A DNA stretch of 64,000 bases from Granulosicoccus sp. Lineage in GTDB: Bacteria; Pseudomonadota; Gammaproteobacteria; Granulosicoccales; Granulosicoccaceae. Position 1 is the first letter of the stretch, and every line of letters starts with the position of its first letter. Below are positions 1 through 64,000 of this stretch, in pieces. Location: positions 1 to 64,000 of the forward strand of contig JALZVU010000018.1 in assembly GCA_023301795.1 (NCBI GenBank), read 5' to 3'. Under the pieces are notes generated by a model. It was given only the letters and a program-made list of their open reading frames with translations. It searched no databases and was not told the origin of the DNA. Made by a program: the position numbers and the translations under genes.

Positions 1-1224
1 GATTCAACGGCCGAATCCGATACTGACAGCAGCGCATCAATAGATACTGAAGATTCGACGGACGCGGCCGAAGCAACAGATACACAGACACTGGCAGCCG
101 TTGCCACTGACGAGGCGCAAGACTCATCAGACGTCGACACATCGAACATACAAATGCGCTACCCGGTAGACCCCGAGACAGGCGCTACACTCTTTGATCA
201 AGGAATGATCGAAGTGGTTATCGAGCCTGAGCCAGAAATCACCGAAGTGCTGGCTGAGTCTGATAGCGTTGAGACTACCTCTGATGGTGCGTCTGGCGAT
301 GAAGATCCAGCAACAGATGCAACCGAGGAAACCGCAAACGAGGAGATTGCCAGTTCTGACAGCGAGACTGATACTGAGGTTGTTACGGAGCTACGGTATA
401 AAACCGACCCCGAGACAGGCGCAACAATCTATGAAGGCGGCATGGTCGAGGTGCCTGTAGTTGTGACACCAGAAGCCGAAACAGACCTTGCCTCTACCGA
501 AGCAATTGAGACAACACCGGAATCGATCGAAGGACGTCTGGCGTTCGACCCTGTCACAGGCGCAACGATCTACGAGACAGATACTGCGGATGATTCTACT
601 GCCGCTGCAGAATCCGAAGAATCACAAACCAGTGAGTCTGACTCCACCGAAACAGCAGACACCTCCAATCGGTTACCAGTGGACCCGGTCACGGGCGCAA
701 CCATTTTTGAATCAACCGATTCTGCTGAATCTGATGCAGAAGCGATCCCCGATACGAACGATGCTGAAGCGACTGCAAGCACAGCTGATCGACTCCCCAC
801 AGATCCTGTAACAGGTGCAACAGTCTTTGAAGCAACGTCAGACACGGAAACTGAAGCAACTGAATCTGCAGTCTTTACCAGCGTGTTAATAAATGATCGA
901 TCCTTCGACATCGGTGGAATCAGTCGGAAGCTGGGCGGAGTCTTTGGCTCGACAACAGCCGCACTTATGCGTTCGACAGATGAAGCCTCAGCTACGGCTG
1001 CCTTGCCAAGACTGGAAAGTGCGAGTGCCTCATTAAACGAGCTTGTTACTGAATTCGACACATTGCCAGATTCGGTAATGATGCCGATCGGAAAAGCTGT
1101 TGCGAGCAACATGGCAAAGCTTATGCCACTCATTGACACGACACTGCCCAAGCCTGGTGTAGGGCCTGTACTACTGCCAGTATTGGAGCCGATGCTAGAT
1201 CAGCTCAAAGCAGCTGCACCTTAA
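1..1224 (+). CDS. Acidic repeat protein, unknown function (5' truncated)
   Basis: The frame is open from the first base of the window, so the true start lies upstream; the first visible ATG (154) is inside the reading frame. The visible 407 residues are rich in Asp, Glu, Ser, Thr and Ala. Five copies of a motif DPxTGATxxE, each preceded by Arg plus a short hydrophobic run, lie at 157, 394, 535, 670 and 790, separated by acidic linkers. The last ~120 residues differ: less acidic, helical-looking, ending in a Pro/Leu-rich tail. I do not recognise the family. It lies upstream of, and on the opposite strand to, a glycosyltransferase island, so it could be an envelope protein, but no signal peptide is visible because the N-terminus is missing. 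Confidence 0.85.
   Translation, partial: DSTAESDTDSSASIDTEDSTDAAEATDTQTLAAVATDEAQDSSDVDTSNIQMRYPVDPETGATLFDQGMIEVVIEPEPEITEVLAESDSVETTSDGASGDEDPATDATEETANEEIASSDSETDTEVVTELRYKTDPETGATIYEGGMVEVPVVVTPEAETDLASTEAIETTPESIEGRLAFDPVTGATIYETDTADDSTAAAESEESQTSESDSTETADTSNRLPVDPVTGATIFESTDSAESDAEAIPDTNDAEATASTADRLPTDPVTGATVFEATSDTETEATESAVFTSVLINDRSFDIGGISRKLGGVFGSTTAALMRSTDEASATAALPRLESASASLNELVTEFDTLPDSVMMPIGKAVASNMAKLMPLIDTTLPKPGVGPVLLPVLEPMLDQLKAAAP
157..834 (+). repeat. Five-copy coding repeat, motif RxxxDPxTGATxxE
   Basis: Degenerate repeats starting at 157, 394, 535, 670 and 790. Each encodes Arg, two or three variable residues, then DPETGAT or DPVTGAT, a hydrophobic pair and an acidic residue. 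The first two copies continue with a second shared stretch (GGMVEV or QGMIEV). Spacing shrinks from 237 to 120 bases along the gene. Confidence 0.8.
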
Positions 1225-1367
1225 ACCTGTAAATCTCCAGGCGGCGATGCGTTCACCGGTCGCCGTGACTCGCAAACTGAGTTCTTTAATCGTTGCGGCA
1301 TTGCCTAACTAAAATCTCAGCTGGCCATTGTCGTTCGATACAAAGAGGCTATCGATGAGCTCGAAGC

Positions 1368-2207
1368 TTACAAATAAGAGGCTTTTTTTAACAGTTTTTC
1401 ATATTTCCGCTTACTGGTAACTCGAAACAACGACAACAGAAAATTGTGTTTTAGAGCCCTCAATAAGTAACCAATCAAGGGAGCTCTGACTGCAGGATTA
1501 GCAGCATCCAATGTAGTTGCATGAATATCTCTCCAGCCTGTACCTTCAAACGCAAGCAATCGAGAAAAATTCTCTACACTCATCCATTCCCCGTCAACGT
1601 CATTGCCAAATGGTCCAGCCGAGTGCGCAGGAAAGGAGTATTGAACACTGCGGTTTCCATCCGATATTGCCCTGTTTGAATACACTTTGGAAACCGATTT
1701 TCCATCAACCAGCTTGAACGCTTCATACCCCATGCAAACCAATAGACAAAATATATTAGCGCTGTGTGATTCTGCTGATATGTAAGGTGCAACAACCGAT
1801 TGATCGTACAGTTTTTTCAAAACCATAGCGTCATAGTGTTCGACATCGATCTTTATATAATGGGGTGATCCATACTTTTCCAGCACACTCTGGACCGACA
1901 TTGAATTGACCAGAATCTTGTCAAAGAACATAATCTCTTCAGCAGATGGCTCAGGAAACTGACTCAACACATTGTTTGTCTTATGGACGTAAAATTCCAC
2001 GGCCAGACCTTCCGAGTCTGCATCTACTGTTAGCACGCTATTTATGACAACCAGCGCACCCTCCTCAATTTGCTGCTTGAACTTCTCAGTTAGCGAGCTA
2101 GCAAGTATTGGATTTGCCTCAATGGCAACAACCAGATCTCCCTTTATAAGATAGTAGGGAATGTTGCTACCGTTGTTCGCTCCTATGTCGTAAATTACCT
2201 TATTCAT
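1368..2207 (-). CDS. FkbM-family methyltransferase
   Basis: A 279-residue protein with the SAM-binding motif I near its N-terminus (YDIGANNGSN), the acidic end of the following strand (VVAIEANP), and the FkbM-type motif IKIDVEHYDA around residue 140. FkbM-family enzymes are O-methyltransferases often found in polysaccharide and glycoprotein clusters. The start overlaps the stop of the upstream GT25 gene by four bases (ATGA type), so the two are probably co-translated. It is the last gene of the minus-strand glycan island. The substrate is unknown, possibly a sugar hydroxyl of the glycan built by the neighbours. Confidence 0.8.
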   Translation of the reverse strand: MNKVIYDIGANNGSNIPYYLIKGDLVVAIEANPILASSLTEKFKQQIEEGALVVINSVLTVDADSEGLAVEFYVHKTNNVLSQFPEPSAEEIMFFDKILVNSMSVQSVLEKYGSPHYIKIDVEHYDAMVLKKLYDQSVVAPYISAESHSANIFCLLVCMGYEAFKLVDGKSVSKVYSNRAISDGNRSVQYSFPAHSAGPFGNDVDGEWMSVENFSRLLAFEGTGWRDIHATTLDAANPAVRAPLIGYLLRALKHNFLLSLFRVTSKRKYEKLLKKASYL

Positions 2208-2950
2208 ATTTGCGTTATTTCCTTACTATCCAGCAAAGTGGGCTCTATCCGCTCACTGGTTCTTCGTATCCATTTTCGGCGATAGTGTTTCCGATCGAGA
2301 TAGCGCTTCAAGGACTTGGGCTTCCTGCGTCGAAGTGCTGCCAACCCTGAACCCTGCTCGTAGGGCGGGTGTTGCACGAGCACAGGGCGCACAATGTGCG
2401 CACCCAACTCGGCAATATCCGTAGGCCAATCGGGAATGGTATTGACCGGACGCGCCGCTTCGTTCATAGCTTTGGCCGCCTCCAAGCTCAGCGTGTATGC
2501 TACCGCATAGGCGCTGTTCAAGCGAAGTTTTCTCGCCACATAGTTGTCGAACAACGGTATGGAGAAATGACGGTCTACGTAGGCCCTACCGTGGTACAGC
2601 ATCATGAATGGTGCCTTCTCATAACAGCGTAGCCGGAGAAAGCGCGTAATGTTTGGCAGCACAATGGCATCGTCTTCCATGATCAACGCATAATCAATCG
2701 ATTCATCAACCATCTTTTGGTACAGGCTGGCATGCGAGAGTGAGCAACCATATTCCGGCAAGCTGAGATGTAATGACGGGTCTAGATCAACTTGAGTTGC
2801 ATCAAGATGATCAAGGCCTTCACGCGCATCTACTGCATCAAAAAACTCAAATGGAATCTGTAGCTTGTCAAGTTGACGCTTGATTTTAGCTCGCCGTTTA
2901 ACATCAGATATGAGAGAAATAACAAACACTGGGATGTGTGAATTTGCCAT
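2204..2950 (-). CDS. Glycosyltransferase family 25 protein
   Basis: This 248-residue protein has the layout of GT25 (LPS-type beta-galactosyl or glucosyl) transferases: an N-terminal FVISLISDVKRR segment, FFDAVDAREG near residue 40, the EYGCSLSHASLYQKM block near 66-80, and the acidic IMEDDAIV motif at about 90-97, expected to bind the nucleotide-sugar metal. It ends in a basic tail. It sits between a putative GT-A glycosyltransferase and an FkbM methyltransferase on the same strand, with a 4-base overlap downstream, so it likely acts in the same surface-glycan pathway. Donor and acceptor cannot be read from the sequence. Confidence 0.85.
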   Translation of the reverse strand: MANSHIPVFVISLISDVKRRAKIKRQLDKLQIPFEFFDAVDAREGLDHLDATQVDLDPSLHLSLPEYGCSLSHASLYQKMVDESIDYALIMEDDAIVLPNITRFLRLRCYEKAPFMMLYHGRAYVDRHFSIPLFDNYVARKLRLNSAYAVAYTLSLEAAKAMNEAARPVNTIPDWPTDIAELGAHIVRPVLVQHPPYEQGSGLAALRRRKPKSLKRYLDRKHYRRKWIRRTSERIEPTLLDSKEITQI

Positions 2951-2952
2951 AT

Positions 2953-3729
2953 TTACCTAAACCCAATAGTTGACACCAAACCAGTCTCGATACCCCGCCT
3001 GGCCAGCTCTGCTTTCATGTGTTCAATATCAAAAGCATGATCACGACGACTAACAAAAATGGCATCTGTATTACCATCAATTGAATGATGGTGATCACTC
3101 AGGGCCACAAGTCTGGGAGCGTCTTTTCTGCTAAGCCCAAGAATATTTCGTGACAGTTTGCGATAGGCCTGCCACAGCCCTAGCTGATCATGAAACCACG
3201 CAACTCCTGAAGTGTCACGACGTTTGACTAACCCCTGCGTGTTACGAACGCCTTGTACATATTGCTCAAGCAATCTGGAAGCCGCATCGCTTTTTACAAA
3301 ACACAAAACAGCAACCGCAAACTTGGCGTGATCACGTTTTTTCTTGCGATACGTAACACCAAAATCCCCTGTGCGTTGCACATGTTCGATCAAGGGTTTA
3401 ATTGATGACAGCAAGAGCGTGTCAGCGTCAACCCAGAGCACAGGTTCATCGCTTTGCTGGTAAGCCTCATTAATCATATTGACCTTAAGCTTGAGTATGC
3501 CAGCTGTGCGAGGCACCGGCCCACGCAGCTCTTCCGGTTCCGGCTGACATATATTAGCATGCGCATGAAACACAGCAAACGGGTATTGTATTCGTGCATC
3601 GACAAGAGCTTGCTCTGGCCAGTCAATGGCATGCACGTGTAGTGGTATGTCAGGATTGCTGGCTGCGTGCGAAGCTAGCAGCAGCGTCAGCATGTCAAGA
3701 TAGTTGAAGGTGGCGCATGTGACCAGCAT
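2953..3729 (-). CDS. Putative GT-A fold glycosyltransferase
   Basis: A 258-residue protein with the features of nucleotide-diphospho-sugar transferases: an N-terminal beta/alpha unit (MLVTCATFNYLDM), the conserved RTAGILKLKVNMINEA helix before the catalytic strand, and a DxD motif VLWVDADTLLL at about 97-107. The C-terminal half contains a HDQLGLW-like block typical of transferases whose loop closes over the acceptor. It ends two bases before the GT25 start, consistent with one transcript. No membrane segment is seen. Exact family and sugar are unknown; the DxD motif and context make a glycosyltransferase role likely. Confidence 0.7.
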   Translation of the reverse strand: MLVTCATFNYLDMLTLLLASHAASNPDIPLHVHAIDWPEQALVDARIQYPFAVFHAHANICQPEPEELRGPVPRTAGILKLKVNMINEAYQQSDEPVLWVDADTLLLSSIKPLIEHVQRTGDFGVTYRKKKRDHAKFAVAVLCFVKSDAASRLLEQYVQGVRNTQGLVKRRDTSGVAWFHDQLGLWQAYRKLSRNILGLSRKDAPRLVALSDHHHSIDGNTDAIFVSRRDHAFDIEHMKAELARRGIETGLVSTIGFR

Positions 3730-3932
3730 GTGCTAAGAATATCGCAATACGAAGGTACCTTTGCTCTGGCACTTCTTGCAACCAGGAAGCCGATTTTCAT
3801 AAAATTCCAGAATGTTCATCACTATTTTCCTGTCATCAAACGTCTATGGTTCGGATTGTGAATGCATATTGTGAGTAGTTATAAAGAGGCACCCCAATAA
3901 TCACAAATCCACTTTCCATTACGTGGAAGCGG

Positions 3933-4736
3933 CTACTTATGTCTCAACGCAAAGTTGCCGCGGCTTTCATATTTTTTAAATCGACTGTTGAGAGGATATC
4001 CAAACAAAACACGCTCATTGTCGAAAAGGTCGTATACGCATTTATTGAATATGGCCATATTCAGATTCCGCACCTCTCCCTCCTTAGTCAGTCGATCAAA
4101 TACCGCAATCATACTCTCCAGCAAACGCATGATCTGCGCACGATTGCCACCACAGACACCGGCATTGAGCTTGATCCTGTCTTCATAGTATGCCCGACCA
4201 AAAGCGCGTGTCATCTTTTCACGGTTCAGCTTATCGTTATATTCACCTGCATCGCCACCGCAATAAATATCATGGGTTTCATCATTAATCAGAGTGAACG
4301 GATTACTGAAGAATTCGATATCGAATAAATCGAGCATGTACACCCGTTCGATTTCTGGATGTTTCAAAAGATATTGGTAATAACACTGATAGCGCTCATC
4401 GTTGACAGAGCGCGGCGTTTTCAGCTGGTAGCGTTCGAACGCTACCTCCGACCGGGTATGGGTTTGAGTAAAATCATCACTAAGTTCATCATGAAATACA
4501 ACCGCCTCACAGCCCACATTAATGAGGGAGTCATACCAAAGTTGCATGCGCTCGAATTCATCCGGCTTTGCAACCCCCGGTAATTCTCGCTGCGCACCAC
4601 CACGCTTAGCGCGCAGCCACGTCTTGAAATGCTTGAACACATTCGATTTACGCTTGGCACTGAACTGCGGGTCAACCTTGCCGGTAAAGTAGGTGGTAAA
4701 TACCTTATCGTTACTCACGCTGCGGTTAAATTCCAA
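3933..4736 (-). CDS. Putative glycosyltransferase-like protein
   Basis: A 267-residue protein not confidently assigned. The segment VYMLDLFDIEFFSNPF (about 133-147) resembles the acidic metal-binding strand of GT-A enzymes followed by the usual F-x-NPF turn, and CGGDAGEYND and AGVCGGNRAQI look like later nucleotide-sugar and acceptor loops. These features and the neighbours suggest a glycosyltransferase. The start is uncertain: TTG at 4736 follows the upstream FkbM stop closely, while GTG at 4718 would give a protein beginning VSNDKVF. About 200 bases without a gene separate it from the next gene downstream, so a transcript break there is possible. Confidence 0.6.
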   Translation of the reverse strand: MEFNRSVSNDKVFTTYFTGKVDPQFSAKRKSNVFKHFKTWLRAKRGGAQRELPGVAKPDEFERMQLWYDSLINVGCEAVVFHDELSDDFTQTHTRSEVAFERYQLKTPRSVNDERYQCYYQYLLKHPEIERVYMLDLFDIEFFSNPFTLINDETHDIYCGGDAGEYNDKLNREKMTRAFGRAYYEDRIKLNAGVCGGNRAQIMRLLESMIAVFDRLTKEGEVRNLNMAIFNKCVYDLFDNERVLFGYPLNSRFKKYESRGNFALRHK

Positions 4737-4742
4737 AAAAAT

Positions 4743-5492
4743 TCAAACAGAAAATTGATAATGACGATGCTCACCAGAACGACGAGTATTGTTCCAAAGC
4801 ATACTGTAGCCACGCTCATACAACCAATCGTGTATAGGCATGCCACAGGGCATTGAATCGCCATCGCCTTTAAAATGAATTTCCATGAAGATATCACGCG
4901 GCGGCTTTGAAGCGATCAATTCCTCCATGCCCGCCAGCACCTGCCCTTCAGCGCCTTCAACATCAATCTTGACAATAGTGGGGCTCTGCTCACTGTCAAG
5001 TGCAACACGACTCATGGTGTCGAGCTTGACTTGAATACTGCCAGAAGCGCCTTTGTCCGTCGCAATGGAATGCCGCCCTTCGCCGGCTGTTCCGCGCACG
5101 TGTAAGGTGATCTCTCCGCTGGTAGCGCCAAGCGCCATCTGATGACAACTAATCCGTTGTTCGAGTTGGTTGAGAAACAGGTTATTAGTCAGTTGTTCAA
5201 AATTTCTGGGTTCTGGCTCAAAGCTTAGGACCTTTAACGATGAGCCTTCTGGGTGAGTGCTCATAAGAATGCTGATAAGCCCGATATTCGCACCCACATC
5301 ATAGAGCACATCGTTTTGCTGCAAGCTCGAACGCATGTGCTCCAGCAATTGCGATTCTATTTCTATGTCGTGGGCACGCCGGATTTCACGAGCAGCGCTG
5401 ATGCCCAATGTAATGTTCTGCCCCAGTAGATTGAACTTTGCCACAGTGGGCTTACCGAGCAACTTGTTCAGATAAAAGCGTAGTTTATTCAT
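4743..5492 (-). CDS. FkbM-family methyltransferase
   Basis: The second FkbM-type enzyme of the island, 249 residues. SAM motif I is LYDVGANIGLIS (about 84-95), followed by VLSFEPEPRNFEQL, the acidic strand and helix that bind the cofactor ribose. The family block IVKIDVEGAEGQVLAGM lies near 165-181, and the C-terminus has the MEIHF strand. This copy matches the family core better than the one at 1368-2207 and is only distantly related to it, so the pair is not a recent duplication. It lies upstream of the 3933-4736 gene on the same strand. A glycan hydroxyl is the likely methyl acceptor (inference). Confidence 0.85.
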   Translation of the reverse strand: MNKLRFYLNKLLGKPTVAKFNLLGQNITLGISAAREIRRAHDIEIESQLLEHMRSSLQQNDVLYDVGANIGLISILMSTHPEGSSLKVLSFEPEPRNFEQLTNNLFLNQLEQRISCHQMALGATSGEITLHVRGTAGEGRHSIATDKGASGSIQVKLDTMSRVALDSEQSPTIVKIDVEGAEGQVLAGMEELIASKPPRDIFMEIHFKGDGDSMPCGMPIHDWLYERGYSMLWNNTRRSGEHRHYQFSV

Positions 5493-5637
5493 GGCTGATC
5501 CTTGGGCTTATCGTCCATAAGCAGTTCCCATTATGACAGCTTAACGCACGCTGACGAGCTCTTTAACAGCGCCCAATGTGAACGTCGGGAAAATCACAGT
5601 GCCATCATGGATGGCCAGTGCTATAACACCTCAAGAC

Positions 5638-6516
5638 TCAGTCAAACAACTTTCGCAGTCGAGCTCGCAAGTCTGACAACCACGAATCCTTCGAGTATCG
5701 CCCTTTTTCAGCATGACGTATGCGATACAGATTCCTGACAGGCACTGCCTGCCCCTCCGTTTCTATCAGACGGCGGAACACCGTATCCTCGTACGTTTTA
5801 CGCCATTGTACCGACGGCTGCTGATAGAGCTGTAGCGTGCCACAGTAGCCCACGGCCCTCGCTACATCGCCGTGAACAATCTGAAATGCCCCTTTGGCTT
5901 TAGTTATCTCATTGCGATAAAACAGCTTAGGATCTATATCAACTGTGCCTGAACTATCAAGTGACTGATTGAGCATTGGATGTTCGGCTGGCAGCAGATC
6001 AGTGATGCCTTCATGATCAGGAAACACCAGTGGCTGCTGCTTATCGCGTATCTGACTCACCAGAGAATCGATGCAACCTTTATGAAATATCAGATCACAG
6101 TCTGCAAACCATAGCCAATGTGCAACACTGGATTTAGCAGCGCGATGGCGCCCGATAGCACGCCTGAACAGGGCCTCTCTTGGCAAGGTCTGCCAATCCC
6201 ACGTCACGTTAGGCACATTGATGGCGGCAAAATGCTCCACAAGCTTGCACATAGCAGTGTCTTCTTGCGCATAGAACAGCGTGTAGATGAGCTCACAGTC
6301 TTTGGGCGGATAATTCACCAGCGAACTCAGCTGAAATTGCGACAGGTGCGCGTATTGCCAAGAGTGGCTAATAAGCTGCAACTGCAATCGGCCTTCTGGC
6401 AGACTCAGCGTACTGTTGGCAGGCACCTTAGGGGCAAACCAACTCACTGGAAGAACAGAGCCTAGAACATGCTTGTAGAAGTGGTTGCGCAGCCACATGA
6501 CAGGATCGCTGGCCAC
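5638..6516 (-). CDS. Glycosyltransferase, GT2/GT-A type
   Basis: A 292-residue protein. After a ~40-residue N-terminal extension it shows an open GT-A layout: LQLQLISHSWQYAHLSQF, a strand with ELIYTLFYAQED, the NVTWDWQTLP block, a helix RRAIGRHRAAK, and a DxD motif WLWFADCDLIF (about 135-145). The later FQIVHGDVARAVGYCG block resembles the acceptor and base region of galactosyltransferase-like GT2 enzymes. Its start codon and the stop of the upstream methyltransferase share position 6516, so the two are probably translationally coupled. A soluble or peripherally membrane-bound transferase in glycan assembly is likely; the sugar is unknown. Confidence 0.75.
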   Translation of the reverse strand: MASDPVMWLRNHFYKHVLGSVLPVSWFAPKVPANSTLSLPEGRLQLQLISHSWQYAHLSQFQLSSLVNYPPKDCELIYTLFYAQEDTAMCKLVEHFAAINVPNVTWDWQTLPREALFRRAIGRHRAAKSSVAHWLWFADCDLIFHKGCIDSLVSQIRDKQQPLVFPDHEGITDLLPAEHPMLNQSLDSSGTVDIDPKLFYRNEITKAKGAFQIVHGDVARAVGYCGTLQLYQQPSVQWRKTYEDTVFRRLIETEGQAVPVRNLYRIRHAEKGRYSKDSWLSDLRARLRKLFD

Positions 6517-7133
6517 TATGCGTTACACCTGGCGATCAGCTGCGCCTCTGATTTGCCGTGTTGATCTTTGACAGCTTCCTGGTATTCCAGAATGTGTAAC
6601 TCGGCAAACAGTGCCAGTAGCTCATTAGGTTTAAGTAAAAAACCAGGGTTATTCAGGCCATGCACGAACGTCTGGTAGAACAATAGCCCGCCAGGTTTCA
6701 ATGCCTTGACAATCGAAGGACACAAGGCACGATCAAGAAAGCGCGCCACCACAATGATGTCAAAGGAGTCAGGTTCAGGCGGCAGTTCAGTAACATCCCT
6801 TACCAGCACTTCATCAAACACTGCAGGGCGTCGTGCTCGTATTTCATCAACTACCGTATCGCTAATGTCCCAGGCACTGACAGAAAAACCGCGTGCCGCA
6901 AGAAAATGTCCATTACCTGCCCTGCCACAGGCCAAGTCCAGCGCTCGCCTTGCATTAGCGCTCGATACAGCAGGATGGCTGTCAGCGCTTGCCGGAGCAG
7001 CATTACTACCAGATTCTGTCACAGCATCAGGCAACCACCTAACCCCCTGACTCAGGACATCCGCAGGCCCAGGTACGCTGCTTCCAGAAAACGCGTAGCG
7101 CGCATTCCACTTGGAGACTTTGGCATCAGTCAC
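6516..7133 (-). CDS. Class I SAM-dependent methyltransferase
   Basis: A 205-residue methyltransferase of the Methyltransf_11/TehB-like group. It begins with KWNARYAFSGSS, typical of these proteins, then motif I ALDLACGRAGNGHFLA, the acidic strand VSAWDIS, and motif IV-V blocks FDIIVVARFL and LKPGGLLFYQTF. It has no FkbM features and seems to be the first gene of the glycan island, but could equally be an unrelated housekeeping methyltransferase that runs into it by a one-base overlap. The methyl acceptor is not predictable. Confidence 0.8.
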   Translation of the reverse strand: MTDAKVSKWNARYAFSGSSVPGPADVLSQGVRWLPDAVTESGSNAAPASADSHPAVSSANARRALDLACGRAGNGHFLAARGFSVSAWDISDTVVDEIRARRPAVFDEVLVRDVTELPPEPDSFDIIVVARFLDRALCPSIVKALKPGGLLFYQTFVHGLNNPGFLLKPNELLALFAELHILEYQEAVKDQHGKSEAQLIARCNA

Positions 7134-7206
7134 CGTTGAGAGTCCACCCTGACGTCATTCCGGCTCCCATCAGAAGGCTTGCAAAGATCTGCAGACACTA
7201 TTTGCA

Positions 7207-8673
7207 TCAGTAACGCCAGAAAGCCGGGGTGAACAATACTAACAGGGTGAATATTTCAAGTCGCCCAAACAGCATGGTCACACTGAGTACGCTCAGCTCA
7301 AAATCGCCAAGACTCGAGTAATTAGCCGCCACGATACCCAAGCCAGGGCCCAGATTATTCAGACAAGCAACAACGGCTGAAAACGCGCTCTCCTGATCTA
7401 GCCCTGCCGCCATCAACAACAGCAACATCACGGCAAGCACAGCAACATAACTGGCGAAAAAACCCCATACCACATCAACCATATGTCTCGGTATGGTGGT
7501 ACGCCCCACCTTAACTACCACCGTGGCATACGGATGTAACATGCGAAGCAACTCTCTCTGCCCTTGCTTGAACAGCAACAGCACGCGAACCACCTTCATG
7601 CCTCCACCTGTGGAGCCTGCGCATCCACCCGCAAAACTTGCGAACAGCAGTAATACCGGTAAAAATCCGGGCCAGCTATAGTATTCCTCCGAGGTGAAAC
7701 CCGTAGTGGTGCCAATGGAGACAACGTGAAACAGAGCGTCGCGAAACGATTTACCAAAAGTGGATGTGTGCGTTAAATAAAGATAGCTGCACGTAATGAT
7801 TGTCAGCGTTGCCGCTATATAGATATAGGTACGAAATTCTTCATCTTTCCAATAATGAGAAAAACTGAAGTGTCGAGTGACGGCAAAGTGCAAGGCAAAA
7901 TTTATTCCGGAGATGAGCATGAAAACCACTGCAATCATTTCAATCAGCCCACTGTCAAAGTAGCCAATGCTAGCGTCATGTGTGGAGAATCCACCGATGG
8001 CAACTGTTGAAAAGCTATGTCCTACGGCATCAAAAAATGTCATGCCTGCAGCCCAATAAGCCAAAGCACAGGCAATAGTTAATCCCAGATAGATGTACCA
8101 CAACGCCTTAGCGGTATTGGCAATACGCGGCGTAAGCTTGCCCTTATTGATCCCCGGCATTTCTGCCTTGTACAACTGCTGCCCTCCAATGCCAAGCAAG
8201 GGCAAAATAGCAACAGCCAATACAATGATTCCCATGCCTCCCAACCACTGCATTTGCTGCCGATAAAATAGGATGGATTTGGGCAATAGATCTAGCCCTA
8301 CGATTAACGTGGCCCCGGTAGTGGTCAGACCGGACATCGATTCAAAAACAGCTCGGGCAACCGTTAAATCCAACGGCGAGTAAAGATAGAACGGCAAACC
8401 TCCAAAAATTCCCAGTACCGCCCAGAACAAGACGACAATCAGAAATCCATCGCGTATACGCAACTCGGCCTCATGATGACGAACCGGCAAAAACAGCAAC
8501 AGACCGACAAAAAACGTAGCCAGAAAAGCACCGATAAACGGTGACAAGGCCTTGAACTGATCGTCATAAGCGAAGCCAACCAGCACAGGCGTTAGCATGG
8601 TGATGCTGAACAAGGTGAGCAAAACACCCACAACACGCTGCACAACGCGAAGCTGGATAGGGATTGGAGACAT
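7207..8673 (-). CDS. trkH: Trk potassium uptake protein TrkH
   Basis: A 488-residue polytopic membrane protein of the TrkH/KtrB family, the K+-translocating subunit of the Trk system. The pore-loop pattern is visible in repeats: SGLTTTGATLI, TVAIGGFSTHD, SIGTTTGFTSE and NNLGPGLG supply the selectivity-filter glycines. There are about ten hydrophobic segments, the usual size is ~485, and the protein ends in a hydrophobic helix with FTPAFWRY. It lies 102 bases downstream of trkA on the same strand; TrkA is the cytosolic NAD-binding regulator of this channel, so the two form one system in the inner membrane. Confidence 0.95.
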   Translation of the reverse strand: MSPIPIQLRVVQRVVGVLLTLFSITMLTPVLVGFAYDDQFKALSPFIGAFLATFFVGLLLFLPVRHHEAELRIRDGFLIVVLFWAVLGIFGGLPFYLYSPLDLTVARAVFESMSGLTTTGATLIVGLDLLPKSILFYRQQMQWLGGMGIIVLAVAILPLLGIGGQQLYKAEMPGINKGKLTPRIANTAKALWYIYLGLTIACALAYWAAGMTFFDAVGHSFSTVAIGGFSTHDASIGYFDSGLIEMIAVVFMLISGINFALHFAVTRHFSFSHYWKDEEFRTYIYIAATLTIITCSYLYLTHTSTFGKSFRDALFHVVSIGTTTGFTSEEYYSWPGFLPVLLLFASFAGGCAGSTGGGMKVVRVLLLFKQGQRELLRMLHPYATVVVKVGRTTIPRHMVDVVWGFFASYVAVLAVMLLLLMAAGLDQESAFSAVVACLNNLGPGLGIVAANYSSLGDFELSVLSVTMLFGRLEIFTLLVLFTPAFWRY

Positions 8674-8775
8674 CAGATGTACTCTTCTTTACGAAAACCG
8701 CGCAGGCTCCTGGCGCACGCTATACGTATCTGTGAAGGCCACCTGCTGATAGGGCCAGAATTCATACTCGAAGAA

Positions 8776-10251
8776 TCAAACAAAACCAAATCCAACCTGA
8801 AACAGCTTTTCAACTGAATGAATCTCGCTTTTATCAGTGATAAGTAATATCAGGTGATCTTCTGACTCGACGATCAGATCGTGATGCGCAATCATCACTT
8901 TTTCACCTCGTACTACAACCCCGATACTGGCACTCTCCGGCAAGCTGATATCCCCGATGGCACGACCCACCAACTGGGAGGTGTCTTTGTCACCTTTGGC
9001 TACACCTTCCAGTGCTTCGGCTTCACCGCGTCGCAAAGAGTGCACGGCAACCACATCGCCCTGACGCGTGAGCGTCAACAGAGCACCGATGGTTATTTGT
9101 TGAGGTGATATGGCCACATCGATCATGCCATCCTCGATGAGATCAACATAGGCTGGACGGTTAATCAACGACATGACTTTACCGGCACCTTTTTTCTTTG
9201 CCAGCATGGCGGAGAGTATGTTGGCCTCATCGTCGTTAGTCAGCGCACAATAGACATCCATAGCCTCGATATATTCTTTCTTCATTAGATCAAGATCAGC
9301 CGCATCGCCGGTATGCACCTGCGTCCGGGTGAGCACTGATGACAAGTGAATGGCGCGCTCTGGATTCATCTCAACCAGCTTTACATCGTAGTGCTTCTCG
9401 AGCTTTTTGGACAACAGCAAACCAATGTTGCCGCCCCCTGCAATCATGATGCGCCTGCAATTGACCTCGTCATGATGGAACTGGGTTTTTACCTTGGTAG
9501 TATCCTTTCGTTTTCCCATAAAGAAAATAACGTCATCCGTCTTGATGACCGTCTTGCCATCAGGAATGATTGGCTTGTCTGCAACTTCGGGCACCTCTAC
9601 CCGACGGCTGGGGCGTTTGTCGCGTCGACCACGCAACGCGTTCAGAGTGGCTGCCGCCTTGCTTTCTTCCGTCTCCTTCACGCCACGATAGATAGCCACC
9701 ACCCGCGAGTCGATATCAGGCAGCAACACGCGCAGATGCGACAAAGGCCAACCTTCCATAGGCGCACCCTCTTGCACTTTCACACCGACAAGCCGCACAC
9801 GCCCGTCGGCAAAATCCACTACCTGAATGGCGCCAGGGTGCTCGATAATACGTTCTACATGATCGGTAATCAGCTGCTCAGGGCTGATAATGGTATCGAT
9901 CGGGATATTGTCGTTTTTAAACAGGTCCTTCTCTCGAACATATTCTGCCGAGCGGATGCGAGCAATTTTGATCGGTGTTCGGTACAGGCTGTAGGCAATC
10001 TGGATGGCCACGATATTGGTCTCGTCAGAGTCAGTAGCGGCGATAATCATCTCTGCATCTTCAGCCCCGGCCTCTCTCAACACCTCCGGGTGCGAGGCAT
10101 AGCCCACTACAGTCTGAAGCTCTTCTACTTCTTCCAGATGTTTTAACGCTTCAACGTCGGTATCTACCACTACCAGATCATTTTGCTCGGCAGCCAAGCT
10201 GCGAGCGACCGATTGGCCGACCTGTCCAGCACCGAGTACGATTATTTTCAT
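8776..10251 (-). CDS. trkA: Trk system regulatory protein TrkA
   Basis: A peripheral membrane protein that gates TrkH. It has two RCK halves, each with a Rossmann NAD-binding domain (MKIIVLGAGQVGQSVA at the N-terminus and RRIMIAGGGNIGLLLS in the second half) and a TrkA-C domain. At 491 residues it is about 30 longer than the usual ~458. The extra length is a charged Lys/Arg/Glu-rich segment at about 191-226, inside the first TrkA-C domain just before the IIPDGKTVIKTDD block. The gene starts seven bases after the ntrX stop, a link commonly seen in gammaproteobacteria. Confidence 0.95.
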   Translation of the reverse strand: MKIIVLGAGQVGQSVARSLAAEQNDLVVVDTDVEALKHLEEVEELQTVVGYASHPEVLREAGAEDAEMIIAATDSDETNIVAIQIAYSLYRTPIKIARIRSAEYVREKDLFKNDNIPIDTIISPEQLITDHVERIIEHPGAIQVVDFADGRVRLVGVKVQEGAPMEGWPLSHLRVLLPDIDSRVVAIYRGVKETEESKAAATLNALRGRRDKRPSRRVEVPEVADKPIIPDGKTVIKTDDVIFFMGKRKDTTKVKTQFHHDEVNCRRIMIAGGGNIGLLLSKKLEKHYDVKLVEMNPERAIHLSSVLTRTQVHTGDAADLDLMKKEYIEAMDVYCALTNDDEANILSAMLAKKKGAGKVMSLINRPAYVDLIEDGMIDVAISPQQITIGALLTLTRQGDVVAVHSLRRGEAEALEGVAKGDKDTSQLVGRAIGDISLPESASIGVVVRGEKVMIAHHDLIVESEDHLILLITDKSEIHSVEKLFQVGFGFV

Positions 10252-10257
10252 CAGTAA

Positions 10258-11622
10258 TTACACTCGGACCTTATCCAGATCAATATCGAGACTACGCAGT
10301 TTTCTGTACAAATGGGTACGCTCCATTCCAACATGTTTAGCAAGATCCCCAATATTGCCTCCGGTTTTCACCAGACAACGCAGCAGGTACTGTCGCTCAA
10401 AATCAGCACGCGCCTCACGTAGTGGCAAATCGTACCGCAGAGCCAGCGTGGTATCACTGGAATCTACAGCGCCCAAGACACGGTTAATCTCGGCCACCTC
10501 AACCATCGAAGCACCGCCCAGAAGCAAAACACGTTGCACAAGATTCTTCAGCTCCAGCAGGTTGCCAGGCCAATCAAGATTACGCAGGCGATTTTGTGCT
10601 GCAACACTAAAATGGCGATAGCCAAGTCCTTCCTCTTGCACATGCCAGTCCACCAAGCCCTCTAGTAGCGCCGGGATATCTTCAGGATGCTCGCGCAGCG
10701 GCTTGATAGTAAGTGTTTCAGCACACAGCAAACGCGCCAGAACGGGATCGAAACTCCCACGTTTTAATGGCATGGACAAATCTTGACGCGATGAGGCCGC
10801 CAGACGACAACGAAACGACACCTTGTTCGATGAACCCACCCGTAAAAAACCTTGCTGTTCAATAGCTTGCAACAAACACTGTTGTGCGCTACTGGGAAGC
10901 AATTCCACATCAGTCAGAAAAAGCGTGCCTCCCGCTGCCGACTCAAGAAAGCCCATGCTCACAGCCGTTCCGGTTTCTTCTCCAAACAACTCTCTGTGGG
11001 CGTTAACCGACGAAAGCGTGTCACAGCGCAGCTGCACAAAACGACCAGTGAGCTCAGGGTGGCGATCGTGAATACCCTGTGCCAGCAGCACACGGCCGCT
11101 GCCCGATTCACCCAAAAATAATAATGAATGCGTTTTAGTGGCCTGATCATTTACCTGATCGCGCAAGGTTTTCACATAATCGCTGGTACCCAGCAAAAAT
11201 GGCAGCCGGCGAGGTTTGTCCGCAAGCTCACGACCCTGCTCATCGTTACCGAAGTTCTCAGCCAACGCTTTCTCTACCGTGAGTAGTAGTTTGGCAAGTG
11301 ACAAAGGTTTTTCAATAAAATCCACAGCCCCGTGCCGTGTCGCCTCTACCGCCGTTTCAACGGTACCGTGACCCGAGATCATGATGACTGGAAACTTCAG
11401 GCTACCCGCACTTTTCCAAGATTTGAGCAGGGATACCCCATCCATATCAGGCATCCATATATCCAGCAACACCAGATCCGGTGTCGCCTCGTCGATGGCC
11501 AGTTGAGCGGCCGCAGCAGTATCCGCAACCGAGACTGCATAGCCCTCATCTTCCAGTATTTCTTGCAACAAGCCTCGGATATCAGGCTCGTCGTCGACAA
11601 CTAAAATTGAACGTTCATTCAT
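10258..11622 (-). CDS. ntrX: NtrX-like response regulator with degenerate AAA+ domain
   Basis: A 454-residue response regulator paired with NtrY. The receiver domain (1-120) has the acidic pocket VVDDEPD and phosphoacceptor Asp54 in LLDIWMPDMDG. The central AAA+ domain is abnormal: Walker A reads GESGSGRV (171-178) with Arg in place of the catalytic Lys; the region after ELFGEETG is about six residues short and lacks the GAFTGA loop that contacts sigma-54; Walker B reads TLFLTDVE instead of TLFLDEI. The C-terminal Fis-type helix-turn-helix (GGNIGDLAKHVGMERTHLYRKL) is intact. It therefore probably binds DNA without activating sigma-54 promoters. Its start overlaps the ntrY stop by four bases. 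Confidence 0.9.
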   Translation of the reverse strand: MNERSILVVDDEPDIRGLLQEILEDEGYAVSVADTAAAAQLAIDEATPDLVLLDIWMPDMDGVSLLKSWKSAGSLKFPVIMISGHGTVETAVEATRHGAVDFIEKPLSLAKLLLTVEKALAENFGNDEQGRELADKPRRLPFLLGTSDYVKTLRDQVNDQATKTHSLLFLGESGSGRVLLAQGIHDRHPELTGRFVQLRCDTLSSVNAHRELFGEETGTAVSMGFLESAAGGTLFLTDVELLPSSAQQCLLQAIEQQGFLRVGSSNKVSFRCRLAASSRQDLSMPLKRGSFDPVLARLLCAETLTIKPLREHPEDIPALLEGLVDWHVQEEGLGYRHFSVAAQNRLRNLDWPGNLLELKNLVQRVLLLGGASMVEVAEINRVLGAVDSSDTTLALRYDLPLREARADFERQYLLRCLVKTGGNIGDLAKHVGMERTHLYRKLRSLDIDLDKVRV

Positions 11623-13835
11623 GCGGCATCTCCGCGAAGCTGCAAGCTGGAAGAATAAGGCAAACTGATAATTACGGCAGCACCGCCGCCCGCTAGATTC
11701 TCGGCACGTATCTTTCCATTATGCTCCTCTACGATCTTCTTGACGATCGCAAGCCCCAAACCGGTCCCTTTGGGCTTGGACGATACATAAGGTTCGAACA
11801 CTCGGTCCATTATATCCAGCCGAAAGCCAGGCCCCCTATCTTCGGCGATAATATCCAGCATGTCAGTGCCAGATCCGGTGCGCACACGCGTGGACAGGTT
11901 AACCACTTGAGGCATCTTGCCCTGCTGGGCTTCCAGCGCATTCTTGACCAGGTTATGCGTTAGCTGACGCATGCGGGGCGGGTCCATCGACAAGTGTGGG
12001 TCCGCCTCTGAAAGACTCAAGTTAATCTGCACCGAATGCTCAGTGTCCGTGTACAAATCAGCCACTTCGCTCAACAGCTGATTCATGCTGGTAGGCACCA
12101 GAGTGAGGTTAGGTGTGGAAGCATATTCTGCAAACGCATTGACCATGCCCTTAAGTGAATCCACCTGATTTTCAATGGTGTGCGTCAAACGTTCCAGTAG
12201 CTCCGCATCACGATCTTCCAGCTTGTTCGCGAACTTATGTCGTAGCCGCTCTGCGGATAACTGAATGGGCGTCAACGGGTTTTTAATTTCGTGAGCAAGT
12301 CTTCGAGCCACCTCACTCCAGGCAGCATCACGTTGTGCGCTAATCAGATTCGTCATGTCGTCAATGACGATAACGCGTCCAGTAAGTTGGTCCGACGAAT
12401 CAAGCAGCACTGTGCCACGACAAAACAGAAAACGTCGACCGCCCTCGTCATACACCTCGATCTCACACGACCATTCGTTGTCAGCGTGCTGCTCTAGCGG
12501 TACTCGCACCTGCTCGCTGAACTGCGCCACCACGCTGTTATCCTGGGCGTCGTACGTGAGCGCTTGCCCACGAATCTGCATCAGTTCTTGCCCCAGGATA
12601 GAACCTGCCGCGCGGTTACTGGTAAGCACATTGTTTTGCGCATCCAGCGTAATAACGCCACTAGAGATTTGCCCGAGAACTGCCTGTAATCGAGCTCGCT
12701 GACGCTCAACCTGTTGCTGGCTGTGTTCCGCGCTCTGGCGGCTTTGCTCAAGCTGCAGCGTCATATAATTGAACGACTGAACCAGAAAGCCCAGCTCATC
12801 ATTCTGGGTACGCTTGTAGATGCGAGTGGCGTAGTTGCCTTGCGCCACTGAGCGCGTGCCCTCCACCAGATCATGAATAGGCATCATCATTCTCCTGGCA
12901 GCATATAAGGCAAACCACAAGGCCATCATCACTGACAGTAACAAGGCCAGAGTCAATGTCAGCATAGAGCTGATCATCAGCGGATCACGCAAAAATACCA
13001 GTTGCCGATATTGCTGATAACTCGACTGGACGCTCTCAGCCAGATCTGCTGAACTTTCAGCGATCGGGTACAGGGCTTGTAGTACTGAATTTTCGCTCGA
13101 CGCATCCTCAGCAAAAACCGGAGTAACTACCCTTATATATAGTTCACCCCGCCCGATGGGATCAACGCCTACGTACGACAAGCCTTGCTGGGCACGGGTA
13201 ACCAGATCATTTTCTGGTCGGTTCGGCTGGAAAGAGATGCTATCCAATAAGCCAGTGGACGCAATAATACGATTATCAGGCCCGATGAGCGTCATCTCAC
13301 TGGCATCGGTGCCAGAGGTCAAAGCGTTGAGCTCGATGACGGCAACCGATTCACTAACACCCACCAGCTGCTCGGCAATACCCAGGGTATCGCGCTGCAG
13401 CATACTCATTTGCAACTCCAACGACTCGCGACTCAGCTCCAAAGCATCGTCCAAGGCTTTATCTATTTCCAGATCAAAGTAGCTGTTAATGTTCGCCCGC
13501 AGAAATCGGATAGAGAATCCATACACCAGTGTGACGGGTACCAACGCTAAAAGCACCGACACAATCACAAGCTTTACCGTCAGCCTGGAACCTGCAATGC
13601 GCGCTCTGAATTCTTTCATCAGGCGCCAACCATTGATAATGATCAGAACCGCGATAAAGCACAACGCCAGTGCATTACCTATCAACAACCAGTGATAAAA
13701 CTGCCCGAAACGCTCGAGCTGAAGCGCAATGGTACTCAGCACATATAACGAGGCAATAAGTACCACGAACAGCAAGCCCATCAACACAGCACTGCTCAAC
13801 AATCGTTGCCGCAGTATGTTCAGATAACTGACCAT
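11619..13835 (-). CDS. ntrY: NtrY-like membrane sensor histidine kinase
   Basis: Sensor kinase of the NtrYX system. The ATG at 13835 is chosen because GGAG lies seven bases before it; a longer TTG start at 13862 is possible. It overlaps the DUF4390 stop by 16 bases. Order: two N-terminal membrane helices, a basic juxtamembrane region and a third helix, a periplasmic domain, a fourth helix, HAMP (near the MMMPIHDLVEGTRSVAQGN segment), PAS, HisKA with LAHEIKNPLTPIQ (His515), and HATPase with NLVKNALEAQ, DRGPGF and GTGLGLAIVKKI. All kinase boxes are intact. The partner is the NtrX-like regulator downstream; a role in nitrogen or redox signalling is known for the family. Confidence 0.92.
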   Translation of the reverse strand: MVSYLNILRQRLLSSAVLMGLLFVVLIASLYVLSTIALQLERFGQFYHWLLIGNALALCFIAVLIIINGWRLMKEFRARIAGSRLTVKLVIVSVLLALVPVTLVYGFSIRFLRANINSYFDLEIDKALDDALELSRESLELQMSMLQRDTLGIAEQLVGVSESVAVIELNALTSGTDASEMTLIGPDNRIIASTGLLDSISFQPNRPENDLVTRAQQGLSYVGVDPIGRGELYIRVVTPVFAEDASSENSVLQALYPIAESSADLAESVQSSYQQYRQLVFLRDPLMISSMLTLTLALLLSVMMALWFALYAARRMMMPIHDLVEGTRSVAQGNYATRIYKRTQNDELGFLVQSFNYMTLQLEQSRQSAEHSQQQVERQRARLQAVLGQISSGVITLDAQNNVLTSNRAAGSILGQELMQIRGQALTYDAQDNSVVAQFSEQVRVPLEQHADNEWSCEIEVYDEGGRRFLFCRGTVLLDSSDQLTGRVIVIDDMTNLISAQRDAAWSEVARRLAHEIKNPLTPIQLSAERLRHKFANKLEDRDAELLERLTHTIENQVDSLKGMVNAFAEYASTPNLTLVPTSMNQLLSEVADLYTDTEHSVQINLSLSEADPHLSMDPPRMRQLTHNLVKNALEAQQGKMPQVVNLSTRVRTGSGTDMLDIIAEDRGPGFRLDIMDRVFEPYVSSKPKGTGLGLAIVKKIVEEHNGKIRAENLAGGGAAVIISLPYSSSLQLRGDAA

Positions 13836-14422
13836 CGATACTCCGGGCTCTTCAGTGACCAACTGGAACGGATGATGGGCTGCAACGGCAGCGGCAGTGC
13901 AGATTGAAGCAGGCTCATATCCAATATTGCCAAAATATCATCACTCGCCATCGAACGTAATTGCTGAGTATCAAGCTCGAAACTGGCCGGGCTAAGCTCT
14001 CCAAGACCTGCAAGCGCGGAGCTTAACGAGCGAAAATTCCGATTTACATCGGTCTCTAACGTACGCACGCGATAATGACGCGTCAGCTCATAATAGGTCA
14101 GTGTGTAGCGTCTTTGTACATCGACAATGGTTCGATCCAGCCACCACGTGCGCGGCTGCAGAACCTGCAAGCTCAATACAAACGTTAGCGGCACACCATT
14201 ATCCAAACCCGCTTCAACCGTTGCAGGAAGCGTGATGCGCGCATCAGCACTCAAGTGAAGCTGTTGTTTTTCAACCTCCACCTGCATGTCGCTGAGCGTA
14301 ATACCGTTATCTTCAGCATTCGATGCAGCCTTCCAGAATTTCCAGAATACTGACGCCCCTAGCAATAGGACCAGTAACGACACTAACCCTACCGACCTGG
14401 TCAATGCTGCGCCGCCCGTCAT
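13820..14422 (-). CDS. DUF4390 domain-containing protein
   Basis: A 200-residue protein with a single N-terminal hydrophobic segment (VGLVSLLVLLLGASVFW) that is either a signal peptide or a membrane anchor, followed by a domain matching DUF4390: short beta strands with VEAGLDNGVPLTFVLSLQV, then WWLDRTIVDVQRRYTLTYY. These proteins are usually found, as here, between rsmB and ntrY. Function is unknown; a periplasmic or membrane-associated role is inferred from the leader. The start overlaps the rsmB stop by four bases and the end overlaps ntrY, so the three genes are very likely one transcript. Confidence 0.85.
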   Translation of the reverse strand: MTGGAALTRSVGLVSLLVLLLGASVFWKFWKAASNAEDNGITLSDMQVEVEKQQLHLSADARITLPATVEAGLDNGVPLTFVLSLQVLQPRTWWLDRTIVDVQRRYTLTYYELTRHYRVRTLETDVNRNFRSLSSALAGLGELSPASFELDTQQLRSMASDDILAILDMSLLQSALPLPLQPIIRSSWSLKSPEYRWSVI

Positions 14423-15720
14423 GCGTTGCGTTTCTGAAGCGCCGCGTAGAAGAATCCATCCATGCTCTGTTCACCCGGGAAAATCTGGCGAGCACCCTCA
14501 AGAGCACAAGCATCATCAGTGCGCTTTATGAACGCATCCACCTGATGCTCGTTTTCAGCTTTTAAAATCGAACAGGTTGCATATAGCAGCACACCGCCTG
14601 GGTTTAGCGTCTGCCACAGTGCATCCAGCAGCTCAGCTTGGGTTTGTGCCAGAGTTGCAATATCGGTATCACGGCGCAGTAGCTTGATATCCGGATGTCT
14701 GCGGATAACACCGGTTCCCGAGCAGGGAGCATCCAGCAATATTGCATCGAAATTATTGCCGTCCCACCAGGCATCAGGCTGTGACGCATCGCCATGTAAA
14801 ACCTCAACCACTGACTCCAGAGCAAGGCGCTTCAATGCTGACGCTACGCTGGACAAGCGTGTCTCATCAAAATCGATAGCGCTCATTTGCGAATACCATC
14901 CAGACTCTGCAGCATAGGCAGTTTTACCGCCCGGCGCTGCACAAGCATCCAGCAAACGAGAGCCTTTGGGTACATGTTTTGCCAGCATTTGAGCCGCAGA
15001 TTGAGCTGCACCGTCCTGAACACTGACATCACCCGCTTCAAACCCGGGTAGCCGACTAACCGGCACAGGCGCATCCAGTACAAGTGCCCATGGGAGCTGA
15101 GGTAAAGTTGTTGCGGACATACCATCAGCAGATAAACGTTGTTGATAATCCTCGAGGCTGCCGCGCTGTTGATTAACCCGCAAACACATCGGTGCCTGTA
15201 GGTTATTGGCTGCACAGATGGCCTCCCACTGATCTGGCCAATCACGTTGAAACTGTGAGATTAGCCATTGCGGATGACTGTGCAAACCAGTCTCAACCAA
15301 ACCGCTTTGCAATGATTCAAGCTGACGCTGGTAATTTCTCAGTACCGCATTAACAAGCCCACGCGCCCACGGCTTCTTCAATCGTTTTACTACTTTCACC
15401 GTCTCGTCCACAGCAGCGTGAGAAGCGGTCGGGGTGTGCATAAGCTGGAATACACCCAATTGCATCAACAGATAGACATCTTTGTCCTTGGCTTTTAACG
15501 GCTTGTCCAGCAGCTGATCCACCAGGCCTTCCAATTGGTGTGCCCAACGACACCAACCGAAGCTCCAGGCTTGCAGTTGAGCCTGCTCACCTTCGGCCAC
15601 ACGCAGCTGGGCTTCAGGTAAAAGACGGGTTAATGAGCCGCTGTTGCTTTGCAGGCGCAGCATCAACTGCAAACATTGATAACGCAGATTAGTGGCCGAA
15701 TCGGCAATTTTCTGAGTCAT
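14419..15720 (-). CDS. rsmB: 16S rRNA m5C967 methyltransferase RsmB
   Basis: A 433-residue protein that methylates C967 of 16S rRNA. The N-terminal NusB-like domain (about 1-140; LLMQLGVFQLMHTPTASHAAVDETV) is followed by the catalytic Rossmann domain with SAM motif LLDACAAPGGKTAY, the motif IV block LLDAPCSGTGVIRRHPDIK carrying one conserved cysteine, and motif VI LLYATCSILKAENEHQV carrying the nucleophilic cysteine. Length is normal for the family. It begins four bases after the fmt stop and overlaps the DUF4390 start, matching the def-fmt-rsmB order common in bacteria. Confidence 0.95.
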   Translation of the reverse strand: MTQKIADSATNLRYQCLQLMLRLQSNSGSLTRLLPEAQLRVAEGEQAQLQAWSFGWCRWAHQLEGLVDQLLDKPLKAKDKDVYLLMQLGVFQLMHTPTASHAAVDETVKVVKRLKKPWARGLVNAVLRNYQRQLESLQSGLVETGLHSHPQWLISQFQRDWPDQWEAICAANNLQAPMCLRVNQQRGSLEDYQQRLSADGMSATTLPQLPWALVLDAPVPVSRLPGFEAGDVSVQDGAAQSAAQMLAKHVPKGSRLLDACAAPGGKTAYAAESGWYSQMSAIDFDETRLSSVASALKRLALESVVEVLHGDASQPDAWWDGNNFDAILLDAPCSGTGVIRRHPDIKLLRRDTDIATLAQTQAELLDALWQTLNPGGVLLYATCSILKAENEHQVDAFIKRTDDACALEGARQIFPGEQSMDGFFYAALQKRNA

Positions 15721-15724
15721 TTTA

Positions 15725-16687
15725 CTAGCTCGTTAATGCACTGAATGATTCAGCCAACAAGGGCTGATTGCGTGCAAAGTCGGCAGCGCTCTGAGCTTTT
15801 TTCCCCGGCCACTGCAATGTAAGAAACTCGATATCCTGATCACCTGCCCGCACGCGGACCGCATCATTAGTGACGCCTACAACGGTGCCAGGCAATGCTG
15901 CCTCATCGGCACACCCATCGGCAGGTAGCCGACTCTCCCACAATCTGACGCGTTGCCCACACAGCTGGCCCTCAGCCACCGGCCATGGATTAAATGCGCG
16001 TACACGCCGATGCAACTCAGCGGCACACAGCTGAAAATCAAGAGCAGCCTCGAATTTTGTCAACTTCTCTGCATAGGTGACACCCGCATCTGGCTGCGCC
16101 ACAGCGGGTAGATCGCCTTGGCAACGCCCGCGCAAGGCTTCAAGCAGTGCCTGCGCACCCAACGCTGCCAACCGGTCATGCAGTTGGGCAACTGACTCGT
16201 CAGCACCGATGTCACAGTGCCTTGTAAGCAACACACCCCCTGTATCAAGGCCAGCGTCCATCTGCATGATGCACACACCGGTTTGCTCATCACCAGCAAG
16301 AATAGCCCGGTGAATAGGGGCCGCCCCTCGCCATCGAGGTAAAAGGGAGGCGTGAATGTTCAGACAACCCAAGGCTGGCAGCTGGAGTACAGCTTCAGGC
16401 AATATAAGCCCGTAGGCCGCCACCACCAACACATCAGCGCCCAGAGCTGCGAACGCCTCGCGCGCCTCATCAGACTTTAGAGACACAGGCTGCTGCACCG
16501 GTACATTGGCAGCCAAAGCGCGCATTTTTACAGCACTGGGCGTCAGCTTGCGGCCACGCCCCGCCGGGCGATCCGGTTGCGTCAGAACACCCACCAGCTC
16601 ATGTTCGCTGCCCAGTAGCGCATCCAGAGCCACCGCAGCGAACTCAGGTGTGCCAGCAAAGGCGACTTTCAGGCGATCACAATTCAT
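15725..16687 (-). CDS. fmt: Methionyl-tRNA formyltransferase
   Basis: Formylates initiator Met-tRNA using 10-formyl-tetrahydrofolate. The 320-residue protein has the N-terminal formyltransferase domain with VAFAGTPEFAAVAL, the flexible loop QPDRPAGRGRK, and the catalytic block NIHASLLPRWRGAAPI (Asn, His) with QMDAGLDTGGVL supplying the conserved Asp. The C-terminal tRNA-binding domain starts near residue 205 with KLTKFEAALDF and HRRVRAFNPWP. It lies in the usual def-fmt-rsmB order; def is upstream after a gap of about 50 bases. Confidence 0.96.
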   Translation of the reverse strand: MNCDRLKVAFAGTPEFAAVALDALLGSEHELVGVLTQPDRPAGRGRKLTPSAVKMRALAANVPVQQPVSLKSDEAREAFAALGADVLVVAAYGLILPEAVLQLPALGCLNIHASLLPRWRGAAPIHRAILAGDEQTGVCIMQMDAGLDTGGVLLTRHCDIGADESVAQLHDRLAALGAQALLEALRGRCQGDLPAVAQPDAGVTYAEKLTKFEAALDFQLCAAELHRRVRAFNPWPVAEGQLCGQRVRLWESRLPADGCADEAALPGTVVGVTNDAVRVRAGDQDIEFLTLQWPGKKAQSAADFARNQPLLAESFSALTS

Positions 16688-16737
16688 GGTGTTACCGAGG
16701 GGTGAGAAGCGAGGTCAGTGCCGGACGATACACCTAT

Positions 16738-17328
16738 TCAGTGGCGCTCTGGGCGCTCTGGCAAATCATCCAGGTCAGCGCCATCGCGAATCCACTTCTC
16801 CATGCGTTTGCGGATACGGTTACGCTTCAGAATTGAGAGGTAGTCCACAAATAACTTTCCGTCCAAATGATCGATTTCGTGCTGAATACACACCGCCAAT
16901 AACCCGTCAGCATCCATTTCGAACGGATTCCCTTCACGATCTATAGCCTCGATCCGCACATCAGCGGGGCGCTTGACGCTCTCATAAACCCCAGGGATCG
17001 ACAGGCAGCCTTCTTGCATCTCGGCGACACCTTCAGAGCTTGTGATGATGGGATTTATAAATATCAGCGGCGTGTTATTTTCTTCAGAAACATCAATAAC
17101 AACAACACGTTGGTGAACATTAACCTGTGTCGCAGCCAGCCCGATACCGGGTGCGTCGTACATGGTTTCCAACATGTTATCGACAAGCTTGGCAACCTCG
17201 CCATCGACGTTTTTCACCTGCGAGGCGTTGCGGCGAAGCAAAGGGTCTGGGTAGTAAAGGATATCAAGCAGTGACACGACTAGGTTTCCGACAGGGGCTG
17301 GTGCTCCAATAATACCAGCCACAGACAC
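16738..17328 (-). CDS. def: Peptide deformylase
   Basis: Removes the formyl group from nascent N-terminal methionine. All three family motifs are present: [17 protein letters not shown] (zinc-ligand Cys) and [12 protein letters not shown] (two His ligands and the catalytic Glu). The chosen GTG start at 17328 is preceded by AAAGGAGATGCC, a good ribosome binding site, and gives 196 residues; an internal GTG at 17277 would match the usual family N-terminus ([14 protein letters not shown]) more closely. The extra 17 residues are thus either a real extension or a mis-chosen start. It is divergent from the LysM gene, with an 84-base intergenic promoter region. Confidence 0.93.
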
Positions 17329-17412
17329 GGCATCTCCTTTGCATCTTAAGGTTTATGTCGCACAGCCGATCTATCCGGTTGTTATCACCCTAACGAGGGA
17401 GAGTATCCCAGC

Positions 17413-18672
17413 ATGGCCCTACACATGACTTCAACAACTGCACGCTTGAATCTGGCAGTTTGTCTGTCGCTTATCCTAGCTTCCTGTTCTACAGGCAAAG
17501 GCCCTTCGGCAATAGCCGTAGCCTCTGCGACTAGTGATAGCAGTCAGCGATTCAGCGCTGAAGAACTTCAGTACGCCGGTACTCCTACCGCCTACACGCG
17601 GACCTACGTCAACTCGGATGACATAGAAGCCAACGCGCCCGAGGTGTATACGGTGGTACGCGGTGACACCTTGTGGGATATCTCGGATCGTTTTCTGAAA
17701 GAACCATGGCGCTGGCCTGAAATCTGGGGGTATAACCCTCAAGTGCATAACCCACACCTGATTTATCCGAAAGACGAGTTGGCGCTGAATTATGTAAATG
17801 GCAAACCGATACTCTCACTCACACGCAATGGAAAGCTTATTCCAATAGAGGACAAATCACCGACTCTGGCGGGTGCAAACAAACCTACGGATACCAGTGA
17901 TGTCGAGGGCGCCAACGGGGGGGCACGGGTAAAGCTTGCTCCCAGAATTCGCGTCACTTCACTCGATGACGCCATTCCGATGATTGCTAGCGACGCTATT
18001 TCTCATTTGCTCGTGAGCTCACGTGTTGTGGACGAACGCACAACCTACAACGCGCCCTACGTTCTCGCCAACAGCGACAACACGCTCGCAAGCTCTGTCG
18101 GCAACAAAATCTACGTGCGTGGCCGCGTGAGCCGCGACGAGACAAACTATGGCGTATTTCGCAAAAGCAATCGTCCCCTGATTGATCCGGCTAACGGTGC
18201 CAGCCTGGGCTTTGAGGTTACGCACGTGGCGGATGCCAAATTACTCAGCGTTGGTGAGCCTTCCACGATGATAATCACGGATAACAAGCAGGAAACCATA
18301 GCGGGGGATCTTTTACTGCCTATGGCCACGGGCAAAACCACTCACACCTACACACCACGTATGCCCGAACTACGCGGTGAGGGGCGAGTTGTCTCTTTGG
18401 TGAATGCCATTTCTCAATCTGGTCGAAATCAGGTTGTCGTGCTCAATGTAGGCGACAACTCCAGCATCCAGGAAGGCGATGTACTGGCCGTAGAGACTCG
18501 CGGCGTGAATGTGGTGGACAAAAGACGCAGCGGAACTCGGGAAACTGTCAAATTACCCAACGAACGCACAGGTGTATTGCTGGTCTTTAAGACCTTTGAC
18601 AAGGTAAGCTACGCATTAGTCATGGAATCGACTCGCCCGATCAAGGTCAATGACATTGTAACGGGCATCTAA
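17413..18672 (+). CDS. LysM-domain lipoprotein
   Basis: A 419-residue envelope protein. The N-terminus is a lipoprotein signal: a hydrophobic run ending in a lipobox ILASC, with Cys25 as the lipidation site. A LysM peptidoglycan-binding domain follows at about 78-123 (VYTVVRGDTLWDISDRFLK to IYPKDEL). The rest has a beta-rich repeated organisation with VYVRGRVS-like strands and no catalytic motif, so it probably binds rather than cuts the wall. A start at the internal ATG 17425 is possible; GAGGGAGA lies upstream of the chosen ATG. It is divergent from def and precedes dprA, as in many gammaproteobacteria. Confidence 0.9.
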   Translation: MALHMTSTTARLNLAVCLSLILASCSTGKGPSAIAVASATSDSSQRFSAEELQYAGTPTAYTRTYVNSDDIEANAPEVYTVVRGDTLWDISDRFLKEPWRWPEIWGYNPQVHNPHLIYPKDELALNYVNGKPILSLTRNGKLIPIEDKSPTLAGANKPTDTSDVEGANGGARVKLAPRIRVTSLDDAIPMIASDAISHLLVSSRVVDERTTYNAPYVLANSDNTLASSVGNKIYVRGRVSRDETNYGVFRKSNRPLIDPANGASLGFEVTHVADAKLLSVGEPSTMIITDNKQETIAGDLLLPMATGKTTHTYTPRMPELRGEGRVVSLVNAISQSGRNQVVVLNVGDNSSIQEGDVLAVETRGVNVVDKRRSGTRETVKLPNERTGVLLVFKTFDKVSYALVMESTRPIKVNDIVTGI

Positions 18673-18728
18673 CCCAAGCTCTCGGCAGTTGCAATCTGTG
18701 GCCGCGGGCATCAACCGCGGTCACTATC

Positions 18729-19901
18729 ATGGAAGATATGCACACCCCAACGTCAGCGTGGCTGGCGTATACCCTGGCGTTTGACGCTAGCGCACGACAT
18801 ATTCAGCACTTGCGCACCGAAAACGCTGAGCCTTCGCACATCGGCGCTCTTATTCTGCGCTACCTGCAAGGCGACAAAATCCCCTTATCGAATGCCCTGC
18901 AGGGCAAAGTGGACAACGCAGAACTCAACGCTCTTGCAGAGCCTGATTTGCGCACAAAAATTACTGAAGCCCTTGCGTGGGAACAATCAGCAGCCGCCCA
19001 CCACCTGCTCGGACTCGATCACCCTCTCTACCCTCCTCAGCTCAGAAATACCGTGGACGCACCGCCTCTGCTCTACGCCAAGGGCGATCTGAGCGCACTC
19101 AAGGCACCGGCTCTTGCCATTGTAGGTTCCCGTAAAGCCAGTCGCCAAGCGATTGACCACACCCATGCCTTGGCTGCACGTATGGCCGAGCGAGGCGTTG
19201 CCATCATCAGTGGACTGGCTCGTGGTGTTGATGCCGCTGCCCATACGGGCGCTCTATCAGTAGGCGGAATAACCATAGCGGTAGCTGCAACAGAACCCGA
19301 TTCTGTTTACCCCAAAAATCACAGCGATCTTGCCCAGCGAATCATCCATAACGGCGGACTAATCATCACAGAATATCCCTTGGGTGCTCCTACCCTGCGT
19401 TGGTATTTCCCCAAACGCAACCGCATAATCAGTGGTTTATCACTGGGCGTTCTGGTCAGCGAGGCAGGTCTGCCCAGCGGTACCCTCACCACCGCTGCAC
19501 ACGCTTTAAATCAAGGCAGAGAGGTTCTGGCTATTCCAGGCTCTGTACAGAACCCTCAGGCCAGGGGTTGTCACTCGCTGATCAAACAGGGCGCAACACT
19601 TGTCGAAACCGAGCAGGACATTCTTGACGCGCTGGCCTGGCCGCTGCTACGAGAACTCACAGATAATAAGCTCACAGAGACGAAAAATGGCCCTGAACAG
19701 GGAGATCTGGCGTTCTCAGACGCTCCCGACGGTAGCATGCAGGGCCGCGTTCTCGATGCTTTAAGCACGAAACCAGCGACAGTAGACGAACTATTGACAC
19801 ATCTTGATTGTGACGTTACACAGCTGACAACCCTGCTTGGAATGATGGAAATTGACGCCACGATCAAAAGTGGTTCAGGTGGCAGGTACACTCGGTGCTA
19901 A
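18729..19901 (+). CDS. dprA: DNA-processing protein DprA
   Basis: A 390-residue protein that loads RecA on incoming single-stranded DNA during transformation. It has an N-terminal helical SAM-like region (about 1-100), then the DprA Rossmann domain with AIVGSRKASRQAI, IISGLARGVDAAAHTGAL, PDSVYPKNH, TEYPLG, FPKRNRIISGLS and VSEAGLPSGTLTTA, and a C-terminal winged-helix domain that begins near PDGSMQGRVLDAL. All signature blocks are intact. Many gammaproteobacteria have the short gene smg (DUF494) between dprA and topA; it is absent here, and the 131-base gap has no clear small gene. Confidence 0.95.
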   Translation: MEDMHTPTSAWLAYTLAFDASARHIQHLRTENAEPSHIGALILRYLQGDKIPLSNALQGKVDNAELNALAEPDLRTKITEALAWEQSAAAHHLLGLDHPLYPPQLRNTVDAPPLLYAKGDLSALKAPALAIVGSRKASRQAIDHTHALAARMAERGVAIISGLARGVDAAAHTGALSVGGITIAVAATEPDSVYPKNHSDLAQRIIHNGGLIITEYPLGAPTLRWYFPKRNRIISGLSLGVLVSEAGLPSGTLTTAAHALNQGREVLAIPGSVQNPQARGCHSLIKQGATLVETEQDILDALAWPLLRELTDNKLTETKNGPEQGDLAFSDAPDGSMQGRVLDALSTKPATVDELLTHLDCDVTQLTTLLGMMEIDATIKSGSGGRYTRC

Positions 19902-20032
19902 CCCTTCACTTTCAGTCAAATTACACGGTTGCGTTGACAAAGCGTGGTCAAGCGACGACGCTATGCGTTCGTGTAACCTATTACGGCTATCAGTTTGCAA
20001 CGCCGTAGCCAACACAGACACCCCTTGTATTC

Positions 20033-22495
20033 ATGAGCAAAAATCTTGTCATCGTCGAGTCTCCCGCTAAGGGAAAGACCATTGAGAAGTACCTGGGCAA
20101 GGACTACAAGGTTCTCGCATCCTACGGTCACGTGCGCGATTTACTGCCCAAGGAGGGCGCGGTAGACCCCGATAACGACTTCGCCATGAAGTACCAGATG
20201 ATCGAGCGTAACGAGAAACACGTTAACGCGATCAAGAAGGCGCTCAAAAAAGCTGACTCCCTACTCCTCGCAACTGACCCGGATAGAGAGGGTGAAGCTA
20301 TCAGCTGGCATCTGGTAGAGCATTTGCGTGAGACCGGAGAGCTGGAAGGCAAGAAGGTAGAACGAGTGGTATTCCACGAAATAACCAAACGCGCCGTACA
20401 AGAGGCCGTGGACAATCCGCGTGAACTCGGATACGACCTGATCAACGCCCAGCAGGCACGCCGTGCGCTGGACTATCTGGTTGGATTCAACCTCTCACCC
20501 CTGCTATGGCGCAAGATCAGCCGTGGACTGTCTGCAGGACGAGTACAAAGCCCAGCTCTTCGCATGATCTGCGAACGTGAGAACGAAATCGAGGCCTTTA
20601 TTCCCGAGGAATACTGGAGCATCATGGCCGAGCTGGAGAAAGACACCCAGCCCTTCACCGCAAGGCTGTCATTGCTCAACGGTGAAAAAATGAAACAGTT
20701 CACCGTCACCAACGGCGAACAGGCTAACGGCGCACGCGATATGCTTGTCGGCCATGCCCGTGGATCGCTGACCGCGGTAAAAGTTGAAAAGAAACAGCGC
20801 AAGCGCAATCCTACTGCCCCGTTTACAACCTCCACCATGCAGCAGGAAGCCTCGCGAAAGCTCGGCTTCGGCGCACAGCGCACCATGCGCACGGCTCAGA
20901 AGCTCTATGAAGGCATCAAGCTGGGCGACGAGGGTGCAGTTGGCCTTATTACCTACATGCGTACTGACTCCATCACCTTGTCTCAAGATTGTCTAGACGA
21001 GCTGCGTGAGCTTATCCCGCAACGTTTTGGCAAAGACTACTTACCAGAAGAAATCAACGTTTACAAAAACAAGTCCAAGAACGCGCAGGAAGCTCACGAG
21101 GCTATTCGCCCCAGTTCTGTGATGCGTGCGCCTGATGAAATCAAGCCCTACCTGGAAGAGGATCAGTACAAGCTCTACAACCTGATCTGGAAGCGTACCG
21201 TAGCCAGCCAGATGATCTTCGCCACCATTGATCAGGTGGCTGTGGATTTCGCGTGCGGCGAAGGTAATCAGTTCCGCGCCAATGGCTCTACCATAAGGTT
21301 TCCAGGGTTCATGACGGTCTATCGTGAAGACGTTGACGACAAGAAAAAAGCAGAAGAAGACGATAAGGTACTGCCAGAGATGCAGGAAGGCGACACGGTT
21401 CCGCTGCAAGACATAAAACTGACGCAGCACTTTACCGAACCACCGCCGCGCTTCTCTGAAGCCAGCCTAGTCAAGACGCTAGAAGAATACGGCATCGGCC
21501 GCCCCTCTACCTATGCATCCATCATATCCACGCTGCAGTCACGTGAATACGTCGAGATCGAAAGTCGACGATTTTTCCCGACTGATACTGGCCGCGTTGT
21601 GTCGGCGTTTCTGGCCAAGCACTTTGACAAGTATGTGGATTACGACTTCACGGCTAATCTAGAAGATGAACTGGATGCAGTGTCACGCGGCGAGAAAGAC
21701 TGGGTGCCCTTGCTAGGTGACTTCTGGAAACCCTTCCACGCACAAGTTGAGGACAAGCTGGAGAACGTCTCCAAAGATGAGGCTATTCAGGCACGCCAAC
21801 TGGGCACCGATGAAGAGAGCGGACGTCCCATTTCGGTTCGCATTGGCCAATACGGTGCATTTGTACAGATTGGTACCCGTGATGACGAAGACAAGCCCAA
21901 ATTTGCAGGTCTGCGCCCCGGTCAACGGATGAATAAGATCACGCTGGAAGAAGCCATCCAGTTATTTGATCTGCCCAGAGCTCTGGGTGAGTCACCAGAA
22001 GGCGAAAAAATAACCGCAAACATTGGTCGCTTTGGCCCCTACATCAAGTACGACGCCAAATTTGTTTCACTTAAGGAAGATGACCCGTACACAGTAACGT
22101 TAGAGCGTGCTCTGGAAATCGTTGCCGAGAAGAAGATTGCTGACGCCAACAAGCTGGTGAAGGAATTTGAGGGCACTGATGTGCAGATACTCAATGGACG
22201 TTGGGGAGCCTACATTACCGATGGCAACAAGAACGCCAAGATTCCGAAGGAGTTGAAAGAGACACCTGCAGTCATCGATCTGGACACCTGCCTGAAACTA
22301 TTGGCTGAAGCTCCCGAGCGCAAAGGACGCGGCAAGAAAAAGGCAGCTGCCAAGAAGGCTGAAGCGAAGAAAAAGCCGGCAGCCAAGAAGAAGACAAAGA
22401 AAAAGTCGGCGGCCTCAAAGAAGGCAGCGGCTAAAAAGCGCGCAGCTGCGAGGAAGAAAGCGGCGGCCAAGAAGGTTGCAGCAAAGGAAGAGTGA
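20033..22495 (+). CDS. topA: DNA topoisomerase I
   Basis: An 820-residue type IA topoisomerase that relaxes negative supercoils. The Toprim domain at the N-terminus (VIVESPAKGKTIEKYLG, then DPDREGEAISWH with metal-binding acids) precedes the catalytic domains with Tyr308 in LITYMRTDSITLS. The C-terminal region has topoisomerase C-repeat units (IGQYGAFVQIG, IGRFGPYIKYD, GRWGAYITDG) in place of the four-Cys zinc fingers of E. coli TopA. It ends in a Lys/Ala-rich tail at about 763-820, probably unstructured and DNA-binding. Its stop overlaps the GTG start of tsaC (GTGA). Confidence 0.96.
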   Translation: MSKNLVIVESPAKGKTIEKYLGKDYKVLASYGHVRDLLPKEGAVDPDNDFAMKYQMIERNEKHVNAIKKALKKADSLLLATDPDREGEAISWHLVEHLRETGELEGKKVERVVFHEITKRAVQEAVDNPRELGYDLINAQQARRALDYLVGFNLSPLLWRKISRGLSAGRVQSPALRMICERENEIEAFIPEEYWSIMAELEKDTQPFTARLSLLNGEKMKQFTVTNGEQANGARDMLVGHARGSLTAVKVEKKQRKRNPTAPFTTSTMQQEASRKLGFGAQRTMRTAQKLYEGIKLGDEGAVGLITYMRTDSITLSQDCLDELRELIPQRFGKDYLPEEINVYKNKSKNAQEAHEAIRPSSVMRAPDEIKPYLEEDQYKLYNLIWKRTVASQMIFATIDQVAVDFACGEGNQFRANGSTIRFPGFMTVYREDVDDKKKAEEDDKVLPEMQEGDTVPLQDIKLTQHFTEPPPRFSEASLVKTLEEYGIGRPSTYASIISTLQSREYVEIESRRFFPTDTGRVVSAFLAKHFDKYVDYDFTANLEDELDAVSRGEKDWVPLLGDFWKPFHAQVEDKLENVSKDEAIQARQLGTDEESGRPISVRIGQYGAFVQIGTRDDEDKPKFAGLRPGQRMNKITLEEAIQLFDLPRALGESPEGEKITANIGRFGPYIKYDAKFVSLKEDDPYTVTLERALEIVAEKKIADANKLVKEFEGTDVQILNGRWGAYITDGNKNAKIPKELKETPAVIDLDTCLKLLAEAPERKGRGKKKAAAKKAEAKKKPAAKKKTKKKSAASKKAAAKKRAAARKKAAAKKVAAKEE

Positions 22496-23040
22496 CAGAC
22501 CTGCAAGTAGCGGTAGACGCTTTAGTGGACGGAGGCGTTATCGCCTACCCCACTGAAGCTGTCTTTGGCTTAGGCTGCGATCCTGACAATGAGCAAGCAT
22601 TACAAAGGATCATTGACATCAAAGGCCGTGATGCGCACAAGGGATTTATCCTTATTGCATCCAATCAAATGCAACTGCTGCCTTACATTGCGCCGGTAAC
22701 CGACAAGCAGCAAACACAACTTGATGAGCACTGGCCGGGGCCGGTAACGTTTGTGGTTCCAGCCGCGAATACTGTTTGCAATACGTTACTGACAGGCTTT
22801 CGCAGCTCGCTGGCAGTACGCGTCAGCTCCCACCCAGTGGTGGTTGAGCTTTGCACGCTGTATGGAGGCGCCATCGTATCGACTAGCGCAAATCGCTCCG
22901 GGGATGAATCCTTGCGCACGAGTGCGCAAGTGCTGGATTCGATGGGCAACGAGATTGATGTTGTGGTGAATTCTCTCGTGGGCAATCTCGCACTACCCAC
23001 GAGGATTTTCGATCTACTTTCAGGGAATCAACTACGTTAA
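22492..23040 (+). CDS. tsaC: Threonylcarbamoyl-AMP synthase (TsaC/YrdC type)
   Basis: A 182-residue YrdC-domain protein that makes threonylcarbamoyl-AMP for the t6A37 modification of ANN-decoding tRNAs. It shows VIAYPTEAVFGLGCDP, KGFILIASN, the EHWPGPVTFVVPA block, LAVRVSSHPVV and AIVSTSANRSGDE, all typical of the short TsaC form without the C-terminal Sua5 domain. The GTG start overlaps the topA TGA stop in a GTGA junction, so it is probably translationally coupled to topA. The topA-tsaC-hemF order is common in gammaproteobacteria. Confidence 0.93.
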   Translation: MTDLQVAVDALVDGGVIAYPTEAVFGLGCDPDNEQALQRIIDIKGRDAHKGFILIASNQMQLLPYIAPVTDKQQTQLDEHWPGPVTFVVPAANTVCNTLLTGFRSSLAVRVSSHPVVVELCTLYGGAIVSTSANRSGDESLRTSAQVLDSMGNEIDVVVNSLVGNLALPTRIFDLLSGNQLR

Positions 23041-23060
23041 TTCTCATGCCAAGGGCCATC

Positions 23061-23312
23061 TCAAGCTACCTTACGTCCCTCAACATGCGCTTGGAACACT
23101 TTGCTTACTAACTCAAACGAACGGTTTGCCGCCGCCAGTGACTCTTCCTGGCGTTGCTTTGTCTCACTGATCTGAGCAATGCTGCCAGCAACCAGCGCCT
23201 GATGATCTGCAAAACGCCTCAACACACCATCCGATGCATCTGCTGAAATGTTGAGCCGACTTGGAACGTCAAGGGTGCGTTGACGCGAGATATTTTCGGA
23301 ATGCTTTTTCAT
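23061..23312 (-). CDS. Small hypothetical protein
   Basis: An 83-residue reading frame rich in Ala, Gln, Ser and Glu, with a basic start (MKKHSENISRQR) and a helical, coiled-coil-like stretch SIAQISETKQRQEESLAAA. I know no family for it and see no strong ribosome binding site; the region before the ATG is A/T-rich. It is the only gene-like frame between tsaC and hemF, runs antiparallel to both, and ends 20 bases from the tsaC stop. It may be a real small gene or chance; the amino acid composition looks protein-like, which is the main argument in favour. Confidence 0.45.
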   Translation of the reverse strand: MKKHSENISRQRTLDVPSRLNISADASDGVLRRFADHQALVAGSIAQISETKQRQEESLAAANRSFELVSKVFQAHVEGRKVA

Positions 23313-23673
23313 AAATAAAAATTTTAGAGCTTGTTTGTTGATTGAATAAGTTGTTATTTAATGTGGACAACAAGTTCAGTCTGCACCTCATAAAGACTGG
23401 CCCTTGTGGCCCACTTGAGTAATAGCAAATGCCGTGACAATTGCCACTCAGATCTGTATTTTTTTGAAAAAATACAGGTAATTTCAAGTTACTTGTTAAC
23501 GAATGTGTCTGGCACGTAACGAAGCCTTGACAGGGTTCGCTGGAGAAAGCCCCAGTCTGTAAACACTGGGTTACACTCTGGGCTGAGCTATTCATGAACC
23601 GGTCTGAACTCGGGTCATGCGTCCACCATCGTGCTGGAACAACAATCCAGCAAACTTTATTAATTTTTTGAAC
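23313..23673. other. Intergenic region upstream of hemF
   Basis: About 360 bases with no convincing gene. It is A/T-richer than its surroundings and should hold the hemF promoter and that of the small divergent frame at 23061-23312. It contains a perfect A/T palindrome at 23454-23477 and a GC-containing inverted repeat near 23550-23585 (CCAGTCT and ACTGGG arms). I found no clear FNR-type or sigma-70 site. Longer open frames at 23269-23595 (minus) and from ATG 23617 (plus) look like chance or start extensions. Confidence 0.5.
23454..23477. repeat. Perfect A/T palindrome
   Basis: Two 11-base arms (CTGTATTTTTT and AAAAAATACAG) flank a TG centre. It could be an operator or a weak A/T hairpin. 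It is not a standard LexA box: the CTGT and ACAG ends are 16 bases apart rather than 8. Confidence 0.6.
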
Positions 23674-24609
23674 ATGAGTGATTCAACAAACCACGACAGC
23701 TCGGTTGTCGACAGCGATGCTGTTTACCAGTTTCTTACCTCGTTTCACGATAGCTTGTGCCAGCAGATATCACAGCTCGACGGGGGTGCCACCTTCGTTG
23801 ACGACAAGTGGTCACGCGAAGAAGGTGGTGGTGGACTCACTCGCATCCTGACTGACGGCGCGGTGTTTGAGAAAGCCGGTGTGGCGTTCTCTAAAGTCAG
23901 TGGTACGCAACTGCCGCCATCGGCCTCAGCAAATCGACCTGAATTGGCCGGACGTGGATGGGAGGCGATGGGTGTGTCTCTGGTCCTCCACCCAACCAAC
24001 CCTTACATCCCTACTACTCACGCCAACATCAGATTTTTCCGTGCTGACAAAGAAGGTGAAGCACCTGTGTGGTGGTTCGGTGGTGGGTTTGACCTGACAC
24101 CGTACTACGGCTTTGAAGAGGACTGCGTTCATTGGCATCAAGAGGCCTTTAATGCACTCAAACCGTTCGGTGATGAACTACACCCAAAATTCAAAACATG
24201 GTGCGATGATTATTTTTATTTAAAACACCGCGATGAAGCACGCGGCATTGGTGGCCTGTTTTTCGATGACTTCAATGGCAACGGATTCGATCACGCCTTT
24301 GGTGTCATGCAGTCAGTTGCCAATCACTTCTACTTAGCTTACGCCCCCATAGTCGATAAACGCAGAGACATGCCTTACTCACAACGTGAGCGCGATTTCC
24401 AGCTCTATCGCCGTGGCCGGTATGTAGAATTTAATCTGGTGTTTGATAGAGGCACGTTGTTTGGCCTTCAGTCAGGTGGCCGCACCGAATCCATCCTGAT
24501 GTCACTGCCACCACACGTTAGTTGGCACTATAACTATCAGCCCGAAGAGGGTTCGCCAGAGGAACAGCTAACGAAAACATTTCTTCCCATAAGAGATTGG
24601 CTGAGTTAA
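23674..24609 (+). CDS. hemF: Oxygen-dependent coproporphyrinogen III oxidase
   Basis: Converts coproporphyrinogen III to protoporphyrinogen IX with O2. The ATG at 23674 gives 311 residues, near the usual ~300; an upstream ATG at 23617 would add 19 residues not typical of the family. Signature blocks are present: [65 protein letters not shown] and [22 protein letters not shown]. No membrane segment. It is the last gene of the plus-strand run and is followed by a hairpin at 24616-24680 that separates it from the convergent RND operon. Confidence 0.95.
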
Positions 24610-24615
24610 TCAGCC

Positions 24616-24680
24616 CTAGCCCGGACTATTCATAAAGTGCGCAAGGCCGTCCCACCTGATTCTTGAATAGTCCAGGCTAG
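24616..24680. repeat. Inverted repeat between convergent genes, dispersed-repeat family
   Basis: Arms at 24616-24632 (CTAGCCCGGACTATTCA) and 24664-24680 (TGAATAGTCCAGGCTAG) pair at 16 of 17 positions around a 31-base loop. It lies between the convergent hemF and RND genes, so it may work as a bidirectional terminator. The core TGAATAGTCCAGGC differs by one base from copies at 47787-47800 and 60881-60894. Confidence 0.65.
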
Positions 24681-24701
24681 TGTTGCCGCACAACTTGTTC
24701 A

Positions 24702-27700
24702 CTACGCAAGAATCTTGTCTTGCCTCGTTTTCCAAACTTTATTTGCATAAACAAGCCGGAACATCGGCGGTGTAAAAAAGAATGAAACGATGCTCGACAA
24801 CAAGACACCGCCGGCAACTGCTATAGCAAAAGGTGGCCAGAATTCACCACCATCAAGCATCAGTGGCAGGAAACCGCCAACCGTTGTAATAGTGGTGGAC
24901 AGGATATGCCGGCTGGAACCCATGACAACATCCACCATCGCTTGCACGTCACCATCACGCGCAGCAGGGTTAGCCTTAAGTCCGCTAAGAAGGATAATGG
25001 CGGCATTAATAGACACACCGATAGAACCAATAACGCCAATGATTGCGGTAATACCAAACGGATACCGGAATACAGCAATTGATAACAGGCTCAGGCCTGC
25101 ACACAATACAGCGACCACCAACGTGACACCGGCAAGACGCCATGAGTTGAATGTCAACACAACACTGGCAATGCTCAGCGTAATGATCAGTCCAAGCGGT
25201 GATAGCAGGTTTTTCAGGGTATCGCCACGAGCATCAGAGTCGCCGCCGGTTTGTATCCGGTAGCCAATGGGCAACTGGAAATTTGCCGCCTTCATCGCAG
25301 CCTGAACGTTTTTTAGCACCTCCTCTGGCAGCACCCCGTATTGAACAAAGGCTTGCACGGTATTCACCCGTTCGCTGTTACGACGGGTTATGGCACCGTC
25401 CGAAGGTTGCAACGAGACGTTCGCCACAGCCGACAAGGGTATCGTCTGGTGACCATCAGCCCCCTGACTGGATGATGTGACTAAAGGAAGCGCCGATATC
25501 GCCGCAAGATCTGATCGCGCAGCATCACTCAGTCTTACCCGCACCGGCAACTCACGCGTGCCGTCCAGCAAACTGCCGCCAGTTACCCCTTCCAGCGAGG
25601 CTTCCAGTTGGCGAGCAATTTCTATCAGACTCAAACCTGACAGTCGTGCAGCATCCTCATCGATGTCGTACACCACTTTAGGGGCGCCACGCTCCAGTGA
25701 AGTTTGCACAGACGACACCGCTTCCACATTCGCAATAATGGTGCGTAGCTGATATCCGTACTGGCGCAGCACATCCAGCTGTGGGCCAATTAATCGGATC
25801 TCCACAGGAGCGTCCACAGGTGGGCCTTGAACAAGCGACTGTACCAGCACTCGCGCGATGGGAAACTGTGCGTTAAACAGGGATTGCAAACGCGGCACCA
25901 GCGTGGCTGTGGCTGCTGGAGATCGGGTGGTGATCAATGCTTGTGCATATTCAGGCTCCAGGCTTCGATCACCCACCATATTGTAATAAAACGAAGGAGC
26001 GCTTTTTCCTACCACCCAACTGACACGTTCAACACCAGGCTCTTCTTCGATAAGCAGATCCATCTGCTGCACGATTTCATGTGTTTTCTGAATTGGTGTT
26101 CCAGGTGCCAGATCCACTTTGATATTGAACTGGTTACGATCGACTCCCGGGAAAAATTGTGCGCTCAAGGTGCCAGCAGAAGCAAACCCCAACACCGGTA
26201 ACACTAGCGCACCGGCAACAGAGGCCAAGGGGTAGCGCATGGCTACCACGAGCGTGGCACGAAACCCTTTTGCCAAGGCACCGCCTGACATACCATCTGA
26301 CCACCGAGACCGACCCAGCTCTCCACGCTTTAACAACCTGCCCGCCATGGCAGCCGTAACCGTGACAGCAATTAGAAATGACCAGCTCAGCATGATAAGC
26401 ACGGCTATAGCAATGGCACCGACAAAGTCACCCGCACCACCGGGCAGCAACACCATGGGTAGAAACGACAACGCAGTAGTGAGCGTAGAGGCAAGCAATG
26501 GCGTGAACAACCTACGCACCGCACCTCTTACCGCGTTCTCACGTGTCTCACCACCCAACAAGCGTTGACGAATTTCATCTGTCATGACAATGGCAGAATC
26601 TACCAACAGGCCTAATGCAACGATAAGCCCCGTTAGAGACATTTGATGAATAGGCAAGTTGATGGCATTCATCGTCGCCACCGATGCCAGGGACACCAAG
26701 GGCAAGACCATCGCAACGATAAAAGCCGCCCGAATGCCCAGCGTAAAAAGCAGAACCAGTACCACTAGCCCGACGCCTATCGCCATGTTCACACTCACCG
26801 ATTGCAAGCGCTCAGTCGTGTACTCACTTTGATCAAATAGCCTCTCGAGTGTGAGCGTACGAGGTAGCTCAGACTCAAACGCCCTCAGTGTCTGGCGCAC
26901 ATCATCCATCCACACATCCACCTGCCGCCCGTTACTGATTTTCACGCCGACTAAAACTGATAATTCGCCGCGTGTCATGGCAATTTCTTCCAGCGGCTGC
27001 CGTACACCGGCTATCACATTTGCCACATCGCCTAGTCGAACCACAGCACCATCAGCAGCTAGCAGAGGAATATCACGCACCCTGTCCAGCAACTCAATTT
27101 CACCAGCAACTTCAATGAGATAGTTACCACTGGCACCGTGCACACGGCCAGCGCGCACTTTTGCATCACTGCGGGCAATGGTTTGCGATATTTGCGTTGC
27201 AGTAAGCCCAAGCGTTGCGAGAGTGTCTGGCTGAATTTGCACCAGTATCTCTTCATCGGCAATGCCAAACAGGTCGACCGATTCGGTGCCACCAAGCTTA
27301 CGCAACCGATCAGACAGTAACTCGGCATACCGCTCTGTTGCCGACAGGCTCAACCCATCTTCAGGCACCAAAGCAACAATAGAGCTGTAGGTATACACCT
27401 CGTTAACAGTAAACTCCGGTGTTTGCACACCCGCTGGAAATTCAAGTTCTGCATCGTCCAGGGCTGCACGAACGTCCGCCCAGTGCGCATCAATCAGACT
27501 AGGCTTTGTCGTCTCAGCCAACTCGATGCTGACGGTAGACAAGCCAGTTGATGAGCGTGAAGTAGTAACAGCTATAGCTGCTAATTCATTGAGCTCAGTC
27601 TCGATGATCCGGGTTACCAATGCCTCCACTCGGGCAGGGTCTGCTCCGGGGTATACCGTGGTGACGTTCGCACGCAAGTTCGTGATGGTCGGGTCTTCTT

Positions 27701-27803
27701 GCCGCCCAATAGAAGCAAGCGCTGATAAACCTGCCGCAATAACCACCAACAACGTCAGCGAAAGCAAGCGCGGCTGACGGTAGAAGAGTGTTTCGAGCGT
27801 CAC
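24702..27803 (-). CDS. RND-family efflux transporter, inner-membrane subunit
   Basis: A 1033-residue RND transporter of the ACR_tran family. The N-terminus has the first membrane helix (LSLTLLVVIAAGLSALA) and the porter block TVYPGADPARVEALVTRIIE. Two groups of membrane helices surround two large periplasmic porter domains, with internal repeats typical of the family. In TM4 the usual double Asp is GLLVDSAIV (Asp402, Ser403), and in TM10 the usual Lys is replaced (IGVSINAAII, Asn933), so the classical Asp-Asp-Lys proton relay is not conserved. It follows the adaptor gene with a 4-base overlap; no outer-membrane TolC-like gene is nearby. The substrate is unknown. Confidence 0.92.
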   Translation of the reverse strand: MTLETLFYRQPRLLSLTLLVVIAAGLSALASIGRQEDPTITNLRANVTTVYPGADPARVEALVTRIIETELNELAAIAVTTSRSSTGLSTVSIELAETTKPSLIDAHWADVRAALDDAELEFPAGVQTPEFTVNEVYTYSSIVALVPEDGLSLSATERYAELLSDRLRKLGGTESVDLFGIADEEILVQIQPDTLATLGLTATQISQTIARSDAKVRAGRVHGASGNYLIEVAGEIELLDRVRDIPLLAADGAVVRLGDVANVIAGVRQPLEEIAMTRGELSVLVGVKISNGRQVDVWMDDVRQTLRAFESELPRTLTLERLFDQSEYTTERLQSVSVNMAIGVGLVVLVLLFTLGIRAAFIVAMVLPLVSLASVATMNAINLPIHQMSLTGLIVALGLLVDSAIVMTDEIRQRLLGGETRENAVRGAVRRLFTPLLASTLTTALSFLPMVLLPGGAGDFVGAIAIAVLIMLSWSFLIAVTVTAAMAGRLLKRGELGRSRWSDGMSGGALAKGFRATLVVAMRYPLASVAGALVLPVLGFASAGTLSAQFFPGVDRNQFNIKVDLAPGTPIQKTHEIVQQMDLLIEEEPGVERVSWVVGKSAPSFYYNMVGDRSLEPEYAQALITTRSPAATATLVPRLQSLFNAQFPIARVLVQSLVQGPPVDAPVEIRLIGPQLDVLRQYGYQLRTIIANVEAVSSVQTSLERGAPKVVYDIDEDAARLSGLSLIEIARQLEASLEGVTGGSLLDGTRELPVRVRLSDAARSDLAAISALPLVTSSSQGADGHQTIPLSAVANVSLQPSDGAITRRNSERVNTVQAFVQYGVLPEEVLKNVQAAMKAANFQLPIGYRIQTGGDSDARGDTLKNLLSPLGLIITLSIASVVLTFNSWRLAGVTLVVAVLCAGLSLLSIAVFRYPFGITAIIGVIGSIGVSINAAIILLSGLKANPAARDGDVQAMVDVVMGSSRHILSTTITTVGGFLPLMLDGGEFWPPFAIAVAGGVLLSSIVSFFFTPPMFRLVYANKVWKTRQDKILA

Positions 27804-28984
27804 GGAATGACGCTTCTTACACGCTGACCGGTAACCACACGGTGTGTACCTACTTGAATTATTGAAGCGTTCAGTGAAAAATCTCCGATCACATAAGCAT
27901 GCCCGCCATCGGTCTGCAATAAGTCCACGTGCTCACGTACCACTCGTCCCACATCAGATCCGGGTTCGTCAGGTACCGCCAGTAAAAGACTCCATAAACC
28001 TGCCTCCCCTTCGCTAAGCGCAGTAACAGGCACGTTGTAACCGGGCTTTTCAATGAACTGGCGCAACTGCAATTGCACAGTCTGGCCGAAGGCAGGACGT
28101 ACGCGGTCGGCTAGCAGTAATTCAAAACGGACATCCACCGTGCGTGTACGCGCTGACACATCCCGGCGCCTGGATAGCAAAACAGCTGGATAGCTTGTAC
28201 CGTCGATCAGAACATTGTGTACAGAGTCTGGTATCAGAGCGCGGGCATTCGCCACTGGCAAGCCAATTCTCGCCACCGGAGCATCCCACTCGAACAAACT
28301 GGCAACCGCCACACCCGCCTGCACAGAACTGCCCTCATCCAGAGATTGTCGACCCACTTCGGCATCAAACGGTGCTCGAAGCACCGCTTTATCCAGCTGC
28401 ACATCTATTCCCTGAAGCGATGCGTCCGCCTGATTGATCATCGCTTGAGCACGCGTTACGGAGAACCGGGCCTCATCCAGCGCGCTATCGGTGCCCAGGT
28501 CGCGATCGGCAAGAGTTTGCTCGCGTTGCAACACACGCTGTGTGTGCTCTAGATCGCTCAGTAAGGCATCGCGCAGCGCGAGTTGCTCAGTACGCCTGGC
28601 GTTCAGGGTACGCGTATCAAGACGTGCAATGGGAGTGCCGCGACTAACCCTGTCACCTTCATTCACCATCACCTCGACAAGCGTGCCGTTGGCTTCAAAG
28701 GCCAGATCTGTTCTCCGAGCAGACTCTATCAAGCCGATATGACGACTCACTTCTTCATACCCGGCCTGTATGGAGACAGGTAAAACTGATACTGAAACGG
28801 GAGGTTCAGGATCTAGTCCAGACTCGATAGCCGCTCTTGCCTGAATAATGAAGCGGCCGCCAATAACCAGAGCAGTAGCAATACACAAACATGCAATAAA
28901 AATCGTTAAAGAACGTCGAACACCGGGCTCTCGATACTCTTGCTTCGATAGGCCGAGTACCATCTGCTCATCGTCTGCAGTCAT
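27800..28984 (-). CDS. RND efflux periplasmic adaptor (HlyD/AcrA type)
   Basis: A 394-residue membrane fusion protein. A single hydrophobic segment (about 26-48) anchors it to the inner membrane. After it come the lipoyl half-motif FEANGTLVEVMVNEGDRVSRGTPIARLD, a long helical hairpin (LNARRTEQLALRDALLSDL onward), the second lipoyl half VLRAPFDAEVGRQSLDEGSSV, and beta-barrel and membrane-proximal domains. It bridges the RND pump, whose start overlaps its stop, to an outer-membrane channel encoded elsewhere. No regulator gene is adjacent. Confidence 0.9.
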   Translation of the reverse strand: MTADDEQMVLGLSKQEYREPGVRRSLTIFIACLCIATALVIGGRFIIQARAAIESGLDPEPPVSVSVLPVSIQAGYEEVSRHIGLIESARRTDLAFEANGTLVEVMVNEGDRVSRGTPIARLDTRTLNARRTEQLALRDALLSDLEHTQRVLQREQTLADRDLGTDSALDEARFSVTRAQAMINQADASLQGIDVQLDKAVLRAPFDAEVGRQSLDEGSSVQAGVAVASLFEWDAPVARIGLPVANARALIPDSVHNVLIDGTSYPAVLLSRRRDVSARTRTVDVRFELLLADRVRPAFGQTVQLQLRQFIEKPGYNVPVTALSEGEAGLWSLLLAVPDEPGSDVGRVVREHVDLLQTDGGHAYVIGDFSLNASIIQVGTHRVVTGQRVRSVIP

Positions 28985-29138
28985 GAAGGATTCCTAGACA
29001 GTTCACTCTGCACAACCCAGAACGGGGTAACATCTGCAGGACAGACGACTTGATGTAGGCACTGCGGGCCTTGCAACCATGATTCTAACATCACAAGTAG
29101 AATTCGTGATTTTTTCGCTGCGCGTATCAGCACACCAG

Positions 29139-29300
29139 CTAACCAGACTCACTGTCAGCATCAATGCTATTAAACTGGGGCTCATTCCACTCCAGTGGAA
29201 GCAACACACGCGATACCAGCATATAAAATAACGGTAATGTCAGCGCGAGCAATACGATAAGTGTCAGCACTTTTATCTTGGATGTTTTCTGCTGCTGCAT
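29139..29300 (-). CDS. Small single-helix membrane protein (unannotated-size ORF)
   Basis: A 53-codon frame, below usual gene-calling length. It encodes a basic N-terminus (MQQQKTSKIK), one clear membrane helix (VLTLIVLLALTLPLFYMLVS), then an acidic tail ending in ESG. The charge layout (positive inside, acidic outside) fits a real inner-membrane small protein. The ribosome binding site is weak. It lies 154 bases upstream of the RND adaptor on the same strand, so it could be a leader gene of that operon or an accessory subunit. Function is unknown. Confidence 0.45.
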   Translation of the reverse strand: MQQQKTSKIKVLTLIVLLALTLPLFYMLVSRVLLPLEWNEPQFNSIDADSESG

Positions 29301-29456
29301 AGGATTCGATTGTTGATGAAGAGGCTGCTGCGACTGTGCAGCATAGCAGCAGCACGTAAGACTGCAAAAGACTCGCCCACCGGTTAGAGACAGACGGAAT
29401 TTGCACCAAATAGGCTACAGTTGCGTAGCAATCCTTTTAATCCAGTCAGCACATCC

Positions 29457-29876
29457 ATGCAAACTCTTGTCGGTATAGGCGTCATTCTTTGTCGCAACAA
29501 TAAAGTGCTACTCGGTAAGCGGCGTGGTGCTCACGGAGCAGGCACTTGGGCACTTCCCGGTGGCCATCTGGACCCCGGGGAAACTATCGCTAACTGCGCC
29601 ATTCGTGAGGTTATGGAAGAAACTGCCCTAAAAGTCACGGGCGTTAAGCACGCCGGATTCACTGATGACTATTTTGTTCAGCAATCACGGCATTACATCA
29701 CTCTGTTCGTCGAATCCGCACAAGAAGAATTTAGTGGCGAACCTGAGAATTGCGAGCCCGACAAATGCGAGGCTTGGCACTGGTTTGACTGGCACGCCCT
29801 TCCAGAGCCTTTGTTCCCACCCTTGAAATCGCTCTTGGAACAGGGCTTTAAACCTGAAGGGCTCAAGCTTGTGTAG
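29457..29876 (+). CDS. Nudix hydrolase
   Basis: A 139-residue Nudix protein starting at ATG 29457; a TTG 36 bases upstream is possible. After the strand VGIGVILCRNNKVLLGKRRG comes a Nudix box: GGHLDPGETIANCAIREVMEE followed by Thr-Ala-Leu, with the catalytic Glu pair in REVMEE. The usual Gly after EE is Thr. The closest families are single-domain MutT/NudG-like or ADP-ribose-type hydrolases; the substrate cannot be read from the sequence. It is divergent from the small membrane protein and convergent with the DMT transporter. Confidence 0.88.
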   Translation: MQTLVGIGVILCRNNKVLLGKRRGAHGAGTWALPGGHLDPGETIANCAIREVMEETALKVTGVKHAGFTDDYFVQQSRHYITLFVESAQEEFSGEPENCEPDKCEAWHWFDWHALPEPLFPPLKSLLEQGFKPEGLKLV

Positions 29877-29908
29877 AGCCTGGTCCAAACACTGATGTGG
29901 ATGAACGC

Positions 29909-30352
29909 CTAACCGCGACTAACAAGCAGTGCGCCCAACATGACCAGCGTCAGACCGACGACTCTTGTGGTACTGATACTGCGCTCCGGCAAACCAAACG
30001 CCCCAAAATGATCAGCAACTGAGGCACCCAATAGTTGCCCCGCAACCAGACAGACAAAAAACAAAGCAGCGCCGGTCATGGGCGCTAACGCTGCACCACC
30101 AGCGACGATAGCCACACCAATGACGCCTCCAAGAACAGACCACCATGGCAATGCTATCAGCGTGGCAGGTCGCATCGAGCCACCCGTAAAAGGTACCATG
30201 ATGACAAGCAGGACAAAGGTAATAAACACCGAAATGGCAGCCGCACTAATCGGCGACCCCACCGCTCGGGAAATTGCGGCATTGATTGCCGGTTGCTGAG
30301 AAAAAACCAGACCCAACAGGATCGAAGCAGTTACCGGAACCCATAGACCCAT
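29909..30352 (-). CDS. DMT-superfamily transporter (DUF606/YdcZ type)
   Basis: A 147-residue membrane protein with about five hydrophobic helices, starting with VTASILLGLVFSQQPAINAAISRAVGSP, typical of the YdcZ/DUF606 family. The family resembles half of a DMT transporter and often occurs as tandem pairs or fusions; here only one half is visible, so it likely forms a homodimer or works with a partner elsewhere. Substrate is unknown. It lies downstream of the aldo/keto reductase on the same strand after a 62-base gap. Confidence 0.8.
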   Translation of the reverse strand: MGLWVPVTASILLGLVFSQQPAINAAISRAVGSPISAAAISVFITFVLLVIMVPFTGGSMRPATLIALPWWSVLGGVIGVAIVAGGAALAPMTGAALFFVCLVAGQLLGASVADHFGAFGLPERSISTTRVVGLTLVMLGALLVSRG

Positions 30353-30414
30353 AATAGAAATACCTAGCGAATAGCGTGATGAGTTTTGTATCAGAGCCCT
30401 TCGAGTAAGGAGCC

Positions 30415-31458
30415 CTACATTGGAATCGGATGTTCCCGGTAGATCGCCTGAATACCGGCTTTCAATTCCTCACTCAAGACCAGATCAACCGCCGCCAGAT
30501 TCGTTTGCAATTGCTTCATCGTAGTTGCACCAATAATGGCGCTGGCCATAAACGGACGAGATAAGCAAAAAGCCAGAGCCATCTGCGATGGGTCCACGCC
30601 ATGCTCACGTGCCAACGCTACGTATTTGTCACACACAGGCTCACTGCTTGCACAAAAGCGTCCACCCAGATTTTCATTCATCGATCGTCGCGAGCCATCA
30701 GGGATTTCCCCCTTCGAGTATTTACCGGTAAGCATCCCGGCAGCAAGCGGAGAGAATGCCAGCAAACCTACTTGCTCATGATGAGACAGTTCAGCCAAAT
30801 CCAGATCATACAGCCGGCTCATTAAATTATATTCATTCTGAATGCTGACCACGCGAGGCAAGTTGTTGGCTTCAGCAATGGATAGAAACTGCGCTGTCCC
30901 CCAGCAGCTCTCGTTTGACAAACCAATATGCCGCAGCTTGCCAGCTTTCACCTGAGCATCAAGTTCAGTCAGTACCTCATGAATGCTGTCTTTAGCTTTA
31001 GCCGTGTCCTGCGTGGTGGCGTCAAACGTCCAGTTCTGACGAAAATGGTAACTGCCCCGGTTAGGCCAATGCAGTTGATACAAATCGATGTAGTCGGTTT
31101 GCAAACGTTTTAGACTTCGATCCACCGATACACGAATTTTCTCAGGCGTGATGTCCTGACCGCCATACATCCAGGCTTTGCCGTTACCCGTCACCTTGGT
31201 AGCCAGCACTACCTCGTCTCGTCGGCCACTCTGCGCAAACCATTGCCCGATAATGGCCTCAGTATCGCCCAGCGTTTTTTCGGTGAGTGGTGTAGTGGGA
31301 TACATTTCTGCGGTATCGATAAAATTAACACCATGATCAAGCGCACAGGCTATTTGCTCAGCGCCCTCGTCATAGGTGTTCTGCGTACCCCATGTCATGC
31401 TGCCCAGGCAGATTTCACTGACTTGTGTCTGACTACGTCCCAATGAGTTCATTTTCAT
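30415..31458 (-). CDS. Aldo/keto reductase (Tas-like)
   Basis: A 347-residue NADP(H)-dependent aldo/keto reductase. The start at 31458 is chosen because its ATGA overlaps the stop of the upstream aminotransferase, suggesting coupling; a start 12 bases earlier is open. TIM-barrel motifs include LGSMTWGTQNTYDEG, the active-site Asp/Tyr in NFIDTAEMYPT, Lys in LATKV and His in LYQLHWPNRG, then GLSNESCWG and the cofactor-binding region FSPLAAGMLTGKYSKG. The length and the MTWG block match the Tas/YajO-like group. The physiological substrate is unknown. Confidence 0.9.
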   Translation of the reverse strand: MKMNSLGRSQTQVSEICLGSMTWGTQNTYDEGAEQIACALDHGVNFIDTAEMYPTTPLTEKTLGDTEAIIGQWFAQSGRRDEVVLATKVTGNGKAWMYGGQDITPEKIRVSVDRSLKRLQTDYIDLYQLHWPNRGSYHFRQNWTFDATTQDTAKAKDSIHEVLTELDAQVKAGKLRHIGLSNESCWGTAQFLSIAEANNLPRVVSIQNEYNLMSRLYDLDLAELSHHEQVGLLAFSPLAAGMLTGKYSKGEIPDGSRRSMNENLGGRFCASSEPVCDKYVALAREHGVDPSQMALAFCLSRPFMASAIIGATTMKQLQTNLAAVDLVLSEELKAGIQAIYREHPIPM

Positions 31459-32330
31459 GATTTGGCCCAATCCATATATGCTGTGCGTGCGATCGTTGCC
31501 ACCTTACCAATGGCATATTCGGTGGAATCGAATGCGGTAACTGGTGTCACCTTAGACAGATTACCGGTAAGAAACACCTCATCTGCTGCATGAAAATCAG
31601 CGTAGCTCAGTGTGGTCTCGTGGACGACAACATCCGATGCACGAAGTAAATTGATAATGCGCTGCCGTGTAATACCGTCCAGAAATGAGCCGTTGGGTAT
31701 CGGTGTAAATGCCTCACCATCACGCACCATAAAGACATTACTGGTGGCTGATTCTGCAACATTACCCAACGCATCGCACACCAGCGCATTGGTAAATCCT
31801 TTCGCAAACGCTTCTCGAATCATGCGAGCGTTGTTCGGATACAGACAGGCGGCCTTGGCATTAACAGTGGCCACTTCAAGTGTCGGACGATGGAACGATG
31901 TGGTGGTAAGAGTTGCGCTGGCCTGGATATCCGGCATAGGAATTTGCTGCAAACAAAGACAGAAATCCGTGGAATCAGGATCGGCACTGATAAAGCCCTC
32001 TCCGTATCCTGTCGACCAGTACATGGGGCGAATATAGACGGCAGCATCTTTGTCGAACTGTTCTAACCCATCCCGCGCACACGACATGATGTCATCAACA
32101 CTCATCGTCGGATTCATTCCCAGACTACTCGCTGAACGGTTTACACGATCGCAATGAGCCGCAAGATCAGGCGTTACGCCTTCAAACTGGCGCGCGCCGT
32201 CAAATACCAGTGTGCCTAACCAAGTACCGTGATCAGCTGACCCCATGACCGGGACGTTTCCGTCGTGCCACTGGTTGCCATGAAAAGTCTTGATGGTATT
32301 TTCGGCAGACACGTTTTTTTTGACTCTCAC
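31455..32330 (-). CDS. Class IV aminotransferase, branched-chain type
   Basis: A 291-residue fold-type IV PLP aminotransferase, most like branched-chain aminotransferases of the IlvE group. The catalytic lysine is Lys159 in TVNAKAACLYPNN. Other family blocks are GTLVFDGARQFEG, YIRPMYWSTGYGEG, ESATSNVFMV and the glycine-containing DGITRQRI loop. The GTG start at 32330 lacks a good ribosome binding site; an internal GTG at 32312 is an alternative. It overlaps the aldo/keto reductase downstream. The annotation cannot separate branched-chain from D-amino acid or aminodeoxychorismate-type activity with certainty. Confidence 0.85.
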   Translation of the reverse strand: MRVKKNVSAENTIKTFHGNQWHDGNVPVMGSADHGTWLGTLVFDGARQFEGVTPDLAAHCDRVNRSASSLGMNPTMSVDDIMSCARDGLEQFDKDAAVYIRPMYWSTGYGEGFISADPDSTDFCLCLQQIPMPDIQASATLTTTSFHRPTLEVATVNAKAACLYPNNARMIREAFAKGFTNALVCDALGNVAESATSNVFMVRDGEAFTPIPNGSFLDGITRQRIINLLRASDVVVHETTLSYADFHAADEVFLTGNLSKVTPVTAFDSTEYAIGKVATIARTAYMDWAKS

Positions 32331-32385
32331 TGGGTTGTTGGATTAATGCTAGCGCATCCTGAGGAGGCTACCCGATATTCGTAAA

Positions 32386-32601
32386 CCCTAGTGTTGCATA
32401 AAATTTCGAGACCAGAAGCTTATAGAGCTGTATATAAGGGGCTGCACGGAATTTTTACTGGGTTGAGTCGGGCCGCGCAGGCCTAGTCACTCTAGGTGAG
32501 ATTCAGGAAAAATGAGTACAGTCGGGGCCGCCCCCGGTGCTTAGATGCTGCTATAGAAGCAGCGAAGCGGTTCTGGGCCGGAATTTTATGCAGCACTAGG
32601 G
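32386..32601. mobile_element. MITE-like element with 22-base terminal inverted repeats
   Basis: A 216-base element between two minus-strand genes. Left end CCCTAGTGTTGCATAAAATTTC (32386-32407) and right end (32580-32601) are inverted copies with 20 of 22 matching. It is flanked by TAAA at 32382-32385 and 32602-32605, a likely 4-base target duplication. The interior is GC-rich and shows an imperfect internal direct repeat AGTCGGGCCGC at 32466 and 32520. No gene fits inside. These features match a miniature inverted-repeat element mobilised by a transposase elsewhere; the family is not identified. Confidence 0.65.
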
Positions 32602-32664
32602 TAAAGGCTTAGCTTGAGATGAATCGGATCAAAGGCTTCCGGAAGCCTGCGATCACACAGGCTC

Positions 32665-33195
32665 TTAACGAGGCGTAAGTTGATCCCCTGCTTTTATGTT
32701 GTTGGCAGCGAACCAGCCTTGATCTACTTCCAGCGCATATTGTGCTTTTTGTCGCGAACCAAACAATTGCCCGGGACCAACGTTCATGTGGTGTATCTCG
32801 TTGATCACCAGGTCTTCCGATAAAAACGCAATTGACAAGGGGATTAGCGTGTTGCGCATTGTAAACGTCAATGTCTGCTCCTCGGAGTACACAAACAACA
32901 TACCGGTATCCTTGTCCAAAGATTGTCGAAAACTTAGCCCCATATAACGTTGTTGCGATGTAGATGCAATCTCGGCGGTTAGCACTTTACCGTTGACTTC
33001 CAATTGCATGGTTGGCAACGTTGGCTGAGCTGTATCCGCAGCCCAGGCAATAGCGGTGGTCACGATCAAGACGGCCGTAAAAAGCGCAGCTAAAAAGCGT
33101 CGAACCGCTGAGGGCTGCAACGCGCTTGCCGATAGCCTGCACATTGCTCCCCCAGAGAATAGCTGCGCAGCGTCGTCGAATTTATGGTTAAGCAT
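32665..33195 (-). CDS. DUF192 domain-containing secreted protein
   Basis: A 176-residue protein with a signal peptide or anchor near residues 32-52 (FLAALFTAVLIVTTAIAWA) and a DUF192 domain. Family motifs are visible: MQLEVNGKVLTAEIAST, RYMGLSFRQSLDKDTGMLFVY, LTFTMRNTLIPLSIAFL, and GQLFGSRQKAQYALEVDQGW. The DUF192 fold is a small beta barrel found in many exported bacterial proteins; function is unknown. A later start may be correct, since the first ~30 residues are unusual before the hydrophobic segment. The MITE-like element lies downstream. Confidence 0.85.
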   Translation of the reverse strand: MLNHKFDDAAQLFSGGAMCRLSASALQPSAVRRFLAALFTAVLIVTTAIAWAADTAQPTLPTMQLEVNGKVLTAEIASTSQQRYMGLSFRQSLDKDTGMLFVYSEEQTLTFTMRNTLIPLSIAFLSEDLVINEIHHMNVGPGQLFGSRQKAQYALEVDQGWFAANNIKAGDQLTPR

Positions 33196-33269
33196 AACTA
33201 TTCCTTTCCCGTGTATTAATCGTGACTAGACAACAACGATCAGCTAATCAATTGACGCACCCGCTAGGG

Positions 33270-34094
33270 TTAGCCCAGCATCTCGTGCAATCTGGGGTAT
33301 ACCATGCGCGTCTTTGGGCGAACATCCTCCCAGATAAGAAATGACTCGGCCGCCTGCTCTACCAGCATCCCCAAACCATTAGCAGTGCTGGCGCCGTGCT
33401 GCTGCGCCCACAACATAAATGGGGTATCGCGCTGGGCGTAAGTCATATCGTAGGCCAGTGAACCCGCATTCATCAGGTGCTCCGGCAAGACCAACATGGT
33501 GCCAGACATGCCAGAAGTGGTGGCATTGATAACAATATCAAACGCATCTAATTCGCCAAGCGCATCGTAACCGCTACCCGAAACAGCTCCCAGATCATCA
33601 AATATTTCCGCAAGCGCCACAGCTTTTTCGGCAGTACGATTGGCAATGTGCAACATCGATGGTGATTGTTTCAAAATCGCTTGCATCACACCACGTGCGG
33701 CGCCACCTGCACCGAGCAAAAGTACACGTTTGTCCGCTATCGGGTAACGCCAGTTTTTGACAATGTCTGCAACCAGACCCGGACCATCCGTGGTGTGCCC
33801 TACCAGATTGCCATCGCGGTGCAGATGAATGGTATTAACCGAGCCAGCGCGATGAGCTTCGCGAGAGAGTCGATCGCACACCTGAACCGCCTGCTCCTTG
33901 AACGGCGAGGTGACATTACAACCTCGGCCACCTGAGGCAATCCAGTCGCGGACGGTGGTATCGAACGTCTCTGTTGTGGATTCGGTACGGGTGTACTTGA
34001 TCTTTCGTTGAGTATGCTCCCCAAATAATTGATGGACAACCGGCGAAAGGCTGTGCGCAATAGGTTGTCCGATAACGGTATAGCGGTTAATCAT
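33270..34094 (-). CDS. aroE: Shikimate dehydrogenase (NADP+)
   Basis: A 274-residue enzyme reducing 3-dehydroshikimate to shikimate. It shows the substrate-binding start TVIGQPIAHSLSPVVHQLF, the catalytic Lys in GCNVTSPFKEQAVQ, NTIHLHRDGNLVGHTTDGPG, the NADP Rossmann loop VLLLGAGGAARGVMQAI, and ANRTAEKA. Length is normal. Its start overlaps the stop of the upstream unknown gene (TAATG). In many gammaproteobacteria aroE sits near tsaC and hemF; here it is separated from them by about 9 kb. Confidence 0.95.
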   Translation of the reverse strand: MINRYTVIGQPIAHSLSPVVHQLFGEHTQRKIKYTRTESTTETFDTTVRDWIASGGRGCNVTSPFKEQAVQVCDRLSREAHRAGSVNTIHLHRDGNLVGHTTDGPGLVADIVKNWRYPIADKRVLLLGAGGAARGVMQAILKQSPSMLHIANRTAEKAVALAEIFDDLGAVSGSGYDALGELDAFDIVINATTSGMSGTMLVLPEHLMNAGSLAYDMTYAQRDTPFMLWAQQHGASTANGLGMLVEQAAESFLIWEDVRPKTRMVYPRLHEMLG

Positions 34095-34954
34095 TATTCC
34101 TCGGGAAACTGTACGGTATCAATGGATACACTGTGCTGAATAAAAAAGTATTTAACTTCATCGAAACGCATCTGTTTTAGTAGGTCTGTTGCGTCAACTC
34201 TGCCTAGAGGATTTTCAGTTACCAAAAACTCCCCACTCCCACACTCACGAAATAACGCCACCAGAGATTCCAGTGAACTCAGACTCTCACCGCGCATAGT
34301 CGATGTCTCATACCGAAATTTCAGAGCAACAGGAACCCGCGCAACTGCAGCACCTGCGCAGCGCTCTGGCATCTCCAGGGCAACGTCCACCGCTATGGTG
34401 GGCTTAGGCGTTTTCTTGGGGATCAGCCCCAGCTCGGCATAGCGCGCACGTCGGGCACTCTCGCGGACATCCAGCTCATCTTTGCTTAATGTAATTGCTT
34501 CAATCTCATCGTCGTCCGACGTCTCACGCTGCTCTATCTCGCCGCCCTCCACCAGCTCGACAACTGGCAGAACTTGACTCTCGGCATCCTCCTCAGCATT
34601 TTCCGCTATCTGTGCATCTGTCAGCTCATCATCTTCATCGCCGGGTTGGCTTTCTTCCTGTTCTTGTTCTGGCTGGACACCTTCATCTGATACTGCAGCC
34701 TGCGCTTTGGCGGCTCGAGTGTTCCTGGCCAGCACCTCCAGAGGTTCAACGGAGGCTGTCGGTGTAGCGGATGCGGCTGGAGTTACAGCCTTGGCGCTAC
34801 TGCCGGGCTCTTTTTTCACAAAGGCAACTGAACGGATGTCAAGGCGCTCCGAGAAGTCATCTGTATCACTCAGGAACCATTTAACGCCCGCCCAAAGACC
34901 TATGCCTACAAGCACGCAAGCCAACAGTAATACTTTGGACAGAGGACCTTTCAT
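34094..34954 (-). CDS. Membrane-anchored acidic protein, unknown function
   Basis: The ATG at 34954 is preferred over the track-length start at 35035, because it begins just before the only membrane helix (VLLLACVLVGIGLWAGVKWF). It gives 286 residues. After the helix comes an acidic, Glu/Asp/Gln-rich linker (about 60-165), then a C-terminal domain of about 90 residues: VALKFRYETSTMRG, a helix LESLVALFRECGSG, a strand FLVTENPLGRVDA and a basic helix-strand end. Helix spacing is like an OmpA-family domain, but the GHTD-type peptidoglycan-binding residues are missing. The stop overlaps the aroE start. Function is unknown. Confidence 0.7.
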   Translation of the reverse strand: MKGPLSKVLLLACVLVGIGLWAGVKWFLSDTDDFSERLDIRSVAFVKKEPGSSAKAVTPAASATPTASVEPLEVLARNTRAAKAQAAVSDEGVQPEQEQEESQPGDEDDELTDAQIAENAEEDAESQVLPVVELVEGGEIEQRETSDDDEIEAITLSKDELDVRESARRARYAELGLIPKKTPKPTIAVDVALEMPERCAGAAVARVPVALKFRYETSTMRGESLSSLESLVALFRECGSGEFLVTENPLGRVDATDLLKQMRFDEVKYFFIQHSVSIDTVQFPEE

Positions 34955-36288
<1,334 letters not shown>

Positions 36289-36349
36289 GTAGGTCGATAA
36301 CCATTATATGTTGCTCCTTTTTTGTCGAGACACCCCGGACGTCCAATAC

Positions 36350-37921
36350 GTGCTTAAATCAATTTACGTCAAATTCGCTACTGCGATTGTGCTCGCCTGC
36401 CTGTCTACGCAAAGCCATGCGCTGGACGATCAGTGGTATGTGGGAATAGGCGGTGGCGGTTCGCTGCTATCTCCAAATCCTGAAGAGGCCGCGATTGACC
36501 GCAACTCCGATGACGACGTAGTGGGCTCGCTTATTATCGGTCGAGATTTCGACGCACGCAGCAGTGGTCAGTTTCAGCTCTACTCCTTGGGTGAAATAGA
36601 CTTTAACAACGGCGAATCCATCAGCTATAGCGCAGCGGAAGCTGCTTTACTGTATCGCTTTTATGATTCACGAGATAATCAGCGCGGCAATCCTACTTTC
36701 GGTGTGGCTGTCTATGGGCGATTCGGAATAGGTGCTATCGATCGCGATACGTCGGTCGAGCTGTCCAACGAGACGTCCGTCTACTTTGGCGCTGGCGCAG
36801 GTATCGAAACCTACTTCACGACAAATCTGGGTGTTCGCCTCGAGGCCCAATACCTGGACACTGACGCAAGCGCAGGTACCATCTCATTGATTGGTCGTTT
36901 TGGTGGTCAACGCCGAGGTCAGACCAGACGACCGCCGCCTATTAATACAGTCTCTCCATTCTCTGAAAACGTGCCAGAAACCGCGGCTGAACTACCAGAA
37001 ACCGCCGAGCTACCGCCAAGAACATTCCTGCGGCCAGGAGTGGAGCAATTACCAGAAACTGCAATACTTCCGGAAACAGCTCAACTTCCTGAAACCGCAA
37101 TTCTTCCTGAAACTGCGCAGCTCCCGGAAACTGCAGTACTCCCGGAAATTGCTCAACTTCCAGAGACCGCAGTACTCCCGGAAATTGCTCAACTCCCAGA
37201 GACCGCACAACTACCTCAAACAGAGCAGCTACCGCAGGTCACCTTATTGCCTGAAACAGAGCAGCTACCGCAAGTGGCCTTATTGAACGAATCAGAGCAG
37301 CCCAACGTTGCGGCAACGCGGCAGATCCCGGAAACGACAACAACACCCAACGCCGTTATCCCAGGCAATGCGGCGGTACCCGATGTCGAGATCATGACAA
37401 ACGCCATCGAATTAACTGCACCTGATCAAGTGGGTGCACTTAATGCCGTAGAAGACGAAGCACCGCTTACAGCCCCTGTACAAGCTTCGGATGTTGACGG
37501 TGACGGCATTGCCAATGAGCTGGATAGCTGTGCCGTCTCACCTCGTGGATTTCCGGTTGGAAATGACGGTTGCTCATTATTTGGCGGTGAAATCGACAGC
37601 TTACGATTCGAAAGCGACTCCGTGACGCTGGCGACAGGTTCTACCGATGGGCTGGATTATCTGGCCAACCTGCTTGTGCAATTTCCACAAGCCCGCATCG
37701 AGTTAGTCGCTCACACCGACACCACCGGTACCGAAATAGAACAAACACGAAGAACACGTGGTCGTCTGCGCAGCATCGGTTTATACATGGTGAGTCAAGG
37801 TGTTCGCTCACGCCAACTGATACTGCGCTCATTTGGAAGCGAACGAGCAAAATTTGACAACAATACTGAGCAAGGACGCATCGCTAACAACCGCGTAGAG
37901 GTTGTTGAAAAGCCGCGTTAA
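36350..37921 (+). CDS. OmpA-family outer-membrane protein with LPETA repeats
   Basis: The GTG at 36350 gives a clean signal peptide (VLKSIYVKFATAIVLACLSTQSHA); an ATG at 36308 would add 14 odd residues. The mature N-terminal half (about 25-205) is a beta-barrel-like domain starting WYVGIGGGGSLL with alternating polar/hydrophobic strands. A repeat region follows (about 208-317) of units such as LPETAxLPETAx. Next is a calcium-binding type-3-like segment DVDGDGIANELDSC (near 381), and a C-terminal OmpA domain with IELVAHTDTTGTEIEQTRRTRGRLRSIG, expected to bind peptidoglycan. LPETA is not a sortase tag here: it is repeated, internal and in a Gram-negative cell. Confidence 0.88.
   Translation: MLKSIYVKFATAIVLACLSTQSHALDDQWYVGIGGGGSLLSPNPEEAAIDRNSDDDVVGSLIIGRDFDARSSGQFQLYSLGEIDFNNGESISYSAAEAALLYRFYDSRDNQRGNPTFGVAVYGRFGIGAIDRDTSVELSNETSVYFGAGAGIETYFTTNLGVRLEAQYLDTDASAGTISLIGRFGGQRRGQTRRPPPINTVSPFSENVPETAAELPETAELPPRTFLRPGVEQLPETAILPETAQLPETAILPETAQLPETAVLPEIAQLPETAVLPEIAQLPETAQLPQTEQLPQVTLLPETEQLPQVALLNESEQPNVAATRQIPETTTTPNAVIPGNAAVPDVEIMTNAIELTAPDQVGALNAVEDEAPLTAPVQASDVDGDGIANELDSCAVSPRGFPVGNDGCSLFGGEIDSLRFESDSVTLATGSTDGLDYLANLLVQFPQARIELVAHTDTTGTEIEQTRRTRGRLRSIGLYMVSQGVRSRQLILRSFGSERAKFDNNTEQGRIANNRVEVVEKPR
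36971..37300 (+). repeat. Tandem coding repeat, LPETAxLPETAx
   Basis: About 17 degenerate copies of a six-codon unit (L-P-E-T-A/E-x, with LPEIAQ and LPQVTL variants) within the OmpA-like gene. Third-codon changes are frequent, so the array is not a recent perfect amplification. The unit is Pro/Glu/Thr-rich, like a flexible linker between barrel and periplasmic domain. Confidence 0.75.
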
Positions 37922-38354
37922 ACCTGCCCGGCCCCGCTTCTGGCAAGACGGGCCCTTCTGGCTATTACTGGCCTTGGGTCCGGTATGCTGGACAGTCATG
38001 TATCTTTCAGGACTACCGATGCGCCAAGGGGCCTCACCCTGGATGGCGCTGCTCTGGATAGCATTGATCTACCCCATTCTGGAAGAGTTTGTTTTCCGCG
38101 GCGGCATACAGCATGCGCTGCGGCAAAAAACACTGTTCAGCACATCAACTGCAGGACTATCACTAGCAAACGTCGCCACCTCTGTGCTGTTTGCTGCTAT
38201 GCATCTGATCAACCAACCGCCCCTGTGGGCGGCGTCGGTATTTTTTCCATCGCTAATATTTGGCTGGGCAAAAGACCGCTTCGGGAACATTCAAGCCTGC
38301 ACGGTGCTGCACATCGTGTACAACGCCGGCTTCGTCTGGTTTTTCAGCGGTTGA
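37902..38354 (+). CDS. CPBP/CAAX-type intramembrane protease, MrtJ-like
   Basis: A 150-residue membrane protein of the CPBP family. It has about four helices with the motif YPILEEFVFRGGIQHAL (Glu-Glu and Arg near 58-64), the middle His-containing helix FAAMHLINQPPLWAASVFFPSLIFG and the terminal VLHIVYNAG (His). These match glutamic-type intramembrane proteases; size and the PPLWAASVFFPSLIFGW block resemble the MrtJ protease of the JDVT-CTERM system, though I saw no JDVT-CTERM substrate in this window. The TTG start overlaps the OmpA gene by 20 bases; no better start covers the conserved first helix. Confidence 0.75.
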   Translation: MLKSRVKPARPRFWQDGPFWLLLALGPVCWTVMYLSGLPMRQGASPWMALLWIALIYPILEEFVFRGGIQHALRQKTLFSTSTAGLSLANVATSVLFAAMHLINQPPLWAASVFFPSLIFGWAKDRFGNIQACTVLHIVYNAGFVWFFSG

Positions 38355-38420
38355 TTGCTCACCTGCTCGCGAATAGCGTTCTCGATCGATCAGGCTATTG
38401 CTGGATAAGCTAGCACTGAA

Positions 38421-40013
38421 CTAGTGCCTGAAGTGGCGCACACCGGTGAACACCATCGTCAAGTCGTGCTCGTCCGCAGCAGCAATAACCTCAGGATCAT
38501 TTTTCGACCCACCGGGCTGAATGACTGCACGTATACCGACCTCAGCAGCATTATCAATACCATCACGAAACGGGAAAAACGCATCCGACGCCATGACAGC
38601 GCCACGAACGTCAATACCTTCATCAGCCGCTTTGATACCGGCAATTCTAGCCGAATAGACACGACTCATCTGTCCAGCACCAACACCCACGGTTGTATTG
38701 TTTCGGCCATAAACAATGGCATTGGATTTGACAAATTTGGCCACTCGCCATGTAAACAGCAAGTCATCAAGCTCTGTTGAGGTGGGCTGGCGCTTACTAA
38801 CGACACGCAAGTCGCTAAGCTCTACCCGCAAGAGATCATCGTCCTGAACCAGCAAACCACCCGACACGGGGCGATATTGCATGGCATCGACTGACTGAGG
38901 CAAGCTTGCCATTGATCGACAATCCAATACACGCACATTAGGTTTAGCTGCAAGCAATTTCAGAGCTTCTTCGCTCATTCCGGGAGCAATGATAACTTCC
39001 ACAAACTGCTGATCGAGTATTGCTCTGGCCGTGTCCGCCTCGAGACTTTGGTTGAACGCAATGATGCCGCCGAATGCTGATGTAGGGTCGGTTTTATAAG
39101 CACCCTGATACGCTTCAAGCTGAGATTTCGCTACGGCAACACCACACGGATTAGCATGCTTGACAATAACGCAAGCATGGCCCTCCACAAATTGTGTAGC
39201 ACAGCCAAGCGCTGCATCTGCATCCATGACATTGTTGTACGACATGGCCTTGCCCTGACGCAAATCGGCACCGGCAATCGTTCCATCGCTTGCATCAGGC
39301 CTTGTGTAAAAGGCAGCTTTTTGATGCGGGTTTTCACCATAGCGTAGGGTGTCGCTCAATTGCCATTGCATGTTAAGGGTTCGGGGAAATCTGCCGGGTT
39401 CTGCGTGCGAATTTGCCCCTACCCGCTTACCGAAGTAGTCTGCAATCATTCCGTCATATTGCGCCGTGTGCTCGAAGGCTTTCACGGCCAGATCCAGACG
39501 CAACGCGGTATTGCTGCCGGCATCGGCTTTCAATGAATCAATAACACGTGAATAGTCAGCAGGATCAGTGACAATCGTGACAGAGGCATGGTTTTTCGCC
39601 GCTGATCGCACCATGGCCGGGCCGCCTATATCAATGTTCTCGATAGCATCTTCAAAGCTGACGTCTGGTTCGGCGATAGTAGCTGCAAACGGATAAAGAT
39701 TAACCACCACATAATCTATAGGTGCAATATTACGCTCTTGCATAACCTGATCGTCCATACCACGTCTTGCCAGAATGCCGCCGTGGATAACCGGATGTAG
39801 CGTTTTGACTCGGCCTGCCATCATTTCGGCAGCACCTGTGTGCTCGGAGACATCGGTAACATCCAGGCCAGCTTCGCGTAGCGCTGTCGCTGTGCCACCA
39901 GTGGATAACAACCCAACCCCGGCATCGACAAATGCACTGGCAAGTTGCTGAATATCACGCTTATCGGATACGCTGATCAGCGCATAGGAACGAGCGGTAC
40001 TAGGTTTTGTCAC
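38421..40013 (-). CDS. purH: Bifunctional AICAR transformylase/IMP cyclohydrolase
   Basis: Performs the last two steps of IMP synthesis. The GTG start at 40013 gives a family-like N-terminus ([19 protein letters not shown]) six bases after the fis stop; the longer frame to 40076 would run into fis. Residues 1-200 form the IMP cyclohydrolase (MGS-like) domain with [24 protein letters not shown] and [12 protein letters not shown]; the rest is the transformylase domain with [25 protein letters not shown] and [12 protein letters not shown]. The dusB-fis-purH order is an extension of the classic dusB-fis operon. Confidence 0.95.
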
Positions 40014-40018
40014 GATGT

Positions 40019-40552
40019 CTATTTTTCCATGCTGGCGAGTTTGGATCTTAAGTTGCCACGACTGATGCCCAGGCACTCTGACGCCCGCGTCTGATTACCA
40101 CGACACTCATCCATAACCATACTTATGACCGCGTGCTCGGCTTGCCTGACTACCATGCGGTACAGATTCGCCGGCTCTTCGCCATCCAGCATGTCGAAGT
40201 ATTGTCGCAGTTCGCGTTGAACACATTGCTCAATTGCCGTAGCGGTACTCTTCACATCCATTGAGACACCAAGCGATTGGTGAGAGTTAAGGACCACAGG
40301 GCTGATCTGCGAGGAGCTTCCAGTCTTGCCCGTGCCGCCAACTGACGACCCGGTTTTGGATGAATCCATCTTCGATATGCCCATGCTGGGAATTCCTGAA
40401 TGGGGCGGACTCATATTCGCCGAACTCAGGGATGATGAACGTTGATTTGGAACAGCTTTGCGATTCCCCGATGTCTGGTTGCCTGCATTGGCAGGCTTTC
40501 CCATAACACCCGGTGGCATTGTGCGTCCATCTCTTTTGGAGGTTGATGTCAT
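40019..40552 (-). CDS. fis: Fis-family DNA-binding protein with long N-terminal extension
   Basis: A 177-residue protein whose last ~78 residues match Fis: a helical dimer part ([21 protein letters not shown]) and a helix-turn-helix [25 protein letters not shown]. Enterobacterial Fis is 98 residues; here about 95 extra residues precede the domain, rich in Ser, Gly, Lys, Asn, Gln and Pro, likely disordered. The region before the Fis core contains Met residues that could be alternative starts, so the extension may not be translated in full, but GTG/ATG choice cannot be settled by sight. It lies between dusB and purH, the expected place. Confidence 0.85.
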
Positions 40553-40553
40553 A

Positions 40554-41540
40554 TCAAGCCGCTATCTCATAGCATTCAGGCCGGGCAAAAAAGTGCTCGA
40601 CGTAGTTTAATTGTTCACAGGGATCATCAATTTTATTTACCGCCTCCCGAAAAACGGCGGCATTGCGCACACCCTTGCAATACCAGGCGATGTGCTTGCG
40701 CGCGATACGCACTCCTCTGAAGTCACCGTACAGCTGGTGGCACCCTTTGAGATGGACGATAAGCGCCTCCCCGACTTCTGTCAGCGATGGACGCGCAGGA
40801 ATCACCTCATCGTTCAGGCAGGCCGTAATCTCGCGAAACACCCAGGGATTACCTTGAGCCGCGCGGCCAATCATGACCCCTGCAGCGCCGGTGCTTTCAA
40901 GAACACGCCGCGCATCATCGCCACTGTGAATGTCACCATTGGCAATGACAGGAATGGACACCGCGTCGACGATAGCAGCGATCGTGTCGTATTCGGCAGA
41001 ACCGCGAAACTTGTCACTTCGGGTGCGACCATGTACCGCAAGACATGCGATTCCTTCATCTTGTGCAAGCTTGGCTATAGCAACCCCGTTACGATTTTCA
41101 GGGGTGGGGCCTGTGCGAATCTTCAGCGTGACAGGCACATCCACCGCAGCAACAACAGCCCTAAGTATATCTCGCACCAGATCGGGTGTTTCAAGCAATG
41201 CAGAACCTGCTAGCCGGTTACACACTTTTTTGGCAGGACAACCCATGTTGATATCGATGACCTGAGCACCATGTTGCACATTCAGCACAGCCGCAGCGGC
41301 CATCGCCGTTGGCTCAGACCCGGCAATCTGAACCGCGTGAGGTACGTCATTGTTGGCCCTGACAATCCGATGCCGGGTTTTGGCTGTAGCGTAGAGCAAG
41401 GTGTCGCTGGAGATCATCTCGGAGGCTGCATATCCTGCGCCTTGCAAGGTACACGCTTCACGAAATGGGCGATCTGTAACGCCAGCCATTGGTGCAAGGA
41501 ACACGGGATTTTCAATGACGTGTGTTCCTATCTCAAGCAT
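40554..41540 (-). CDS. dusB: tRNA-dihydrouridine synthase B
   Basis: An FMN-dependent enzyme reducing uridine in the tRNA D-loop. The ATG at 41540 gives 328 residues beginning MLEIGTHVIENPVFLAPMAGVTDRPFR, the usual DusB start; the longer frame to 41663 has no family match. Motifs: IDINMGCPAKKVCNR (catalytic Cys), VTLKIRTG, AVHGRTRSDKFRGSAEY, ANGDIHSG and GVMIGRAAQGNPW. It is directly upstream of fis, as in enterobacteria, where the two form a growth-rate-controlled operon. The promoter probably lies in the A/T-rich region at 41541-41842. Confidence 0.95.
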   Translation of the reverse strand: MLEIGTHVIENPVFLAPMAGVTDRPFREACTLQGAGYAASEMISSDTLLYATAKTRHRIVRANNDVPHAVQIAGSEPTAMAAAAVLNVQHGAQVIDINMGCPAKKVCNRLAGSALLETPDLVRDILRAVVAAVDVPVTLKIRTGPTPENRNGVAIAKLAQDEGIACLAVHGRTRSDKFRGSAEYDTIAAIVDAVSIPVIANGDIHSGDDARRVLESTGAAGVMIGRAAQGNPWVFREITACLNDEVIPARPSLTEVGEALIVHLKGCHQLYGDFRGVRIARKHIAWYCKGVRNAAVFREAVNKIDDPCEQLNYVEHFFARPECYEIAA

Positions 41541-41842
41541 GGCAGCGCGCTGTCTTAACTGGGCCGTGTATCGTAAACCATGTGAGACTTTAAAAATACC
41601 GTATGGGGCAACAGCAGTTTGCAAAAATATCTTTTTTTCTAAGCTAAAAGCACCTCGCCACATAGAAGTTTTGATGTTCTAACAAGGGCTTACAAGAACT
41701 GCTTAAATATTCGCGTAGACGAAATTTTTTACAAAAAATGTTCTGTAAAAATCAACACAATAAGCAGCACAGTTTTGTCAGAAAACATGATAAGGCCCAT
41801 GCAGAATATGACAAAGTATCTTGCAGTATCGGCAAAGAAATA
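41541..41842. other. A/T-rich region upstream of dusB-fis-purH
   Basis: About 300 bases without a convincing gene, between dusB and the zinc-ribbon gene. It has several A/T tracts, including the small palindrome ATTTTTTGTAAAAAAT on the minus strand near 41725-41745. The composition fits a regulated promoter for the dusB operon, but I cannot assign exact boxes. Frames here starting on the plus strand look like shadows. Confidence 0.45.
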
Positions 41843-43198
41843 CTATCGGAACTGAAATTCGAATGAGGTCGCGGTCTGACCAGGGTCTGCGATCGTCAGG
41901 TTGAGCTCAACGCGCTCACCCACCGCCAACTCCTTGGATTCTTGCCAATTAGCGACATAGTCCTCTGGCTTCACATCATTCTGTATCACCACCCCTCCAG
42001 TTCGATCGGTAAGCCGTATTTCGAGTGCTGGATAGGGTTGGAAAAATTCGGCTTCATTAACAAACGCAAGATTGATAACCAGCGAATCAGCAATGGTTGG
42101 ATGAGAAAACACAGAACGCTTGACGACCTTCAAGGCTGAAACGTCTACCTGCGCAGGCAGCTCACACCCCAATACAGCACAAGCTTTCGACACCCAGGGT
42201 CTCAGCGTAGGGTTTTCGATTAGTGCATCGCGGCTCCGATAGCTATACAGCCCCACGGCGATGGCGATCAGTAAAAAAAACATGATCGAGCGGATAGCCC
42301 AGCCAGGTACTGTAGGCAGTGTGGTCGCCTTAACACCGGTGCTTATGACCTTGTCAGACCCTCTGACAGGGATAACCGGGGGCGTTGGCGTTTCGGGCTC
42401 GTCAGCCTCATCCCGGTACTTGAACACCAGTGGATCACGCGTTCCATCGTCAGTGACAAAGTCCACGTCGGAGTCCAGTGATGCTTGCGCCAACGTCTCG
42501 CCTGTGGAGCCTGAGCCGGGACGCTCAAGAGACTCGGGGGTATGAGCGGTGAGATCACGTGAGAACAAGGTATCACTGAACGTTTCATCAACCTCGGTTT
42601 CATCGAATCGCAAGCCGCTGGCATCTTGCGTATCGTCAAAATAGGCCACCTCTGGCAAGCCTGCCTCACCGGAAAACAAATCAAAGTCCGAGTACGTCAG
42701 ATCCAGCATTGATTCGTCGTTGGCGTAGTCGGTCGACGCTGTTGCATTGGCCTCGTTTGGACCCGTGTCCCCGGCATGCGCACCGGTGGTGGTGAAATCA
42801 TCACTATCGCCCGACATGGCTCGTGCGTACGAGCTATCAGCGTTGAGAATGTTTCCGTCTTCGTCCACCAGAAACTCGTCGTCGGCTTCGTCAACAGAGT
42901 TATCCGATCGCAAATTGCTGAACGCATCAAAAATACTCAGGCATTCGCCACAGCGCACACGCGTATCACTGGAGGTGAGCAGCTCCGGGGCCACTTCAAA
43001 TATTGTCTGACAATTGGGGCAGCAAGTTTGCGCCTGGCCCGAGTTCATCGCCTCAGACTGTACATTTGAGGCGCCTGAAGACTCAGCCGCATCAGAGTAG
43101 CTAGCGCCCTGCCGCGGCGGCGATGTAGCACCCGCAGCAGTACCTTCCACAGCACTGGAGATAGCTTTTGACCGCTTGTTATCGGAGCCTGTGGCCAT
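41843..43198 (-). CDS. Zinc-ribbon (MJ0042-type) and DUF3426 membrane protein
   Basis: A 451-residue protein. Near residues 57-90 is an MJ0042-type zinc ribbon with two Cys pairs (CCPNCQTIFEV and VRCGECLSIFDAF). A long acidic, Asp/Ser/Glu-rich linker follows (about 95-275), then one membrane helix (SIMFFLLIAIAVGLYSY, near 305) and a C-terminal DUF3426 domain with LKVVKRSVFSHPTIADSLVINLAFVNEA and YPALEIRLTDRTGG. The ribbon is cytosolic and DUF3426 periplasmic. This domain pair is common in gammaproteobacteria next to prmA, as here. Function is unknown. Confidence 0.88.
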   Translation of the reverse strand: MATGSDNKRSKAISSAVEGTAAGATSPPRQGASYSDAAESSGASNVQSEAMNSGQAQTCCPNCQTIFEVAPELLTSSDTRVRCGECLSIFDAFSNLRSDNSVDEADDEFLVDEDGNILNADSSYARAMSGDSDDFTTTGAHAGDTGPNEANATASTDYANDESMLDLTYSDFDLFSGEAGLPEVAYFDDTQDASGLRFDETEVDETFSDTLFSRDLTAHTPESLERPGSGSTGETLAQASLDSDVDFVTDDGTRDPLVFKYRDEADEPETPTPPVIPVRGSDKVISTGVKATTLPTVPGWAIRSIMFFLLIAIAVGLYSYRSRDALIENPTLRPWVSKACAVLGCELPAQVDVSALKVVKRSVFSHPTIADSLVINLAFVNEAEFFQPYPALEIRLTDRTGGVVIQNDVKPEDYVANWQESKELAVGERVELNLTIADPGQTATSFEFQFR

Positions 43199-43209
43199 GT
43201 TACAAAGAA

Positions 43210-44157
43210 TTACCGCCGTGTCGCGATCATCAGAGCCCAGCCATCGGAGGCGCTTCTCGCAGTAAACTCGAAGTTGTTATTGTAGCGCATGCGTAACGGC
43301 TCGATCTGCGATTCCAGAATGCCAGACATCACCAGCGAGCCGCCTTTGACGACTTTCTCAGCAAATACATCGGCAAGCTCCATCAATGGTTGAAATAAAA
43401 TATTAGCCAACATGACGTCAGCCTTTACACCATCAAGAATTTCAGCCTGCCCAATGTCCAGAAGCGCAAGGACACCGTTCGCCTGCGCATTTTCACGCGT
43501 CGCAATCAAGGCTTGATCATCTATGTCAACTGCCCAGGCCCGCGAAGCCCCAAGTAACAGCGCAGCAATAGAAAGAACGCCCGAGCCACAGCCAAAGTCG
43601 ATGACTTTTTTACCTGTAAAGGGGGTTAGATCAGCGTCAGTTTTCTCTCCCAGCCAGCTCAGACATTGCGCTGTGGTGGCGTGAGTGCCGGTACCGAATG
43701 CCATGCCCGGATCCAGCCAGAGAGTTATCGCCTCTGGATCAACAGGTTCGGTTTGCGTCGGACAGATCCACAAGCGGTGACCAAAGCGCATGGGCTTGAA
43801 CGTATCCATCCAGGTTCGTTCCCACACTTGGTCCTGCAACCGCTCCAGAGAATACTCAGGAGGCGTTATGTTGGCCACAGTGGCGGCCAGGCTGAGGGCG
43901 TCTCTTACGTGTGTGGTTTCGGCGCTTTGTGGAAAAAGTCCAACCAGCGTAACCTCATTCCACAACCTGACCTCCCCTGGTGCAGGCTCAAGCACCGCGT
44001 GCTCAAGCTGCTCATCCAGAATACTGTCACGTGCAGTCACTGACAGCGCACCGGCTTCGAACAACCAATCTTCGAGATCCTCTACCGCATCTTTATGGCA
44101 ATCCAGACTGACTTCTATCCAGTCCTTCTCGGACGCAACATCAGTCGCATCACTCAT
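43210..44157 (-). CDS. prmA: Ribosomal protein L11 methyltransferase
   Basis: Trimethylates ribosomal protein L11. A 315-residue protein with the substrate-recognition N-terminal domain (WIEVSLDCHKDAVEDLEDWLFEAGALSV), the interdomain WERTWMDTFKPMRFGHRLWI, and the SAM domain: LDPGMAFGTGTHATTAQCL, VIDFGCGSGVLSIAALLLGA, AVDIDDQALIATREN and MLANILFQPLMELA. Length is slightly above the usual 293. It is downstream of accC after a short gap with a hairpin, and upstream of the zinc-ribbon gene after 11 bases, an accBC-prmA order seen in many gammaproteobacteria. Confidence 0.95.
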   Translation of the reverse strand: MSDATDVASEKDWIEVSLDCHKDAVEDLEDWLFEAGALSVTARDSILDEQLEHAVLEPAPGEVRLWNEVTLVGLFPQSAETTHVRDALSLAATVANITPPEYSLERLQDQVWERTWMDTFKPMRFGHRLWICPTQTEPVDPEAITLWLDPGMAFGTGTHATTAQCLSWLGEKTDADLTPFTGKKVIDFGCGSGVLSIAALLLGASRAWAVDIDDQALIATRENAQANGVLALLDIGQAEILDGVKADVMLANILFQPLMELADVFAEKVVKGGSLVMSGILESQIEPLRMRYNNNFEFTARSASDGWALMIATRR

Positions 44158-44199
44158 AGTCTTTTACGTCCTTGATGGAGTGGAGAAACAGGAGTCTAA

Positions 44200-44222
44200 G
44201 CGGCCGAAAACTAACCGGCCGC
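44200..44222 (-). terminator. GC hairpin between accC and prmA
   Basis: Arms GCGGCCG (44200-44206) and CGGCCGC (44216-44222) with a 9-base loop, nine bases after the accC stop. There is no clear T-run after it on the minus strand, so it may be an attenuating or RNA-processing hairpin rather than a full terminator. Confidence 0.3.
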
Positions 44223-44230
44223 GCAAACTG

Positions 44231-45583
44231 CTAGCTCAGGCCCAGTTTTTTCTCCAGATAGTGGATGTTGGTTCCACCTTTCTGAAACGCAGCATCGTTG
44301 AATATGTCGATGTGTAGCGGGATATTCGTTTTGATACCATCGATGAACACTTCACTGAGAGCACCGCGCATACGTGCAAGTGCTGATTCACGTGTGTTGC
44401 CTGAAACAATAAGCTTGGCAATCATCGAGTCATAGTGAGGCGGCACTTTGTAGCTGTTGTAGATGTGGGTCTCCACACGTACCCCTAAACCACCCGCAGG
44501 ATGATATTGGCTAATTGTGCCAGGTGAAGGCATGAAGGTGACAGGATCTTCGGCATTGATCCGGCACTCGAACGCGTGTCCTGTGATCCTTATATCCTCT
44601 TGCTTGTAGCGCAGCGTGCGCCCCTCCGCTGCGAATATCTGCTCCTTGATGATATCGATGCCAGTGATCATCTCAGTTACCGGATGCTCTACCTGCACGC
44701 GTGTGTTCATCTCGATGAAATAGAAATTACCGTCCTCGTACAAGAATTCGAACGTGCCCACGCCACGATAGCCGATGCGCTTACAGGCCTCGACACAGCG
44801 AGCACCCATGTCATTACGTGTCTTCTCATCAATCCCGGGAGCTGGCGCCTCTTCGACGACCTTCTGATGGCGACGTTGCATAGAACAATCACGCTCGCCT
44901 AGATGAATGGCATTCCCGTACTCATCGCAGACCACCTGAAACTCAATGTGCCGAGGCTTTTCGAGGAATTTCTCCATGTATACAATAGGATTCCCAAAGG
45001 CGGTTCCGGCCTCAGCTTGCGTCATCGCAATGGACTGCTCAAGCTCCTCTTCAGCTCGTACCACCCGCATACCACGACCACCACCACCACCAGCGGCCTT
45101 GATGATAATGGGGTAGCCAATGTCGCTGGCCAGTTTTTTGTTCGTGTTGATATCGTCACCCAGCGGACCATCACTGCCAGGCACGCAAGGCACGCCGGCA
45201 GCCTTCATTTCGGCGATGGCAGCAACCTTGTCGCCCATGACTCGAATGACGTCAGATGTAGGGCCAATGAATTTGAATCCGCTAGATTCGACACGCTCAG
45301 CGAAATCGGCATTTTCTGATAGGAAACCGTAGCCCGGATGAATAGCCTCAGCCCGTGTTATCTCGGCCGCGCTGATAATAGCTGGCACATTAAGGTAGCT
45401 TTTAGCTGATGCTGGCGGCCCAATACACACGGCCTCATCTGCCAGACGCACATGTTTCAGGTCACGGTCAGCAGTTGAATACACTGCAACAGTCTGAATC
45501 CCCAGATCGCGGCAGCAGCGCATGATGCGCAAAGCAATTTCACCACGATTGGCAATCAGAATTTTCTTGATCGGGGTCTCCAT
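44231..45583 (-). CDS. accC: Biotin carboxylase subunit of acetyl-CoA carboxylase
   Basis: ATP-dependent carboxylation of the biotin on AccB, the first step of fatty acid synthesis. The 450-residue protein has [18 protein letters not shown] at the start, the Gly-rich ATP loop [48 protein letters not shown], and [20 protein letters not shown] with the metal and substrate residues. Length is typical. It follows accB by 13 bases on the same strand and forms the accBC operon. Confidence 0.97.
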
Positions 45584-45596
45584 CTATCAGCCCCGC

Positions 45597-46067
45597 CTAG
45601 TCAATCACGATAAGCGGCTCGCCGTATTCCACCGGCTGACCGTCTTCTACAAGGATCGCGCGCACAGTGCCACTGATCTCAGCTTCGATCTGATTCATGA
45701 TCTTCATCGCCTCGATTATGCACAGCGTTTCACCTTTGGAGATGCTTTGCCCAATTTCCACGAAAGCCTTGGTGGTCGGCGACGAGGAACTATAAAAGGT
45801 ACCCACCATTGGTGATTCAATGATAGTGCCCGGTGGCAGTAAATCATCCCCCGATCCACCAGCAGCAGTGGAGGGAGCTGCAGGCGCAGGGGCTGCGGTA
45901 ACAGCCTGTTGAGCGGGGGCGTAGCCCTGCATGGGCATCTGCGGCGTCATCACCACGCCATTGTTGCGCGCTATCCTGACCGACTCTTCACCTTCAACTA
46001 TTTCGATCTCAGACACATCTGAGTCTTCAAGCAGCTCAATCAGCTTTTTGATCTTGCGGATATCCAT
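45597..46067 (-). CDS. accB: Biotin carboxyl carrier protein AccB
   Basis: Carries biotin on Lys122 in the motif [15 protein letters not shown]. The 156-residue protein begins with [23 protein letters not shown], typical of AccB, then a Pro/Ala-rich linker (about 45-75), then the biotinyl domain starting at ESPMVGTFY, including the protruding thumb segment [15 protein letters not shown]. Biotin is attached by BirA. The aroQ gene is 41 bases upstream, an arrangement common in gammaproteobacteria. Confidence 0.96.
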
Positions 46068-46108
46068 GGATATATTTCTCAGGCCAGCGCTAGCCGGCTT
46101 TTGTTAAA

Positions 46109-46549
46109 TTAATTATTGAGGTAGGCCGCAGCCGCGCCGAGTGCCATGTTGTACCCGGGTGCGCCGAATCCGGCAAGGGTGCCAACAGCGATGTCAGAAA
46201 AGTAGGAATGGTGCCGAAAAGGCTCACGCTGATAGATGTTCGACAGATGCACTTCTATCAATGGCAAAGACACACCCAGAAAGGCGTCACGCAGCGCCAC
46301 GCTGGTGTGTGTGTAGCCGGCTGGATTGATGATCGCGATGCTTGTGCCCTCAGTTCTTGCCTGCTGCACTCGGTCCACCAGCGCGCCTTCGCTGTTGCTC
46401 TGAAAGAAGCCGATGCTCAGTGCCAATTGTTCGGCTTGCTGAGTCAAACTTAGTTCAATATCTGCCAGTGTCAGCTTGCCATATTTTTCAGGCTCCCGAC
46501 TCCCCAGCAGATTAAGGTTTGGGCCGTTAAGCACCAATACCTGTGACAT
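46109..46549 (-). CDS. aroQ: Type II 3-dehydroquinate dehydratase
   Basis: Dehydrates 3-dehydroquinate in the shikimate pathway. The ATG at 46549 gives 146 residues beginning [20 protein letters not shown] with the catalytic Tyr in EKYG; the longer frame to 46597 adds 16 residues unlike the family. Motifs: [53 protein letters not shown] and [16 protein letters not shown]-like block. The enzyme is a dodecamer in known members. It precedes accB and accC on the same strand. Confidence 0.95.
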
Positions 46550-46733
46550 ACTTATTCCCCCGATTGTACGACGACCAGTGCCTGACAGGCATTCCAAACT
46601 CCGGACACCTTAAAAGAGATGCACGGCGCCTTGCGACGTCCCTCTCTGTGTCCCTGTATGTGAAAGATAGCATCAAAACGCGCATACTTACAGACAATTG
46701 GCGACATTTACTGACAAAAACGGAGTAACACTG

Positions 46734-47726
46734 ATGGACGAGCATGAAGCAACTGTTGCCTTCCAGACGCTCGATCCGCAGCACATTCTCGACGCAATCG
46801 ATAGCGTTGGCTGGAAAACTGACGGCCGTGTAAGTGCTTTGAACAGCTACGAGAATCGCGTTTACACCATCGGCCTTGTGGATGGTAGCTCGGTGGTGGC
46901 TAAATTCTACCGACCCGGACGCTGGACCGATGCGAGCATATTGGAAGAGCACGCATTTTGCGATGCTCTGGTGGCACGAGACCTACCCGTAGTGGCGCCT
47001 CTAAAACTCGACAATGGTGCCAGCTTGCACCAGCAAGGACTGTTTCGCTTTTGCCTGTTCCCTCGTAGCGGTGGACGCTCTCCAGAACTGGACAATCCAG
47101 CGCAATTAGCTGTGATTGGACGCACTATCGCACGGCTTCATCTGGTGTCCGATACACAGAACTTTGAGCACCGCCCCTTTATTGACGCGGATCGACTAGG
47201 TGAGGACTCAGCCGACTACCTGCTGCAATCAAATTTGCTCCCGGTCGATCAGGCCATCATCTACGAATCAATTATTGACGACTTACTTGATGAGGTCCAC
47301 AACCAGATGGACACCAATAATTACCACGAGCTGTGCCTGCATGGAGACTTTCACCCAGGCAATATTTTGTGGGGGCTCGATGACACACCGCAGCTACTGG
47401 ATTTTGACGACACAGCCACAGGGCCTGCCATGCAGGATTTGTGGATGTTTATCTCGGGAGACAGACGCTACGCACAAGCCAGACTTGCTGATCTGCTAGA
47501 CGGCTATAACGAGTTTCGTTCGTTTGACGAGCGCGAGATAGCGCTTATTGAACCGTTACGCACTTTACGTATCGTTCACTATGCCGCGTGGATTGCGCGA
47601 CGCTGGGAGGATCCGGCTTTTGGCAAAGCGTTTCCGTTTTTTGCAGAGCCCAGGTTCTGGGACGACCATATACAGTCCCTTAGAGATCAACGTATAGCTC
47701 TGGATCAGCCATTTCTGATTTACTAA
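46734..47726 (+). CDS. srkA: Stress response kinase A (YihE-type)
   Basis: A 330-residue cytosolic protein Ser/Thr kinase of the SrkA/YihE family, which in E. coli counters stress-induced death. The ATG at 46734 has a good GGAG nine bases upstream; the longer frame to 46698 is unlikely. Features: ALNSYENRVYTIGLVDGSSVVAKFYRPGRW (ATP-binding Lys), LPVVAPLKLDN, the catalytic HGDFHPGNIL and the metal-binding DFDDTATGPAMQDLW. In E. coli srkA precedes dsbA; here dsbA is absent. The gene is divergent from aroQ and convergent with cheB, and a hairpin repeat follows its stop. Confidence 0.92.
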   Translation: MDEHEATVAFQTLDPQHILDAIDSVGWKTDGRVSALNSYENRVYTIGLVDGSSVVAKFYRPGRWTDASILEEHAFCDALVARDLPVVAPLKLDNGASLHQQGLFRFCLFPRSGGRSPELDNPAQLAVIGRTIARLHLVSDTQNFEHRPFIDADRLGEDSADYLLQSNLLPVDQAIIYESIIDDLLDEVHNQMDTNNYHELCLHGDFHPGNILWGLDDTPQLLDFDDTATGPAMQDLWMFISGDRRYAQARLADLLDGYNEFRSFDEREIALIEPLRTLRIVHYAAWIARRWEDPAFGKAFPFFAEPRFWDDHIQSLRDQRIALDQPFLIY

Positions 47727-47742
47727 AAAATCCTGTGCTTAA

Positions 47743-47799
47743 CCTGAACTATTCATGAATCCACGGGGACGCCCAGTCCAGATTCATGAATAGTTCAGG
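47743..47799. repeat. Perfect inverted repeat between convergent genes
   Basis: Two perfect 19-base arms, CCTGAACTATTCATGAATC (47743-47761) and its reverse complement (47781-47799), with a 19-base loop. It lies between the convergent srkA and cheB stops, so a bidirectional terminator or processing role is plausible; no T-tract is prominent. The right arm shares the core TGAATAGTTCAGGC exactly with 60881-60894 and near-exactly with the repeat at 24616-24680. Confidence 0.75.
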
Positions 47800-47843
47800 C
47801 TGGGTTTACAACACAAGAGCGCGGCAGTCCATTAGATGCCAGC

Positions 47844-48923
47844 TTACGCAGCGTCTTTAAGCAGATGCGTAAGCGCCGGTGATATTTGCCGTAACCCCAG
47901 CACACCGTCAGCACCACCCATTTCGTAAGCTCGGCCTGGCATCCCCCACACAGCGCTACTCTTTTTGTCTTGCACCACAGTCATCGCACCGGCATTGCGC
48001 ATAACCGTAAGACCTTCAGCACCATCATCACCCATACCGGTTAACAACACACCGACTGCTGCGCTGCCGACGCTCTTGGCAACGCTATTGAAGAGTACAT
48101 CCACAGAGGGGCGATGCCCCCTCACAGCATCAGTCTTTCGAGTAAGGCACGTCATCTTACCGTTTGTACAAACCAGCTCGAGATGCATATCACCCGGTGC
48201 CACATAACCGCGACCCGGCACAACAGCCTCACCATTTTCAGCGATACGGATATCGAACGAAGACCAGGAGCTCAACCGTTCAGCGAATGGCCCCATAAAC
48301 CGCTCGGGCATATGTTGAGCGAACATCAGCGCGCTACGTGACGCATCAAAACCAGTCAGCACTTGTCGCAAAGCTTCGGGCCCACCCGTGGACGAGCCGA
48401 ATGCAATCACCTTACTAAGCTGACCGTTTATCCGCCTGCCCGCCAGCAGCTTTCGTTTGAACTCACTCAAGTCAGGCAAGGCTTTCTGGTTGATACTCGA
48501 ACCCGGCGCAACCACCTGCATTCTTCCAGCCGTCTTTACCCTGTCTACAATGTCTCGTACATACAGTTCCAGATCTTGATCGCTACCGGGATGCCGCTTT
48601 ACCATAAAGTCGACAGCACCTTCCTGCAATGCATCCAGAGTGACTTGTGCACCAGCAGCCGTTAAAGAAGAAAGCATAACAACGGGCATGGGATGCAATC
48701 TCATCAGGTTCTTGAGAAACGTCAAACCATCCATACGCGGCATCTCTACGTCAAGCGTAAGCACATGAGGTTTGTGAATTTTGATCATGTCCCGAGCCAC
48801 AAAAGCATCAAGCGCATAACCAACTACTTCGAGGTCAGGATCACGGGTAAATATTTTCTCCAGAAACTTGCACAGTGCAAGCGAATCATCAACGATCAGA
48901 ACTTTTATTTTTTGCGTAAGCAC
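47844..48923 (-). CDS. cheB: Chemotaxis response regulator methylesterase CheB
   Basis: A 359-residue methylesterase and deamidase acting on chemoreceptor glutamates. The receiver domain (VLIVDDSLAL, phosphoacceptor Asp58 in VLTLDVEMPRMDG) is followed by a linker and the catalytic domain with the Ser loop IAFGSSTGGPEAL, the His-containing FAQHMPERFM block and the Asp-containing LTGMGDDGAEG. Length is normal. It is the last gene of the che operon, 125 bases after cheR. No CheD gene is present nearby. Confidence 0.95.
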   Translation of the reverse strand: MLTQKIKVLIVDDSLALCKFLEKIFTRDPDLEVVGYALDAFVARDMIKIHKPHVLTLDVEMPRMDGLTFLKNLMRLHPMPVVMLSSLTAAGAQVTLDALQEGAVDFMVKRHPGSDQDLELYVRDIVDRVKTAGRMQVVAPGSSINQKALPDLSEFKRKLLAGRRINGQLSKVIAFGSSTGGPEALRQVLTGFDASRSALMFAQHMPERFMGPFAERLSSWSSFDIRIAENGEAVVPGRGYVAPGDMHLELVCTNGKMTCLTRKTDAVRGHRPSVDVLFNSVAKSVGSAAVGVLLTGMGDDGAEGLTVMRNAGAMTVVQDKKSSAVWGMPGRAYEMGGADGVLGLRQISPALTHLLKDAA

Positions 48924-49048
48924 GTGATTTTATTCCGCAATTAATCTGTGCAAATGCAATGCACTCATGAGTGAACGAGGTTGCTTTAGCAAAGAGCTAT
49001 TACACAACGACGTTGTCGTAGCAAGCAGCAAGAAAACTATTAGAACAA

Positions 49049-49909
49049 TCAAATACGCTCATAAACCGTGTTATCTATACGACGATAGGTATCACTAAAA
49101 CCTTCAAGCGTTTCGCTATGCCCCAGAAAAAGGTAGGCACCTGGCTTTTGTACTTTCGCAAAACCTTGCAGCAGCTTTTTCTGATAGCTGGGATTAAAAT
49201 AGATCAACACGTTACGGCACATGATGACATCAACTTCGTTTTTGATCGGCCATGAATCAAACAGATTAAGCTGTTTGCAAATCAATAGTGAACGAAGTTT
49301 TTCATCAGCCTGGTATCGTCCACTAGCCGTCGGCGAAAACCAGAGCTTTTTACGTTCGTCATTTAACCCACGTAGTTGCTCTGCGGTGTACCTACCCTGA
49401 TGAGTAGATTCCACCATCTTGGTATCTATGTCCGTACATAAGATGCGCACAGGACGATCTTTGACCTGTGCGGTTTCATTTGCCACAATGGCCAAGGTGT
49501 AGGGTTCAGCACCTGAACTACAACCGGCAGACCATATTCGAATTGGCGTGGGCGCTGTAACTCTTTTGGCTATTGCAGGCAAAACCGTGTTCTTCAAAAC
49601 CTCAAAATGATGTGGCTCCCGATAAAAATAGGTGAGATTAGTTGTCACAGTATCGATGAACTCACTGGCTTCAGGATGGCCAGGCTGTGCAACAACCTTC
49701 AGATATTCTTCAAAACAACTTAGCCCCAAAGCACCCAGTCGTCGACTGAAACGATTCACGATCATCGCACGCTTGCCATCAGCAAGCTCGATCCCGGTCT
49801 GCTCTAGCGCAATTCGTTGAAACCCTCTGAACACCTCATCACTCATAGTGTCGTGGTGATCATCGTTGACCAGTTTTTGTGCGGAATTGCGTTGCATGGG
49901 ATTACTCAT
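49049..49909 (-). CDS. cheR: Chemoreceptor methyltransferase CheR
   Basis: SAM-dependent methyltransferase acting on receptor glutamates. The 286-residue protein has the N-terminal helical domain (LADGKRAMIVNRFSRRLGALGL), FIDTVTTNLTYFYREPHHFEVL, the SAM motif IWSAGCSSGAEPYTLA, and MCRNVLIYFNPSYQKKLLQGFA near the end. The beta subdomain that binds receptor pentapeptides appears to be in place (DTKMVESTHQGRYTAEQL region). It begins five bases after the STAS gene stop, within the che operon. Confidence 0.94.
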   Translation of the reverse strand: MSNPMQRNSAQKLVNDDHHDTMSDEVFRGFQRIALEQTGIELADGKRAMIVNRFSRRLGALGLSCFEEYLKVVAQPGHPEASEFIDTVTTNLTYFYREPHHFEVLKNTVLPAIAKRVTAPTPIRIWSAGCSSGAEPYTLAIVANETAQVKDRPVRILCTDIDTKMVESTHQGRYTAEQLRGLNDERKKLWFSPTASGRYQADEKLRSLLICKQLNLFDSWPIKNEVDVIMCRNVLIYFNPSYQKKLLQGFAKVQKPGAYLFLGHSETLEGFSDTYRRIDNTVYERI

Positions 49910-49914
49910 AAGCC

Positions 49915-50232
49915 TCAGGCTGCTGCCGCTTGTGCGCTATTGTCAATATCAAATTTGATCAGTTCAACAACACCCATGTCATTAAACGCATTTGTCATTG
50001 TTTCATTGGCATTCACCACCAACGCACCTTGCTCGCCCGCTTGAGACTGGAGCTGACTTAAAACCACCAGAAACTGCACAGCAGCACCATCTATTCTCTC
50101 AACCTCACTCGCATCAAATTGCACACGATGATTATCTTGTTGATGATTATCCACAAGCGTCTTAAGACCGTTAAGCTGCACTTGAACAAAGTGTGCAGGC
50201 AGCTCGATCGTTTGCAACTGCTCAGCACTCAT
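49915..50232 (-). CDS. STAS-domain protein in che operon
   Basis: A 105-residue single STAS domain protein resembling anti-sigma-factor antagonists and chemotaxis-linked STAS proteins. The core block is VERIDGAAVQFLVVLSQL, followed by NAFNDMGVVELIKF. In SpoIIAA-type antagonists the residue after the conserved Asp is a phosphorylated Ser (DSSG); here it is Gly-Ala (DGAA), so serine phosphorylation is unlikely. Its start overlaps the cheW stop (ATGA), placing it between cheW and cheR. It may mediate protein interaction or respond to ligand; no dedicated kinase or phosphatase gene is adjacent. Confidence 0.8.
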   Translation of the reverse strand: MSAEQLQTIELPAHFVQVQLNGLKTLVDNHQQDNHRVQFDASEVERIDGAAVQFLVVLSQLQSQAGEQGALVVNANETMTNAFNDMGVVELIKFDIDNSAQAAAA

Positions 50233-50735
50233 GCTGCGTCTGCTATTTGTTGAATTTGCCCAAGCGACTGCGTGATGATTGGATCAAGGTTAACCAATAT
50301 CACGAGCTTGTCGTCTATCTGACCAAACCCTCGTACATAGTTGGCTCTGTCAGCAGCGGCATTATCGGATGCATCCTGAATTGCATCTGGAGATAAATGG
50401 TATACCTCGGATACGCTGTCCACCACAAGCCCGATAATTCGCGCATCTTCACTTCCACCCGTACGCACAATGATCACCGCAGTCGTAGCAGTGTAGTCTG
50501 TGGTGGGCAATCCAAAGCGCGCGCGAAGATCGATGATAGGTACGATGGCGCCACGCAGGTTAATCACACCCAAAACGTAGTCAGGTGATTTGGGCAACGG
50601 AGTGTAAGGTCCCCAACTTTTGATTTCCTGAACCTTAAGAATTTCTATACCATATTCTTCGTCAGCAATAAGAAACGAGAGGAACTGGTCGGCTGTTTCA
50701 GCGATGTCGCTGTTTGTAGTTGATACGTCTTTCAT
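50229..50735 (-). CDS. cheW: Chemotaxis coupling protein CheW
   Basis: A 168-residue adaptor linking CheA to receptors. The SH3-like double barrel shows QFLSFLIADEEYGIEILKVQEI near the start, VINLRGAIVPIIDLRARFGL and IIGLVVDSVSEVYHLSPDAI. Length is normal with a short N-terminal extension. It is downstream of cheA by 15 bases and overlaps the STAS gene. Confidence 0.95.
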   Translation of the reverse strand: MKDVSTTNSDIAETADQFLSFLIADEEYGIEILKVQEIKSWGPYTPLPKSPDYVLGVINLRGAIVPIIDLRARFGLPTTDYTATTAVIIVRTGGSEDARIIGLVVDSVSEVYHLSPDAIQDASDNAAADRANYVRGFGQIDDKLVILVNLDPIITQSLGQIQQIADAA

Positions 50736-50749
50736 TTTTTATCTCGCAG

Positions 50750-52819
50750 TTAGGCCGCTTCGGCAACCTGTTCCGGTTCCTGTTCACTTATATTGGCTGG
50801 ATCCAGAATGAGTGCAACCGACCCATCACTCATAATTGTGGCGCCGGCCAGGCCTTTGACGCTTTTATAGTTTTTATCCAGCGGCTTTATGACCACTTGC
50901 TGCTGGCCAAGCACTTCATCAATAACCAGCCCAATACGCTTACCGTGTGTATCAACCACCACCACTAACTTGCCGCTTGAGGGCTCCTTCAATTGAAAAT
51001 GCTCAGCTACACGCAGCATGCTCAAGTACTCGCCACGAAATCGACAAATTTCGCCAGTGCCCGGAACATCCGAACGTTCGGTTTGAGCCAGCTCTAATGT
51101 CTCAATGATGCTCAGAATGGGGATAACGTATACCTGCCCAGCGACTCGAACAAGCTGCCCGTCCAGTATTGCTAACGACAGTGGTAGATTAATTTCGATG
51201 CGAGTACCTACTCCAAACTCCGAAAACACATGCACGCGCCCGCCCAGATCCAGTATGTTTCGACGCACGACATCCATACCTACACCACGACCAGAGACAT
51301 CACTCAGCACAGCGGCTGTTGAGAAACCCGGGGCAAATATCAACTGATTGATCTGGTCTTCAGTAAGCTCCTCGTCTGGACCGACAATGCCTTTTTCGCG
51401 CGCCTTTCCCAGAATAAAAGGCCCATTGATTCCTTTACCATCATCTTTTATTTCAATCACTACGCTGCCACTTTCCTGACGAGCAGACAAGTGCAAAATA
51501 CCTGCGCCACTTTTACCAGCAGCAGCGCGCTCCTCTGGAGTCTCGATACCATGATCAAGACCATTTCTAACTAGATGAACCAGCGGATCAATCATGCGCT
51601 CAAGCACTGTTTTATCAAGTTCAGTAGAGCCACCGTCCATCTGCAAATCAACGTCTTTATTCAGCTTGCGTGAAAGATCACGCACTAGCCTCGGAAGACG
51701 ACTGAAAGCTGAGGAGATCGGCAACATACGCACCTGCATCACGCTCTCTTGCAGATCCCGAGTGTTATGCTCTAAATCTGCCATGCGTTCACGAAGCTCG
51801 TTTATGTCAATACCCATCGGGTTTTCACTGACGCGACTGAGCATAGACTGAGTAATAACAAGCTCACCAACAAGGTTAATTAACTGATCAATCTTGTCAG
51901 TTGCTATTCTGATAGAGCTGGATTCACCACCTCCAGACTTGGCCGGTGCGCTCTTGGTGGCTTTCTTCTCGGCCTCTGCTGCCTTTGCCACAGGCGCGGC
52001 AGGAACTACCGGAGTAGACGGAGCAACAGGATCTTGAGCCTCGGCTGCTTTCTCAGCATCGGCTGCTGATTCACTGTCAGCAGTAGCACTCTGCATAGCA
52101 TCGATAGTGACCGTGCATTCAGTATCCACCCAATCAAAAACTTCCAGGATATCGCTTTGTGCAACAGTACCGGGCACTTCTAATTGCCAGGTAAGATAGC
52201 TGTTGTTGACATCAACTTTGTCCCATTCGGGTAGCATCTTGGTATCTACACAAACCTTGACCTCACCAAGACGTCTAAGCTCACGCAGTATCAACAGCGC
52301 ATCATTGCCTCGCAAATAGAAGTCTGAATTTGGTGCAAACGATACCACCCAATCAGGGCCTGGCGCAGCCTCAACAGATGCTGCACCGTCAGCCGCTGGT
52401 GCAGCCCCTTCATCACCACCTTCCGCAGCGTCAACAAGCACGGCTGCTTCTAACTGAGCCTGAATTTTCATCCTGTCAGGATGGTCAGCACCCACCTCGT
52501 TGCGACTGTCACTAAGAATTTCCTGAACTGCATCCAACCCGAGTAGAAGAAGATCAACGTCTTTTTCAACAACAGGACGACGACCAGAACGCATCTCGTC
52601 GAGCAAGGTTTCCATGTGATGGGTAAGCTCTGCCATCGGCAAAAAACCGAAAGTGGAACCACCGCCCTTGATTGAGTGCGCGGCCCGAAACACTTCATTC
52701 AGTGTATCAGCATCATCCTCGCCTTCGCCCATACGCATGAGCCCGCCTTCAAGCAACTCAATATTCTCGTTGCATTCATCGAGAAATAAATGGCGTAGCT
52801 CTTCTAGGTCATCATCCAT
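50750..52819 (-). CDS. cheA: Chemotaxis histidine kinase CheA
   Basis: A 689-residue CheA. P1 Hpt domain (1-105) carries the phosphorylated His48 in VFRAAHSIKGGGSTFGF. A mid-region of about 150-245 (WVVSFAPNSDFYLRGNDAL to FDWVDTEC) is the domain seen in this CheA type, in the place of a P2. After an Ala/Pro/Glu linker come dimerisation P3 (LINLVGELVITQSML), P4 ATPase (HLVRNGLDHGIETPEER, KDDGKGI, GFSTAAVLSDVSGRGVGMDVV) and P5 CheW-like domain at the end. All ATP boxes are intact. It heads the che gene block downstream of the CheX/CheC-like gene. Confidence 0.95.
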   Translation of the reverse strand: MDDDLEELRHLFLDECNENIELLEGGLMRMGEGEDDADTLNEVFRAAHSIKGGGSTFGFLPMAELTHHMETLLDEMRSGRRPVVEKDVDLLLLGLDAVQEILSDSRNEVGADHPDRMKIQAQLEAAVLVDAAEGGDEGAAPAADGAASVEAAPGPDWVVSFAPNSDFYLRGNDALLILRELRRLGEVKVCVDTKMLPEWDKVDVNNSYLTWQLEVPGTVAQSDILEVFDWVDTECTVTIDAMQSATADSESAADAEKAAEAQDPVAPSTPVVPAAPVAKAAEAEKKATKSAPAKSGGGESSSIRIATDKIDQLINLVGELVITQSMLSRVSENPMGIDINELRERMADLEHNTRDLQESVMQVRMLPISSAFSRLPRLVRDLSRKLNKDVDLQMDGGSTELDKTVLERMIDPLVHLVRNGLDHGIETPEERAAAGKSGAGILHLSARQESGSVVIEIKDDGKGINGPFILGKAREKGIVGPDEELTEDQINQLIFAPGFSTAAVLSDVSGRGVGMDVVRRNILDLGGRVHVFSEFGVGTRIEINLPLSLAILDGQLVRVAGQVYVIPILSIIETLELAQTERSDVPGTGEICRFRGEYLSMLRVAEHFQLKEPSSGKLVVVVDTHGKRIGLVIDEVLGQQQVVIKPLDKNYKSVKGLAGATIMSDGSVALILDPANISEQEPEQVAEAA

Positions 52820-52859
52820 TGGTGTTTATCTTCGTCGAGTTGGTTAACGTCAGCTGTGT

Positions 52860-53306
52860 TCAACTAATGTTGAATACGAGCTCACCTGCGCCGTAGTTGC
52901 CAAGGTCCAGAGTAAAGACTTCTTCTGCCTCACCTGCTATGTGGGAATCCCCAACCTCAACCTTTGAAAGTTTTAGATGCGCACTACCGCTAGTCATCAG
53001 CAGACTTGAAAGAATATTCATGACCTCGTAAAGATTGTCAGTCGCCATGTCACTGAGCGCCTTGTCCTCAACCATACCCTCGGCACCGCCGGGAGGAATC
53101 ATTGACAAAGAACATCCCAGCGCTGCAGCCGTGGCAAGTGCTACGGAACACGTTGCGACCGTATCGCCTGCCTGATCAATATATATAGCCGTATGGCTGA
53201 AATCAGACGCCGTCGCGGCAGCGGCGTTTGCAGCTTTTGCTGATGGACCCACGAACATTTGCAACATGTCAGTGAATTGCGCAACGTCTGGCTTCTTGTA
53301 TTTCAT
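52860..53306 (-). CDS. CheX/CheC-like phosphatase-type protein in che operon
   Basis: A 148-residue protein not matching any common annotation. Near residues 86-104, the segment MATDNLYEVMNILSSLL has the E-x-x-N spacing (Glu94, Asn97) found in the active sites of CheC, CheX and FliY CheY-phosphatases. The flanking layout, with a strand/helix IYIDQAGDTVATCSVALATAAALG and a C-terminal FTLDLGNYGAGELVFNIS, fits one such domain. Lying between cheY and cheA, it may dephosphorylate CheY-P, which would explain the lack of CheZ nearby. The assignment is an inference from the motif and position. Confidence 0.65.
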   Translation of the reverse strand: MKYKKPDVAQFTDMLQMFVGPSAKAANAAAATASDFSHTAIYIDQAGDTVATCSVALATAAALGCSLSMIPPGGAEGMVEDKALSDMATDNLYEVMNILSSLLMTSGSAHLKLSKVEVGDSHIAGEAEEVFTLDLGNYGAGELVFNIS

Positions 53307-53345
53307 TCAGGCGGCCTCTTTATTAAGTGCGAAAAGTCTTCAGAG

Positions 53346-53708
53346 TTAGCCAATAACCGGACGAAGCGCTTTTTCGAAGCTCTCAGCAGTAAATGGTTTG
53401 GCAACAAGGAACTGAGCTCCAGCCTCCTTAGCGGCAGCTCGCATCTCAGCTGTGGACTCTGTGGTTACAAAGCCGAACTTCACATTGTTGCCAGCTTCGC
53501 GAATAGCCTTGAGAAAATCGATGCCGTTCATAGTAGGCATGTTCCAATCGCACAACACGAGTTCAGGCCCATAGCCATCAATCTTATCCAGCGCGTCAGT
53601 GCCGTCATCCGCTTCTTCGAACTCCATATCATCATAGCCGGCTAGCTTGAGCGTGCGCTTGACAATCATGCGCATGGATTTGGAATCATCAACAATCATT
53701 ACTTTCAT
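53346..53708 (-). CDS. cheY: Chemotaxis response regulator CheY
   Basis: A 120-residue single-domain response regulator. The ATG at 53708 is chosen because it starts just before VMIVDDSKS and has AGGTGA upstream; the longer frame to 53897 is not family-like. Asp54 (LVLCDWNMPTMNG) is the phosphoacceptor, Asp7/Asp8 bind Mg, Thr/Ser in FVTTESTA and Lys104 (LVAKPF) complete the switch. It is the first gene of the che operon and is divergent from the chemoreceptor gene, about 200 bases away. Confidence 0.95.
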   Translation of the reverse strand: MKVMIVDDSKSMRMIVKRTLKLAGYDDMEFEEADDGTDALDKIDGYGPELVLCDWNMPTMNGIDFLKAIREAGNNVKFGFVTTESTAEMRAAAKEAGAQFLVAKPFTAESFEKALRPVIG

Positions 53709-53909
53709 GGGGTCACCTGGGGCTAGTAAACATACAGAACTGGTATCGACCACATTCCATGCCTTTGAAGCACTGTTAGGCAATAAATAACGGTTAACTG
53801 TCTTACACTTTGCAATTTTGATCACAGCTAACATACAAAGCAACATGTCTGTAGCAGTCCGCCGACACATAGGTTTATCTATCGACGTAACCGCCACAGA
53901 ACACTAACT

Positions 53910-56261
53910 ATGAAAATGAGACCCCTACTAATAGTTTGTATGATCGTTGCTGGGCTTGTGCCCATGGCAATTGCAAGCTTCATTGTTACCAAACAAGCCA
54001 GTACGGCTATGACGGAAAACACTGAATACAATCTGCAAGGCGATGTGCAAAGCCGCAAAAAACACATTGAGGCTTATATAGAGTTTCAGCAAGGCCAGAC
54101 ATCAACACTGGGTCAAAATTCTGCGGTTGCAGATGCCATGGTTCAATTTACCAGCAGCTTTCCTAGCCTGAGTGAAAGTATTGACACTTCAGAAGTGTCA
54201 GTTGATGAGATGAAAAACCAGCTCAGAAGGTTTTACGATCGCGAACTGATTCCCAACGTCAAGAGCAACGGTGGCTCAGCCAGCGCCCAACAACTGCTAC
54301 CCACGACTGATGCTGGTGTAGTAGCTCAGTACCAATACATCATCAAAAACAGTAATCCAGTTGGCAGTAAAGAGGAACTTGATACGCATAGCAAGTCAGA
54401 TTCCTACGGGCGTGCTCATGGCTCCAACCATGATTTGTTTCGAACGTTTCTGCGCGAATTTGGCTACTACGACATATTTTTGATCGAACCTGAAGAAGGA
54501 ACCATCGTCTATTCAGTGTACAAAGAGACTGACTATGGTACGAGCCTTTTCAATGGGCCCCACAGGAATACCAACCTCGCGTCAGCTGCCCGGCAGGCGT
54601 TGGCACTGTCGCCAGGTCAGGTGGTAGCAGCAGACTTTCAAAACTATATTCCTTCATCTAACGCCGCAGCCGCATTCTTTGCAACGCCCATTCACCGCAA
54701 CAGCAAAGTGGTTGGTGTTCTAGCCTTTCAAATACCGGTTGATCGCATCAATGCGGAAATGCAGCTGGGCAACGAAGTCTACTATTCCAAGGAGTCGATG
54801 TTACTTGGTAGCGACTCTCTGATGCGCTCACAGTCACGATTTGTTGAGAGCAACAGCATACTCAGAACACGGGTAGAAACAGAAGCAACACGACTGGCGA
54901 TGACAGGCAAATCAGGCACCATCCATGAGATCAATGATGGTGTTGAATTTCTGACAGCCTACGCACCACTTGATATCGATCAGCTTGACTGGACCATCGT
55001 TACGCGAATCCAGGCAGACGAAGCTATGGCCACCGTATCAACGCTACTAAAGACCTCGCTAATAGTCGCATCATTCGCAGCGTTGGCTGTAGGCCTATTT
55101 GCTATGTTCCTCGGCAATTACCTGTATCGACTGCTCGGTGGTGATCCTCAAGATATCGTTACTATCGGTAAACGAATCGCTAGTGGCGATCTGAGCGATC
55201 ATCCAGAAGACAACAACCGAGTGGGCGCATATTCTCAACTTGTAGACATGCGATCACATCTGCGCAGGGTGCTTGTGGAGGCGAATAGTATTTCCCAAAG
55301 CGTGCGCTCCGGTGCCTCCGAACTCTCGGAAGGCAATAGAGGCCTGAGCGAGCGAACCGAACAGCAAGCGGCTAACCTTGAGGAGACAGGGTCAAGTACC
55401 GAAGAGCTTACTAGCACGGTGAAGCAAAACGCAGAGAATGCTCGCTCTGCCAATGAACTGGCAATCACAACACGAGCACGTGCTGTGTCGAGTGGTGAGG
55501 TAGCGTCACGCGCTATTACCGCCATGCAAGATATCAGCTCCGCAAGTGAGCGCATCGCAGACATCATCGGTGTGATTGACGAAATTGCCTTTCAGACCAA
55601 TCTGCTCGCGTTGAACGCAGCAGTAGAAGCCGCTCGCGCTGGTGAACAAGGTCGGGGATTTGCCGTAGTGGCCAGTGAAGTACGTCAACTGGCCGGGCGC
55701 AGTGCCTCTGCAGCGAAGGAGATCAAGGACCTGATCGAAGATAGCGTTACCAAAGTTCGTGACGGCACTGGACTCGTGACTGAATCAGGTGATGAACTGA
55801 AGACCATCGTAACGTCGGTGTCGCAGCTAACTGAAATTGTCGGTCAGATTGCAGTGGCTACTGATGAGCAGGCCATTGGTATCGAGCAAATCAATCAGGC
55901 ACTGGTGCATATGGATAGTGTCACACAGCAAAATGCAGCTCTGGTGGAAGAAGCCGCAAATACCAGCAACACCATGAATGACCAGGCAGCAGAGCTTAGC
56001 AGCCAAATCGGTTACTTTAACACCGACGGCGGCGGCTCATATGTAGAGCAACCGGCACGGGGTACCAAGGCGCCGTCTAACTTGTCAATTCCAAAGCCGT
56101 GGCAGTCTCGAAAAGCTAACAACTCACCAGACAACATTGCAGCCAATCACGTTATTAGTGCGCCAGCGGCCGCAACGTTTGTAGCAGAGGCAAGCGCACC
56201 AGCGCCCGCACCGATTAAAAGAGCCTCGGGTAGTGGTGATGATGTTTGGGATGAGTTCTAG
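53910..56261 (+). CDS. Methyl-accepting chemotaxis protein
   Basis: A 783-residue receptor. An N-terminal membrane helix ([21 protein letters not shown]) is followed by a large periplasmic cache-type domain (about 35-380, containing [20 protein letters not shown]), a second helix ([19 protein letters not shown]), HAMP ([20 protein letters not shown]), and the signalling coiled coil whose hairpin tip is [20 protein letters not shown]. Methylation helices ([18 protein letters not shown]) lie on both sides. After a flexible Ala/Pro tail it ends VWDEF, close to the xWxxF pentapeptide that docks CheR and CheB. It is divergent from cheY; the ligand is unknown. Confidence 0.93.
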
Positions 56262-56315
56262 TTCTACGTTAAGCAATTCGCAGCACTGGGTGGCACTTTA
56301 AGTGTCACCCGTAAA

Positions 56316-56350
56316 ATAAAAAAGCCCGGTCTATTGACCGGGCTTTTTGC
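56316..56350 (+). terminator. Rho-independent terminator after MCP
   Basis: A perfect 9-base stem, AGCCCGGTC (56323-56331) and GACCGGGCT (56336-56344), loop TATT, preceded by an A-run and followed by TTTTT, so it can work in both directions and also terminate the convergent fabB transcript. A second hairpin, GGGTGGCACT/AGTGTCACCC with one mismatch (56288-56310), lies just upstream. Confidence 0.9.
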
Positions 56351-56422
56351 TTTCAACGAACCACAACCTGACGCGTTACCCTAGTAAACTGCAACGATCA
56401 GATCATACGTACTGAGGCTCGA

Positions 56423-57646
56423 TCACGAATCGAGCGAACGAAAGACCAGTGATGCGTTAGTGCCACCAAATCCAAAACTGTTAGACATAACAGTGCGCAG
56501 TGGCATCTCGATGCGCTTGCGAACAATAGGCATACCCGCGGCAGCGTCATCAAGCTCAGTGATGTGTGCCGATTCTGCTATGAAGCCAGCTTGCTGCATC
56601 AGCAATGTGTAAATTGCCTCTTGTACGCCCGCCGCACCCAGGCTATGCCCTGAGAGCGACTTGGTTGAACCAATGTGTGGAATATCATCGCCAAACGCAA
56701 GCTTCACAGCGCCCAGCTCTGCGATGTCCCCTACTGGGGTGCTGGTACCGTGAGCATTGATGTATTCAATCGGCGTATCAACAGTCGAGGCCGCCAGACG
56801 CATACAACGCGCCGCACCCTCACCCGATGGTGCCACCATATCGTAACCGTCAGAGGTGGCACCATATCCAACCACTTCAGCATAGATAGTGGCGCCTCGT
56901 GCTTTGGCAACTTCCAGCTCTTCCACAACCACCATGCCACCACCGCCAGCAATGACGAAACCATCTCGCGAGGCATCATAGGCGCGTGAAGCACTGGCAG
57001 GGGTGTCGTTATATTTCGTGGACAAGGCACCCATTGCATCAAACAGGCAGCTCAAGGTCCAGTGCTCCTCCTCACCTCCCCCTGCAAAAACGCGGTCCTG
57101 CTTACCCAACTGAATAAGCTCCAGGGCATTTCCAATACAGTGAGCACTGGTAGAACAGGCAGAAGAGATAGAGTAATTAGTACCTCTGATTTTAAATGGA
57201 GTAGCAAGACAGGCAGAAACAGTACTTCCCATTGTCTGCGTGACACGGTAGGGACCCACTCGCCTTATTCCTCGATCTCTCAGGATGTCAGAAGCTTCAA
57301 CCTGAGCTGCCGATGATCCGCCACCCGACCCTGCAATAATACCGGTACGGTCGTTCGAGACTTCAGCATCAGTCAGGCCTGCATCTTCAATGGCCTGTTG
57401 CATGGCCAGATAGGCGTAGGCTGCTGCACCTCCCATAAACCGAAACTGCTTACGGTCAATAGCCTCTTTAACATCGATATCGGGCGCCGCGGCCACATGG
57501 CTGCGCATGCCCATCTCTTTATAGATTTCGCGACCCGTGATCCCTGAGCGTGCATGCTTTAGAGAATCTGTGACGCTAGCTTTGTCATTACCGAGACACG
57601 AGATAATTCCGATCCCGGTGATAACTGCTCTTTTAAGATCTGGCAT
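56423..57646 (-). CDS. fabB: Beta-ketoacyl-ACP synthase I
   Basis: Condenses malonyl-ACP with acyl-ACP; essential for unsaturated fatty acid elongation with FabA. The ATG at 57646 is preferred to a TTG three bases earlier. The 407-residue protein has the nucleophile Cys164 in [17 protein letters not shown], the two His residues in [11 protein letters not shown] and [13 protein letters not shown], and the C-terminal [14 protein letters not shown] block. It is FabB-like rather than FabF-like by context and by [12 protein letters not shown]. It follows fabA after nine bases on the same strand. Confidence 0.95.
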
Positions 57647-57655
57647 CAATTACTC

Positions 57656-58186
57656 TCAAAAATCTTCAGTAGAGGTGAAAAGGCCGACTCGCAGATCCTT
57701 GGCTGTGTAGATCTCACGGTCGTCAACCAGCATGCGCCCATCAGCGATGCCCATAACCAGCTTACGCTCGATTAGACGGGTAATTTCCAACTCGTAGCGG
57801 ACTGTTTTTGCCGAAGGCAACACTTGGCCGAAGAATTTCACCTCGCCCGAGCCCAGGGCGCGCCCCCGTCCGGGATTACCTTTCCAGCCGAGAAAAAAAC
57901 CGACTAGCTGCCACAAGGCATCAAGCCCGAGGCACCCTGGCATCACAGGATCGCTTTCGAAGTGGCAGGCGAAAAACCATAGCTCTGGGGTGATGTCCAG
58001 TTCCGCGATGATTTGGCCTTTACCGGCGGTGCCGCCGTCTGCCGTGATACTGGTAACACGATCAAACATAAGCATGTTGGGCAAAGGCAATCGGGCGTTG
58101 CCTTCACCAAATAATTCACCGCGCCCACAAGCCAGAAGCTCGTCACGGTTGAACGCATTGCGATCAGAAAGGTCAGGTGGCTTCAT
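57656..58186 (-). CDS. fabA: 3-hydroxydecanoyl-ACP dehydratase/isomerase
   Basis: Dehydrates 3-hydroxydecanoyl-ACP and isomerises the product to cis-3-decenoyl-ACP, the branch point to unsaturated fatty acids. The 176-residue hot-dog protein has His75 in [20 protein letters not shown] and Asp89 in the same block, then [34 protein letters not shown]. It pairs with fabB in the classical proteobacterial pathway. It lies eight bases downstream of the DUF4197 gene on the same strand, so the four genes may share a transcript. Confidence 0.97.
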
Positions 58187-58194
58187 GGTATTTA

Positions 58195-58950
58195 TTAACT
58201 TCCAAATACGCGTTGCAAGATTTCAGATGTGCGCTTGAGAGGATTTTCACGAATCGCTTTTTCCTCTTCCGCCAGATAGAAGAATATTCCGTCACTGCCC
58301 TCGTCAACCACATGACCGGAAAGGTCAGCATCAATCTTGGGCGCTAGTGGAATTTTATTGTATTTCTCGAGAAGCTGATTAAACGAGCTGACAGCTCCAA
58401 CCTGCGCAAGAGCCTGATCCACGATGGGACGCATTTGCTCGCGCAGCGAGTCTCCGGTTTTGCCGCGAAAATACTCGGTTGCCGCATTTTCAGGTCCTTG
58501 CAGGATACCCTTGGCATCATCGACGCTCATGCTGCGAATAGCACCCAGAAAAAGCTCCTTCGCTTTGGGTGTAGCCTCCTCTGCTGCACGATTAAGTTTT
58601 AGCTCCAGATCGTCGAAGGAGCCTTCCAGGCCTACCTTGGACGCAAGATCACGCGCCTTTACCAGCGACTTGGGCAAAGGGATGCGGATAGCTGGGTCCC
58701 CGCTGAATCCGTTGGCAGCGCCCAACTGGCTGACGACCGCAGACGAACCCGTAGCCAGAGCTTCTTTAAGCCCACGTGTAATCTCATCGGTACTTAACGG
58801 GCCGCTTTCCGAACCCTCGAGAGCCGACCTTGCAGCCGCCGCCAGATCGTCAAGCTTAGGGCCGCTGCCGTCACTGGCACAGGACGCAAGCACCGCGCTT
58901 AGACACACACAAGCGAGCGTTTTCATTGAGGTTTTCATTGAGATTCTCAT
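58195..58950 (-). CDS. DUF4197 lipoprotein
   Basis: A 251-residue protein with a lipoprotein signal ([14 protein letters not shown], Cys24 expected to be lipidated). The DUF4197 domain follows: [82 protein letters not shown], and [21 protein letters not shown]. Function of the family is unknown; it is expected on the inner face of the outer membrane. Its start overlaps the stop of the small upstream gene at 58947 (ATGA), suggesting co-translation. Confidence 0.88.
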
Positions 58951-59117
58951 GGCTTCAAAAATTTCCAGATACGCGGTAACAGCGCTGTGGCGAAGAGCAC
59001 CTTAGCAAGATTGCCTAACAAGCATGGTGTCATGCCGAAAAAAGCCAATACCGGCTTGTCCCGTTCGATCAGGGTGACCGCCGACTGGGCCGGGCCGTAG
59101 GCGTGAGCGTAGGCCAT
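58947..59117 (-). CDS. Small membrane-associated protein upstream of DUF4197
   Basis: A 56-codon frame below common gene-calling length. It encodes a short Ala/Tyr/His start (MAYAHAYGPAQSAVTLIERD), then a hydrophobic stretch VLAFFGMTPCLLGNLAKVLFATALLP and a basic end RIWKFLKP. The TGA stop overlaps the ATG of the DUF4197 gene (ATGA), a strong sign that it is translated; GGAG lies about 12 bases before the start. The single hydrophobic helix suggests a small inner-membrane protein. I know no family for it. Confidence 0.55.
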   Translation of the reverse strand: MAYAHAYGPAQSAVTLIERDKPVLAFFGMTPCLLGNLAKVLFATALLPRIWKFLKP

Positions 59118-59197
59118 CTTAAGGGGATTCTCCAGCGAAATGATTGTTTAGCGATGGCAGGAAAGTACTACCGATTGCCGCTCGCGGCAAGAGTATA

Positions 59198-59464
59198 TCA
59201 AAGCGCCGACCATAGACCGAGTATTGACACAGTGCACAGCCCCAGTCCGATAGTCTTGTTGAACTGGCGTCGCTGCGCGCCGACAAGCCTAGAGTATGCC
59301 TTGAGACACAGAAAATGCCCAAGCGCAGCCAACAGTAGTGTCAATGCAGACAACTGCCACTGCAAATTCACCTCAGCAATCATGAAAGTGGCAAGCTTGC
59401 CAATCATCAGGAAAATCCACACCACAAACACAGTATCGCGCAGCCGGGTGGCTGACGTGCTCAA
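59198..59464 (-). CDS. Small hydrophobic membrane protein
   Basis: An 88-residue frame with three likely membrane helices: TVFVVWIFLMIGKLATFMIA, WQLSALTLLLAALGHFLCLKAY and a C-terminal TIGLGLCTVSILGLWSAL, with a basic loop AQRRQFNK between the last two. The composition is clearly membrane-like. No family recognised. It is divergent from the DUF924 gene (59542) and about 80 bases upstream of the small gene at 58947-59117. Confidence 0.6.
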   Translation of the reverse strand: MSTSATRLRDTVFVVWIFLMIGKLATFMIAEVNLQWQLSALTLLLAALGHFLCLKAYSRLVGAQRRQFNKTIGLGLCTVSILGLWSAL

Positions 59465-59541
59465 GGCACTTCAAGCCATAATCAGGCGCGCCCCTATTAA
59501 CAACACGCCAATACGATAGCCGCCACCGGCCAGACATCATC

Positions 59542-60162
59542 ATGAAACAACCTGACGACAAGCACCTGATAGACAGCGTCTTAAGTACGTGGTTTGAAGA
59601 CGAGAAAACCGGGCGTGTGGACCTTCCACAAAAAAAACGCTGGTTTATGGGTGGTAAAACGCTCGATGCATTGCTACGCGACCAGTTTGCCCAGACGGTA
59701 CAAAACGCGCAGGCAGGCAAACTTGGATCTTGGCTGGGCGAGCTCAAAGGCGCGCTTGCCTACATTGTGCTGCTGGACCAGTTTAGTAGGAACATACATC
59801 GTGGCACGGCACAGGCTTTTGCCGGAGATGCAAAGGCGCTGGCTATCGCCAGGCAAGTACTGAATTCAAATGACCACGAGTCTCTGCCACTCACCCATAG
59901 AGTGTTTCTGTATATGCCCTTCGAGCACGATGAGACCATTGAGTCCCAACGCACAAGCATTGCCTTATTCACTCAACTACACAATCAAGCCCCACCGCTG
60001 CTTGCCAAATTTGCACAGGCCACGCTTGATTCAGCTATCGAACACAAAGACATTATTGACCAATTCGGACGCTACCCCCATCGGAACGCGATATTGGGAA
60101 GGCAAAATACGACAGCAGAGACCGCTTGGCTTGAGAGCAAGGCCAAGCGATTTGGCCAGTGA
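59542..60162 (+). CDS. DUF924 family protein
   Basis: A 206-residue cytosolic protein of the DUF924 family, helical and TPR-like. Family blocks are RWFMGGKTLDALLRDQF, GALAYIVLLDQFSRNIHRGTAQAF, LALTHRVFLYMPFEHDE-like block and FGRYPHRNAILGR near the C-terminus. Function is unknown. Length is normal. It is convergent with tag, whose stop lies 30 bases away. Confidence 0.9.
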   Translation: MKQPDDKHLIDSVLSTWFEDEKTGRVDLPQKKRWFMGGKTLDALLRDQFAQTVQNAQAGKLGSWLGELKGALAYIVLLDQFSRNIHRGTAQAFAGDAKALAIARQVLNSNDHESLPLTHRVFLYMPFEHDETIESQRTSIALFTQLHNQAPPLLAKFAQATLDSAIEHKDIIDQFGRYPHRNAILGRQNTTAETAWLESKAKRFGQ

Positions 60163-60192
60163 ATAACTCAAAGTTGTGGCTAGCGTGGATTT

Positions 60193-60768
60193 CTACGATA
60201 GCTGCGCATGGCGCGGGCAGCTGACCAGATGATCGTTGATCATTCCGGATGCCTGCATAAAAGCGTAGCAAATGGTGGCACCCACAAATTTGAAGCCGTG
60301 TTTTTTGAGTGCTTTACTCATGGCCAAGGAGGCTGGAGTACTCACAGGCACCTCGTCCATTGACGTAAAACTGTTCTGGATAGTCTCACCCTCGACAAAA
60401 CTCCACAGAAAATCTGAAAAATCGATGCCTTGCTCCTGCATAGCCAGAAATGCCAGTGCGTTACCTCGGACCGCCAGTATTTTTCCCCGATGGCGCACGA
60501 TCGAAGGATCTGTAGCAATTTTTTCGAGCCGAGCGTCTCGCATACGCGCAACCCGGGCAGGGTCGAACCCTCGAAAGAGCTTACGATAGCCCTCTCGTTT
60601 GTTCAGGATTGTTATCCAGCTGAGCCCTGCCTGAGCGCCTTCCAGATTTATCAGCTCAAACAACTCATTGGAATCCCGGCAAGGAACGCCCCACTCGCTG
60701 TCGTGGTAATCACGATACAGCTCACTACTCAGACACCACGGGCAACGCTTGTCGGCAGTATCGGGCAT
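60193..60768 (-). CDS. tag: DNA-3-methyladenine glycosylase I
   Basis: Excises 3-methyladenine from alkylated DNA. The 191-residue protein has the Tag layout: CPWCLSSELYRDYHDSEWGVP at the start with zinc-ligand Cys, LINLEGAQAGLSWITILNKR carrying the catalytic Glu, FRGFDPARVARM, and FKFVGATICYAFMQASGMINDHLVSCPRH with the remaining zinc ligands. Length is normal. It stands alone, convergent with the DUF924 gene. Confidence 0.95.
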   Translation of the reverse strand: MPDTADKRCPWCLSSELYRDYHDSEWGVPCRDSNELFELINLEGAQAGLSWITILNKREGYRKLFRGFDPARVARMRDARLEKIATDPSIVRHRGKILAVRGNALAFLAMQEQGIDFSDFLWSFVEGETIQNSFTSMDEVPVSTPASLAMSKALKKHGFKFVGATICYAFMQASGMINDHLVSCPRHAQLS

Positions 60769-60880
60769 TGTGTCGGGCCTGCAGTGTAGCTACGGGACGA
60801 ACAGTTTAGCCCAATGTCAATGACTTGCGCTTAGCGCCAGACTCTGTAGAAGAATGAGGTGGGCGGGCATCCGTACTTGC

Positions 60881-60894
60881 TGAATAGTTCAGGC
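60881..60894. repeat. Half copy of the dispersed hairpin repeat
   Basis: TGAATAGTTCAGGC, identical to part of the right arm at 47787-47800 and one mismatch from 24664-24677. It lies just beyond the stop of the GGDEF-EAL gene; no matching left arm was found nearby. Confidence 0.5.
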
Positions 60895-60900
60895 GTTTCG

Positions 60901-62994
60901 TCAAGTACCCGTTTTGTAAGTCAGCACGGGCAACATAGATTCTGAGGGTGCGCCAGCAGATTGAACGCCATAAGGCCAACGCTCAAGCCACGACAAATAC
61001 TGCTCAGGACTCAGTGGCTTACTGATGTAATAGCCTTGTGCGATATCACAGCCTTGCGATTTGAGAAAATTCAATTGTTCCTCGTCTTCAACACCCTCGG
61101 CCACCACTTTCATGTTGAAGTGCTTGCCTAGCCCCAGGACTGCTTCAACAATAGCGACATCGTCATTATCACTTGAAATGTCGGTTATGAAGGCTCTGTC
61201 GATCTTCAACGTATTGACCGGAAATCGCTTAAGGTAGGCTAATGAAGAATAGCCGGTACCAAAGTCATCAATGGCCAGCTTCATTCCGTACTTACTGAGC
61301 TCGTGCAGCGAACTTATGACTTCTTCCGGATCATGCATTACAGCACTCTCTGTAATTTCCAACTCCAGAGATTCAGGGCGTAATTTCGACTCCTCAAGCG
61401 CTTTACTGACCATAGGCAACAAATTTCCATCGGTAAACTGAACAGCCGATATGTTCACTGCCACATTAAGACCGTCATACCCTTTCTGTTGAAGCTCATA
61501 AGTCATGTCGCAGGCAGTTTGCAGAATCCACGCTCCTAGCTCGATTATAAGCCCAGTCTCTTCGGCCAACGGAACAAACGCTTCAGGAGACACAAAGCCA
61601 TTAACCGGATGTCGCCACCGAACCAATGCCTCTGAGCCTGTGCATTTACGAGTGTGGATATTGATTTTGGGTTGGTAATAAACCTCAAACTGACCATCCT
61701 GCATACCAATCTTCAGGTCCTGCTCCAACCGTATTCTGGCAGTAAGGCGGCTACGCATTTTTTCGTTGAATAGCTGATACTGATTTTTACCGTTACTCTT
61801 GGCCTCCTGAAGCGCCACAGCTGCGTTGTTGACGATTTCCTCGCCCAACATATCCTCTGCTTGATTGATGTGGACGTCAGCAGGAAAACTCGAAATTCCG
61901 ACTGATACTGCCGCTTTGAGGGTAAACCCTCGATACTCATACGGCGCTGCTGCGACATTCATGATCCGCCGCGCCACCTCCTCAGCAGAGTCCTTATCAC
62001 GAGCTTCTTTTTGTATCACGACGAACTCATCACCGTCCAGACGTGCGACTAGATCGATATCACGCATCATGGTTCGGAGCCGATTGCCGACTTCAGCCAC
62101 CATCTTGTCACCAACAAGGTGGCCATATTGATCATTGAAAAACTTGAAGTTGTCCAGATCGACGAGAAACACCGCAAAGTGCAAATTGTCAGCGATGGAA
62201 TCTTTCACCGTCTTTTTCAGCGCATTCTCGAACATAAGCCGATTGGGCAGATGCGTAAGAGGATCATGATGAGCAGCAAATTCCAGATATTGCTGCTTTA
62301 CCTTAACTTGCCTGGAGGACTTACGTTGCTCATCGATAAGACTATTGAACTCATCAGCAATCAGGCTCAAATCTTCGCAACTTTTAAGATCGATAGGTTC
62401 AGGCGCTTGGGCATCGCTGCTCTCTCGACTATTACGCAGTGCGCAAAGCAATGCCTCCATCGGCGCAAGGTAGTAGCGCGCTGTACCCCAGATGGCTACA
62501 ACGCCAGCCGCTGCGCTCAGAAACAGGGCGATAGCAAAATACAGCAGTCCATGCCATACACTGGCATACAGTTCATTACTAGTATTGACAAATCCTGTTC
62601 CATTCATGACGCCGGTGCGTGTGGTCAGCTCGACGGTAATGGGTGTGATTGCCCCAATAGTGGTGGGCAGTAAAGCGCCCGGTTCGTACCCGAAGGTGTC
62701 ACCTTTGCGCAACAGCAGCTTGCCCTGTGCACTCGTCAGAACCAGCCCCACCAAAGTGTCACCAATCACGGCATCGGACACGTCAAGTGCCAGATGATCA
62801 CTGGATCTGAAGGTGGACGACAACAGGTTGCGCTCCAGATCAAAGCGATGCTCTAGCGAATCCTGGTGCCTTGAGAAAACAGACGGCACATACACCAGCG
62901 TTTGCAACAGAAACATAGCCAAGGCAACGGTTCCGGACAACATTCGCGCTGTCCTGGATCGGTACACATTGGCAGTTAATGCACGAAAATTCAA
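60901..62994 (-). CDS. GGDEF-EAL cyclic-di-GMP protein with membrane sensor
   Basis: A 697-residue cyclic-di-GMP protein. Two membrane helices (near 18-38 and 145-175) flank a periplasmic sensor of about 100 residues, and a HAMP-like region follows. The GGDEF domain has ARLDGDEFVVI, where the first Gly is Asp; such DGDEF variants may still be active. The EAL domain has the motif GSEALVRWRHP, EITESAVM, AIDDFGTGYSSLAYLKRFP, KIDRAFITDI and VVAEGVEDEEQ, all residues needed for phosphodiesterase activity. Predicted output is c-di-GMP breakdown, possibly tuned by GTP binding to GGDEF. The signal is unknown. Confidence 0.92.
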   Translation of the reverse strand: MNFRALTANVYRSRTARMLSGTVALAMFLLQTLVYVPSVFSRHQDSLEHRFDLERNLLSSTFRSSDHLALDVSDAVIGDTLVGLVLTSAQGKLLLRKGDTFGYEPGALLPTTIGAITPITVELTTRTGVMNGTGFVNTSNELYASVWHGLLYFAIALFLSAAAGVVAIWGTARYYLAPMEALLCALRNSRESSDAQAPEPIDLKSCEDLSLIADEFNSLIDEQRKSSRQVKVKQQYLEFAAHHDPLTHLPNRLMFENALKKTVKDSIADNLHFAVFLVDLDNFKFFNDQYGHLVGDKMVAEVGNRLRTMMRDIDLVARLDGDEFVVIQKEARDKDSAEEVARRIMNVAAAPYEYRGFTLKAAVSVGISSFPADVHINQAEDMLGEEIVNNAAVALQEAKSNGKNQYQLFNEKMRSRLTARIRLEQDLKIGMQDGQFEVYYQPKINIHTRKCTGSEALVRWRHPVNGFVSPEAFVPLAEETGLIIELGAWILQTACDMTYELQQKGYDGLNVAVNISAVQFTDGNLLPMVSKALEESKLRPESLELEITESAVMHDPEEVISSLHELSKYGMKLAIDDFGTGYSSLAYLKRFPVNTLKIDRAFITDISSDNDDVAIVEAVLGLGKHFNMKVVAEGVEDEEQLNFLKSQGCDIAQGYYISKPLSPEQYLSWLERWPYGVQSAGAPSESMLPVLTYKTGT

Positions 62995-63113
62995 AGTGAT
63001 TACCTGGTGAGACGCTCTATTGGCTTGTAAATGGCGAACTGAATACGACTGCCCTTAAACCACTATCGGCAACATTTTGAGTCTCTTAAACCTACTTTGC
63101 TAAAGCCCAAACG

Positions 63114-63141
63114 CCGAACCCCCGACAAGTCGGGGGTTCGG
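63114..63141 (-). terminator. GC hairpin after groL
   Basis: A perfect 12-base stem (CCGAACCCCCGA, 63114-63125, and TCGGGGGTTCGG, 63130-63141) with a CAAG loop, about 60 bases after the groL stop. The following sequence on the minus strand is only moderately T-rich, so termination may be Rho-assisted. Confidence 0.55.
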
Positions 63142-63199
63142 GTACTGCGAACTACTGACAAACTGTGCTCAACAAGCAGTGAGCACTAGCTTGGGGCTA

Positions 63200-64000
63200 T
63201 TACATCATGCCGCCCATACCACCCATGCCGCCCATATCAGGCATACCGCCACCGCCGACCGCGCCTTCGTCCTTAGGCAGGTCAGCAATCATAGCTTCTG
63301 TGGTGATCATGAGACCAGCCACTGATGCAGCGTTTTGTAACGCGTAACGAGTTACCTTAGTAGGATCAAGGATTCCCAGCTCGACCATGTCGCCGTATTC
63401 ACCATTAGCAGCGTTGTAACCGAAGTTACCTTTGCCTTCACGGACCTTAGCAACCACTACTGATGGCTCGCCGCCTGCGTTTTGAACGATCTGACGTAGA
63501 GGCTCTTCCATTGCACGCTTGGCAATACCGATACCAATATCTTGCTCGTGGTTGTCGCCTTTGATCTTGTCAACAGCAGCGATTGCACGAACCAGAGCTA
63601 CACCACCACCAGGAACGATACCTTCTTCAACAGCTGCGCGAGTTGCATGCAGCGCATCATCAACGCGATCCTTCTTCTCTTTCATTTCAACTTCAGTTGC
63701 AGCACCAACCTTGATAACCGCAACACCGCCGGCTAACTTGGCTACACGCTCTTGAAGCTTCTCTTTGTCGTAGTCAGAAGTCGCTTGCTCAATCTGAGTG
63801 CGAATCTGGTCAACACGACCACCGATCTCGTCTGAAGAACCTGCGCCATCAACAACAGTTGTGTTGTCTTTGTCTACGGTTACGCGCTTGGCAGTACCCA
63901 GATCGTCCAAAGTAACCTTGTCAAGAGACAAACCAACTTCTTCAGAAATAACCTGGCCACCAGTCAAAATAGCGATGTCTTGTAGCATTGCTTTACGACG
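63200..64000 (-). CDS. groL: Chaperonin GroEL, C-terminal part
   Basis: The 3' end of groL; the frame runs off the right edge ([15 protein letters not shown] is inside a normal GroEL, so no start is present here). The 266 visible residues cover part of the apical and intermediate domains and the C-terminal equatorial domain: [53 protein letters not shown], and [29 protein letters not shown]. The tail is the Gly/Met repeat [16 protein letters not shown]. The GroES gene would be upstream, outside the window. A hairpin lies downstream. Confidence 0.97.

Follow-up and report, generated by a model that had tools for sequence, protein, structure and literature searches.

An NtrX-type response regulator of Granulosicoccus without AAA+ catalytic residues, a probable sigma-54-independent DNA-binding regulator

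Within the window, a 64,000-nucleotide stretch of a Granulosicoccus genome, the ntrX gene (10258..11622, minus strand, as are all features given below) encodes a 454-aa response regulator of receiver (REC), pseudo-AAA+ and Fis-type helix-turn-helix (HTH) architecture that lacks the GAFTGA loop and the ATPase residues. The loss of the ATP machinery and the retention of the receiver and DNA-binding parts point to a phosphate-controlled DNA-binding switch, and from sequence comparison we judge it probable (about 0.7) that the protein binds DNA and regulates without sigma-54, is gated by phosphorylation and keeps its central domain as a pseudo-AAA+ scaffold. Because GAFTGA-less relatives were known beforehand to act without sigma-54, we regard the result as solid but modest; what is new is that catalytic loss is complete in a full-length AAA+ domain and can be set on a graded series.

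The ntrX reading frame runs from an ATG at 11622 to a stop at 10258 between ntrY on one side and trkA on the other, and the plus strand of the same span contains stops. The gene has a 100% place in its own genome, and orthologues were recovered from 24 of 26 same-genus genomes (Granulosicoccus MAGs). Pfam recognizes a receiver, a Sigma54_activat-type domain (PF00158, 92.8 bits), an AAA lid and a Fis-type HTH in the product. The best NCBIfam model is the NtrX equivalog NF051870, which the protein matches at 338.9 bits against a curated cut-off of 600; since gammaproteobacterial NtrX with more motifs intact also fall short (470-481 bits), the cut-off is not decisive, and the protein is not filed under the model. 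In the tree it groups with other NtrX in a supported clade separate from NtrC (support 0.986 for the family clade, 0.937 for the gamma/beta clade and 1.0 for the union with alpha NtrX). On the basis of this tree and of synteny, the protein is an NtrX orthologue of the gamma/beta, PlrR-type clade.

Alignment of the central domain confirmed the lesions that the earlier note had read from the letters. Walker A, GESGSGRV (residues 171-178, 11089..11112), runs G171-ESGSG-R177 and thus carries Arg177 in place of the Lys, Walker B has T237-D238 (10909..10914) in place of D-E, and the GAFTGA loop is deleted at residues 212-227 (10942..10989), where LFGEETGTAVSMGFLE stands opposite LFGHEKGAFTGATSMKRGKFD. 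The arginine-finger segment, described as changed from FREDLYYR to FDPVLARL, indeed reads F291-D292-P-V-L-A-R297-L298 (residues 291-298, 10729..10752), so that neither of the canonical positions, 292 and 298, holds an Arg and R297 is off by one residue. Two further losses emerged: Leu356 has replaced the sensor-II Arg (10555..10557; WPGNLLEL instead of WPGNxREL), and Arg199 (11026..11028) the glutamate-switch Asn. Arg177, Arg199, Asp292 and Leu356 are all invariant in the genus. An assembly or pseudogene artefact was ruled out because 26 Granulosicoccus-type sequences, taken from separate assemblies, carry the same lesions.

The domains on either side of the lesions are intact, as had been claimed. 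The receiver (residues 4-120, 11263..11613; PF00072, 101 bits) has its phospho-acceptor D54 in a complete pocket of D10, D11, D54, S83 and K105, and all 208 gamma/beta clade sequences keep the phosphorylation pocket intact. The Fis-type HTH (residues 405-443, 10294..10410; PF02954) carries the recognition helix MERTHLYRKL, whose residues E434-K441 are near-invariant over the 208 relatives.

We aligned the protein with related NtrX, the check that the earlier note had suggested, in a sample of 262 NtrX-type proteins of which 208 form the gamma/beta clade of the tree, and the lesions proved to be shared. GAFTGA is missing throughout the 208, and 25 of 26 Granulosicoccus-type sequences, along with six of seven beta-type sequences, retain none of the five core AAA+ residues. 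None of the five is missing from the 17 GAFTGA-bearing sequences in the sample (mostly Deltaproteobacteria-type and Nitrospira), nor from 24 of 25 alpha NtrX without GAFTGA. All five are found in only 28 of the 168 other gammaproteobacterial sequences, the remainder keeping four (48 sequences), three (45), two (29), one (17) or none (1). By parsimony, the Walker A Lys was lost about 15 times within the gamma/beta clade, the arginine finger about 12 times, the Walker B Glu 20-43 times and the sensor-II Arg 22-25 times. The absence of GAFTGA from both alpha and gamma NtrX and the scatter of the ATPase losses indicate that the sigma-54 loop was lost first, in common to the alpha and gamma NtrX of the sample, and that, on this reconstruction, ATPase loss came afterwards, many times, in the gamma and beta lines. 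The description of the protein as an NtrX with a defective domain thus holds as regards the defect but not as regards a single damaged protein, the defect being fixed across the clade and forming the far end of a gradient.

An NtrX-like group outside the alpha and gamma clades (L170, L173, L175, L177, L178 and related loci) is likewise without GAFTGA and shows D-A for D-E in Walker B while keeping the Lys, the arginine finger and sensor II; its members are possibly of an ATP-binding, non-hydrolysing type.

To read the pattern of constraint, we compared mean pairwise identities per domain in 15 genomes carrying both NtrX and an intact NtrC. Identities for NtrX were 0.847 in REC, 0.648 in the AAA core, 0.764 in the lid and 0.919 in the HTH, against 0.781, 0.850, 0.694 and 0.750, respectively, for NtrC, such that the AAA core is the strongest domain in NtrC and the weakest in NtrX, where REC and HTH are best conserved. 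The dN/dS of NtrX, a rough ratio given that dS is mostly saturated, is about 0.03-0.05 in REC and HTH, about 0.14 in the AAA core and 0.64 in the interdomain linker, suggesting that the AAA core is relaxed yet under selection; that REC and HTH are under purifying selection speaks for a functional regulator. The complete loss of catalytic residues might instead mark ntrX as a decaying remnant without function, which we find scarcely credible, as every genus-type relative recovered whole has an open frame of full length, REC and HTH are under the strong constraint just described and exceed those of NtrC in the same genomes, and the synteny with ntrY is fixed. Nor do we give any real credence to an active sigma-54 activator working through a non-canonical ATPase and loop: rpoN is present in the genome (488 bits) and the K-to-R and E-to-D changes are conservative at two sites, but GAFTGA, the arginine finger and sensor II are also lost, genus-wide. 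Of the features of a sigma-54-dependent enhancer-binding protein (an NtrC-class activator), NtrX has the AAA+ fold and lacks the GAFTGA loop and the catalytic residues. Five other bacterial enhancer-binding proteins (bEBPs) in the genome, NtrC among them (682 bits), have intact Walker motifs together with a motif of GAFTGA type, and thus sigma-54 control in general has not been lost. The suggestion that this NtrX is a sigma-54-independent regulator is therefore supported by sequence comparison, the loop, the Walker A Lys, the Walker B D-E, the arginine finger and the sensor-II Arg all being gone though rpoN and these five proteins remain.

The AlphaFold model has a mean pLDDT of 85.8, reaching about 90-96 across the AAA domain, and superposition of its residues 142-389 on the AAA domain of FleQ gives 2.4 A over 245 residues (Z 28.2), so that retention of the AAA+ fold is predicted with high confidence. 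The top full-length Foldseek match is Brucella NtrX (rank 1-6), and the placement of the domains relative to one another is uncertain in the model (pTM 0.58; full-length rmsd 18 A against 5m7p_B). An Arg for the Walker A Lys is by itself compatible with nucleotide binding, and the invariance of Arg177 may reflect binding that persists there. The domain could bind nucleotide without hydrolysis, with the nucleotide state or another ligand tuning the dimer. Consistent with this are the P-loop glycines and basic Arg177 kept in the genus, the intact predicted fold, the ATP- and ADP-bound entries 5m7n and 5m7p of Brucella NtrX, the closest full-length structure, and the requirement of Rhodobacter capsulatus NtrC for ATP binding, not hydrolysis (PMC10274813). 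We nonetheless hold nucleotide binding to be rather unlikely, given that the switch Asn, the Walker B Asp, the arginine finger and the sensor-II Arg are replaced together and that no folded domain is less conserved in the genus than the AAA core. Still more doubtful is a rebuilt AAA+ domain in which Arg177, Arg199 and Asp292 would form a nucleotide-free, charge-swapped subunit interface for ATP-independent assembly, with the acid at the former finger (Asp292) perhaps reaching the basic pocket that once held ATP in the neighbouring subunit. Beta NtrX share D292 but have Phe, not Arg, in Walker A, and Arg199 is found in gammas that retain the arginine finger; a general linkage of the three residues was ruled out on these grounds.

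In the preferred reading, a phosphorylation-gated regulator on a pseudo-AAA+ scaffold, the protein is the PlrR-type response regulator of a PlrP-NtrY-NtrX signalling unit and has been reduced to binding DNA under the control of phosphorylation. NtrY would phosphorylate D54, whereupon the dimer would bind with a different affinity or geometry to the DNA sites that the conserved Fis-type HTH recognizes. At sigma-70-type promoters, transcription might rise through contact with RNA polymerase or fall through occlusion. The central domain, its AAA+ fold kept, would neither bind and hydrolyse ATP productively nor contact sigma-54, and would serve as a scaffold linking receiver and HTH, possibly as a dimer interface.

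The gene neighbourhood is that of such a unit. The ntrY histidine kinase gene (11619..13862) overlaps ntrX by 4 bases and encodes intact H, N and G boxes (the H524 box, the N-box NLVKNA, DRGPG and GTGLGL). It is itself overlapped by a DUF4390 gene (13820..14422; PF14334, 126.8 bits), a predicted plrP-type third component (PMC13001219) that lies beside the kinase gene as in the PlrP-PlrS-PlrR type of layout. In a system of that type PlrP keeps the phosphatase activity of the kinase in check and the regulator is phosphorylated on its REC Asp; the ntrX and ntrY products here have D54 and the kinase boxes, respectively. Then come rsmB (14419..15720) and fmt (15725..16687), both conserved neighbours by synteny, and def (16738..17328), first in the co-directional run. 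Next downstream of ntrX is trkA (8776..10251), followed by trkH (7207..8673). The order def-fmt-rsmB-DUF4390-ntrY-ntrX is common to gamma and beta loci, while trkA-trkH follow ntrX in the Granulosicoccus loci plus some others.

Brucella abortus NtrX (PDB 5m7n, 5m7o, 5m7p; Fernandez et al. 2017, J Mol Biol 429:1192), the best full-length match among relatives of solved structure (249 bits), has the same REC, AAA+ and Fis HTH arrangement, likewise without GAFTGA and with an NtrY partner. It retains the Walker A Lys, the Walker B D-E, FREDLFHR and the sensor-II Arg, whereas the Granulosicoccus protein has none of these. Fernandez and colleagues reportedly found that the Brucella protein binds ATP, is without ATPase activity and acts as a repressor at its own promoter. 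PlrSR/PlrP of Bordetella, of the NtrYX family, has the same neighbourhood of rsmB, plrP (DUF4390), kinase, regulator, trkA and trkH, with the DUF4390 protein PlrP acting as the third component of PlrSR (PMC13001219). Beta NtrX are said there to be without an AAA+ domain (PMC13001219). The beta NtrX in our set (L095, L097 and L103; Bordetella PlrR itself is not in the set) match PF14532, Sigma54_activ_2, at 123-128 bits, and one aligns to the Granulosicoccus protein over nearly its full length at 42% identity, which indicates that in these lineages the AAA+ domain is a shortened remnant, not absent. These beta proteins resemble the Granulosicoccus protein in being without ATPase motifs and differ from it in length, the domain being shortened in theirs (about 416 aa) and full in the Granulosicoccus protein (454 aa).

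GAFTGA-less NtrC of Caulobacter and R. capsulatus, likewise of bEBP architecture with loop 1 deleted, act at sigma-70 promoters, and ATP binding plus hydrolysis is inferred to be needed by the former and binding but not hydrolysis by the latter (PMC10274813); these are NtrC, not NtrX, and in the Granulosicoccus protein the catalytic residues are absent. Thioalkalivibrio NtrX had been tabulated before as a protein without GAFTGA (PMC5744179, Table 2). It and other gammaproteobacterial NtrX share the gene cluster and the missing loop, but unlike the Granulosicoccus protein most other gamma NtrX keep some ATPase residues.

Many gammaproteobacterial NtrX-type regulators are annotated as sigma-54-dependent nitrogen regulators. 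As none of the 208 gamma/beta members sampled could use the canonical sigma-54 contact, and ATPase is partly or fully lost in most, this annotation is corrected. The family also offers a natural series, from intact ATPase through loop-less, partly dead and fully dead to shortened domains, in which one can ask what an AAA+ domain does for a response regulator after ATP turnover has been lost.

The genome that carries this ntrX holds three more REC-AAA-type regulators with a damaged AAA+ domain (contig C139; loci L125, L127 and L128), two of them in tandem. They have no GAFTGA and show odd Walker A sequences such as GQSGVQK and GECGVDK.

We also looked for candidate regulatory sites. The published NtrX site GCAn9TGC had one match upstream of mraZ in 18 genus genomes, four loci being of uncertain orientation, against 1.9 expected by chance, and six matches in the gene cluster (7000-17600), five of them intragenic. 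A sigma-70 promoter scan of 10000-17700 returned fewer hits than shuffled sequence and is uninformative. Upstream of def lies an inverted repeat, ATGCAAAGGAGATGCC (GCA-N7-TGC; 17329-17344), with an extended -10-like element, TGGTATTAT, about 11 bases downstream. The GTG start of def at 17328 is probably too early, because this conserved promoter-like element sits within the first codons, and the true start probably lies downstream. Of 19 Granulosicoccus-type loci inspected, most have the repeat ahead of def, and the -10-like element generally lies about 11 bases from it. Exact matches are scarce, 27 in 27 genus genomes, most apparently at the def operon, as compared with four for the reversed pattern, and we regard the repeat as a candidate operator of the def-ntrYX run.
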